A stretch of DNA of 42,407 nucleotides from Gammaproteobacteria bacterium (GTDB lineage Bacteria; Pseudomonadota; Gammaproteobacteria; Pseudomonadales; Azotimanducaceae): assembly GCA_028821125.1 (NCBI GenBank), contig JAPPHD010000054.1:1-42407 (forward strand). Direction: 5' to 3'. The notes beneath the pieces are model-generated. The model ran no database searches. It was given only the letters and a program-made list of their open reading frames with translations, and was not told the DNA's origin. This document shows, in pieces, positions 1 through 42,407 of this stretch. Position 1 is the first letter of the stretch; the number at the start of each line of letters is the position of its first letter. Made by a program: the position numbers and the translations under genes.

Positions 1-30
1 ACATGACGAAGCGGCTCAGGCTCTCGAAAG

Positions 31-1050
31 TTGGGCAACTCGTGCAACATCCGGGTTAACGCCCGTTTGGCGCTTCTCGAGATTCTCGCTGAAGGCAAGC
101 TAAAGCGCCGTCACGCCCAAGCCGAAGCATACGAAACCCTTGCCGAGCTTTCTTGGACCAAAGCGACGGGCCGCCGGGGTGAAATTGGACTGATCGAAGA
201 ACGCCGAAGCGAAGTCGTTACTTTGATCGCCCGTGTATGGCCGGACTGGCGAGAAACTCTCGCGGATTTGATTGCCTCCGGTCTTCCGCCCACGCCAGAG
301 GGCTATCGACGGCTGCTTGATCGGGAAAGGGTGAAGGGTCTCCCCAATCTGCCCAGCCGAATCAACCGAAGAACTGCCACGGCCCTGATCGGCCCCGACT
401 CCAAAGCGTTGCTTACGGGGGATAGGCGAGTTGCCCTTGGAGATGTCGACCTCACCCATGATGGTTCTATCCGGCTGCGCCCGCCAGATGGCCTCACGGT
501 CTGCACGCCAGCAGGAGTTGTCAACCTCAGCAGAGTCGCTGAAGTGCTTGGCGAAGCATCAATTCCTGAGCGTGCATTCCTTGACGGGTTGGTTTTCGAG
601 GGGCCGATTCGCGCCGTGCTCCTTGTTGAGAATCTTGGGGCTTGGCGCGACCTACCGGCACCACCGGGTTGGCTGCTAGCCTATGTGCCTGGCTGGGACA
701 CGGCTACCGCTGAACATTTGCTAAAGCGCCTTACGGCGATTCCCGCGATCCACTTTGGCGACCTGGACCCCAATGGAGTTCGCATCATGCTGCATCTGCG
801 ACAACGTGCGCCCAACCTAAAGTGGTTTCTGCCTGGCTTCTGGTTCGAGAATATGGAGGAATATGGGCTGAGAGCTTCATGGCCCGCCGATGCGGACATC
901 GGTTTCGCGCCTCCGCAGGTCCGCGAACTCGTCGCTCGTGGACTATGGCTTGAACAGGAGCGTATCGTTTTTGATACGCGGATAATCGATGCTCTTGAAG
1001 AGTCCCTTGTGACAGAAAGAGATCTACACGTATCGAGTGCGAGTCCATGA
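31..1050 (+). CDS. JetD-like TOPRIM protein (DUF2220), Wadjet-type
   Basis: About 339 residues. The C-terminal half looks like the DUF2220/TOPRIM domain of JetD, the nuclease subunit of the Wadjet SMC defence complex that cleaves closed circular plasmids. Visible motifs are an acidic LLVEN strand (Glu200), a GDLDPNG loop (Asp244, Asp246) and a C-terminal LEQERI segment typical of the family. The N-terminal part is helical and charged, and shorter than in many JetD proteins. The start is uncertain: the first in-frame candidate is TTG at 31 just after an in-frame TGA at 4-6, with a further TTG at 67. JetD is normally the last gene of a jetABCD operon, so the SMC-like partners should lie left of the window. 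Another open frame runs from base 2 to a TAA at 101-103 and could be the tail of the upstream gene. Family assignment is fairly secure; membership of a complete Wadjet system is inference. Confidence 0.72.
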   Translation: MGNSCNIRVNARLALLEILAEGKLKRRHAQAEAYETLAELSWTKATGRRGEIGLIEERRSEVVTLIARVWPDWRETLADLIASGLPPTPEGYRRLLDRERVKGLPNLPSRINRRTATALIGPDSKALLTGDRRVALGDVDLTHDGSIRLRPPDGLTVCTPAGVVNLSRVAEVLGEASIPERAFLDGLVFEGPIRAVLLVENLGAWRDLPAPPGWLLAYVPGWDTATAEHLLKRLTAIPAIHFGDLDPNGVRIMLHLRQRAPNLKWFLPGFWFENMEEYGLRASWPADADIGFAPPQVRELVARGLWLEQERIVFDTRIIDALEESLVTERDLHVSSASP

Positions 1051-1164
1051 CCACTGCGGGTTGAGGGAAATGACCACGAACCATCGCTTTTTGGCCGTTT
1101 CCGGTGCCATGTGCCCTTAAGACCAGGCGGCTGGCTCTCTGCCAAACTCAATGCGGCTGAGCAA

Positions 1165-1713
1165 TCAGACCGGTGTGCCCTCAAGCCGCTCGATCTCTTC
1201 CTGCGTCAGCATCGGCATGTGACGGCTCGGCTGCCAGTGGTCGGCGATCTTCAACAGGTCATTGGGGGTGCTGTATCCCAACGCAAATTGGTTAATCCAG
1301 TCTGCTAGGAAACCGGTGTCGATGCGGGCGTTGCGCAGAGCGCGGGCCAGCTCGAAGACGGTTGCGCCCATGTTGTAGCGCAACAGCTTTCGCTCAACTG
1401 GGTGCATCTGCAGGAACAGGTCCCGGACGTAGCCCCGCTCAAGATCGTCCTGCTCAGGCTTCACGACGAACTCGGTGAATTCTTCGAACGAAGGCCGAAA
1501 CGCGCTGCCGGCCATGTTGCGGGACGCGATGCAGTCATGGATGTACTTGCCGAGCGCCGTGCGGGGCGGGCGAACATGGTTGCTTGGACCATCAAGAGGC
1601 TCGTCCGGGAGTATTCTGATGAGCCGCCGCCAAGCGTGAAACTCCGACCACAGCGTCATGTCGGGCTCCGCGCCATGCACCGCATCGTCGGTTGGCGTTC
1701 CGAGGCTGGTCAT
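1165..1713 (-). CDS. Hypothetical protein of 182 residues
   Basis: I do not recognise the family. The ATG at 1713 gives a 182-residue soluble, mixed-charge protein with no signal peptide or membrane segment. The C-terminal part looks helical, with Trp and aromatic residues around residues 135-165. Base composition is slightly less GC-rich than the peptidase genes to the right and matches the accessory edge. It is convergent with the JetD-like gene and lies 82 bp downstream of the SRPBCC gene on the same strand, so the two could be co-transcribed. No function is proposed. Confidence 0.6.
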   Translation of the reverse strand: MTSLGTPTDDAVHGAEPDMTLWSEFHAWRRLIRILPDEPLDGPSNHVRPPRTALGKYIHDCIASRNMAGSAFRPSFEEFTEFVVKPEQDDLERGYVRDLFLQMHPVERKLLRYNMGATVFELARALRNARIDTGFLADWINQFALGYSTPNDLLKIADHWQPSRHMPMLTQEEIERLEGTPV

Positions 1714-1795
1714 GGCGCGAGCCCTGGCAGCTCACTTCTGCTGAGCTTGTGTCCTACTCCAAGGGCGGCACCCGTCAGCACGTCGAAAGGGTGAG

Positions 1796-2437
1796 TCAAT
1801 CCGTCGCGGTCGTCTCGCCCGTGTAAAAGGCCGCCGTACGCTGCGCGGCTGCGCGGGCAACGTCGGGGTCCGTTCCGGCTGCCTCGGCCGCTCGGCCCCA
1901 GGCTGCGCAACTTCCGACGATGAGCGCCTTTCCGTCACGAGTCGTGTGGAACGTTGCCGCGTCCAACTTGGGTTCGTCCGGCTGCGCAAGATGCAGTTCC
2001 ATCCCCAGCAAGCCCATCTCCCAACCTACGCCGACGGCGCCGGGACCGAACTCGTGCCAGTGGTCGGACACCAGCGCGGTATGCGTAATCGCAAGGCGCG
2101 AGCGGCCGGTACCATCGTTGCACAGACGCGCCTCCACCCAGCTCACGTCACCGCCGAACTCCCACGTCAGCCCGAGATGCGAGGGACGCTCGCAGTGCCT
2201 GATCGTGCCGCCTGCGTTTCCCTCCAGTTGGTAGCGACCGCCGAGTTCGAGGCGGCCGCTGACTGGCAGGAACCAGCGTGGGATTCGTTCCGCGCTCGTC
2301 ACGGCGTCCCAGAGGTCCTCCACTGTCGTCGCGTAGCTGCGGGCGAGGGTGACCGCGCGAGCGGCCTGTCCGTCGCGCTCCAGGGACGACACTGTGCGCT
2401 CCACGGCGCCGAGGTGGCTTTCGACATCCAAATCCAT
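1796..2437 (-). CDS. SRPBCC / AHSA1-like protein
   Basis: A 213-residue protein of the START/Bet v1 (SRPBCC) superfamily, AHSA1 branch. It shows the usual pattern: a helical N-terminus, a VTLARSY strand, the segment VEDLWDAVTSAERIPRWFLP at about residues 37-56, then a strand-rich core with WEFGGDVSWVEARL and a long final helix. These proteins form a hydrophobic ligand cavity, and physiological ligands are rarely known. In many bacteria such a gene is paired with an ArsR regulator, but none is visible here. The start ATG at 2437 gives the expected length. It is cytosolic, with no signal peptide. Confidence 0.8.
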   Translation of the reverse strand: MDLDVESHLGAVERTVSSLERDGQAARAVTLARSYATTVEDLWDAVTSAERIPRWFLPVSGRLELGGRYQLEGNAGGTIRHCERPSHLGLTWEFGGDVSWVEARLCNDGTGRSRLAITHTALVSDHWHEFGPGAVGVGWEMGLLGMELHLAQPDEPKLDAATFHTTRDGKALIVGSCAAWGRAAEAAGTDPDVARAAAQRTAAFYTGETTATD

Positions 2438-2561
2438 GGCTTCTCCGTTTCGTCAGGCAGGCGATTGTGCAAGTACATGCCACTTCGTTCAGCAATTCAA
2501 GCCGCTACCTGCGCCAGCCCAAAAGGCAAATGACGATACGGTCTGTGCGTGGTTCTGCGTG

Positions 2562-2590
2562 TTGACTGAATAAGCATAAATATACATACT
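2562..2590 (+). promoter_or_regulatory. Possible promoter of brnTA
   Basis: An AT-rich island sits directly before the toxin gene in an otherwise GC-rich region. TTGACT at 2562-2567 fits a -35 element and CATACT at 2585-2590 a weak -10 element, spaced 17 bp. The transcript start would lie almost on the GTG start at 2597, suggesting a leaderless or very short leader. This would explain the absence of a clear ribosome binding site. BrnT/BrnA operons are generally autorepressed at such sites. Pattern reading only. Confidence 0.35.
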
Positions 2591-2596
2591 TTCGCT

Positions 2597-2869
2597 GTGG
2601 ACACGCATTGGGATCCGAATAAGGCGCGAACGAACTTCGCCAAGCACGGCGTAGCTTTCGAGGACGCTGAAACGGCTCTCACCGATCCTCTGGGCCTGAC
2701 CAGGGACGACCCCGACACCTGTGGGGAACGCCGCTTCGTCACTGTCGGCGCTGACGCCCTCGGGCGTGTCGTTACCGTGGTCTACACTTATCGTGGTGAT
2801 GCGGTCAGACTGATTTCCGCCCGCCCCGCCACACGAAAGGAGATTGACGCCTATGCGAAAGGAATATGA
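2597..2869 (+). CDS. brnT: BrnT family type II toxin
   Basis: A 90-residue BrnT toxin, a ribonuclease that blocks translation. It carries the family's opening WDPNKARTNFAKHGVAFEDA (residues 5-24), the central ERRFVTVG segment and the closing RLISARPATRKE with its basic residues. The start is GTG at 2597, which places the WDPNKA motif at the expected distance from the N-terminus. The 3' end overlaps the antitoxin gene by 17 bp, the classic toxin-first BrnTA arrangement in which translation is coupled. No catalytic residue seems to be missing, so the toxin looks intact. Length is normal for the family. Confidence 0.92.
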   Translation: MDTHWDPNKARTNFAKHGVAFEDAETALTDPLGLTRDDPDTCGERRFVTVGADALGRVVTVVYTYRGDAVRLISARPATRKEIDAYAKGI

Positions 2870-3095
2870 CTTCTCACACGCTGTCCGCGGCCCCGCCGTG
2901 AAGCAACCCGGCAAGACGCGCATCACGATCATGCTCGACCGGGATGTCATCGCCGCGTTCCGCGCCCGCGCCAAAGATACCGGCGGCGGCTACCAGACCG
3001 CCATCAACCAAGCCTTGCGCGAGCACCTCGCCAGCGACGAACTTGAAACGACCCTTCGGCGCGTGGTGCGCGAGGAGATTCGGAACGCTGGCTGA
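2853..3095 (+). CDS. brnA: BrnA family antitoxin (ribbon-helix-helix)
   Basis: An 80-residue antitoxin. After an N-terminal toxin-binding arm comes a ribbon-helix-helix DNA-binding core (roughly residues 20-60). Its strand reads KTRITIMLDRDVIAAF and its second helix YQTAINQALREHL. I chose ATG at 2853 over the upstream TTG at 2844 because AAAGGAG at 2836-2842 lies ten bases before it, inside the toxin gene. It neutralises BrnT and represses the shared promoter. Overlap with brnT means one transcript for both. Confidence 0.9.
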   Translation: MRKEYDFSHAVRGPAVKQPGKTRITIMLDRDVIAAFRARAKDTGGGYQTAINQALREHLASDELETTLRRVVREEIRNAG

Positions 3096-3269
3096 TCTAC
3101 GAGCCTAAGCTTGCATGGTCTTGGTTCGGCACCTGTGTGGTATTCCGACGCCCAGACAGCGTTGGGCCATACCTACCAACTCCGCGGTTGCAGCAGAAAG
3201 GCACTGCCTGTTCGCCGCCCGACGGGATTGTTGCTCCCTTCGAATACCGGCTCTTGTAGTCAGCAGTTA

Positions 3270-3283
3270 ACCCGACATCGGGT
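3270..3283. promoter_or_regulatory. Short dyad upstream of the serine hydrolase gene
   Basis: ACCCGA-CA-TCGGGT is a perfect 6-bp inverted repeat 66 bp upstream of the ATG at 3349. It could be an operator half-site pair or chance in GC-rich DNA. The rest of 3096-3348 shows no coding signal. Confidence 0.2.
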
Positions 3284-3348
3284 AACCGCGAATTTGATAG
3301 GTGCTATCGACTCTGAGCCAGCCAGGAAACGAAGACAGGGGCGACTAC

Positions 3349-5028
3349 ATGGTTGATCAAACTGTAATTTGTATCGGTTTGGTTCTGACGCTCGCTTTGG
3401 GGGCCTGCACGCCGCAGACCGACGTGGCTGGGGAGAATTCGTACAAGGTCCCGCCGTCGGCATTGCCGCAGCAGGCCGAACAGGCTGACGGGCTGCGCCG
3501 GAATATTCCGATGACCGAAAACCTCCGGACGGACAACGAGCAGGACCTCAGGCTCGTCAACGCCCTGCGCGCCTTCATCCCGATGCTCATGCACACCTAC
3601 GGGTCGCCCGGGCTGAACATCGCCCTCGCGCGCCGGGGGGACGTGGTGTGGGAGGCCGGTTTCGGCTACGCGGATCTGGCGGAGGGCAGGCCGATGACGC
3701 CGGAGACCGTGTTTCAGTCCGGGTCGATGGGCAAGCTCTACACCGGAATGGCGATCATGAATCTCGCGGAGGAGGGCGTGCTCGACCTCGACGGGCCGAT
3801 CAACGACTACCTGCCGTTTGCGGTGGAGAACCCCCTGGGCGGCCGCGCCATCACGGTGCGCGACCTGTTGATCCACCGCCCGGGGCTGTCGGCTGATGCG
3901 GCCTTGAGCATGTTCGAGCGGCCCCGCCCGCTACGGGAGGAAATCGAGGCGGAGTACGGCCGCGACCTGGTGCCCATGTCGGGTGGCGACAGCGTGCCCC
4001 GCTGGTACGCAAAGGCTGGGGAGGCGTTCATGTACTCGAACCTCGGCATGGGCACGCTCGGGCTGATCGTCGAGGAAAACAACCCCGAGGGGCTTTCGTT
4101 CTCGGAGTTCGTCGAGAAGCACTTGATGGAACCGCTCGGCATGCGCTATTCCCAGTATCCGCCGGTACAGGATGCCGAACACATCCGGCCGGATATCTGG
4201 GAACGCAAGTCCACCGGCTACATGCCCATGGGCTCCGTGTGGATACCCACCCCGGCGGTCTATTTCGGCGAGTTTCCGGCGGGCGGCTTCGTTGCCACGC
4301 CCGGCGACTTCGTGCGCTTCTTGCTGGCTTTCCTGAACGAAGGCGAATTCCGGGGCGTGCGGATCCTGAAGCCCGAAACCGTCGAACTGGCGCTCACGCC
4401 CCAGGCGGACGCGCTGGGCGGCATGCAGATGGGCCTGGCCTGGATGCTCGACAAGGTGGGCGAGCCCACCTTCAGCATCCAGCACGGCGGCGCCCACATG
4501 TACGGCTGGCACAATTGGGGCATCGCCTGGCCGAATTTCGACACCGCCGTCGTCTACGCCACAAACAACTGGGCGGTGCCGGAACTCGTGCCCGACGTAA
4601 CGATGGTCCGCGCGTTCATCGAGAACTGGCTGCTCCACGACGCGAGCGTGCCGGAGGTCGGCGCGCGCCGGTCCGGCAAGGACTGGGCGAAGAAGGTCTC
4701 CTATGTTCGCGGCGTGCTGTTCACCGCCGCGTTCAACTACGCAATTGCCATTCCCACGCCGGTATCCGACGGGCAGATACAGCGGGCGGCCGACGCCGCC
4801 ATGCCCAACCCGGACTTCGCCGCCACCCGGCACGACTGGGACAGCGAGGCCTTTATCGAAGGCGCCCGCGCGCTACGCGAGCACGGTACGGACACGGCCG
4901 CCATCGCCACGTTCCTGGAAGACAACCCGGCCGTCACGCGGGACGAGTTTCGCCAGGCCTACCTGGAGCTTGGCGGCAATCCGGAACTCAGCTCCTTCTT
5001 CGGGGCGTTTTTCATGCAGGCCGAATAA
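3349..5028 (+). CDS. Beta-lactamase-fold serine hydrolase, lipoprotein
   Basis: A 559-residue class C beta-lactamase/penicillin-binding-protein-fold hydrolase (PF00144). Members act on esters, amides, D-peptides or cyclic peptides. Catalytic motifs are intact: S126-x-x-K129 (SGSMGK), Y229-S-N231 and an HGG triad at 379-381 replacing the KTG box. The start ATG at 3349 begins a lipoprotein signal peptide ending in a lipobox with Cys20, so the enzyme is anchored in the cell envelope. An upstream in-frame start would place a charged stretch ahead of the signal and was rejected. A C-terminal extension of about 150 residues follows the core. It stands alone, convergent with the CocE-like gene; 5029-5191 holds only a bulged 8-bp hairpin (5029-5063) that could be a weak terminator. 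Substrate unknown; peptide or ester hydrolysis fits the neighbourhood. Confidence 0.87.
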   Translation: MVDQTVICIGLVLTLALGACTPQTDVAGENSYKVPPSALPQQAEQADGLRRNIPMTENLRTDNEQDLRLVNALRAFIPMLMHTYGSPGLNIALARRGDVVWEAGFGYADLAEGRPMTPETVFQSGSMGKLYTGMAIMNLAEEGVLDLDGPINDYLPFAVENPLGGRAITVRDLLIHRPGLSADAALSMFERPRPLREEIEAEYGRDLVPMSGGDSVPRWYAKAGEAFMYSNLGMGTLGLIVEENNPEGLSFSEFVEKHLMEPLGMRYSQYPPVQDAEHIRPDIWERKSTGYMPMGSVWIPTPAVYFGEFPAGGFVATPGDFVRFLLAFLNEGEFRGVRILKPETVELALTPQADALGGMQMGLAWMLDKVGEPTFSIQHGGAHMYGWHNWGIAWPNFDTAVVYATNNWAVPELVPDVTMVRAFIENWLLHDASVPEVGARRSGKDWAKKVSYVRGVLFTAAFNYAIAIPTPVSDGQIQRAADAAMPNPDFAATRHDWDSEAFIEGARALREHGTDTAAIATFLEDNPAVTRDEFRQAYLELGGNPELSSFFGAFFMQAE

Positions 5029-5191
5029 CCCTTGCCGGTGCGCCGGGACGCGTATCGGCAGGGCTCTGCATGACCTTGGCAGGTTCTTATGTCTCGCCCT
5101 GCACCGTGGCGAGCGGCAGGCCCGCGATCGGCGTTGCGCGGGAGCCGGTTGCGTGATGCCTGCGCGATTCGTTACCGATGCAGTTCCTCCG

Positions 5192-7111
5192 CTACTCCGG
5201 CAACACCGGCAGCACGATATGCGACGGATGCTCCGCCGTGTGGTGCACGCTGTTCTCGGCCACCACCCACTCGGTCTCGTCGTAGTTGTTGCCGCCGGTG
5301 TTCAGGTTGCGCTCCAGCACCGGGAAGTTGCTCGAGGCGACTTCGATGCGGATGCGATGCCCGGCCGGGAAGTGGTTGGCGGTGACCAGGTTGGTGAGGC
5401 GCACCCTGTAGACGCCGCCGGGCTCCATGAACACCTGCCTGTCGAAGCCTTCCCGGTAGCGGGCGCGGATGGCGTCGTCCATGAGGTTGATGGCGGTGCC
5501 GTCCGGGTAGACATCCACCAGCTTGACCATGAAGTCGGTGTCCTTGGCCGAGGAGGAGACGTAGAGCACCACGTCGACCGGGCCGGCGATGGTCAGGCCC
5601 TCCTCGAGCACCGGCGTCGTATAGGTGAGCACGTCGGAGCGCATCTCCAGGTCGCTCTGGTCCAGGGCCATGGCGTCGCCGCAGCAGCCGCCGCCCCGTG
5701 AAGGCACCGGCAGCGAGGGATCGTAGACCCAGGTATCCATCGCCGCGCCGCCCGGCTCCTCGGTCGACAATACGCCGCTCGCCAGTCGGGCTTCGGCGCG
5801 GCCGTCGCTGTCCAGGTAGTAGGTGGTGAACCGCGTTTCCTCGAGGGGCCAGGCATCGCCGCCGATCCAGCCCTTGCCTTTCACGTGAAGCTGCACCTTG
5901 GGCATGCCGGTGATGCCGTTGTCCTCGCCCTTCAGCCAGTGGTCGTACCAGTCGAGGAACAGCTTCGTATAGCCCCGGTCGCTGCCGTTGTAACGGGCGT
6001 CGCCCACGTGCAGGTCGCCGAAGCGCAGGTCTGCCATGGACGATCTTGCCTCGTCCAGCGCGGCGCAGTGGGGGCCGGAACCGATGATCAGGTACTGGTT
6101 CGGCGTATCCATCGACTGCAGGTATTCGAACAGGCGGATCATCTCGCCCACGCCCACATCGTGCCAGGTGTTGTGGTGCAGGGCCGGCACGCGCGGCTCG
6201 TCGCCGACGCCGATCTGCTCCACCTCGTCCCAGCGCTCGTCGGCGGGGCCCCAGGTGACGTACTTGTCGAACGGGGTCAGGGCGCCGCCCAGGGTGCGGA
6301 TGACGTCCCGGCTGGGCAGCATGTCGAGGGTGGTCTCGATGGCGTTCTTGGTTCCGGAGGTGTTGATCGTGCCGTCCTCCATGTTCATGAAGTGCGTGAT
6401 GGGCTGCAGGGTGAAACTGTTGCGCAGCCGGATGCGCTGTTCCTGCGTGGTGTCGGGCGGCAGCAGCAGCCGTTCGCTGGTCGCCATGTCGTGGTACCAC
6501 CAGGCCCACAGGCCCACCATGGGGATGCCGCCCCGGTAGATGGCCCCCCGGGTGTCGTTGCCGGGAACGTCGCCCACGGCGGTGCCGGAGGCCAGGGGCA
6601 GCATGGCGGCGTGGCCGGGGTGGTTGGTCGAGGCCATCGCCCACTGGTGTTCGCCGGAGGACGAGCACCCGAACGTGCCGACCTTGCCGTTCGACCAGGG
6701 CTGGTTGACGATCCACTCGACGGAGTCGTAACCGTCGTTGCGCGCGCCTTCGAGGTAGTCCTCGAAGTAGCCCTCGGAAAAGTGCCGGCCGCGCTCGTTC
6801 ATGATCACCACGGCGTAGCCCTGCTGCAGGAACAGCGTGTCGAAGGGGCCGAACAGCGCCCAATGGGTTCTTTCCTTGTGGTAGGGCGTGCGCACCAGCA
6901 CCGTGGGCAGTTTCCCTTCCGCGCCCTTGGGCAGCAGCACGTCGGTGGAGAGCCGGGTGCCGTCGCGCATGGGCACGAAGATCTCCTTCTCCCAAGTCCA
7001 ATCGGTGTACACCGGTTCCGGCAGGTCGCCGGCCCGGGCGGAGGCAGACAGGCATAGCGCTGCGGCAAGAAACAGCCCGAGGCAACGGGCCGAGTTGCGA
7101 TGATCTGACAT
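5192..7111 (-). CDS. CocE/NonD family hydrolase (S15-like), secreted
   Basis: A 639-residue alpha/beta hydrolase of the X-Pro dipeptidyl-peptidase/cocaine esterase family. Order: signal peptide (about 1-27), hydrolase core with the GCSSSG elbow (nucleophile Ser150), helical cap, acid Asp318 in TWHDVG, His348 in GSGPHC, then the C-terminal jelly-roll domain from about residue 420. The Tyr that usually follows the nucleophile (GxSYxG) is Ser151 here. I place the start at ATG 7111, not 7120: the only Shine-Dalgarno-like AAGGA touches the first ATG and is nine bases from the second. It is periplasmic. It probably cleaves N-terminal dipeptides, N-acyl amino acids or esters, in line with the other peptidases nearby. 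Confidence 0.9.
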   Translation of the reverse strand: MSDHRNSARCLGLFLAAALCLSASARAGDLPEPVYTDWTWEKEIFVPMRDGTRLSTDVLLPKGAEGKLPTVLVRTPYHKERTHWALFGPFDTLFLQQGYAVVIMNERGRHFSEGYFEDYLEGARNDGYDSVEWIVNQPWSNGKVGTFGCSSSGEHQWAMASTNHPGHAAMLPLASGTAVGDVPGNDTRGAIYRGGIPMVGLWAWWYHDMATSERLLLPPDTTQEQRIRLRNSFTLQPITHFMNMEDGTINTSGTKNAIETTLDMLPSRDVIRTLGGALTPFDKYVTWGPADERWDEVEQIGVGDEPRVPALHHNTWHDVGVGEMIRLFEYLQSMDTPNQYLIIGSGPHCAALDEARSSMADLRFGDLHVGDARYNGSDRGYTKLFLDWYDHWLKGEDNGITGMPKVQLHVKGKGWIGGDAWPLEETRFTTYYLDSDGRAEARLASGVLSTEEPGGAAMDTWVYDPSLPVPSRGGGCCGDAMALDQSDLEMRSDVLTYTTPVLEEGLTIAGPVDVVLYVSSSAKDTDFMVKLVDVYPDGTAINLMDDAIRARYREGFDRQVFMEPGGVYRVRLTNLVTANHFPAGHRIRIEVASSNFPVLERNLNTGGNNYDETEWVVAENSVHHTAEHPSHIVLPVLPE

Positions 7112-7531
7112 TGGATTCATTCCTTGCTGTTACTCCGTGCCATGAGACGCCGCGACGGCGAATTGTCCACAGAAGGCAATGACCGGTAACGGAACGCGCG
7201 GATGTCGCCGCCTGGTACCGGGACTGCCGGGCGATGCCGGCCGCACCTGCTCGTGAGTTGTCCATTGGATTGCCAATAGCAGCGAAAACACGGGGCGTGC
7301 TCCCTCCGCGTGCCCGACGATATGTCAAGCACGGTAAGCGCGCTCTATCTCTTTCCCCGCGTCATCCTGCGTTTTCATTGCTCTTGCCAAACTCGCCACG
7401 TTGATTTGCGAAGAGGTGGGGCAAATGGTTCGCCAAGCGGATCCGTTTCCGGCGTGCAGTTGCGGCTGAGGCAGCAGCGGGCGGGTGCGTCCATTGATGA
7501 TGACCATCGGCTCGGAACGCGGGAGCAGGAC
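7112..7531. other. Intergenic region between divergent hydrolase genes
   Basis: This 420-bp stretch separates the CocE-like gene (leftward) from the S9 peptidase gene (rightward) and must hold both promoters. The rightward frame is open from 7310, but its residues look non-coding and carry no signal peptide before 7532. A small inverted repeat ATTGG-N4-CCAAT lies at 7264-7277. I see no RNA gene or clear promoter. Confidence 0.5.
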
Positions 7532-10075
7532 ATGGCCTCCATTTTGCGCAAACTCCTCGCCGTAGCGGCTTCATTCGGCATGTCGGCCGGCGCCCTGGCG
7601 GAAATCACGGCAGCCGACTATGCGCGGGCGGAACGCTGGGTGCTTCCCTATGACGCAACCACCAATCCCCGGGTGAAGAATCTGCTGCCCGAGGTGCACT
7701 GGATCGGCGAGGAAGACCGGTTCTGGTACCTGCGGGAGACGGAACAGGGGCATGAGTTCACCGAGGTGGATGCGGCCACCGGGGAGAAACGGGCTGCATT
7801 CGATCACGCGGCCGTTGCCGCGGCACTGACGGCGTCGGGCTTGGCCGGCGCCGGCGCGAATGCGGACACCGCCGAAGCTGACGCCACCGACGCCGGCCAT
7901 GAACCCGAGGCCGGCAATGAACCCGAGGCCGGAGCCGGGATGGATGCGAACAGGCTGCCGTTTACCGAATTCAGCTTCGAGGACGGCCGCGGGGCCATCG
8001 AGTTCGCCATCGACGAACGGCCCGTGCGCTGCACGCTCAGCGAACCCGTCGCCTGCGCTCCGGCGGAAGAACGCGTACGGGAAGCCGGCCTGCTCGTCTC
8101 CCCCGACGAGCGGCTGGCGGTGTATACCGAGGCGGCGAATCTTCATCTGCTCGAACTGGAGACCGGGGAACGGGTTGCGCTTACCGACGACGGCGAGCCG
8201 AACAACGGCTACGGCCTCTATTACGGCAACTGGAAGGCTTCATACATTCCCCGGCTCCGTTCCGGCGAGCGCCAGGTGCCGATGGAGACCAGGTGGTCGC
8301 CAGACTCGAAGAAGGTGCTCGTCACGCGCCTCGACGACCGCCATGTGGGCGTCTACCCGTTCGTGGAGACGGCCCCCGGCGACGGCACCCACCGGCCGAA
8401 ATACTACCTGCCGCGAATTCCGCTGGTGGGCGAGAAGCCGGCGCTCCTTACCTGGTCCGTCATCGACGTGGCCAGCCGCATCCGGGTATTCCTAGACCTG
8501 CCCTACGACAGGCTGTTCCACCTGCACCAGGACATGACGGCCCTGCGCAAGGTCTGGTGGAGCGAGGACGGCGCCCTGCTGCGGGCCCTGGCCTGGACGG
8601 ACAACCTGAGCGGCGCCGCCCTGTTCGAGATCGACCTGGCCACCGGCAAGCCCCGGGTGGTGATCGAGGAACAGGCCGCGCCCCGCTTCGACACCAACTC
8701 CACCTCCTACAACCCGCCGAACGTCGAGGTGGTGGGCGACGGCGCCGAGGTCATCTGGTTCTCCATGCGCGACGGCTGGGGGCACCTGTACCTCTACGAC
8801 GGCGTCACCGGCGCCCTGAAAAACCGCATCACCGGCGGCGACTGGCTGGTGCGGGACATCGTCGAGGTCGATGAGGAACGCCGGCTGATCTACTTCACCG
8901 GCAGCGGCCGGGAACCCGGCAATCCCTACTACCGCTACCTCTACCGGGTCGGCTTCGATGGCAGGGGGCTACGCCTTCTCTCCCCGGAACACGGCGATCA
9001 CCTCATCGCCTCGCCCTACAACGACGTGCTCGCGTTCGACGGCGCCTCCGGCCAGCCCGTGGTGTCGCCGGGCGGCGCCCATGTGGCGTACAGCTACTCC
9101 CGGCCCACCGAACCGACCAGGAGCGTCATTCGCCGGACAGCCGACGCCGGCCTCGTGGCGGAATTCGAGGCGGCGGACGCCACGGCCCTTTACGAGGCCG
9201 GCTGGCGGGACCCGGTAGAGGTGGTGGTCAAGGCCGCCGACGGCACCACCGACCTGTACGGCCTGCTGTACAAACCCGTGGACTTCGACCCCGAGGCCAG
9301 CTACCCGGTCATCGATTCCCAGTACGCGAGCCCGCTGACCGCGGTGGTGCCGCGCAACTTCAACCAGGTGCTGAAACCCGTCCCGGGCAAGACGCCGCAG
9401 ATGTCGCTCACCGAACTCGGCTTCGTCGTGGTGGTCATCGATGCCCGGGGTACGGCCTACCGCTCGCGCGAGTTCTCCCACCACTCCTGGAAGAATCTCA
9501 ACCTCATCGGCCTCGACGACCATGTCGCCGCCATCCGCCAGCTTGCCGCACAACGCCCCTGGATGGACATCGGCCGGGTCGGCGTCCACGGCTCCTCCTA
9601 CGGCGGCTTCACGGCCTTCCGCGCCATGTTCGAGTTCCCGGACTTCTTCAAGGTCGGCATCTCCAACGTCGGCGTGGCCTCGCTGCACAACATGTACCCG
9701 GACTACCACTGGGAGGCATTTCACGGCCGGGTGCTGTACGCCAACGAAACCCGCTACTACGACGACCCCACGGAAACCCCGGTGAACTACCGCAACAACG
9801 ACGGCCTGGTCCAGGCGGAGAACCTGAAGGGCAAGCTGCTCATCATGCTGGGCGAGCTCGACGAGAACGTCCTGCCCGCCACCACGCTGCAACTGGTGCA
9901 CCGGCTGATCGAACTCGACAAGGATTTCGACATGGTCTACGCACCGAACCGCGCCCACAGCCTCAAGGGCCGGCACTTCCTGCGGCGCATGTGGAACTAT
10001 TTCGTCGAGCACCTGCACGGCCAGAAGCCCCCCGCCTACCGGATGAGAGACGATGAACGGAACGCCAATGAATAA
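7532..10075 (+). CDS. S9 family peptidase (DPP IV type), secreted
   Basis: About 847 residues: signal peptide (1-23), beta-propeller domain and C-terminal alpha/beta-hydrolase domain of the prolyl oligopeptidase/dipeptidyl peptidase IV group. The triad is Ser689 in GSSYGG, Asp777 in GELDEN and His809 in NRAHS; a DARGT motif precedes the nucleophile. ATG 7532 was chosen because GGGAG at 7521-7525 precedes it and it starts a clean signal peptide. Residues around 100-135 form an Ala/Glu/Gly-rich insertion containing an 18-bp tandem repeat (7899-7934). It is periplasmic and expected to release dipeptides from peptide N-termini. Its stop overlaps the M19 gene by 23 bp, so exopeptidase and dipeptidase are translationally coupled. 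Confidence 0.92.
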   Translation: MASILRKLLAVAASFGMSAGALAEITAADYARAERWVLPYDATTNPRVKNLLPEVHWIGEEDRFWYLRETEQGHEFTEVDAATGEKRAAFDHAAVAAALTASGLAGAGANADTAEADATDAGHEPEAGNEPEAGAGMDANRLPFTEFSFEDGRGAIEFAIDERPVRCTLSEPVACAPAEERVREAGLLVSPDERLAVYTEAANLHLLELETGERVALTDDGEPNNGYGLYYGNWKASYIPRLRSGERQVPMETRWSPDSKKVLVTRLDDRHVGVYPFVETAPGDGTHRPKYYLPRIPLVGEKPALLTWSVIDVASRIRVFLDLPYDRLFHLHQDMTALRKVWWSEDGALLRALAWTDNLSGAALFEIDLATGKPRVVIEEQAAPRFDTNSTSYNPPNVEVVGDGAEVIWFSMRDGWGHLYLYDGVTGALKNRITGGDWLVRDIVEVDEERRLIYFTGSGREPGNPYYRYLYRVGFDGRGLRLLSPEHGDHLIASPYNDVLAFDGASGQPVVSPGGAHVAYSYSRPTEPTRSVIRRTADAGLVAEFEAADATALYEAGWRDPVEVVVKAADGTTDLYGLLYKPVDFDPEASYPVIDSQYASPLTAVVPRNFNQVLKPVPGKTPQMSLTELGFVVVVIDARGTAYRSREFSHHSWKNLNLIGLDDHVAAIRQLAAQRPWMDIGRVGVHGSSYGGFTAFRAMFEFPDFFKVGISNVGVASLHNMYPDYHWEAFHGRVLYANETRYYDDPTETPVNYRNNDGLVQAENLKGKLLIMLGELDENVLPATTLQLVHRLIELDKDFDMVYAPNRAHSLKGRHFLRRMWNYFVEHLHGQKPPAYRMRDDERNANE

Positions 10076-11237
10076 AGCTACGCAACCCGGCCAATGGGAT
10101 TTCGGCCTGAACGAACGACAGGAGGCGCGCGCCGCGCGGCTGCACGAGGAGTGCCTGATCGCCGACTTGGTGCACCAGCATCCGGGCGGAGCCAATATCT
10201 TCAGGACCTACGATCCGCGGCTCCTCGAGCAGGCGCTCGGCGATGTGGGTGAAGGCCTGTCCGGCGTCGGCCAGGCGATCGCCGCGCCCTACCGCCTGGC
10301 GGCCACGGGGCAATCCGACGAGATCCGCCGTTGGTGGCGGCAGAGCGGCGTGAATCTCGGGGTATTCGGCGTGCTCATGGGCGCGCCTCATGTCATCGAG
10401 GCGACGAGCGGCTACGAGGGAATGGTGGACCTGCTGTGGAGCCTGGGCTGGTTGAAGAAATGCACCACCGCCGCACAGATTCGGGCCGCGAAGGCCGAGG
10501 GTGCAGTCGCCATGTATGGCTATTGCCAGCCGGTCTACGGCCTGTCACAGGACATCGACGACGTCAACAGGGCCTACGACGAGGGCCTGCGCGTACTGAT
10601 GCTCACCTACAACCGCCAGGACTACGTCGGCGCCGGCTGCACGGAGCCCACGGACGCCGGCCTGTCCCGCTACGGCCACCAGGTAGTGGAGCGCTGCAAC
10701 GAACTCGGCATCGTCGTGGACACCTCGCATTGCGGAAAGCAGACTACCCTGGACGGCTGCCGCGCCTCGAACACTCCAGTGCTCGCCAACCACACCAGTG
10801 CCCAGGGCGTGTACGGCCATGCCCGGGGCAAGAGCGACGAGGAACTCGATGCCATCGCGGCAACAGGCGGCCTGGTGGGCGTGGTCACCGTGCCGTTCTT
10901 CCTCTCGGCCGACCCGGAGGCGAGCGTGGATGCGGTGCTCGACCACATCGACTACATCGACGAACGGATCGGCTGGCGGCACATCGGCATCGGCACCGAC
11001 TGGCCGATGCAGGCCCCGGAGGACGTCATCGAGGCGACGCTCGGTGCCATCGTCGACGAGATCGGCTTCCGCCCGGAGGACAACGTCTCGACGACCCAGA
11101 CTCTGCGCGGATTCGAGGACTACCGGGACATGCCGAACATCACACGGGGCCTGGTCGCCCGGGGCTACGACGACGAGCAGATCGCCGGCATACTCGGCGA
11201 GAACTTCATGCGGATATTCGAGACGGTCTGCGGCTGA
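10053..11237 (+). CDS. M19 dipeptidase-like protein, noncanonical metal site
   Basis: A 394-residue member of the membrane (renal) dipeptidase family M19, which normally cleaves dipeptides with a binuclear zinc centre. Two of the usual histidines are present (His226 in DTSHCG, His247 in NHTS), as is the late Asp316 in GIGTDW. The N-terminal H-x-D pair is not: the place reads ADLVHQHPGG (residues 38-46). The bridging Glu region reads YGYCQP at 155-160 with no Glu. No signal peptide, so it is probably cytosolic despite the family name. The gene overlaps the S9 peptidase; ATG 10068 is an alternative start. Close paralogue of 27439-28584. It may act on a special dipeptide, a D-residue or a lactam, or use one metal; this is open. 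Confidence 0.85.
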   Translation: MNGTPMNKATQPGQWDFGLNERQEARAARLHEECLIADLVHQHPGGANIFRTYDPRLLEQALGDVGEGLSGVGQAIAAPYRLAATGQSDEIRRWWRQSGVNLGVFGVLMGAPHVIEATSGYEGMVDLLWSLGWLKKCTTAAQIRAAKAEGAVAMYGYCQPVYGLSQDIDDVNRAYDEGLRVLMLTYNRQDYVGAGCTEPTDAGLSRYGHQVVERCNELGIVVDTSHCGKQTTLDGCRASNTPVLANHTSAQGVYGHARGKSDEELDAIAATGGLVGVVTVPFFLSADPEASVDAVLDHIDYIDERIGWRHIGIGTDWPMQAPEDVIEATLGAIVDEIGFRPEDNVSTTQTLRGFEDYRDMPNITRGLVARGYDDEQIAGILGENFMRIFETVCG

Positions 11238-11275
11238 CCGCCTGCAGCGGGCAATAGCGGTCCGGTGGGCAGCGA

Positions 11276-12568
11276 TCAGGAAATCCGGTCCCGCTCCACC
11301 GTTCGCGCCGCGATCATGAAGTGCACCCAGGCCCAGGCGAACAGCGCCAGCGACATTAACAGCGCCCAGCGCAGCCCATCGCTGCCGAGGGACGGCGTCA
11401 GGTAGTCCGAAGTGAAACCGATGGCCGTCGGCCCGAGCCCCTGGCCCAGGATGGCGGAGCAGAACATCACGATGGCCACCGCCGTGGCGCGCTGGTGCGG
11501 TTCCGCCACCGACTGCACGCTGGCCATGCCCGGGGCGATGCTCGTACCGGCCACCAGCGAACTGACGAACACCAGCGCAAAGGCGAACATGGCGTTGCCG
11601 GTGACGAAGGCGACCGCATAGACGGGTATGCACACAAGGTATGCCCAGGCCGGCCACCACACTTCCCAGCGGCGTTCCCGGGCGATGTAGCGCGGCGCGA
11701 GCACGGAGCCAAGAAAGGTACCGACGGCCCCGCCGAGTCCGCTCGCAATACCCACACCCCAACCTACCTCGGTGAGCGTCATTCCGTGCACCCGTACGAA
11801 GAAGGCGGGAATCCACTGGGCAATGCCGTAGACGCCGAACAGTCCCAGTGAATAGGCGACGACGATGTGTACGAAGGTCCTGCGGCGAAAGAGGCTTGCA
11901 ACGGCCTGTTTGAACGACTGTGGCTCGGGCTCCGGTGCGGCGGAGAAGTTGCCCCGGGGCGGGTCCCTGACAGTGAGCCTGGCAACCAGCGCCAGCACCA
12001 CGCCCGGGATGCCGACGATGAAGAAGGTGGCGCGCCATCCGTACTGATCGGCCAGCCAGCCGGCGGCGATCAGGCCGGCCATGATGCCCACGGCCCCGCC
12101 GGTCTGGAAGATGCCCAGGGCCAGCGCGCGCTGCTCCGCGGGCACGTAGTCGGTCAGCAGGCTGTGGCCGGACGGTACGCAGCCGGCTTCGCCGACACCG
12201 ACGCCGACGCGCGCGAGCAGCATGTGCAGGAAGTTCTGCGCCAGCCCGCAGGCGGCGGTCATGGCGCTCCACAGGGCCATGCAGACGGACAGGATCGTCA
12301 CCCGCGACCGGGTGTCGGCCAGCCTCGCGATGGGAATGCCGAAAGTGGCGTAGAAGAGCGCAAAGGCGAAGCCCGTGAGAAGGCCAAGTTGGCCATCGCT
12401 GAAGCCGAGGTCCGCCTTGATGGGCTCCACCAGCATCGACAGCACCATGCGGTCGAGGTAGTTGAAGAACGCCACCACGGCCAGCATGAACAGCACGTAA
12501 TCCCGGTATCCGCCGGAAACCGCCATCTTCGGCTGGATGTGAGCCCGCTGGGTGGTTATCTCGGCCAT
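11276..12568 (-). CDS. MFS transporter, spinster-like
   Basis: A 430-residue major facilitator permease with about 12 membrane segments. The N-terminal segment NYLDRMVLSMLVEPIKADLG and the following loop GIPIARLADTRSR match the bacterial spinster-like group. A cytoplasmic central loop rich in Pro and Glu (about residues 200-215) separates the two halves. It sits in the inner membrane and would exchange small organic anions, lipids or catabolic products for protons. It lies last in a leftward run after the thiolase, DUF35 and esterase genes, so its substrate is likely a product of that group. It is convergent with the M19 gene with only 38 bp between. Confidence 0.88.
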   Translation of the reverse strand: MAEITTQRAHIQPKMAVSGGYRDYVLFMLAVVAFFNYLDRMVLSMLVEPIKADLGFSDGQLGLLTGFAFALFYATFGIPIARLADTRSRVTILSVCMALWSAMTAACGLAQNFLHMLLARVGVGVGEAGCVPSGHSLLTDYVPAEQRALALGIFQTGGAVGIMAGLIAAGWLADQYGWRATFFIVGIPGVVLALVARLTVRDPPRGNFSAAPEPEPQSFKQAVASLFRRRTFVHIVVAYSLGLFGVYGIAQWIPAFFVRVHGMTLTEVGWGVGIASGLGGAVGTFLGSVLAPRYIARERRWEVWWPAWAYLVCIPVYAVAFVTGNAMFAFALVFVSSLVAGTSIAPGMASVQSVAEPHQRATAVAIVMFCSAILGQGLGPTAIGFTSDYLTPSLGSDGLRWALLMSLALFAWAWVHFMIAARTVERDRIS

Positions 12569-12748
12569 GAGCCCTTGGACGCATTGACGCCTTCCTGACC
12601 GCAGGGAACGACTTCTCCACCGGCGGATGGGAAAAAGCGACCCACGGATTGAGCGGCCAGCGCGTGCGATGCGCGGGCCCGGCAGAAAACGGCCAGTCCG
12701 CCATCGCGGATGTTGAACCGACCGGAGGGCGCCGGATCGTCGCCGGTA

Positions 12749-13687
12749 TCAGTTTCCCCAGAGAACGCGAATACCCCGGGTGTAGGCGATCGGCATCACG
12801 GTCAGGTGATCCTCGCCCGGGAAGATCCTGACCGTCAGTTCCAGCGAGGGATAGCGGCGCACGGTGAGGCGCTCGGCCATGGTCGCCACCGTGGAGACTA
12901 TCTGCGCCGCAGACCAGACCGGATGCGCGGCCTCACCTTCGCCGGCACTGAGAAACACTCTGGCTTTCAGGTCCCTGTTCTTCTCATGCCAGCGCTCTTC
13001 CATGTCGAGCCAGGGCTGGTAGGCCGCGGGGCTGCTGATGATGTACTTGTGGAAACTCTCGGGCTTGTTGAGCAGCACGTACAGGCCGAACTGGCCGCCA
13101 CCGGAGTGACCCGCGTAGCCCTGATCGTCGAGATCCATGCGGTATTCCCCGGCCAGCATCGGGCGCAACCGGTTGACCAGAAAGTCGAGAAAACCGGGTG
13201 CGCCGCCGAGCGCCTCTGCCGGCATTGGCGCAAACATCGGCCCCATCAGCGATTTGTCCGGGATGAAGTCGTAGCTGCGGCGACGCTGAAACTCGGCCGG
13301 GTTGACATCGGTGGGGGCACCCACCGCCACCACGATCAACTCCGGCGAAAAGCCGAGCGCATCGCCGATCAATGCCCCCTGAATCAATTCAAGGTTGTTG
13401 TCGGTAATCCAGAGCGCCGGATATTTCCTGTCGGTAACGTGGTAGCTGGGCGGCAGGTAAACCCGAACCTCGTGGTCCCACGCCCACCCGTCGGCACGCA
13501 CCAGGCGCACGGAATCCACCGTGCCCCGGGTGGGCATTTTGCTGTCCGGGCTGAAGCGGGCCATCTGTTCATCCGGCATGTCCAGGGACCCCATCGTCTC
13601 TGCCTGCTCGTCGGCCAACGAAGAAAAACTGCAAAGGGCCAGGGCCAGAAGGACGCTATTTTTTGCTTGTCGAACGATTGCGGTCAT
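12749..13687 (-). CDS. Secreted alpha/beta-hydrolase (esterase D/Fes-like)
   Basis: A 312-residue putative esterase (PF00756-type). A signal peptide covers residues 1-24. The nucleophile is Ser195 in GHSGGG and the catalytic His is His294 in GEDHLT; the fold opens with VRVYLPPSY and ALWITD strands typical of the group. ATG 13687 was chosen over longer in-frame starts because GGAG lies just upstream and a signal peptide follows at once. Related enzymes hydrolyse siderophore esters or other acyl esters in the periplasm. Being between the DUF35 and MFS genes, it may release an acyl or alcohol moiety that these genes then process or move. Confidence 0.82.
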   Translation of the reverse strand: MTAIVRQAKNSVLLALALCSFSSLADEQAETMGSLDMPDEQMARFSPDSKMPTRGTVDSVRLVRADGWAWDHEVRVYLPPSYHVTDRKYPALWITDNNLELIQGALIGDALGFSPELIVVAVGAPTDVNPAEFQRRRSYDFIPDKSLMGPMFAPMPAEALGGAPGFLDFLVNRLRPMLAGEYRMDLDDQGYAGHSGGGQFGLYVLLNKPESFHKYIISSPAAYQPWLDMEERWHEKNRDLKARVFLSAGEGEAAHPVWSAAQIVSTVATMAERLTVRRYPSLELTVRIFPGEDHLTVMPIAYTRGIRVLWGN

Positions 13688-13871
13688 GTCTGTCTCCTCA
13701 GGCTCGGTACGAACTCGCCAGCGCCCGTCCCCGACCGGGCCGCACCGGCTTTGCATCCAGCCCTTGGACGCAGCCCCGACCGCCGGACCACAGCCGGCTT
13801 GCTCGCGGCGGTTCGGTATCCCCGGAAGGCAGCCCCGCTCCACGGGGAGGACGCCGTCCGGCGCCGCCGCT

Positions 13872-14291
13872 TCAGGATGCGGCCGGTTCGAACAACGGGA
13901 TGGAGAGTTCGTCGTGCTCCTCCCAGCGGACGCGAACGCGCATACCGATGCTGAGGTCGCGGAGCGGGTCCTCGATGCCGACAATGTTAGAGATCAGCCG
14001 CGGACCTTCGTCGAGATCGACCCAGGCAACCGCGTAAGGGACGAGACCCCGGAAGAACGGGTGGTAGCTCTGCCGCACGACGCTGTAGGTGTAGACCGTG
14101 CCGATGCCTGCCGAATCCTTCCAGACAAGCTGCCCGTCAAGGCATCCGGTGCAGTGCCCTCGCGGATAGAAGACGACCGTACCGCAGGCGTTGCACTGCT
14201 GGTAGGTGATGACTTTTTCCCGGGTCGCCAGCCAGAACGGGCGGGTGTCGGGGTCGTGGAGGTTCGGCAATGGGCGTTTGGGCTCGCTCAC
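13872..14291 (-). CDS. DUF35 Zn-ribbon/OB-fold partner protein
   Basis: A 139-residue protein with an N-terminal rubredoxin-like zinc ribbon (Cys33, Cys36, Cys47, Cys50 in CNACG and CTGC) and a C-terminal OB fold (strands around AGIGTVYTYSVV and VPYAVAWVDLDEG). This is the DUF35 family, which forms complexes with thiolase-superfamily proteins and presents acyl-CoA substrates. The start is GTG at 14291, two bases after the stop of the thiolase gene, implying translational coupling. The open frame continues far upstream, but that part is in the wrong frame of the thiolase gene. Role: structural and substrate-binding partner of the neighbouring thiolase-like enzyme. Confidence 0.88.
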   Translation of the reverse strand: MSEPKRPLPNLHDPDTRPFWLATREKVITYQQCNACGTVVFYPRGHCTGCLDGQLVWKDSAGIGTVYTYSVVRQSYHPFFRGLVPYAVAWVDLDEGPRLISNIVGIEDPLRDLSIGMRVRVRWEEHDELSIPLFEPAAS

Positions 14292-14293
14292 GG

Positions 14294-15490
14294 TCAGTCC
14301 CTCCCGAGGATCACGGTGCCGGCGCAGTGTCGGCTGCCGAGTATTCCGCCGTTGCCGTGCGCGACGGCGAGCTTGGCACCGTTCACCTGGGAGCAGGATT
14401 CGCCCCGCAACTGGCGCGCCGCCTCGATGAGCAGGAAGATGCCGCGCATGCCCGGGTGATTCGACGAGAGCCCGCCGCCGTCGGTGTTCAGCGCAGGCCC
14501 ATCGGCCGGGCGGTCGAATCGCAGGCGGCCGCCCTCGACCCAGTGCCCGCCGTCGCCTTTCGGGCAAAAACCGAGGTCTTCCAGGATGGCGAGCACGGTG
14601 ATGCTGAAGGAGTCGTAAATCATCGCCACATCGATTTCTTGCGGGGTGACACCCGCCTCCCCGAAGGCGTCCGGGCCTGACTGCGCCGCCGCGGTGGTCG
14701 TAATGTCGCCGCCGTTCTCGGGGTAACGCGTCGCCTCTCCAGCGCCGAGCAGCCAGACGGGAGGCTTGCGGCAGTCCCGGGCCACCTCGGGTGCGGCGAT
14801 CACCACAGCGCCGCCGCCGTCGGAGATCATGCAGCAGTCGAGCAGGTGCAGCGGGTCGGCGATCATGCGGGAGTTGACCACGTCGTCCACGGTCGTCTCC
14901 CGGATGTCGAGGAACTCCAGATCCTCCATCGCCTTGACGGCTTCGGGATTGCGCATGGCGTGACAGCGGGTGGCCACCCCGATTTCCGCGAGTTGCTCGC
15001 TGGTGGTTCCGTAATCGTGCATGTGGCGGCGCGCCACCATGGCGTAGTGGGCGACCAGGGTCGTGCCGGCGAACGGGTCCATGTTGTCTGCGGGATGATC
15101 GGCGCCGAAGCCCCTGCCGCCGACACCGATGCGGCGGACATTGCTGTGCGCGGTGGAGCCGTAGCTCAGGAGCGCGACCCGCGCCCGTCCCCGGGCGATG
15201 TCCCGTTTCGCATGGGCCGCGTGGTATTCGTACGACGAACCCCCGACGTTGGTGGTGTCGATGACCCGCGGCTTGAGCCCGAAGTACTCGGCGACGTTCA
15301 GCCCGCCCATGCCGCCGCCGTCGCCGGCATCGTATATGGCATCGACGTCGTTCCAGGAAAGCCCCGCGTCCTCCAGGGCCCGGGCTGCGCTGGCGGCCTT
15401 GATCTGCAACGGGCTTACCGCTCCCTCGACATCCCGGGACGGGTATTCGTGGATGCCGACGATGGCGGCGTCGCGCGACCGGGCGGTCAC
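14294..15490 (-). CDS. Thiolase-superfamily protein lacking the nucleophilic Cys
   Basis: A 398-residue thiolase-fold protein of the lipid-transfer/SCP-X-associated type. Where degradative thiolases have N-x-x-C it reads Asn81-Val-Gly-Gly-Ser-Ser, so the active-site Cys is absent. It keeps a YDSF motif (Tyr292) matching the place of the catalytic Tyr in Ltp2-type retro-aldolases. The second Ltp2 Tyr region reads LSSNHPG. The C-terminal HGNGG loop and an RHCAG Cys are present. Paired with DUF35, it is better read as an acyl-CoA aldolase or other carbon-carbon bond enzyme than a classical thiolase. It is cytosolic and leads the leftward operon thiolase, DUF35, esterase, MFS. Confidence 0.85.
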   Translation of the reverse strand: MTARSRDAAIVGIHEYPSRDVEGAVSPLQIKAASAARALEDAGLSWNDVDAIYDAGDGGGMGGLNVAEYFGLKPRVIDTTNVGGSSYEYHAAHAKRDIARGRARVALLSYGSTAHSNVRRIGVGGRGFGADHPADNMDPFAGTTLVAHYAMVARRHMHDYGTTSEQLAEIGVATRCHAMRNPEAVKAMEDLEFLDIRETTVDDVVNSRMIADPLHLLDCCMISDGGGAVVIAAPEVARDCRKPPVWLLGAGEATRYPENGGDITTTAAAQSGPDAFGEAGVTPQEIDVAMIYDSFSITVLAILEDLGFCPKGDGGHWVEGGRLRFDRPADGPALNTDGGGLSSNHPGMRGIFLLIEAARQLRGESCSQVNGAKLAVAHGNGGILGSRHCAGTVILGRD

Positions 15491-15667
15491 CGGTCCCGTC
15501 CCTCGGGAGCGAAGAAATAACGGTCGGCCGCAAAAGGCAAAACAGGGAGCGAAGGCGTCAAGGGCAGGTCCGTCAGTAGGGCGACGGGCGCATAGCTTAC
15601 AACCGTCATTGGCCGGAACGCGAATCCGCCATGGCGCGCGCCGACGCTGGGCGCCTCTGGCGATTGG

Positions 15668-15946
15668 TCAGATCACCTGCACGCCGTTCCAGAACGCGAT
15701 TCGGTCGGCAATCGGCCGCGCCGCTTTCTTGGGCGTCCGGTAGACCCAGGCCGCATCGCGGTTAATCTCGCCGTCGACCACGACGTGATAGTAGTTGGCC
15801 GTGCCTTTCCAGGGGCAGAACGACGTGGTATCGCTCTCCCTCAAGTGCTCCCGGTTCAGCGCATCCGCCGGAAAGTAATGATTGCCCTCGATCACTATCG
15901 TGTCGTCGCTGTCGGCCAGAACGGCACTGTTCCACATGGCCCGCAT
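15668..15946 (-). CDS. DUF427 domain protein
   Basis: A 92-residue complete DUF427 domain with all its marks: the opening RAMWNSAVLADSDD, the VIEGNHYFP strand, the CPWKGTANYY core, DAAWVY and the closing IADRIAFWNGVQV. DUF427 is a small beta fold of unknown activity. I prefer ATG 15946 to ATG 15952 because AGGA lies seven bases upstream of it. It is separated by 177 bp from the thiolase gene on the same strand, so it may be an independent unit. It is divergent from the TonB receptor, and 15947-16089 must hold both promoters. Confidence 0.9.
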   Translation of the reverse strand: MRAMWNSAVLADSDDTIVIEGNHYFPADALNREHLRESDTTSFCPWKGTANYYHVVVDGEINRDAAWVYRTPKKAARPIADRIAFWNGVQVI

Positions 15947-16089
15947 TGGCATATCCTGTTATCAGGGGAGTTTCGATGATAGCGTTACCGGCTCTTCCGA
16001 TCCCGCGGGATTGAGGGAGCACAGCCGAGCGCTCGTCTTACATTGCGTGTGCATTCCCGAAGTCAATCCGGAAAAAATGGGGAAATCAG

Positions 16090-18201
16090 ATGAGTTTACG
16101 GAAGACCGTTCTGCTGACGGCGTTGGCGGCGTTGCCGCTCGCCGTGTCCATGCCCGCCGCACTCGCCGAGGAAGGCGCGGAAGCCGCTGAGAGCCGGCCC
16201 GTCACCAGCCTCGAAGAGGTCATCGTCACCGCGCTGCGCCGGGAACAGTCGCTGCTGCAGGCGCCGCTCGCGGTGAGCGCTTTCGACGGGGACTTTCTCG
16301 AGGACATCGGCGCGCACCAGCTCGCCGACTTCCTGCTCGGCGCACCGGGCACGACCATCGTCGACACCGGTACCGGCGATACCCAGATCTACATCCGCGG
16401 GATGTCCTCCTTCTACGGCGACGGGGCGGTGGGCTATTACCTCGATGAGGTGCCGTTCGGCTTTCTCGGCCTGTCCCACGTTCCCGACGTGCGCACCTTC
16501 GATCTCGACCGCATCGAGGTGCTGCGCGGCCCCCAGGGCACGCTGTACGGCGCCAGTTCCCTGGGCGGCACGGTGCGCATCATCACCAACGATCCGGTCT
16601 TCAACGAGTTTCAGGGCAAGGTGGACGTGTTCGGCTCCGGCAGCCGCGGCGGCGGCGACAACTACGGGGTCAAGGCTGCCGTGAACGTGCCGCTGCTCGA
16701 CGACCGCCTGGCCATGCGCCTCGTGGCCACTACCGAAACCTACGACGGCTGGCTCAACGAGCCGCTGTCCGGGGAGGAAAAGGTGAACGACCGGGAGGTC
16801 GAGACACTGCGCGCCAAGCTCCGCTTCGCGCCGACCGAAAACGTCAATCTCGTGCTCGGGATCGCCAGCTACGATAACGCCATCGGCGCCTCGAATGACG
16901 GCGACGACGAAGGCAATTACCGCAATGCCTTCGCGCCGGGCGCACTGAACGCTGCGGACCAGGAATACGAACTGGCCAGCGCGATTCTCACGATCAGCAC
17001 GCAATGGTTCGACATCGTCAGCTCGACCTCGTGGTTCGACTTCGAACAGTCGTCGGGAGGAGTGATCGACGTCGTCCGCACGGCGGACACCATCGCCCAG
17101 GAGTTGCGGGTCAGCACCAACGACCTGGGGCCCTGGCATGTCACCGCGGGCGTCTACTACCGGGATCTCAGCACGGCGTTCGCCTTCGAGGTGCCGCCGT
17201 TTCCGCCGTCCACCCAGGACACGACCGGCGAATCCTGGGCGGTGTTCAGCGAAGTCACCTACTCGATCACCGATACCCTGGATGCAACGGTGGGCCTGCG
17301 CTACTTCGACGATACCCGCGACCGCAGCGACACGGTGATTGCCGGATTCGACTTCACGACCTTCATGCCCATCATCGAGACCGTCGAGTTCGAGGAGAAA
17401 TACTCCACCACCAACCCCAAGTTCAACCTCGGCTGGCGGCCGAACGAGAACTGGCTGATCTATGCCAACGCCGCCAAGGGCTTCCGCAGCGGCTTCCTGC
17501 AGCCGGGCATTTCGCTGTTCATCGCCGAACAGGTGGGCCTCGACATCGGCAACGGGGCCGAACCGGAGAAAGCCTGGAGCTACGAGATCGGCGCCAAGGC
17601 CCGGCTGGCGGACGGGCGCCTAGTCATCGAGACGGCCGCCTACCTCATCGACTGGGACAACCTGCAGACGGTGATCAGCGTGATTCCCGCGGCGCTCGGC
17701 GCCATCACCAACGCCGGCAAGGTCAAGGCCAAGGGCATCGACCTCGGTATCACCGCCGCTCCGGTCGAGGGCCTCGAGCTGACGTTGAGCGGGAGTTACA
17801 GCGACTCCAAGTACGGCGAGACCGTGACCGATGTGGGCGGCATCGTCGTCGCCGACGGGCAGCGGGTGCAGTTGTTCCCCGAGTGGACGGTGTCCGCTTC
17901 GGCTTCCTACCGCAGGAGCCTGGGAACGAGCGGCCTGCAGGGCACGGCGTACCTGCGCATGGACCACACCACGGAGCGGAGCCTGAACTTCGGCTCGGTG
18001 ACCACCGAGGGGGACAAGATCTCCCAGGGCTCCGCACGCGTCGGGGTCGAAGGGGGTCATTGGGGAGTCTACGCGTTCGTGGACAACCTGTTCGACGAGG
18101 ACGGCAAGGTAACCGGCGGCGGAATCCGGCCCGGATTCGAGGATCTGGCCACGCGCCTGCGCCCGCGCACGGTGGGGCTGAACCTGCGCCTGAGCTTCTG
18201 A
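16090..18201 (+). CDS. TonB-dependent outer-membrane receptor
   Basis: A 703-residue outer-membrane receptor. Signal peptide 1-26, TonB-box-like LEEVIVTA at 41-48, plug domain with YIRGM and the family's RIEVLRGPQGTLYGASSLGG segment, then a 22-strand barrel ending in RLSF with the terminal Phe needed for outer-membrane insertion. It imports scarce nutrients at the cost of TonB energy. The ligand cannot be read from the sequence. Genes downstream (DUF885 and S9 peptidases) suggest peptides or peptide-like molecules. No clear Shine-Dalgarno sequence and no iron-type regulator lie next to it. Confidence 0.93.
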   Translation: MSLRKTVLLTALAALPLAVSMPAALAEEGAEAAESRPVTSLEEVIVTALRREQSLLQAPLAVSAFDGDFLEDIGAHQLADFLLGAPGTTIVDTGTGDTQIYIRGMSSFYGDGAVGYYLDEVPFGFLGLSHVPDVRTFDLDRIEVLRGPQGTLYGASSLGGTVRIITNDPVFNEFQGKVDVFGSGSRGGGDNYGVKAAVNVPLLDDRLAMRLVATTETYDGWLNEPLSGEEKVNDREVETLRAKLRFAPTENVNLVLGIASYDNAIGASNDGDDEGNYRNAFAPGALNAADQEYELASAILTISTQWFDIVSSTSWFDFEQSSGGVIDVVRTADTIAQELRVSTNDLGPWHVTAGVYYRDLSTAFAFEVPPFPPSTQDTTGESWAVFSEVTYSITDTLDATVGLRYFDDTRDRSDTVIAGFDFTTFMPIIETVEFEEKYSTTNPKFNLGWRPNENWLIYANAAKGFRSGFLQPGISLFIAEQVGLDIGNGAEPEKAWSYEIGAKARLADGRLVIETAAYLIDWDNLQTVISVIPAALGAITNAGKVKAKGIDLGITAAPVEGLELTLSGSYSDSKYGETVTDVGGIVVADGQRVQLFPEWTVSASASYRRSLGTSGLQGTAYLRMDHTTERSLNFGSVTTEGDKISQGSARVGVEGGHWGVYAFVDNLFDEDGKVTGGGIRPGFEDLATRLRPRTVGLNLRLSF

Positions 18202-18347
18202 TCGCGGGCAGCCGGTTGAGGTTCGCCGGCCGGCACTGCGTCCACCCGTTCTGACACGTCTCCCGTGTCGGGGCTGCCTGGCGGCAGTTCCCGACCCGGG
18301 TGGCGTGGACGGACGAGCACTGCTCACCGATGTCGACTGGAGAAACA

Positions 18348-20189
18348 ATGACTGACTTGCTTCGAAACCACGGGCTTTTCGCGCTGGCCATAGCGGGGGC
18401 TGTTTTTCTGACGGGTTGCGCGGAGCCGGACGATGCGCCGGATGCGGGGCCGCAGGCAGTGACAGAGGCGGGGGCTGCCGGAACCGAGGCCGAAGCGACC
18501 GGCCAGGATGCGTCGGCTGCGGTGCTGGCGATGGCGGATCAGGTCATGGCCGACCTGGAGGACGCCTCGCCCTATCTGCAACTGCTCAAGGGGCGGCGCG
18601 TCGAGTCGCTGGGGGACAACAGCTTCGCCCATGTCGAGGCGCAGGCGGAGAAGGCTCGCACCGCGCTGGAGGAACTGCAGGCGATCGATGCGTCAAAGCT
18701 CGGCCACGACGATGGGATCACCTACGCGATCCTCGCGAGCGTGCTGCAGGACGCTACCGAATACCCGCAACACTTCTGGCACAAGTTCAACGTCACGCCC
18801 TATGCGGCGGGTTCGGTCTTCAGTTCAATGCTACCTTCGGCGCTGGCGACATACAGCATCGAGTCGGAAACGGACGGCGAAGGCTACCTGGGCCTGCTGC
18901 GGGACATCGGCCGCTACGTGAACGATGACCTGGCGCGGCTCAAGGGACAGGAAGAGCGGGGCATCCTGTTGCCCAAGCCCGCTATTCCCGGGGCCAGGAA
19001 GGTGTACGAAGCGTTGCGCGCGGGCATCGGCAATCAGGCGGCGGTTGCCCCGGAGCGGCTTTCCGCGCTGACCGACGAGCAGCAAACCAAGCTGAACGCG
19101 GGCATTGAGTCGGCCGTCGCCGAACAGGTGATTCCGGCCGTCGATGCGCTGCTCGAGTACATGGGCGATGACTATCTCGAGCGCGCTCCCGAGGCGGTTG
19201 GCCTCGGCCAGTACCCGGGCGGCGAGGCGGCTTACCGGTTCGCCATCCGCCAGGAAACCACCATGGACCTCGACCCCGGGGACATCCACGAGCGCGGCCT
19301 CGCCTACATGGCGGACATCCAGCGGCAGATGCAGGCGATCCGGTACGAACTGGGGTTCGAGGGAACGGCGGAGGAGTTTCACGATCAGATGCGCCAGGAT
19401 CCCCGCTTCTACGCGGAAACACCCGCACAGGTGGAAGAGCGCTACATGGCCTATATCCGGGAAATCGAGCCCCGCATCCCCGATTACTTCTCGGTGCTGC
19501 CCGAGGCGCCCTACGGCGTCAAGCGCCTCGACCCGGCGGCGGAACCGGGCATGACCTTCGGTTTCTACCAGCCGCCCAACGCGGCAAGCCCGCGCGGCAA
19601 CTACCGCTACAACGGCTCCAAGCTCGAGAGCCGCCCCATGGTCTGGACCGGCCCGCTCATCTTCCACGAGCTGGTTCCGGGCCACCACTTCCATATCGCC
19701 CTGCAGCGCGAGACCGAGGCGAGCACCGAACTGCGCAACCTCTCGAGCCTCTTCTACGCCGCCTTCACCGAGGGCTGGGCCAACTACGCCGCGAGCCTCG
19801 CCCTGGAGATGGGCATTCTGGACGACCCCTACGAGCGCTACGGCTGGCTGCTCTTCGATGCCTTCATAGCCAACCGCCTGGTGGTGGATACCGGCATGAA
19901 CCACTTCGGCTGGCCGCGGGAGAAGGCGATGACCTACATGCTCGCGAACACCTTCTCCAGCGAAGAGGAGACCGCCACGGAAACCCTGCGCTACTCCACC
20001 GACATGCCGGCCCAGGCGCTGGCCTACAAGCTCGGCCTGGAGAAGATCCGGGAACTGCGCGCCGCCCAGGAGGCGAAGCTGGGCGACGGGTTCGACATCC
20101 GCACGTTCCACGCCGCCGTCCTCGGCAGCGGCGCCATGCCCCTGCCGGTGCTGGAGGAGCATGTGGACTGGACCATGAGCCGGCACTGA
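18348..20189 (+). CDS. DUF885 family metallopeptidase-like lipoprotein
   Basis: A 613-residue DUF885 protein. It starts with a lipoprotein signal (Cys24 after FLTG), then an Ala/Glu/Asp-rich linker to about residue 55 and the DUF885 domain. The likely metal site is H440-E-L-V-P-G-H446-H447, a variant of the HExxH idea conserved in this family. A conserved downstream segment reads FTEGWANYAASLALEMG and supplies the usual Glu. ATG 18348 follows GGAG at 18339-18342. Family members are annotated as putative peptidases, with little biochemistry known. Its position between a TonB receptor and an S9 peptidase on one strand (36 bp to the next gene) supports periplasmic peptide breakdown. Confidence 0.88.
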   Translation: MTDLLRNHGLFALAIAGAVFLTGCAEPDDAPDAGPQAVTEAGAAGTEAEATGQDASAAVLAMADQVMADLEDASPYLQLLKGRRVESLGDNSFAHVEAQAEKARTALEELQAIDASKLGHDDGITYAILASVLQDATEYPQHFWHKFNVTPYAAGSVFSSMLPSALATYSIESETDGEGYLGLLRDIGRYVNDDLARLKGQEERGILLPKPAIPGARKVYEALRAGIGNQAAVAPERLSALTDEQQTKLNAGIESAVAEQVIPAVDALLEYMGDDYLERAPEAVGLGQYPGGEAAYRFAIRQETTMDLDPGDIHERGLAYMADIQRQMQAIRYELGFEGTAEEFHDQMRQDPRFYAETPAQVEERYMAYIREIEPRIPDYFSVLPEAPYGVKRLDPAAEPGMTFGFYQPPNAASPRGNYRYNGSKLESRPMVWTGPLIFHELVPGHHFHIALQRETEASTELRNLSSLFYAAFTEGWANYAASLALEMGILDDPYERYGWLLFDAFIANRLVVDTGMNHFGWPREKAMTYMLANTFSSEEETATETLRYSTDMPAQALAYKLGLEKIRELRAAQEAKLGDGFDIRTFHAAVLGSGAMPLPVLEEHVDWTMSRH

Positions 20190-20225
20190 GCGACGGCACG
20201 CCGAATCTATCGTAGGAGCAATTGC

Positions 20226-22280
20226 ATGATCCGAGTATCCCTGGCGCTTCTCATCCTCGCCGGCGGGGCCCAGGCGGCGCAGCCGCTGGCGCCGATGGAC
20301 CTCTTCGAGCTGGAGTACGCCACCGACGCGCAGATATCGCCGAACGGTGAACGGGTGGTGTACGTGCGTCATTTCAGCGACGTGATGACCGACCGCCGCT
20401 ATAAGAACCTCTGGATCATCGATGCGGACGGAACCGGCAACCGGCCGCTGAGCGCGGGCAAGCACAGGGTGAGCTCTCCCCGCTGGTCGCCGGACGGGAG
20501 CCGCCTGGCCTACCTTTCGGACGAGAGCGGCAGCGGGCAGATCCACGTGCGCTGGATGGATACGGGCGACACCGCGGCCATTACCAGCGGCGCCCACCCG
20601 CCCGGCAACATCGCCTGGTCGCCGGACGGCGGCCGCATCGCCTTCACGCGCCTGGTGCCGGAACCGCCGCTGGTCATCGGTGGGATGCCGCCGGCGCCGG
20701 AGGGCGCCGAGTGGGCGCCGCCGCCGAAATACACCGACAAGCTGGCGTTCCGCTTCGATCACGTGGGCGAGGTGCCGCCCGGTTACATGCACATCTTCGT
20801 GGTCGCCGCCGACGGCGGCACGCCGCGCCAGGTGACGCAGGGCGAGCGCCAGTTCGGCGTCGGCAACTTCGTCTGGGCGCCGGAGGGCGAGTCGTTCATC
20901 GTCTCGGCGGACCTCGCCGAAGGCCGGGAAATGTTCGGTGCGGGGAATCCGGACATCCACGAGGTCTCGCTGGAAGACGGCTCGGTCCGGCGGCTCATCG
21001 ACCGCGACGGGCCCGATGCGGCCGTGACGGTGTCGCCGGACGGCCGCCACATCGCCTATGTGGGTTACGACGACCGGCGCCAGGGTCATCAGCAGAACGA
21101 CCTGTACGTGGCGGACCGCGACGGCTCCAACGTCAGGAACCTGACCGGAACCTACGACCGGCACGTGCAGTCCGCCGCGCGCCGGGGCGGGGGCGGCCCG
21201 CAATGGGCGCCCGACGGCCGCGGCATCCATGCGGCCGTGCACGACGAGGGCAATGCGCGGCTCGTGCTTTTCTCCCTGGACGGCAGCCGCCGCATCGCCG
21301 CGGAAGACGTCGGCGCCGGCGAGATGGGCTATATCAGCCACAATACCCTCTTCTCGATCAGCGACCGGGGCAGGCTCGCGTACACGGTGCCGGGGCCCGC
21401 CATGCCGGGCGATGTGGCGGTTGCCGATCCCGGCCGTGCCGGGCGGATGCTGACCGGGCTGAACGATGACCTGTTCGCCGGTCGGGAACTCGGCCAGGTG
21501 GAAGAGTTGCGCTGGAAGTCATCGAAGGACGGCCGCGGTGTGCATGGCTGGATCATCAAGCCTCCCGGGTTCGACGCCTCCCGGAAATACCCGCTGATCC
21601 TGGAGATGCACGGCGGGCCCTTCGCGGACTACGGCGATGTCTTCGACACGGAAAAACAGCTCATGGCGGCCGCCGGTTACGTGGTGCTCTACACCAATCC
21701 CCGGGGCAGCATCAGCTACGGCGAGGAGTTCGGCAACCTCATCCACCACGCCTACCCGGGCGACGATTTCCACGACCTCGATTCGGCGGTGGACCACGTG
21801 ATCGGAATGGGATTCATCGACGAGAACCAGCTGTACGTTACCGGCGGCAGCGGCGGCGGCGTGCTCACCGCCTGGATGATCGGCAATACCGACCGCTTCC
21901 GCGCGGCGGTGGCGTTCTATCCGGTGATCAACTGGGAGAGTTTCATCTTCACCGCGGATCTGTCCGGACTGTTCCTGGAGTACTGGGTGCCCGGGCTGCC
22001 CTGGCGCCACCGCGACAACTTCGAGGCGCGCTCTCTGCTCAAGGTGTCCGAAAACGTGACCACGCCGACCCTGATCATGACCGGTGAGGAAGACTGGCGT
22101 ACGCCGATGTCGGAATCGGAGCAGTACTACAAGGCGCTCAAGCTGCAGGGCGTGGAGACCGTGCTGGTGCGGGTTCCGGAAGAGCCGCACGGCATCGTAG
22201 CGCGGCCGAGCCATGCCATGTCGAAGATGACGACGCTGCTCGGGTGGTTCGACAAGCACAGCGGGCATTCCGGCGACTGA
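20226..22280 (+). CDS. S9 family peptidase (acylaminoacyl/DPP type), secreted
   Basis: A 684-residue prolyl-oligopeptidase-family enzyme. Signal peptide 1-18, a beta-propeller with repeated SPDG motifs (residues 35-400), then the hydrolase domain. The triad is Ser542 in GGSGGG, Asp623 in GEEDWRTP and His655 in EEPHG. ATG 20226 is preceded by AGGAG at 20214-20218. It is expected in the periplasm, releasing dipeptides or acyl-amino acids. It follows the DUF885 gene closely and was probably transcribed with it and the TonB receptor. It is only distantly related to the other two S9 enzymes in this window, so the three are likely to differ in specificity. Confidence 0.92.
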   Translation: MIRVSLALLILAGGAQAAQPLAPMDLFELEYATDAQISPNGERVVYVRHFSDVMTDRRYKNLWIIDADGTGNRPLSAGKHRVSSPRWSPDGSRLAYLSDESGSGQIHVRWMDTGDTAAITSGAHPPGNIAWSPDGGRIAFTRLVPEPPLVIGGMPPAPEGAEWAPPPKYTDKLAFRFDHVGEVPPGYMHIFVVAADGGTPRQVTQGERQFGVGNFVWAPEGESFIVSADLAEGREMFGAGNPDIHEVSLEDGSVRRLIDRDGPDAAVTVSPDGRHIAYVGYDDRRQGHQQNDLYVADRDGSNVRNLTGTYDRHVQSAARRGGGGPQWAPDGRGIHAAVHDEGNARLVLFSLDGSRRIAAEDVGAGEMGYISHNTLFSISDRGRLAYTVPGPAMPGDVAVADPGRAGRMLTGLNDDLFAGRELGQVEELRWKSSKDGRGVHGWIIKPPGFDASRKYPLILEMHGGPFADYGDVFDTEKQLMAAAGYVVLYTNPRGSISYGEEFGNLIHHAYPGDDFHDLDSAVDHVIGMGFIDENQLYVTGGSGGGVLTAWMIGNTDRFRAAVAFYPVINWESFIFTADLSGLFLEYWVPGLPWRHRDNFEARSLLKVSENVTTPTLIMTGEEDWRTPMSESEQYYKALKLQGVETVLVRVPEEPHGIVARPSHAMSKMTTLLGWFDKHSGHSGD

Positions 22281-22384
22281 AGGACGTTGGCAAATGGGGC
22301 CGGAGCGGTAACACCGGAGGCCGTGCCGCGTCCAATGAAACGCGAGGGCGGGAATCGCCATGGCAGGAATAAGGAAACCGGCAA

Positions 22385-22651
22385 ATGTCCAGACAGCGAA
22401 TCATCGAACTTCAGCAGCAGATCCAGCAATCGATTGAGGAACTTGGCGAGCTGCTGAAACAGAGCCGCGGCGAACCGGTAGCGGATTACAGGTTCGCCAC
22501 CACGGAGGGCGAGGCGAGCCTGTCCGAACTGTTCGCCGGCAAGGACACCCTGCTGGCCATTCACAACATGGGGCAGGGATGCCGCTACTGCACGGTGTGG
22601 GCCGACGGGTTCAACGGCTTTCTGCCGCACTTGGATCTTATTATCGCTTAA
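22385..22651 (+). pseudogene. DUF899 thioredoxin-like gene, 3'-truncated
   Basis: The first 83 or so residues are a good DUF899 (thioredoxin-fold) start: an N-terminal helix, the ELFAGKDTLLAIHNMGQGC segment and CRYCTVWADGFNGFLPHL around residue 60-82. Then homology ends abruptly at about base 22633, and after five unrelated residues a TAA follows at 22649. Full DUF899 proteins run on for at least another hundred residues that include the rest of the fold. The break coincides with a sharp drop in GC content. The other half is not visible on the far side of the DUF4143 gene, so this looks like a deletion or insertion scar, not a simple interruption. Confidence 0.78.
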
Positions 22652-22981
22652 ACTGCAAATCTGGCCTTTTTCGCGATTAAATTTAATAAAAACAATAAGT
22701 TGGTTATTTCACATTGTTTCATTGCAGTGAGAAAGCTGGGCAGGGAATTCTCGTCTCGCGCGCGGATAGAGTCGCGAAATCGTCGAAAATTGGGGGCGGC
22801 CTTGTCGTATACGCGCCGAGGTCCGGTGTGAGGCTATCCCGCGGCTTGAGGGCGCCCCACCCTTGCCTTCGATTCCGGTGTTGGCGGCGGACCGCCCCCA
22901 TTACCTCTCGGATACGAAAACAGGGGTCAAAAATCATAATTATAGATGGATTTTTGACCCCTATTGGCGTATATACCTCGT
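22652..22981. other. AT-rich junction segment with hairpins
   Basis: No gene. Bases 22636-22740 are strikingly AT-rich for this chromosome. A long-range inverted repeat TGGGGGCGG (22791-22799) / CCGCCCCCA (22892-22900) encloses 92 bases. A perfect hairpin follows at 22922-22962. The segment lies exactly between the truncated DUF899 gene and the ATPase gene, and looks imported. Confidence 0.6.
22922..22962. repeat. Perfect 14-bp-stem hairpin upstream of the DUF4143 gene
   Basis: AGGGGTCAAAAATC (22922-22935) is followed by a 13-base AT-rich loop and its exact reverse complement (22949-22962). It ends 20 bases before the ATG of the ATPase gene. The stem would form in DNA or in the leader RNA; the loop also holds a TATAGA string (22941-22946) usable as a -10 element. 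It resembles palindromic repeat units or element ends, but no second copy is in this window. Confidence 0.8.
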
Positions 22982-24385
22982 ATGGATCGCCACCAGCAGA
23001 CAGATCTCAGCAATTGGCTGCACTCCCCGCGCCGCAAACCACTTATCGTTCGTGGGGCACGGCAGGTCGGCAAATCCACCTTGGTGGAGCTACTCGCCAA
23101 GGAAGACGGCAGAAGCCTGTTCACAGTCAACCTGGAACGCCATCCAGACCTTGGCCAGGTGTTTGCGAGCAACGACCCGTTGGCCATCGTAAACCTGCTG
23201 CAAAGCACCCTCGATACGCCCTTGTCGGCTGACGGCCTTCTCTTCCTCGACGAGATTCAGGCCGCGCCCGCTGCCATCGCCTCATTACGGTACTTTCTCG
23301 AGGAAATGCCGCACCTGGCCGTTGTAGCCGCCGGGTCGCTGATGGAGTTCACATTGGCCGAGCACACCTTCTCCATGCCGGTGGGTCGGGTGAACTACCT
23401 CCACGTCGGGCCGATGACCTTCACGGAGTTCCTGAACGCCGTCGGCAAGGGCGGGCTTGCCCGCACCATTGCCGAGTTCGAGTGGCCTGCCGATCAAGAA
23501 TCCCCTATCCCGGAAGTAATCCACGAGCGCCTCCGGGAACAGCTCCGCCTGTATCAGTATGTTGGCGGCATGCCCGAGGCCGTATCCGTCTTCGCCGACA
23601 CTGGAAGCCTGCGCAATGTTGACGAAGTCCACGCCAGCATCACCGGCACTTACCACGACGATTTTCCCAAGTATGCCGCACGCCGCGACATGACACGGAT
23701 GCTGCGCGTGTTCAACTTCGCGGCCCGCCAGCCAGGCCGCAAGGTGAAGTTCAGCAACATTTCGCCAAACGACCAGAGTGCAACCCTTCGCCGCGATATC
23801 GACCTGCTGGCGATGGCCCGGGTGGTTGCCAAGGTGACGCACAGCGCCTGTTCCAGCCTGCCACTGCAAGCCGATCTGAAAGAGAACGTCTTCAAGCTGC
23901 TCTTTCTCGATGTTGGGTTGATGAACGCGATTTCCGGCGTCGGATGGGAGACCATCCAGGCCGCCGGCAACTCCGAGCTGGTCAACGCCGGCAGCAGCGC
24001 CGAACAATTCATCGGCCAGCACCTTCAATACCTGCTCGCCCAACGGCCCAACCGCGAACTCACCTACTGGCTGCGCGAGGGCCGGTCCAACAATGCGGAG
24101 GTGGATTACGTCGTCGAACTGGTGGGTCAGATTGTGCCGATAGAGGTCAAGGCAGGCCGTGTTGGCACCCTCAAGTCACTGCACCAGTTCATGGCGGAGA
24201 AGGAAACACCCTTGGCGGTTCGATTTGACGCCTCCCCGCCAAGCCTCCAGGAGGTGCGGGCGGAAGTGCGCACCAAGAACGCCGTCAGGCAAGTCCGCTA
24301 CCGGCTGCTGTCGCTGCCGCTCTATCTTGTCGAGCGCCTGCCGAACATCGTAAAGGGGGTCCTGAGCTCTGGACCGTTGGAGTAA
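22982..24385 (+). CDS. AAA+ ATPase with DUF4143 domain
   Basis: A 467-residue protein of the AAA_14/DUF4143 group. Walker A is GARQVGKST at residues 25-33, and Walker B is GLLFLDEIQ near residue 86. The AAA core is followed by the DUF4143 helical part. A C-terminal strand pair reads NAEVDYVVELVGQIVPIEVK, the E-x-D / E-x-K layout of a PD-(D/E)XK-like nuclease fold. ATG 22982 was taken because the earlier TTG lies inside the hairpin. These ATPases are common in accessory DNA, often as solitary genes, and have been speculated to act in defence or toxin-like roles; no function is established. Lower GC than its neighbours supports recent arrival. Confidence 0.88.
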   Translation: MDRHQQTDLSNWLHSPRRKPLIVRGARQVGKSTLVELLAKEDGRSLFTVNLERHPDLGQVFASNDPLAIVNLLQSTLDTPLSADGLLFLDEIQAAPAAIASLRYFLEEMPHLAVVAAGSLMEFTLAEHTFSMPVGRVNYLHVGPMTFTEFLNAVGKGGLARTIAEFEWPADQESPIPEVIHERLREQLRLYQYVGGMPEAVSVFADTGSLRNVDEVHASITGTYHDDFPKYAARRDMTRMLRVFNFAARQPGRKVKFSNISPNDQSATLRRDIDLLAMARVVAKVTHSACSSLPLQADLKENVFKLLFLDVGLMNAISGVGWETIQAAGNSELVNAGSSAEQFIGQHLQYLLAQRPNRELTYWLREGRSNNAEVDYVVELVGQIVPIEVKAGRVGTLKSLHQFMAEKETPLAVRFDASPPSLQEVRAEVRTKNAVRQVRYRLLSLPLYLVERLPNIVKGVLSSGPLE

Positions 24386-24435
24386 CGAGGCGATGCCCCA
24401 TACAACTCGCGGTCGAAAAAAATCTGGCGTGGCGC

Positions 24436-26355
24436 TCAGGCTGGCAGGCCCCGGCCGAGTGCCCGGGCGGCCTGCTCGCCGGCACGGCCGCCTTCCGCAA
24501 TGGCATTCCGGTAGTTCATCCGCCAGCCAAGCTCGGAATGGCCGTAGAAGATGCGGCCGTGGCCCTTCTTCATGGGCGCGGTCAGGCCCTCGCCGTTCTC
24601 GCCCCCGAAATAGAAGCCCGGTTGCGGCCCGATATAGGCGTGCCCCCAGCGGTTGAGGATGATCCCCGCGATATCGCGCCGGGCATCGAACCCGGCGGAG
24701 CCGAACAGGTCGTTCATGTGCGCGCGGATCTCGCGCTCGTAGTCGAGGTAGGACTTGCCGAGCAACTGTGCGCGGCCGATGCGGCCCTGGGTGTCGATAT
24801 CCAGGCCGGGCGTGTAGAAGGGCACATAGAAGGTCATCACCGTCGGCAGGTCGGGGTGATACGGGGCGGTCTGCCCGCCGATCTTCATCGGTGCGCGGAT
24901 GCTGCCGATGAACCCGAAGCCGTCGTACCAGCGCCCCGCGCCCATGCCGAGCCGGTGCAGGAAGCGCCAGTTGTTGAGGGCGACGTTGGCGACGAGCACG
25001 GCGCCGTGATGGAACTGCGCGTAGTTGGCGCTTATCCGCTCGGGCATGTCGGCGACGATCCTGCGCGCCATCTGGCCGCTCGCGGAAATCACCACGGTGC
25101 GGGCGCGCACCTGTTCGGCGCGCCCGTTGCGCAGGTAGGTCACGCGGACGGCGTCGCCTTCGTGCCGCACGTCGATGGCCGTGGCGCCCAGTCTCAGCCG
25201 CGTGGGTGCACCGGCCCGGTCGAGAGCGGGGAAATCGATGCGCCCATGGGCGATGCTCTCGAGCCCTTCCCCGGGAATGGCGTCGGGAATCAGGTATTTG
25301 GCGATGTACCGGGCGTAGGTGGTGTTGCCGCCCGGGAAACTCATGATCTTGATCTGCGTGAAGTCGAAGGTGTCGGCCACGAAATACCCCTTCATGCCGG
25401 GCAACTGCAGAAGGTAAGCGGCATAGGCCGAAACGACGTCGCTTCCGAAACCGTAGTTGGAGATGGCCAGCACCGGGTCGACCCAGTCCGCGACGCCGGG
25501 GTGCAGGTCGAGTTCGCGCTCCAGGTAATCCCTGTAGGACATCGAATCGAGCCAGGGACCCAGGCCTTCCATGGCGTGCGCGGTTTCCTTGCCGGTCATG
25601 GCGCGCAGCATGTCGGTGCGCAGGCGTTCCGACCAGGGCGTGCGGGTCAGGCCGTCCTCCCAGATGTTCTTCACCCAGCGGCCGCCGTTCGCATCGCGGA
25701 AGAAGTGGCCGACATCCAGCTTCGGCTCGCCCCAGAACATGGCATCGTAGCTGTCGTGGGCGAGGCGCAGGCCGAAGGTTTCCTCGGCATCGGCGAACTC
25801 GTATTCCATCGGCATGCCCACGGCGCGCCACACATCGTCGGACAGGGTGGTGCGTCCCACCGGTGGCAGGAAACCGTTGGAACCCTGGGGCCCGAACAGC
25901 CGGTAGCCGCCGACCGAGAACTCGTTTTCCTTCGCCTCGCCGCCGAACACGGGGTGATTGTCGAGAATCAGGCAGGTCTTCCCTTCACGGGTGGCGTGAA
26001 ACTGGAACGCCGCGGCGAGCCCCGCGAATCCGCCGCCCACCACGACGAGGTCGAATACCTCGCCCGTAGCCGAAGCCGAGGCGAGCGCGCGGGCCTGCGT
26101 TCCGTCGCGCAGCACGTGCGCGGCATCCATCACCGCCTGGGTGTTGCCGTTGCTGGTGGCGTAGTCGCCGACGCCGCCGTAGCCGTCCCAGGGGTGAAAC
26201 CCCGGGGTCCGGCCGCGTTGCGGGGCGGTGGCCAGCGGGGCGCAACCCGACAGCAGGGTGGCGCCGGCGCCGATGAGCGTCGAGCCGATGAAGTCCCGCC
26301 GCGTCATGGGAGCCCCTACGCCGAGCCGCCGGTCGAGACCGTCTAGTTTATCCAT
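24436..26355 (-). CDS. FAD-dependent oxidoreductase, spermidine-dehydrogenase-like, Tat-exported
   Basis: A 639-residue flavin oxidoreductase. The N-terminus MDKLDGLDRRLG followed by TRRDFIG (residues 18-24) is the form seen in SpdH-like proteins, with a twin-arginine signal and a possible lipobox Cys38. An FAD-binding Rossmann motif LVVVGGGFAGLAAA sits at residues 103-116. A late segment with RWGHAYIG belongs to the C-terminal flavin-contact region. Members oxidise polyamines or other amines in the periplasm. ATG 26355 was chosen because it keeps the family's N-terminal motif; the frame is open well upstream without a sensible start. It could supply amine catabolism next to the peptide genes. 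Convergent with the DUF4143 gene. Confidence 0.85.
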   Translation of the reverse strand: MDKLDGLDRRLGVGAPMTRRDFIGSTLIGAGATLLSGCAPLATAPQRGRTPGFHPWDGYGGVGDYATSNGNTQAVMDAAHVLRDGTQARALASASATGEVFDLVVVGGGFAGLAAAFQFHATREGKTCLILDNHPVFGGEAKENEFSVGGYRLFGPQGSNGFLPPVGRTTLSDDVWRAVGMPMEYEFADAEETFGLRLAHDSYDAMFWGEPKLDVGHFFRDANGGRWVKNIWEDGLTRTPWSERLRTDMLRAMTGKETAHAMEGLGPWLDSMSYRDYLERELDLHPGVADWVDPVLAISNYGFGSDVVSAYAAYLLQLPGMKGYFVADTFDFTQIKIMSFPGGNTTYARYIAKYLIPDAIPGEGLESIAHGRIDFPALDRAGAPTRLRLGATAIDVRHEGDAVRVTYLRNGRAEQVRARTVVISASGQMARRIVADMPERISANYAQFHHGAVLVANVALNNWRFLHRLGMGAGRWYDGFGFIGSIRAPMKIGGQTAPYHPDLPTVMTFYVPFYTPGLDIDTQGRIGRAQLLGKSYLDYEREIRAHMNDLFGSAGFDARRDIAGIILNRWGHAYIGPQPGFYFGGENGEGLTAPMKKGHGRIFYGHSELGWRMNYRNAIAEGGRAGEQAARALGRGLPA

Positions 26356-26396
26356 CGCCACCCGTCTCACCCTGTTGCCCGCATTGCGATAAGACG

Positions 26397-26594
26397 CTAC
26401 GCCTGCTCGATTCCACAGTCCGCATTGTGCAAAGGTTTGCGCAGAATCGCCAAGGGACCGTCGTCGATCGGCCTGCCGCAGCACGCGGGCGAACCGCTCT
26501 CGGGCAGAAAGATCACGCCGCTGTTGTTGCCGCTGGCTTGGTTGATGGAGGAGCTGCGGGCGAAAGGACGGTAGCCCCGCTTGACCTCGCCCAC
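26397..26594 (-). CDS. Possible small protein or gene remnant, 65 residues
   Basis: A leftward frame from GTG 26594 to TAG 26397 has codon use strongly biased to G or C at third positions, like true genes here, and a balanced residue mix with PESGSPACCGRPIDDG in its second half. The frame stays open upstream without an ATG, so this may be a fragment of a longer lost gene. It ends 41 bp before the oxidoreductase start, on the same strand. I do not recognise a family. The remainder of 26356-26759 is non-coding and holds the divergent promoters. Confidence 0.3.
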   Translation of the reverse strand: MGEVKRGYRPFARSSSINQASGNNSGVIFLPESGSPACCGRPIDDGPLAILRKPLHNADCGIEQA

Positions 26595-26697
26595 CCCCGG
26601 TCGCTCTTGCCACAGCGCATCCGGAAATCCTCCGGAGGCGTCCGCCGCCGGCCGTTTTTGGCGGAAACACCGGTAGCGGAATCGGTTCCATACAGCC

Positions 26698-26727
26698 TTG
26701 TACTGTTTCCGTACATTAGTGTATGGT
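26698..26727 (+). promoter_or_regulatory. Possible promoter and dyad upstream of the sigma factor
   Basis: TTGTAC (26698-26703) and TATGGT (26722-26727) are spaced 18 bp, a plausible -35/-10 pair. The inverted repeat TGTAC-N7-GTACA (26699-26715) overlaps the -35 element and could bind a regulator. Confidence 0.3.
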
Positions 26728-26759
26728 TCGGGTGTCACAGGGCTCACGGGGAGGGCAAT

Positions 26760-27299
26760 GTGAATAGCCTGGCAGCCGCCGCCTCCGTCGCGCCATCGCG
26801 GCGCAACGACTATGTTGCCGACAGCTACACGACCTATCACCGCCAGTTGCGCAGTTTCTTTCAGCGCACGGTCAGCGAGACCGAAGCCGATGACATGCTG
26901 CAGGAACTGTACATTCGGCTGATCCGCCAGGTGGACCGGGCTCCGCCCACGAACTGCAAGGGATTCCTGTTCTCGGCCGCGGCCAACCTGCTCCGTGACC
27001 GCTGGCGCCGCCGCGCCGTGCGCAAGCTCGACCGGATGGATTCCCTCGACGGTTTCGGCGGTGACTTCAAGGACGGCGAAGAACACGATCCGTCGCTCTG
27101 GACGGAGCAGATCGAGCAGCTCGAGCGGCTCGACCGTGCCTTGGGCAGGGTCAGCGAAAAGGCTGCCAGCGCGTTCCTGTGCCACCGGGTGGAGGGGTGC
27201 TCCTATGCGGACATCGCCGTGCGCATGGGTGTCTCGGTGAGCATGGTGGAAAAGTACATCTCGAGCGCCCTGGCCGAACTGCGGGAATCCCGGCTGTGA
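26760..27299 (+). CDS. ECF RNA polymerase sigma factor, FecI-like
   Basis: A 179-residue sigma-70 family protein with region 2 (about residues 20-90, including [16 protein letters not shown] and the DRWRRR helix end) and region 4 (about 120-172, with [22 protein letters not shown] as the helix-turn-helix). The start is GTG 26760 behind a strong GGGGAGGG; the adjacent ATG runs straight into TGA. FecI-like factors usually sit with a FecR anti-sigma gene and a TonB receptor. No FecR is found here: the next gene, 139 bp on, is the M19 dipeptidase. It may directly drive the M19-GGT-S9 genes or the receptors elsewhere in the island. Confidence 0.88.
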
Positions 27300-27438
27300 T
27301 TGCCGGCGTTGTGCCGGCGCAATTGATGGTTCCAGCCGCTGGCGCGCAGTCGGCGGACCGGTCGCGAAACCGGTTCGCCGGAATTGGCGCGCCGGCCCCA
27401 ATGACGGCTATTGCGGCTTCAATCCGAGGAGAATAGAC

Positions 27439-28584
27439 GTGTCCGGAGACTTCGAGTTCGGCCTGAGCGCGGAACAGGAACAGCGTGCCGCGGAGCTGCA
27501 CCGCACCAGCATCAGCATCGATATGTGCAGCATGGGGCCGGGGGGCCCGGCGCTCTACGACCGGCTGCCGGCGGATGTGGTGGAGGAGCGCCTGCCGGCG
27601 GAAATGAGCCCCTGGCAGCGCTTCCTCGACGGCATGGAACTGCCCTACGAGCTTACGGCCGCGGGCGCATCCGATGCGCTACAGGTCTTCTGCAAGGGCC
27701 ACAGCGCCGCCAGCTTCGCCATGGGCGGCGTGCACGAGCGCGCCCTCGAACCGCTCGAGCGCCTGAACGAACAGGTCGAGTCCATTCCCTGGATGGATTT
27801 CGCCGGAACGGCCGCGGATTTCCGTAGCGCCCAGGAGGCGGGCGACTACGTCACCTACGGGTTCGCGCAGCCGGGGATGGAAGGGCTGCCGCGGGATCTC
27901 GGCATGTTCGACCAGGCCAGGGCGCTCGGCACGCGCTCGGTGATGCTGACCTACAACCGGCAGGACTTCGTCGGCGCCGGCTGCACCGACCGGACCAACG
28001 CGGGTCTGAGCAATTACGGCATCGAGGTCGTCGAGAAGATGAACGACATCGGGCTGATCATCGACACCTCCCATTGCGGCCGGCGCACGACCCTGGATGC
28101 CTGCGCGTTCTCGAAGGCGCCGGTCACCGCCAACCATACGAGCGCCGAGGGCGTCTACTTGCACGACCGCGCCAAGTCCGACGAGGAACTGAAAGCCATC
28201 GCGGCAACCGGCGGGCTGATCGGCGTCTACGCGGTGCCTTTCTTCCTGGCGCCGCCCCGGGACAACGCCACCGTGGACGTCATGCTCGATCACATCGACT
28301 ACATCGCCGGCGTGGTCGGCTGGGAGCACGTCGGCATCGGCACCGACTGGCCGTTCATGCTCACCCACGGGATCGCCGAAGAGACCATCGGGCTCAATGT
28401 CGAAGAGTTGGGGTTCCGTCCGGAACACGGCATCAGCATCCGCCAGCACCTCGTCGGGTACGACGATGCCCGCGACTTCGTCAACTTCACCCGCGGCCTG
28501 GTGGCGCGGGGCTATTCGGACGAGGCGGTGCGGGGCGTTCTCGGCGAGAACTTCCTGCGCGTCTTCGCCGAGGTGTGCGGTTGA
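27439..28584 (+). CDS. M19 dipeptidase-like protein, second paralogue
   Basis: A 381-residue close paralogue of the protein at 10053-11237, sharing the run [20 protein letters not shown] and GIGTDWP. The two central histidines (His212, His233) and Asp303 are kept. The H-x-D pair is absent (residues 27-30 read IDMC before a GPGG loop) and the bridging-Glu region reads YGFAQP (140-145). GTG 27439 follows AGGAGA at 27427-27432. No signal peptide: cytosolic. It is followed by the GGT-like gene (95 bp) and an S9 peptidase on the same strand, a likely operon under the sigma factor upstream. Confidence 0.85.
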
Positions 28585-28679
28585 CCGGGCGGATTGAAAG
28601 CGGCCGGGAAGGCACGAACAGCATTGGGAATTCGATTGGCGGCCTGCTGCAACGCGAGGGCCGGCTCAAGGAGAAAGCA

Positions 28680-30635
28680 GTGAGCGCGCGTAAACCCGAC
28701 CCGTCCGGCAACTTGGTCTGCGAAACTAGAGGATTGGCGTCCTTGGCGGCTCCGCAGTGCATGGTCGGCGGTTGGCGCATACGCCGTCCGCGGCTTGTCC
28801 GCCTGGTGTTCGCGTCCCTTTTCGCGACCCTGGCGGCCGGCTGCACGGAGGAAAGCAACGAGCCCGAAGCGGTGGCCGATGCAGCGGCGGTGACGGCGCC
28901 CGAAGCGCTGGCCGTCGATCTGTCGCCCGCCGGCTGGCCTGCGGGCGAATGGGAAAAATACCTCGCCATGGAGGAAGTCCAGCATCCCGGCAATCCGATG
29001 GCCCAAGGCAGTCGCGGCGCGGTTACCGGCAGCTACCACCCGCTCGCCCACCGGGCTGGCCTGGAGGCACTGCGGCAGGGCGGGTCTTCCGTGGACGCCG
29101 CAATGACCGCCTCGCTCACCCAGATCGCCCTGGGCGCGGGCGCGGTGATCAGCTATTTCGGCATCCTGTCCATGGTGCACTACGATGCCGCCGGCGACGG
29201 GATCGTCACCCTGAACGCCGGCTGGAACGCCGTGCGCGGCGAGCGCGACCCGATGTCCATTCCCGGTACCATGGGCATGGGCTCCGACGAAGAGATGTAC
29301 GGCACCGACGAACCGAGCGGCCGCACGGCCCTGGTGGGCGGATTCATGCGGGGCCTGGAGGCCGCCCACGGCCGTTACGGCAAGCTCTCCTTTGCGGACC
29401 TGTTCGCGCCGGCGATTCACGTGGCGGAGGCGGGCATACCGTTCAACAGCACGCTTGCCGGCTACCTGGAGCCGCGCAAGCACAGCCTTTCCCGCCTGCC
29501 GGAATCGAAGGCGATCTTCACGAACCCGGACGGCGCCTGGATCGGGGAAGGGCAGCCGTTCCGGCAGGAAGCCCTGGCGCGCACCCTGGCGGCCATCGCG
29601 GAGCAGGGCGCCGATTACATGTACACGGGGCCCTGGGCCGAGCGGGCCGTGGCGGCGGTGCAGGCCGACGGGGGCCTGATGACCCTCGAGGATCTCGCCG
29701 CCTACGAGGTGATCTGGGCAGCACCCCTCGAGGCCGATGTGGGCGATTACAGGATCCACGCCAACGGCCTGCCGTCGTACGGCGGCGTCAACATGATCGA
29801 GGCGCTGCACCTCGGCGAGGCGGCCGGCATCCGTGAACTCGGCCACTGGTCGGCGCACGGCGAATCCCTGCGCCGCGCATCAGACCTCACTTTCAACAGT
29901 TTTCTGGCGAGGCTGCCGGAGGGCGTGGGGGAACAGCTCTTCCCGGGCGTCGATCTCAGTGACCGCAGCCGGATTCGCCAGGAAACGGCCGCCGCGCTCT
30001 GGGAGCGCATGGAATCCGGCTCGCAACTCGCCCAGTACGCCGAAGCCGGCCCCTCCCACTCGGACACGGTGGTCGCGGCCGACCGCTGGGGCAACATGAC
30101 CGCCGTCACCCACACCATCAACTGCATGGTCTGGGGCGCCACGGCCATCATCGTCGACGGGGTTTCCATCGGCGACCCGGCCGTCAACCAGAAGGCCATG
30201 GTGGCGGCCGCGGGCCCGGGCGGCAGGGTGCCGGACCCCATCGAAGTGGGCATCCTCACCCGCGACGGCCAGCCGGTGGTCGCCTTCGCCTCGATGGCCA
30301 TGGGCTTGCACCAGCAGACCTTCCAGTCGCTGTTCAACGTCATCCACTTCGGCATGGACGTCAAGGAAGCGGTGGATGCCCCGGCGTTCTTCCTGCCGCT
30401 GCCGGTGGGCGATGCGGAAGCCGCCGAGCAACCGCCCAGGTGGGTGGTCCGGGTGGGAGAGGGGGAGTTCGACGAAGCGGCACTGGAGGCCAGCGGTCTG
30501 CCCATCGAGCAACTGTCGCCGGAAAGGCGCCGCTATGCCCAGGGCCTCTGGGCCGGCATCAGCCGGAATCCGGAAACCGGCGAACTGCAGGCAGCCTCCC
30601 ACCCGTATACGAACGGCCGCGCTTTTGCCTACTGA
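28680..30635 (+). CDS. Gamma-glutamyltransferase-like lipoprotein (Ser at nucleophile position)
   Basis: A 651-residue Ntn-hydrolase of the gamma-glutamyltransferase family, which removes gamma-glutamyl groups after self-cleavage into two subunits. Counting ten residues back from the invariant Gly-Asn (Gly471), the nucleophile position holds Ser461 in PSHSDT where Escherichia coli has Thr391. The later HTIN and IGDPAVNQ segments fit the small subunit. GTG 28680 has AAGGAG six bases upstream, but ATG 28761 would give a neater lipoprotein signal ending at Cys55 of the long form (LAAGC). Either way it is envelope-anchored. The gene lies between M19 and S9 genes, suggesting stepwise peptide removal. 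Confidence 0.85.
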   Translation: MSARKPDPSGNLVCETRGLASLAAPQCMVGGWRIRRPRLVRLVFASLFATLAAGCTEESNEPEAVADAAAVTAPEALAVDLSPAGWPAGEWEKYLAMEEVQHPGNPMAQGSRGAVTGSYHPLAHRAGLEALRQGGSSVDAAMTASLTQIALGAGAVISYFGILSMVHYDAAGDGIVTLNAGWNAVRGERDPMSIPGTMGMGSDEEMYGTDEPSGRTALVGGFMRGLEAAHGRYGKLSFADLFAPAIHVAEAGIPFNSTLAGYLEPRKHSLSRLPESKAIFTNPDGAWIGEGQPFRQEALARTLAAIAEQGADYMYTGPWAERAVAAVQADGGLMTLEDLAAYEVIWAAPLEADVGDYRIHANGLPSYGGVNMIEALHLGEAAGIRELGHWSAHGESLRRASDLTFNSFLARLPEGVGEQLFPGVDLSDRSRIRQETAAALWERMESGSQLAQYAEAGPSHSDTVVAADRWGNMTAVTHTINCMVWGATAIIVDGVSIGDPAVNQKAMVAAAGPGGRVPDPIEVGILTRDGQPVVAFASMAMGLHQQTFQSLFNVIHFGMDVKEAVDAPAFFLPLPVGDAEAAEQPPRWVVRVGEGEFDEAALEASGLPIEQLSPERRRYAQGLWAGISRNPETGELQAASHPYTNGRAFAY

Positions 30636-30811
30636 ACACGAACTCTATGACAAGATAGATGATATTGAGCGCCGCTGATACTGACGATTAAACGGAAGCT
30701 GATCGGAAACCACCGGGATCCGGACCGTGCATTGGCGCGCATCGAATCGTCAAGTGGCTCACGACGGGCGTTGCGGAGGGCGACCAACTCGACCAATCAG
30801 GAACTGATTCC

Positions 30812-33118
30812 ATGAAGCTAAGAATGCGGTTGCGGGCGGCCTTCAGCATCGTCGCGCTGATAACGGGGGTGCCGGTCGCGGTGGCGGGCGAAGAGCGGCT
30901 GGCGGTATTCGAGCGTTACCTCGACTTTGCATCGCTGGTGAAAAACGCCTCCGTGAAGCCCAACTGGCTGAGCGACGGTTCGAGTTTCTGGTACGCCGAA
31001 GGCGGGCCGGCCGCGCGGGTGATCTGGAAGATCGACCCGGCCGCGAACTCGAAGGAGGCGCTTTTCGATACCGAGCGCCTGCGTGCGGCTATCGCGGCGG
31101 CGATCGGGCACGAACCGCCTTATGCGGGTGTGCCTTTCGAGACGTTTTCCCTGAGCCCGGACGGAGCCACGGCAACGTTCGCGTTGGAAGGCGATACCTA
31201 CAGGCTCGACATGACAGCCTACCGGGTGGAACGCGTGACCGCGCCCCGCATGACACCGGCCATGGCGGTGCGTCCCGGAACCTTCCCGCGCCGCGGCTAT
31301 TTCAGCCTGGCGCTTCCCTCACCGGAGGTGCTGTCCCCGGACGGCAGGTGGTACGTGACGCTGATCGACGAGAACGTGGCGCTGCGCTCGGCGGCGGACG
31401 GCAGCACGCGCCCGATCACCACCGACGGCACGTTCGACGATGCCTGGGACGTGGAAAGCACCCGCCTCTCCCTGGGAACCGGCATCACCGTCACCTACGT
31501 GCCGTTCACCTCCTGGTCGCCGGACAGCCTGAAGCTCTGGGCGACGCGCACCGACCGCTCGAAGCTGCCCCGGAAGGGGGAACTGCACTACATGGAAACC
31601 ACGGAGCGCATCGTCATGCGGCCGTTCGCTGCCGCCGGCGGACATCTCGATCACGTGCGGCCGTACATCCTGCACATCCTGTCCGGCGACCGGGTCGAAG
31701 TGGATGTCGATACGGAGAACCGCTATTTCAATCTGCTCGGATGGCTGCCCGACTCCTCGGAAGCGCTGTTCGCGCGTTTCTCCCGGGATTTCAAGACCGT
31801 GGACATCATGGCCGCGGATTCCGGGGACGGCTCGGTGCGAACCCTGTTCACCGAAACGGCGGATTCCTTCGTGAAGATCCAGCACGATGTCATCTCCTTC
31901 GGCAATACGGGTTTCACGGCGCTGCCGGACGGCGACGGCTTCCTGTGGGAGTCCACCCGGGACGGCTGGGATCACCTCTACCTCTACGGAAACGACGGGC
32001 GGCTCAGACGCCAGTTGACCCGGGGCGAATACCCGGTTCTGGAAGTTCGGAAAATCGACCAGGGCGAAGGCTGGGTATACTTCACGGCCCACGGCGAGCG
32101 TCCCCGGGTCTACGATACCCACCTGTACCGGGTGTCGCTGGACGGCGGCGGCGTGCAGCGCCTGACGGAGGGCGAGGGCCAGCATGCCGTGCGGTTCTCC
32201 CCGTCGCTCGGCTTTTTCCTGGATACGCACTCGAGTCCCGGCCGGCCGCCACGAACCGATCTGCGTGCCGCCGACGGTACCTTGATCCGCACCCTCGCCG
32301 AAGCGGACATCACCGCGCTGGAGAACCTGGGATGGACGCCGACCGTGGAATTCAACGTCAAGGCAGCCGACGGCGAGACCGATCTGTGGGGGGTGATGCA
32401 CAGGCCGTACGACTTCGATCCGGAACGGCAATACCCGGTTCTCGAATACCTTTACGCCGGCCCTCAGATCGTTGCCACCGACCGGAGCTTCTCGCTCGGC
32501 CTGTCGAAGACCCAGAACCTGCCCCGCGCCATGGCGCAACTGGGCTACGTGGTCGTCACGCTCGACGGGCGGGGTACCCCGGAGCGCTCGAAGGCGTTTC
32601 AGGATGTGATCTACCGGAGCTGGGGAAGGAACGAGATCGCGGATCATGCTGCCGCCATCCGTCAGCTCGGCGAACGGCACGGTTTCCTGGACCTCGACCG
32701 GGTCGGCATCTGGGGCCACTCCTGGGGCGGTTACTACGCCTTTGCGGCCCTGGCCCAGGCGCCGGACCTGTACCGGGCCGCCGTTTCCAGCGCGCCGGGC
32801 TTCAACCCCTACGCATCGCTCCTCTATGAGCCCTACCTCGACCTGCCCGACCGGGCCAGGGCGGCTTACGACTTCGCCCAACCCTACCGCCTGGCGCCCC
32901 AGGTCAAGGGCCGCCTGATGCTCGTCGGGGGCCTTGCGGACTTTGCGACCTTCCCGGAATTCATGCGCATGAGCCGCGCGCTGATCGACGCGGGCGTCGA
33001 CCACGAACAGGTGGTGCTCCCGGAAGAGGGGCACGGCTATACCGGCGTGGCGGAGGACTATTTCATCCGCAAGCTGGCCGCCTTCTTCGCGAGGCACGTG
33101 ATGCAGGCCGGGCCGTAG
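30812..33118 (+). CDS. S9 family peptidase (DPP IV type), secreted, third copy
   Basis: A 768-residue enzyme with signal peptide (1-25), beta-propeller (about 45-500) and hydrolase domain. The triad is Ser637 in GHSWGGY, Asp710 in GGLADF and His741 in EEGHGY. The LDGRGTPERSKAF segment before the nucleophile matches DPP IV relatives. ATG 30812 directly starts a good signal peptide. It is periplasmic and expected to remove N-terminal dipeptides, with penultimate Pro or Ala as the family norm. A 176-bp gap follows the GGT gene, so it may have its own promoter as well as read-through. Confidence 0.92.
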   Translation: MKLRMRLRAAFSIVALITGVPVAVAGEERLAVFERYLDFASLVKNASVKPNWLSDGSSFWYAEGGPAARVIWKIDPAANSKEALFDTERLRAAIAAAIGHEPPYAGVPFETFSLSPDGATATFALEGDTYRLDMTAYRVERVTAPRMTPAMAVRPGTFPRRGYFSLALPSPEVLSPDGRWYVTLIDENVALRSAADGSTRPITTDGTFDDAWDVESTRLSLGTGITVTYVPFTSWSPDSLKLWATRTDRSKLPRKGELHYMETTERIVMRPFAAAGGHLDHVRPYILHILSGDRVEVDVDTENRYFNLLGWLPDSSEALFARFSRDFKTVDIMAADSGDGSVRTLFTETADSFVKIQHDVISFGNTGFTALPDGDGFLWESTRDGWDHLYLYGNDGRLRRQLTRGEYPVLEVRKIDQGEGWVYFTAHGERPRVYDTHLYRVSLDGGGVQRLTEGEGQHAVRFSPSLGFFLDTHSSPGRPPRTDLRAADGTLIRTLAEADITALENLGWTPTVEFNVKAADGETDLWGVMHRPYDFDPERQYPVLEYLYAGPQIVATDRSFSLGLSKTQNLPRAMAQLGYVVVTLDGRGTPERSKAFQDVIYRSWGRNEIADHAAAIRQLGERHGFLDLDRVGIWGHSWGGYYAFAALAQAPDLYRAAVSSAPGFNPYASLLYEPYLDLPDRARAAYDFAQPYRLAPQVKGRLMLVGGLADFATFPEFMRMSRALIDAGVDHEQVVLPEEGHGYTGVAEDYFIRKLAAFFARHVMQAGP

Positions 33119-33232
33119 CCGGCACTACCGGCAAGCCCCGCGTTCCCGCTCCGGTGCCGCGGGCGAAAATCTCACCCGGAATGTAAGAGTTTGCCGATAG
33201 CGGTGCGAGCGCGCGCAGGGTAGGATTCGGCC

Positions 33233-33688
33233 ATGGAAAACACGGCTTCCCTCGTGCGCAAGCTGAGCCCCGAGTTGCTGGGCGTTATTGGCTGCGGGGT
33301 TGCCATTGCCACGCTCATGATGGTCATTGCAGGTTGGCAACGGGAAGACATCCGGGCGCTGCACACCACGTTGAACGACCGGATCGAGAAACTCGATATC
33401 AAGCTCAGCGACCGGTTTGAAAGGCTCGATGCCAAGCTGAGCAGCCAGATCGAAAAGCTCGAAGCCAAGCTCGATCGGGAAGTGGAGCGCCTTGACGCCA
33501 GGATCGACACGGTTCAGGAAGATCTCGGCGATGTGCGCGAGCGCCTGGTTGGAATAGAAACCCGTCTGGATGGGGTGGAAACACGCCTCGTCGGTGTTGA
33601 AACACGCCTGGACGGTGTGGAAGCCCGAATCGGCAGGGTGGGCGCCCGGAGGTCTGGCGCCGAGCCGGAAAGGCTGGCCCGATCATAA
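33233..33688 (+). CDS. Small membrane-anchored coiled-coil protein
   Basis: A 151-residue protein: one N-terminal membrane segment (residues 14-34) and then a continuous charged coiled coil (about 38-138) with Leu/Ile at heptad positions. Residues 107-134 are four copies of a 7-residue unit of the form G-V-E-T-R-L-D, encoded by a 21-bp tandem repeat (33551-33634). The short basic C-terminus is unstructured. I do not recognise a named family. Similar small proteins (membrane anchor plus heptad rod) are spacers or scaffolds in the envelope. It is 114 bp downstream of the S9 gene. Confidence 0.7.
   Translation: MENTASLVRKLSPELLGVIGCGVAIATLMMVIAGWQREDIRALHTTLNDRIEKLDIKLSDRFERLDAKLSSQIEKLEAKLDREVERLDARIDTVQEDLGDVRERLVGIETRLDGVETRLVGVETRLDGVEARIGRVGARRSGAEPERLARS
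33551..33634 (+). repeat. Four tandem 21-bp units inside the coiled-coil gene
   Basis: Units at 33551, 33572, 33593 and 33614 each encode one heptad (G-I/V-E-T/A-R-L/I-x). They differ at several bases, so they arose by old duplication; copy number may vary among strains. Confidence 0.85.
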
Positions 33689-33752
33689 CAACGGGCCCAC
33701 CCTGTACCCGTGGCCTGTCTGTGCCCGCCCAACGCGGGCGGTGCGCCGGTCG

Positions 33753-36194
33753 TCAGCGCCCCTCGCCGCTGAAATTCATGCGCACCGACAGGCCCCAGGT
33801 GAACGGGCGGATGGTGATGTCCGTCTCCCGGAAGCCGACCAGGGTGAACGATCCCGGAACGCCCTCGATGGAGGGCAGTTCCCCGGTCAGGTTGTCGCCG
33901 AACAGGGTGAACTCCCACTGCTTCCAGGCGATGCCCAGGCGCGCGTTCAGCTCGCCATACCCGTTCTGGGTGCCGGCGGCGCCGGCGGTGGCGAAGGCGC
34001 TGCCCGCCTGCTCGGAGCGGTAGCTGTAGTCGCCGCGGACGAAGAATTCGGTGCCCGGATTGATCGGCATCGAGAAATCCGCGAGGACGCTGCCCATCCA
34101 CATGGGAACGTCTGGCATGGGTCCGCCCTTCTCGGCGAGCGGGTCCAGCGACGGATCGGAACCCTCGGGAATGTAGTCCTCGCCGATCTGTGAATCGATG
34201 TAGGTCAGGTTCATGGCAAGCACCAGGTATTCGCTGATCGCCGCGCTCATTTCGAACTCGACGCCTTGGGACTCCACCGAGCCCAGATTGATCACCGAAC
34301 CGTTCAACTGGCAGAGCGGGTTGACGCCGACCTGCGTGTCCTGCCAGTCGGTGTAGAACCAGGCGAGCGCGGTGGTCACCCGTCCATCCCCGAACGTCTG
34401 TTTCCAGCCCAGTTCGTAGGTCCACAGGGAATCCGATAGGTAGCGCTCGGGGGTTCTCGGTGTACCGATGCGCGCCTGTAACTCGGCACGGCAGGCAGGC
34501 GAGTCCGGCAGCGGAAAGTTGGCACCGCCCATGCGGAATCCCTCGGCGGCCGAGGCATAGAACAGGGCGTTGTCGGTGGGCCGGTACTCCAGCTTGAAGT
34601 TGGGCACGACGCCGTCGTCCTTGTTGCCGCCCTCGAGCACGAAGTCGCCGCCAGAAATGAACAGCGGATTGCCCCGGAAGTGGTCCCAGAGTTCGAACTC
34701 GTGCCAGAAGGCCCGCATGCCGACGACCGCGCGCCACTGGTCGGTGAAGTCGTAGGTCGCTTCTCCGAAGAGGGCGAACTCGTCCCGGTCGCGATACGAG
34801 GTGCTCCAGAATATGTAGCCGTCGGGGGAGTTGGGCAGGAGGAGACCGAAGGCCGGGAAAGAGACCGTAGTGTTCTCGCCGGCGAAGAATCGGGTGTTGT
34901 AGTCCTCCCTGCGGTTCGTATAGAAGACGCCGGCGGTGAAATTGGCTTTCCTGTCCCAGGTGGTCTGCAGCCGCGTCTCGTGGGTGATCTCCTCGTTTTC
35001 GGGGGAGTAGTCGCCGGGCATGTAGCGGGGCGCCGGCAGGCCGTTGGCGTCGCTCACGAGGATGCCGAACGCCTCCGTGACGTCCAGGCGCATGGTCATC
35101 TCGTCGACGTAGTAGGAAGTGTTGGACACGGCCCGGAAGCTGTCGTTGATCTGCCAGTCGAACGTGAGGTTCGACAGGGTGAACTTGGTATAAATGCTGT
35201 CCAGTCCGCGGCCGAGGAAGATCGGGTCGTCGTAGTCGTTGCGGTCGCCGTCGAGAGCGGCGACATAAGGCGCACCGATGCCGAAGCTGCGGTACAACTG
35301 GCCTGGGGCCGAAAGCGTACCGGTGTCGCCGGGCGATCTCGGGTGCAGGTAGTTGGTGGCGTCCTGCTTGGTGTTGTCGTGCATGACCGAAGCCGAAATC
35401 GTCAGGCTGTCGGTGGCGAGCAGGGATAGCGCCAGCCGCCCTCCCGTTACCGTTTCGCCGTTGGCATCCTTCTTGACGAGATCGCCCGTGGGGTTCGCGA
35501 ACAGGTCGATTTCGTGGATGTCGATGAAGCCGTCGTTCTCCTCCCGGTAGGCCGAGACGCGCAGGGCAAGCCGGTCGGAAACCGGAATGTTCAGCATGGC
35601 CTCCACATCGAAGTTGCCGCCGCCGAACTCCGTGTCGCTGACGCTCGCCATGACATGCCCGTCGAATCGCTCGAAATCGGGTTTCCGGGTGACGATCTTG
35701 ATCGCTCCGGCGAGGGAGGCGGCGCCGTACAGCGTGCCCTGGGGCCCGCGCAGCACCTCGATGCGTTCCAGGTCGACCAGGCGGGGGTTGCTCATGGTCA
35801 CCGGCGTCTCGTCGATGTAGAAACCGACCGTGTTCTGGCCCACCAGGAAAGCCCCGCTGATGGTCTGGACGCCGCGCAGGCCGACCTCGCGCGGGCCGAG
35901 TTCCGAGGCGGCGCTGCGCTGGCTGGTTGAAAGGCCGGGCACCAGGTTGATGTAATCGTTGAAGTCGCGGATGCCGAAGCGCGTCATCGTGTCCCCGGTG
36001 ATTGACGTGATGCTTACCGAAACGTCCTGAACCGACTGTTCGCGTTTCGAAGCCGTGACGATGATTTCCTCCAGGTAGGTTCCCTGGTCGTCATCGGCGT
36101 TGCCTTCCTGGGCGTTGGCGGTTCCCATCGATCCGATGGCCGATGTGGCCGCCAGGGCCAGGACTACGGACGTGGCAGTTTGTCGAGTGTGCAT
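33753..36194 (-). CDS. TonB-dependent outer-membrane receptor, second
   Basis: An 813-residue receptor. Signal peptide 1-28, TonB-box-like LEEIIVTAS at 41-49, plug domain with LRGVQ and the RIEVLRGPQGTLYGAASLAG segment, then the barrel. Its C-terminus runs a few residues past the last strand (RMNFSGEGR), unusual because the last residue is normally Phe. ATG 36194 follows GGGGAAAG; an upstream GTG in frame adds only five residues. It is 75 bp downstream of the GGT gene on the same strand, and a palindrome lies between. As the last gene of the M19-DUF819-GGT group it probably imports the substrate that these enzymes break down. Confidence 0.92.
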   Translation of the reverse strand: MHTRQTATSVVLALAATSAIGSMGTANAQEGNADDDQGTYLEEIIVTASKREQSVQDVSVSITSITGDTMTRFGIRDFNDYINLVPGLSTSQRSAASELGPREVGLRGVQTISGAFLVGQNTVGFYIDETPVTMSNPRLVDLERIEVLRGPQGTLYGAASLAGAIKIVTRKPDFERFDGHVMASVSDTEFGGGNFDVEAMLNIPVSDRLALRVSAYREENDGFIDIHEIDLFANPTGDLVKKDANGETVTGGRLALSLLATDSLTISASVMHDNTKQDATNYLHPRSPGDTGTLSAPGQLYRSFGIGAPYVAALDGDRNDYDDPIFLGRGLDSIYTKFTLSNLTFDWQINDSFRAVSNTSYYVDEMTMRLDVTEAFGILVSDANGLPAPRYMPGDYSPENEEITHETRLQTTWDRKANFTAGVFYTNRREDYNTRFFAGENTTVSFPAFGLLLPNSPDGYIFWSTSYRDRDEFALFGEATYDFTDQWRAVVGMRAFWHEFELWDHFRGNPLFISGGDFVLEGGNKDDGVVPNFKLEYRPTDNALFYASAAEGFRMGGANFPLPDSPACRAELQARIGTPRTPERYLSDSLWTYELGWKQTFGDGRVTTALAWFYTDWQDTQVGVNPLCQLNGSVINLGSVESQGVEFEMSAAISEYLVLAMNLTYIDSQIGEDYIPEGSDPSLDPLAEKGGPMPDVPMWMGSVLADFSMPINPGTEFFVRGDYSYRSEQAGSAFATAGAAGTQNGYGELNARLGIAWKQWEFTLFGDNLTGELPSIEGVPGSFTLVGFRETDITIRPFTWGLSVRMNFSGEGR

Positions 36195-36241
36195 CTTTCC
36201 CCCTCCCACGGGTTCATCGAGTGCAGAATCCTTTGTTCAAT

Positions 36242-36256
36242 TTTCATGCCATGAAA
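36242..36256. promoter_or_regulatory. Palindrome between the GGT and TonB receptor genes
   Basis: TTTCATG-C-CATGAAA is a perfect 7-bp inverted repeat about the single C at 36249, in the 75-bp gap. It stands 48 bp upstream of the receptor start. Size and symmetry fit a repressor operator for separate control of the receptor. No second copy was noticed. Confidence 0.35.
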
Positions 36257-36269
36257 CGAGTTACACAAG

Positions 36270-37928
36270 TCAGGCGCCCTTGGCAAGGCCGCGGCGCCGG
36301 GGGTCGGCGACTCCCTCTATGGGGCCCGCCGCGGACAGGCGCACGCCATGGATGCTGCCCATGTTCATGTCCTTCGGGGTCACGCGGTACAGGTCGTGGC
36401 CTTTGGCCGCCAGGGCCGTCAGCAGTTGCTCGCTGAAATCTCCCTCGATCTCGATGGCGGTCATGCCAGGGTGCGGATGGCCGAAGCGGGGCGCCGAGAC
36501 CGTCTCGGTCAGCGGCATGCCGTATTCCACGGCGTTCGCCGCCCCCTGCAGCAGGCACTCCATGAGCGAACGGCTGGGCGTCGCCATGACCAGTGCGGGC
36601 TGCCCGTCCCGGAACAGCCAGAGCAGGGTGGAGAATCCCTTGGGCATGTCGGTGAACTTGCGGATGAACGTGGCGCGGTTGAGGATGACGCCGCCGACGT
36701 TGATGCCGGTGCCGAAGGGCTCCGAGGAACTGGAATGGGTGCCGGCCGCAATGTTGCCCTCGGCATCGATGATGGTCAGAGCGCAGGTGGCCGCGGAAAA
36801 ACCCCGGAACGGGCGCGGCGGCCCGGTACGGATTGCCTCGAGTACCTCGGCGGCGTGGTCTGCGGAGACGAACCGCGCCTGGTTTTCCGGGGTGAGGTCG
36901 CGGCCGCGAATCCAGAGTTCCTGGACGAGGCGCACCTGGGTGTGCAGGGCCTCGACGGATTCCGTCGGGCGCCCCATGTCCTTCAGGTCAGCAGCTTCGT
37001 AGACGCGCAGACCGAGCTGGAAGAGGGCGCCGGACACGGGCGCCACCTCGAATCCGCGGTAGGGCGTGCCGCCGGCGTCGCCGGGTTTCCAGGTTGGCGA
37101 GACGTAGGCCTGGTCGAAATTTTTCAGGTCGTCGGCCGTGATACCGCCGCCCCGGCGCTGCACTTCGGCCACGAGATCCCGGGCGAAGGGGCCGGTGTAG
37201 AAATAGTCCGGCCCTTCGTCGCGCAACGCTTTCAGCGTGGCCGCCAGCGCCGGCTGCCTGAGCATGTCGCCGACACCGAGCATGTAGCCGTCCCGGAACC
37301 AGGCATCGCGGCCGGGGCCGGGGAAGCGGCCGATCATCTTGCGGGTTGCCTTGGCGTAGCCCCACAGCATGTGGTCGATGACGAAACCCTCTTCCGCGAA
37401 CACGATGGCCGGCTCGAAGAGGTCTTTCCAGGGCAGCTTGCCCCAGGTGTCATGGCAGGTCTGAAGGCCCCGCACGAAGCCGGGCACCATGGCGCCCCAG
37501 GCTGTCCACGACTTTCGCTCGTCGTAGGGTTCGCTGACCGGCGCCCCGCTCGGAAAGGCGAATAAACCGCCGCCCTGGGCAAGCTGCCCGGTTTCCGCTT
37601 CCCAGAACGCCATGCCGAAGCCGCCGCCCAGGGTGGTCATGGTGGGCTCCAGCACGCATTGGGCGATGGCCGCCGTCATGTACGCATCCGCCGCCGAACC
37701 GCCCCGCTCGAGTGCCCACAGGGCGGCTTCCGTGGCATAGGGGTGGTCGCTCGAAACCATCGTTCGGTTGCCGGTGGCGTATACGTTGGCGAGATTGGCC
37801 TGTATGGGCTTGAGGTCCCGGCGGGCCAGGGCCGCCCAGTCGCGCTTGCCCTTTGCGGCGAGGCGGGGCGCGAACGCCAGGGCGCCGGTTCCGGCGAGGG
37901 TGGAAACGAGCAGGTCGCGGCGGTGCAT
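36270..37928 (-). CDS. Gamma-glutamyltransferase family protein, Tat-type signal
   Basis: A 552-residue GGT-family Ntn-hydrolase. The start RRDLLVSTLAGTGALAF is a twin-arginine signal, so the protein is folded before export to the periplasm. Ten residues before the invariant Gly391-Asn lies Thr381, the expected nucleophile; it is followed by Cys-Ala instead of the usual Thr-His. The large subunit carries the GGSAADAYMTAAIAQCVLEP start and the GGGFGMAFW loop. It would cleave gamma-glutamyl peptides, glutathione conjugates or related amides. It is 57 bp downstream of the DUF819 permease gene. It is clearly divergent from the other GGT in the window. Confidence 0.88.
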   Translation of the reverse strand: MHRRDLLVSTLAGTGALAFAPRLAAKGKRDWAALARRDLKPIQANLANVYATGNRTMVSSDHPYATEAALWALERGGSAADAYMTAAIAQCVLEPTMTTLGGGFGMAFWEAETGQLAQGGGLFAFPSGAPVSEPYDERKSWTAWGAMVPGFVRGLQTCHDTWGKLPWKDLFEPAIVFAEEGFVIDHMLWGYAKATRKMIGRFPGPGRDAWFRDGYMLGVGDMLRQPALAATLKALRDEGPDYFYTGPFARDLVAEVQRRGGGITADDLKNFDQAYVSPTWKPGDAGGTPYRGFEVAPVSGALFQLGLRVYEAADLKDMGRPTESVEALHTQVRLVQELWIRGRDLTPENQARFVSADHAAEVLEAIRTGPPRPFRGFSAATCALTIIDAEGNIAAGTHSSSSEPFGTGINVGGVILNRATFIRKFTDMPKGFSTLLWLFRDGQPALVMATPSRSLMECLLQGAANAVEYGMPLTETVSAPRFGHPHPGMTAIEIEGDFSEQLLTALAAKGHDLYRVTPKDMNMGSIHGVRLSAAGPIEGVADPRRRGLAKGA

Positions 37929-37985
37929 GGCGATGCGGGCTCCGGGGGCGGTATTCAGGAAAGGACGCAGGGCGCGCCGAGGCCC

Positions 37986-39113
37986 TCAACGCAACAATTC
38001 GAACACCCCGGCGCCGAGGAAATTGCCGATCAGGTATCCGAAAATCCCGCAGAGGATTCCCGGCGTGACCAGTTCATGCCACCCGGAGCGCGCCGCGAGC
38101 GCGGCTGCGGTGGGAGGGCCGAGCACGCAGGCGTTGGAGGCAATGGCCACCTCCCGCGCACTGAAGCCGAACAGGCGGCCGAGGCCGAAGGCGACGGCAG
38201 CGTGCACCGCAATGATCACCAGGGCGAAGAGCATGAGCAGGGGCGCCTGGCGCAGCATGGAGACCAGGTCGACGCCGGCGCCGAACACGCCGAAAAACAC
38301 GTACAGCAGCAGCATGCCCAGCGAAAAGTCGCCCTTCAGCGCCTGCATCGGCCGCCGCGCCAGGTTGGCCACCGCGATGGCGATGAGCGTGATTGCGAGG
38401 ATCGAGAAACGCGACTGCCCGGCCAGGTCCGACAGGCCGACGCCGATGGCGCAGACCGCAAGGCTCAGGCCGAGCGCCAGCCCCATATGGGTCAGATCGG
38501 GGCCATCGGCGGCCGCTTGCCGTTCCGTCCGGGCGACCGGCGCGTCCGCGGGCGCTTTCGATGCATCCCAGCGCGCGAACCAGGCAAAGGCGGGCATCAG
38601 CGACAGCAGCATCAGGTAGGACAGGCCCACGCTCGCTTCCGCCCCGAGCACCACGGCGAAGCGGGTCGGATCCTCCAGCCCCACCACTTTCGAGACCGCC
38701 ACGAAGTTCATGCCGCCCCCGGTATAGCCTCCGGTGATCACCGCGGCCGCCTGGGCGGCCACATCGCCAACGGGCACCAGATGGAAAGCCGTGAAAACGC
38801 CCAGTACCGTCCCCCCGGCGGCAATCAGGAAAGCGAACAGCAGGCGCCCGGTCTCCGCAACGATCAGGCGCAGGTCGGCCTTGAACAGCAACAGCGGGAT
38901 GGACACCATCACGAAGTACTCGGTAACGAAAGAATAGCTTGGGGCCTCCCGGGGAATCAGCCCGAGATTGGAAAGCACGAGTGCCGCGAGGATGATCAGA
39001 ACCGGGGCGGAGACACGGCTCGCCCAGGAAAAGCGCTCCGCCCAGCAGCAAACGCCCACAATCGAAAACAGCAGCGCCACCAGGCCCAGGTGATTGTCGG
39101 CGTCGATCAGCAT
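37986..39113 (-). CDS. DUF819 family membrane protein
   Basis: A 375-residue integral membrane protein with about ten segments, matching the DUF819 (YjcL-like) family. Conserved parts are the SIPLLLFKADLR segment near residue 75, the glycine-rich VITGGYTGGGMNFVAVSKVVG (residues about 123-143) and the final GILCGIFGYLIGNFLG. A polar loop at 186-208 divides the two halves. The fold looks like an inner-membrane carrier with inverted halves; substrates are not established. Being between M19 and GGT genes it is a candidate importer for dipeptides or amino acids released in the periplasm. Confidence 0.85.
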   Translation of the reverse strand: MLIDADNHLGLVALLFSIVGVCCWAERFSWASRVSAPVLIILAALVLSNLGLIPREAPSYSFVTEYFVMVSIPLLLFKADLRLIVAETGRLLFAFLIAAGGTVLGVFTAFHLVPVGDVAAQAAAVITGGYTGGGMNFVAVSKVVGLEDPTRFAVVLGAEASVGLSYLMLLSLMPAFAWFARWDASKAPADAPVARTERQAAADGPDLTHMGLALGLSLAVCAIGVGLSDLAGQSRFSILAITLIAIAVANLARRPMQALKGDFSLGMLLLYVFFGVFGAGVDLVSMLRQAPLLMLFALVIIAVHAAVAFGLGRLFGFSAREVAIASNACVLGPPTAAALAARSGWHELVTPGILCGIFGYLIGNFLGAGVFELLR

Positions 39114-39314
39114 TCAACTCTCTCGAGAAGGTTGGCGAACCCGCTCCTGAACGTGGCGTGACCCGGGCTCGGGCACCCGCAACGAGTCAGCCCCGAGCCG
39201 CGCGCCGGCCTATGCGATCGGCTCGGCGCTGCCATGCGGTACTCCGGACGGCTCCCCATTGATTTCGGCTCGCCGTTTTGCGGAATCGTGTCCGGCGGCC
39301 GAACGGGTGAACGA

Positions 39315-40328
39315 TCAGCGCCACACCTGTTCCGCAACCCGCAGGTTGTTGGCGCCGAGCAGGCCCCGTATCGCGTTGTCGTCCCAGCCGAGTTGCACCA
39401 GCCGCTCGGCGATTTCGGGTATTCGCTCCGGCTCCACCATGCGTAGGCCCTTTCCATAGCCTTTCTCGGGCGGAAACAGTTCCGGGTTGTTTTCGACCAG
39501 GTCGTCCAGTTCCGAGGCATCGAATACAAAATCGAGCCCCAGCCCGACATGCTCCGGCCCCACCAGGGAGGCGACGTAGTCGATATGGCGAACGATGGCC
39601 TCCGTGGAATTGTCGTTGTCGCCGAGAAAGAAGCCGATGCCGTTGATGTTGACAACGCCGCCGCTGTTTGCGCAGGCCTCGATCAGGTCGTCCGGGATGT
39701 TGCGCTCGTGGTCCCAGAGCGCGCGCGGGTTGGAGTGGGAGAAGATCACCGGGTCGTTCGAATACTCGATGGCTTCCCGGGCCGTCCGGTAACCGGTGTG
39801 GCTGCAACAGAGCACCATGCCGACCCGCGCCATCTCGTCGATCACGCGCCGCCCGAACCCGGTGAGGCCGGGGTCGTCGTCCTGGCAGCCGCCCCCCAGG
39901 CGGTTGTTGAGGTTGTAGGCGATCAGCATCCAACGGACGCCGAGGGCGTAGTACGGTTCCACCAGCTCTGGCAGGTCGTCCACGGCCACCGCGCCTTCGA
40001 GGTCGAACGCGACGCCCAGCTTTCCCTCCCGCTTGGCGGTGTGGATGTCGCTTACCCTGTTGACCAGCAGGTACCGCTCGGGACGCTGCTTGATCCAGCT
40101 CCGGAACGTGGCCAGCATCTTGAACCCGAAGTGCCAGGGAAACCGGTCGAAGGAGACGTTCAGGCTCACGAACGAAGCACCGCTCTGCCGGTGCCGTTCC
40201 AGTTGGTCAAGGAACTCGACATCGCCGGGGCGCACCGGCATGCAGGCATGGTTGTCCCACACGATGGCATCGGCAAGCAGTTTTCTGGCCCGCTTCGAAT
40301 TGTCGCTGCTCACGGTTTCCGCATTCAT
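39315..40328 (-). CDS. M19 dipeptidase, near-canonical
   Basis: A 337-residue M19 dipeptidase. Metal ligands are mostly present: His27, the bridging Glu111 in DLEG, His177 in CCSHTG, His198 in FSHSN and a late Asp266 in GLGLDF. The Asp of H-x-D is Cys29 (DNHACMP), a change that occurs in a bacterial subgroup. No signal peptide: cytosolic. ATG 40328 follows GGGGAG. It heads the leftward group M19, DUF819, GGT, TonB receptor; a 201-bp gap to DUF819 could hold an internal promoter and contains an 8-bp inverted repeat (39166-39173 / 39192-39199). It should finish dipeptides brought in by the permease. Confidence 0.88.
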   Translation of the reverse strand: MNAETVSSDNSKRARKLLADAIVWDNHACMPVRPGDVEFLDQLERHRQSGASFVSLNVSFDRFPWHFGFKMLATFRSWIKQRPERYLLVNRVSDIHTAKREGKLGVAFDLEGAVAVDDLPELVEPYYALGVRWMLIAYNLNNRLGGGCQDDDPGLTGFGRRVIDEMARVGMVLCCSHTGYRTAREAIEYSNDPVIFSHSNPRALWDHERNIPDDLIEACANSGGVVNINGIGFFLGDNDNSTEAIVRHIDYVASLVGPEHVGLGLDFVFDASELDDLVENNPELFPPEKGYGKGLRMVEPERIPEIAERLVQLGWDDNAIRGLLGANNLRVAEQVWR

Positions 40329-40573
40329 CGCAAAGCTCCCCGGTTATCCCGGATGACTGTTGCTTCCTTCATCACGAAGAACACCGACCCGTACGCCGCT
40401 CGATCATCTTGCCGTGCTCGATGCGGTCGAGGCCGTCAACGCTGCGTTGGCGCCGACATCGCCGCAGTCGCAATCAGTTGCTTCGGTTACATGTTGGTCG
40501 TTCCCCGCACTTGGCGCAACTGGAACGCCGTCACTCAAGAAGTTGATGCCTATCATCCGCATCGAATTCGCCA

Positions 40574-40774
40574 ATGCCCTGGCGGGGGCGGTGCTGGACG
40601 CTGCTTCAAATCAAGGAAATCAAACGTGCGCCCTTCAAAGGTATCGGCAAACCCGAGCCCCTCAAGCACGCGCTCGCCGGGTACTGGTCGAGGCACATCG
40701 ACGGCGAACACAGACTGGTCTACAAGATCGACGCTGCCTCTGTGCTCATCGCGCAATTTCATTATCACTATTGA
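40574..40774 (+). pseudogene. yoeB: YoeB-type toxin gene, 5'-truncated
   Basis: The last 47 or so residues align without gaps to the Txe/YoeB ribosome-dependent RNase: [22 protein letters not shown] and the terminal FHYHY keep the catalytic Glu, Arg and His. The first 30 or so residues, including the W-x-x-x-W-x-x-Y helix, are missing. The frame is closed by TGA at 40544-40546, and the possible ATG 40574 adds only unrelated residues. No YefM antitoxin reading frame is found in 40329-40573. Probably a dead remnant. If translated, the loss of the N-terminal dimer region should make it inactive. Confidence 0.75.
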
Positions 40775-40909
40775 TTGAATGGTGAGACCACTCCCTGCGG
40801 CACCGATGCGTGAGTCGGCTGAGGGGCCGCCACCTGAATTGCGTCATGTTGCTATGCGGCGCCTGGCGGTGCTCTTCCATTTGCCCAGTTGGTTCAACCC
40901 GAGTCGACC

Positions 40910-42130
40910 ATGCACTACAGCAACGATCGTATTCTTGTCACCCATGTCGGCAGCCTGCCGCGATCGCCGGCGCTGCTCGACATGCTGGGCAGGATGGAGG
41001 CCGGTGAGGTCGTCGACCGCGGCGAGTTCCGCTCAGAGGTGCTCGCCGGGCTCAGGGAAGCGGTGCGCGAGCAGGCGGCGGCTGGAATCGACATCGCCGG
41101 GGACGGCGAACTGCCGCGCATAGGCTTTTCCTTTTACGCAAAAGACCGGATGACGGGTTTCGGTGGGGAGGCCCAACGCGGCACAGTCACGGATTTCGCC
41201 AAGTTCCCGGGCTATGCGGAACTGGTGGTCAGCCGTTCCGCCGGGCAGTCCAACGCCGGCAAGTCCGCATCGGTATGGGCGACCCCGGAATGCGTGGACG
41301 AAGTGCGCTACGACCCGGAATTGGCCCAGGCCCGGGAGGAACTCGACCTGTTCGAGGACGCCCTCAAGGCCGAAGCGGAGGCGAGCGGCAATTTCACGGG
41401 CACCTTCGTAACGGCCGTCACGCCGGGCATCCTGGCCACCACGCTGCTGCGCAATCCCGAAAACCCGGCGTATGCGCGCGACGAGGACTACGTCTTCGCC
41501 CTGGCCCGGGAACTGCGGCGGGAATACGAATACATCGTCTCCCGCGGCCACATCCTGCAGCTCGATGCCCCGGACCTGGCGCTCGAGCGGCAGATCCTGT
41601 TTGTCGACCGGCCCCTGGAGGAATTCCAGGAGCGCATGGAAGTGCATGTAGCCGCGCTGAACGAAGCGCTGGAAAACATACCCAGGGACAAGGTCCGAAT
41701 GCACGTCTGCTGGGGCAACTGGGACGGGCCGCACAGCGACGATGTCGATCTGGAAGCGATCCTGCCCATCATCTACAAGGCCGAGGTGGGCGGCCTGTCG
41801 CTGGCCTGCGCGAACCCCCGGCACGCCCACGACAACACCTATGAAACCTTCGTCGTGCTCGACGGCACCATCGAGTTCCGGGTCGGTCCCGAGGGGGAGG
41901 AAAAGGTGACGCTCGGAAAATGGGACACCTTCTCATGCCCGCCAGGCGCCTACCGGGGATTCCGGAACGTGGGGGAGGACAACGCCGTTCTGCTCACCGT
42001 GATCACCGGAGCAGTGGATGCGCGTGACGATGTCTGCGTACCTCCCAGCGTCGGCCGGGAGATCGACGATCGCTTCGGTGGCGAGGTGCTCGACGCCTTC
42101 AGGAAGCTCGCGAAGTTCAACGAGGAATAG
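40910..42130 (+). CDS. MetE-like methyltransferase barrel fused to a cupin
   Basis: A 406-residue chimera. Residues 1-305 are a cobalamin-independent methionine synthase-like barrel (THVGSLPR start, GDGE, TAVTPG, HVCWGN with zinc-type His265 and Cys267). The family then expects E-x-x-N-P-R-H-x-H, but here the Glu is Ala299, and after ANPRHAH the sequence becomes a cupin: H305-x-H307-x4-E312-x6-G319 is a complete cupin motif 1, followed by a motif 2 with PPG (344-346) where the His is Arg349. The MetE C-terminal third with the last zinc Cys (TDCG) is gone. ATG 40910 is the natural start. Its methyltransferase activity is doubtful; a new function is possible. Confidence 0.85.
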   Translation: MHYSNDRILVTHVGSLPRSPALLDMLGRMEAGEVVDRGEFRSEVLAGLREAVREQAAAGIDIAGDGELPRIGFSFYAKDRMTGFGGEAQRGTVTDFAKFPGYAELVVSRSAGQSNAGKSASVWATPECVDEVRYDPELAQAREELDLFEDALKAEAEASGNFTGTFVTAVTPGILATTLLRNPENPAYARDEDYVFALARELRREYEYIVSRGHILQLDAPDLALERQILFVDRPLEEFQERMEVHVAALNEALENIPRDKVRMHVCWGNWDGPHSDDVDLEAILPIIYKAEVGGLSLACANPRHAHDNTYETFVVLDGTIEFRVGPEGEEKVTLGKWDTFSCPPGAYRGFRNVGEDNAVLLTVITGAVDARDDVCVPPSVGREIDDRFGGEVLDAFRKLAKFNEE

Positions 42131-42175
42131 CGCAACTGGTATCGGTGTGAGATCAGGTATTACCGGTGGTCCCGT

Positions 42176-42407
42176 CTATGCGAACGAAGTGTCCGGCCCC
42201 GCGGGCACGACCCGCGTGGGATTCAAGATGGCGTGACTGCCGTAGTAGTGCTGCTTGATGTGGTCGAGAAACACGGTATCCGCGATGCCGGGCATCGAAT
42301 GGAGCCGCCGCGTATGGGCCCAGAGGTTGGGGTAGTCGACCAGGCGACGGACATTGCACTTGAAGTGACCGTGGTAGACGGCATCTCATGCCCGGTTCCG
42401 CCGCCGG
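42176..42407 (-). pseudogene. Glutathionyl-hydroquinone reductase, C-terminal fragment
   Basis: From 42385 leftward, 69 residues match the C-terminal domain of the ECM4/YqjG/PcpF family: HFKCNVRRLVDYPNLWAHTR, GIADTV, DHIKQHYYGSH and NPTRVVPAGP before TAG at 42176. These enzymes use glutathione to reduce glutathionyl-hydroquinones. Just upstream in frame is TGA (42386-42388), where the family continues with R-F-D, and the 19 bases to the window end do not read on. So the gene is either broken here or frameshifted. It is convergent with the MetE-cupin gene. Confidence 0.78.

What the first reader, a model, noticed from the sequence alone, without database searches (positions are those of the whole stretch)
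40910..42130. Seamless MetE-like/cupin fusion joined at a shared R-H-x-H motif
The barrel's signature N-P-R-H-x-H becomes, without any linker, the first metal motif of a cupin (H-x-H-x4-E-x6-G). Both parents would contain R-H-x-H at this place, so a deletion between two neighbouring same-strand genes at the shared codons would give exactly this product. The barrel lost its zinc Glu (now Ala299) and the C-terminal zinc Cys; the cupin lost its N-terminal strand and the motif 2 His (now Arg349). The frame is open throughout, so it could be a new enzyme or sensor and not a dead gene.
Basis: partly seen in the sequence, partly recalled or inferred. Interest (0 to 1): 0.72.

Follow-up and report, generated by a model that had tools for sequence, protein, structure and literature searches.

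The report
Two neighbouring genes fused by deletion
A short deletion in one bacterial genome spliced two neighbouring genes into one open frame; close relatives keep them apart and the surroundings are also damaged, so it is most likely a by-product of decay and not a new enzyme.

Summary
The fusion is real in the sequence: window 40910-42130 (+) encodes 406 aa, a truncated MetE-like barrel running without linker into a truncated cupin at R304-H-A-H. The proposed origin is confirmed. All 7 orthologous loci found (L055-L061; L058 and L059 nearly identical) carry two same-strand neighbours, a 400-aa barrel and a 188-aa cupin, 37-68 bp apart. The window equals them minus about 590 bp, joined in codon phase within 41818-41832. 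Only this genome has the fusion (1 of 206 family genomes; 1 of 369 in a class sample). Ala299 and Arg349 are present in all 7 unfused pairs, so the fusion did not cause them. It did remove the barrel's C-terminal 92 residues with the invariant zinc Cys, and the first 86 cupin residues. The locus is damaged elsewhere too: the GntR gene (upstream in 7 of 7 relatives) and BNR gene (6 of 7) are gone, homology resuming 1-3 bp before the ATG, and a truncated yoeB lies there instead. A more degraded copy lies on contig C5. Best reading: a deletion-born chimera in an eroding locus, probably non-functional; its open frame says little because it can be very young.

The parts
40910..42130 (+). fused ORF, 406 aa: MetE-like barrel residues 1-304 followed by H305 to E406, which equal the last 102 residues of a cupin (H305-A-H307 shared by both parents)
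40910..41832 (+). barrel-derived part: matches residues 1-308 of the 400-aa barrel of relatives (87-91% aa identity)
41818..42130 (+). cupin-derived part: matches residues 87-188 of the 188-aa cupin of relatives (89-92% aa identity)
41818..41832 (+). junction, within which the breakpoint cannot be placed; inferred 15-bp direct repeat of the two parent genes in this lineage (3-11 bp in the 7 relatives)
40907..40909 (+). left edge of homology to relatives, 1-3 bp before the ATG; the GntR gene that ends just upstream of this ATG in relatives is absent
40583..40771 (+). truncated yoeB-like toxin gene (profile positions 27-80 of 80) in the 578 bp between the dipeptidase gene and the fusion
39315..40328 (-). 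M19 membrane dipeptidase, also in the L058 and G006 loci
37986..39113 (-). DUF819 membrane protein, syntenic with several relatives
42182..42385 (-). 3' fragment of a glutathionyl-hydroquinone reductase-like gene; in L058 it lies 3.2 kb from the cupin, beyond an S15 hydrolase gene that is absent here

Best explanation
The ORF is a chimera made by one deletion of about 590 bp between two adjacent genes, a MetE-like barrel and a cupin. Both genes encode H-A-H followed by an acidic residue in the same codon phase: the barrel motif NPRHAHE and cupin motif 1 HAHDNTYE. Slippage or short-homology recombination between these stretches removed barrel residues after H307 or so, the intergenic gap and cupin residues 1-86, and left an in-frame join (shown by comparison; the molecular route is inferred). 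The same locus lost its GntR and BNR genes and carries gene fragments on both sides, so the chimera sits in an eroding remnant. Most likely neither half works: the barrel lacks what I infer to be strands 7 and 8 and the invariant zinc Cys, the cupin lacks its first strands, and the native start context is gone (inferred). It stays open because it is young (inferred).
For: Two separate genes in 7 of 7 orthologous loci. The deleted middle (barrel end, gap, cupin start; query L058 5900-6520) matches only a 94-bp cupin piece on C5 and a 71%-identical paralogue on C35 in the own genome (40 of 64 candidates scored). Both halves have similar divergence from relatives, 84.4-85.6% and 86.3-87.6% nt, as expected of one ancestral pair. 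Zinc Cys (DCGF) in 21 of 21 aligned unfused barrels, absent here. GntR gene directly upstream in 7 of 7 relatives and BNR gene in 6 of 7, neither in the window; in the whole own genome the GntR query finds only 22-35% identical proteins. Start context: dG -2.9, matched by 69% of random 17-mers. A colinear, more degraded copy on C5: 147 bp of cupin, then 120 bp of reductase and a further piece, beside a broken IS91-type transposase.
Against: Codon change is strongly constrained on the window branch: omega 0.042 against 0.038 elsewhere on a fixed tree of 8, and a fully neutral branch is rejected (lnL -3381.53 against -3337.47). Much of that branch may predate the fusion, so this shows neither constraint nor decay after it. 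None of the 12 private barrel substitutions falls on the 64 columns invariant in 11 diverse barrels. Ribosome-site test is weak: 2 of 6 relatives tested are also unremarkable (-5.5, 32% of random; range -5.5 to -13.5). Promoter scan is uninformative: 0 found, 0.3 expected. The S15 hydrolase missing downstream is present in only 3 of the 7 relatives (truncated in one; one further contig is too short to tell), so its absence may be old. Loss of folding is argued from anatomy only: both AlphaFold models were poor.
Confidence: 0.8

Rival explanations
1. The fusion is an assembly or binning artefact: the strain has two separate genes and the contig jumps from one to the other.
For: The genome is a draft of 193 contigs and all 12 loci of the named-genome scan are from metagenome-assembled genomes. 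The contig ends 277 bp after the gene; its last 22 bases repeat window 19533-19554 on the other strand and homology to L058 stops where they begin, so its end may be an assembly tip. A second, partial cupin exists on C5.
Against: The inferred shared stretch is 15 bp, shorter than the smallest word sizes usual in assemblers (about 21, recalled), so a graph collapse there is unlikely. The deleted middle was not found on another contig apart from the 94-bp C5 piece and a paralogue; an artefactual jump should leave it somewhere, though the draft is incomplete. The join is exact in codon phase.
Confidence: 0.1
2. The fusion is a functional new protein: a two-domain metal protein in which the cupin replaces the missing barrel strands, perhaps a sensor or an altered dioxygenase or methyltransferase.
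For: Frame open over 1,218 bp; low omega on the branch; the 48 invariant barrel columns before E308 are kept; H-x-H and Glu of cupin motif 1 intact; the cupin still scores above its Pfam cut-off.
Against: Seen in one genome only. Invariant zinc Cys and barrel C-terminus removed; first 86 cupin residues removed. Upstream regulator gone. Only 14 private amino-acid changes on the whole branch allow a very recent origin, so openness carries little weight.
Confidence: 0.06
3. The fusion came from recombination between the barrel gene and the C5 cupin copy, not from a deletion inside one gene pair.
For: The C5 piece matches the window at 72 of 74 bp and carries the Arg codon at the junction.
Against: The C5 piece ends inside the cupin, whereas the window has the complete cupin 3' half followed by the reductase fragment in the order of L058. 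A single deletion needs fewer steps.
Confidence: 0.04

Closest known systems
MetE-like barrel gene in MAGs labelled Pseudomonadales, Gammaproteobacteria and (once) Alphaproteobacteria (Pfam PF01717 Meth_synt_2; NCBIfam PRK04326 is the best but sub-cut-off model)
   Same: Residues 1-308 are 87-91% identical, with H-x-C and NPRHAH motifs kept.
   Different: Relatives are 400 aa with the zinc Cys; the fusion lacks everything after the motif. Ala in place of the zinc Glu is shared by the 7 close relatives and is not a difference.
Adjacent 188-aa single cupin (Pfam PF07883 Cupin_2)
   Same: Last 102 residues 89-92% identical; motif 1 H-x-H-x4-E and the Arg in motif 2 shared.
   Different: Relatives have 86 more N-terminal residues; in the fusion these are replaced by barrel.
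Deletion-derived gene chimeras and pseudogenes in eroding bacterial loci (general knowledge, recalled)
   Same: Short direct repeat at the join, loss of neighbouring genes, degraded second copy.
   Different: The join happens to fall in phase in two histidine motifs, so the frame stays open.

Membership tests
Cobalamin-independent methionine synthase-like barrel (Meth_synt_2) | score above the Pfam gathering cut-off | tested here: not met
   fusion 15.2 bits against 21; separate relative L058 36.7
Cobalamin-independent methionine synthase-like barrel (Meth_synt_2) | zinc ligands H-x-C, Glu, Cys | tested here: not met
   H-x-C present; Glu is Ala (also in 7 of 7 close relatives; Ser or Glu in the more distant ones); Cys of DCGF, present in 21 of 21 aligned unfused barrels, is deleted. 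Ligand columns placed by alignment to 3rpd and 1ypx and by recalled knowledge of MetE
Cobalamin-independent methionine synthase-like barrel (Meth_synt_2) | complete eight-stranded barrel | tested here: inconclusive
   about 92 C-terminal residues deleted; strand count inferred from a low-confidence model of the intact barrel; fusion model unreliable
Cupin_2 | score above the Pfam gathering cut-off | tested here: met
   43.2 bits against 27.2, profile positions 11-69 of 70
Cupin_2 | classical metal set of motifs 1 and 2 (His, His, Glu, His; recalled) | tested here: not met
   motif 2 His is Arg349; same in all 7 unfused relatives, so not an effect of the fusion
Recurrent functional gene fusion | same architecture in more than one genome | tested here: not met
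   1 of 206 family genomes, 1 of 369 class genomes, own genome included in both; 0 of the 12 loci of the GTDB scan; 0 exact junction matches in viral contigs. Metagenome contigs not searched
Recurrent functional gene fusion | expression and stable product | not testable with these tools
   needs RNA or protein

The most novel reading that the evidence does not exclude
Two unrelated metal-binding folds share an in-phase H-A-H codon stretch that lets one deletion make a seamless two-domain protein; the chimera is expressed and its partial barrel packs on the partial cupin to give a stable metal protein, a natural example of fold birth caught at its first step.
Probability: 0.05. Interest if true: 0.65.

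Novelty: new member of a known kind. Interest (0 to 1): 0.18.

Why it matters
It shows how an in-frame chimera can arise when motifs of two unrelated enzymes coincide in codon phase, and it warns that an open, domain-annotated fusion in a draft genome may be a decay product. It also points to a conserved unit (GntR regulator, MetE-like barrel without the zinc Glu, cupin with Arg in motif 2; GntR, barrel and cupin together in 7 of 7 loci) whose function is unknown and worth study in its intact form.

Tried and rejected
Structure prediction: the fusion (16-row alignment) gave mean pLDDT 42 and the intact barrel control (6 rows) 34. Whether the truncated barrel closes stays open; no fold search was run on such models.

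IS91 end: I first took 42176-42385 for the end of an IS91-like element. Translation and matches to solved glutathionyl-hydroquinone reductases and related transferases showed it to be a gene fragment; Pfam found nothing.

Downstream loss: I first counted the missing S15 hydrolase as erosion. A neighbour check across all seven loci showed it in 3 of 7 only (whole in L058 and L059, truncated in L061; absent from L055, L056 and L060; L057 ends too soon), so I no longer lean on it. The same check strengthened the upstream loss.

Selection test: one search stopped with an error and had the cupin out of frame; its cupin figures are discarded. One search repeats it correctly, on a tree topology that I fixed.

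Chance of the repeat: in 500 codon-shuffled pairs the longest barrel-cupin repeat was 9-14 bp, none in phase with 15 bp or more. But real relatives have other repeats as long (15 bp in L061), so the junction repeat is not exceptional.

Frames: and one query read the yoeB stretch in a wrong frame and found nothing; searches use the right one. The second query (L062, unannotated frame) found nothing and is not used.

Literature: one search bears on the fusion (4 papers hold all three terms, none about it by title or abstract start). Two further searches (10 of 155 listed, 8 of 36 listed) gave nothing I use. Listings only; no paper was read.

Viral contigs: 4 stretches matched a pattern but none encodes a relative; no junction match.

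Full report
What is there. Window 40910-42130 (+) is an open frame of 406 codons. Residues 302-364 match Cupin_2 above its cut-off; residues 11-93 match Meth_synt_2 below its cut-off. The junction is A299-C-A-N-P-R-H-A-H-D-N-T-Y-E, with no linker.

Origin. A search of 58 whole genomes found, in a genome of the same genus (G006), the two halves as two separate open frames on one strand. DNA alignment shows window 40907-41832 matching the barrel gene (85.5%) and 41818-42132 matching the cupin gene (86.3%), overlapping at the histidine codons. In 206 family genomes (own included) one, the window's own, has the continuous match and five have the two halves in separate frames. A scan of one genome per species (GTDB 220) gave 12 loci: 7 with the pair and 5 in which only a 54-56% identical cupin stretch matched. 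In all 7 the barrel is 400 aa from the orthologous ATG, the cupin 188 aa, and they are 37-68 bp apart. In a sample of 369 genomes over the class (own included) no other fusion was seen. As far as searched, the fusion is derived and unique.

The junction. The common stretch of the two parents is 3-11 bp in the 7 relatives. In the window lineage it is inferred to be 15 bp, because the degraded cupin on contig C5 has an Arg codon where relatives have Leu. The offset between the two stretches is 591 bp in L058, L059 and L061 and 586-617 bp in the other four. Both parents have the same codon phase there, so the product is in frame whatever the exact length.

What the fusion did and did not change. 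Ala in place of the zinc Glu, and Arg in cupin motif 2, are present in all 7 unfused pairs; they are old. More distant barrels have Glu or Ser at that column. The Cys of DCGF is present in 21 of 21 unfused barrels aligned: L061, L055 and 19 of 20 search loci taken; L009 gave no frame with the motif and was left out, and other barrel hits were not aligned. Alignment to solved relatives 3rpd and 1ypx places it opposite a conserved Cys, the zinc ligand by recalled knowledge of MetE. The fusion deletes it. Of 64 columns invariant in 11 diverse barrels, the fusion keeps the first 48 and deletes or changes the last 16 (from E308 on).

Surroundings. In L058 the order is DUF819, M19 dipeptidase, BNR-repeat protein, GntR regulator, barrel, cupin, S15 hydrolase, then a glutathionyl-hydroquinone reductase fragment. 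Across the 7 loci the GntR gene is upstream in 7, BNR in 6 (L055, where it was not found, is a short contig), S15 in 3 (truncated in L061; L057 too short to tell) and the reductase fragment in the same 3. In L058 and L061 the regulator ends 2 bp before the barrel ATG. The window keeps DUF819, M19 and the reductase fragment in L058 order, but GntR and BNR are gone; 578 bp containing a truncated yoeB (profile 27-80 of 80) stand there, and homology resumes 1-3 bp before the ATG. S15 is absent too, but that may be old. In the own genome the GntR query finds only 22-35% identical proteins and the S15 query 31-46%. Contig C5 carries a colinear, more degraded copy: 147 bp of cupin, 120 bp of the reductase fragment and a further piece, next to a broken IS91-type transposase. 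The locus is thus being eroded, and the fusion is one of the events.

Is it alive? A codon model on a fixed tree of 8 sequences gives omega 0.042 for the window branch and 0.038 elsewhere; a fully neutral window branch is rejected. This is a result against long-term decay. But the branch includes the time before the fusion. The window carries 12 barrel and 2 cupin amino-acid changes at sites where the 7 relatives agree. The reductase fragment took 4 changes (1 more unassigned) in 120 bp on the window side since it parted from C5. At that rate about 40 changes would be expected in 1,218 bp without constraint, most of them changing an amino acid (inference). So either the fusion is younger than the C5 split or it has been constrained; I find the first simpler. 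The start context is weak (dG -2.9; six relatives -5.5 to -13.5, two of them unremarkable); the promoter scan says nothing (0 found, 0.3 expected). Structure prediction was uninformative, the intact control included.

Artefact? The inferred 15-bp repeat is short for an assembly collapse, and the missing middle was not found elsewhere in the draft (40 of 64 candidates scored). The contig does end 277 bp later with a 22-bp repeat, so read evidence is still wanted.

Verdict. The observation and the proposed origin are right. The proposed novelty, a new enzyme or sensor, is not supported. It is, as far as searched, a singleton deletion chimera in an eroding locus.

Noticed in passing
window 40583-40771: Truncated yoeB-like toxin gene (last two thirds) upstream of the fused ORF, where relatives have GntR and BNR genes.
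   Followed up: partly
L030 7622-8551 (contig C5): Degraded colinear copy of the same locus: cupin piece joined to reductase piece over an 8-bp overlap, beside a broken IS91-type transposase.
   Followed up: yes
window 42386-42407: Last 22 bases of the contig are identical to window 19533-19554 on the other strand, and homology to L058 stops where they begin; possible assembly tip.
   Followed up: partly
L058 4297-6812: Conserved GntR, MetE-like barrel without zinc Glu, and cupin with Arg in motif 2, in 7 of 7 loci of MAGs labelled Gamma- and (once) Alphaproteobacteria; function unknown.
   Followed up: partly
L019 883-1947; L027 1288-2346: Proteins of about 350 aa with cupin motifs lie near more distant MetE-like barrels (1.6 kb in G002, 5.7 kb on C35 of the own genome), so barrel-cupin neighbourhood may recur in other forms.
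   Followed up: no
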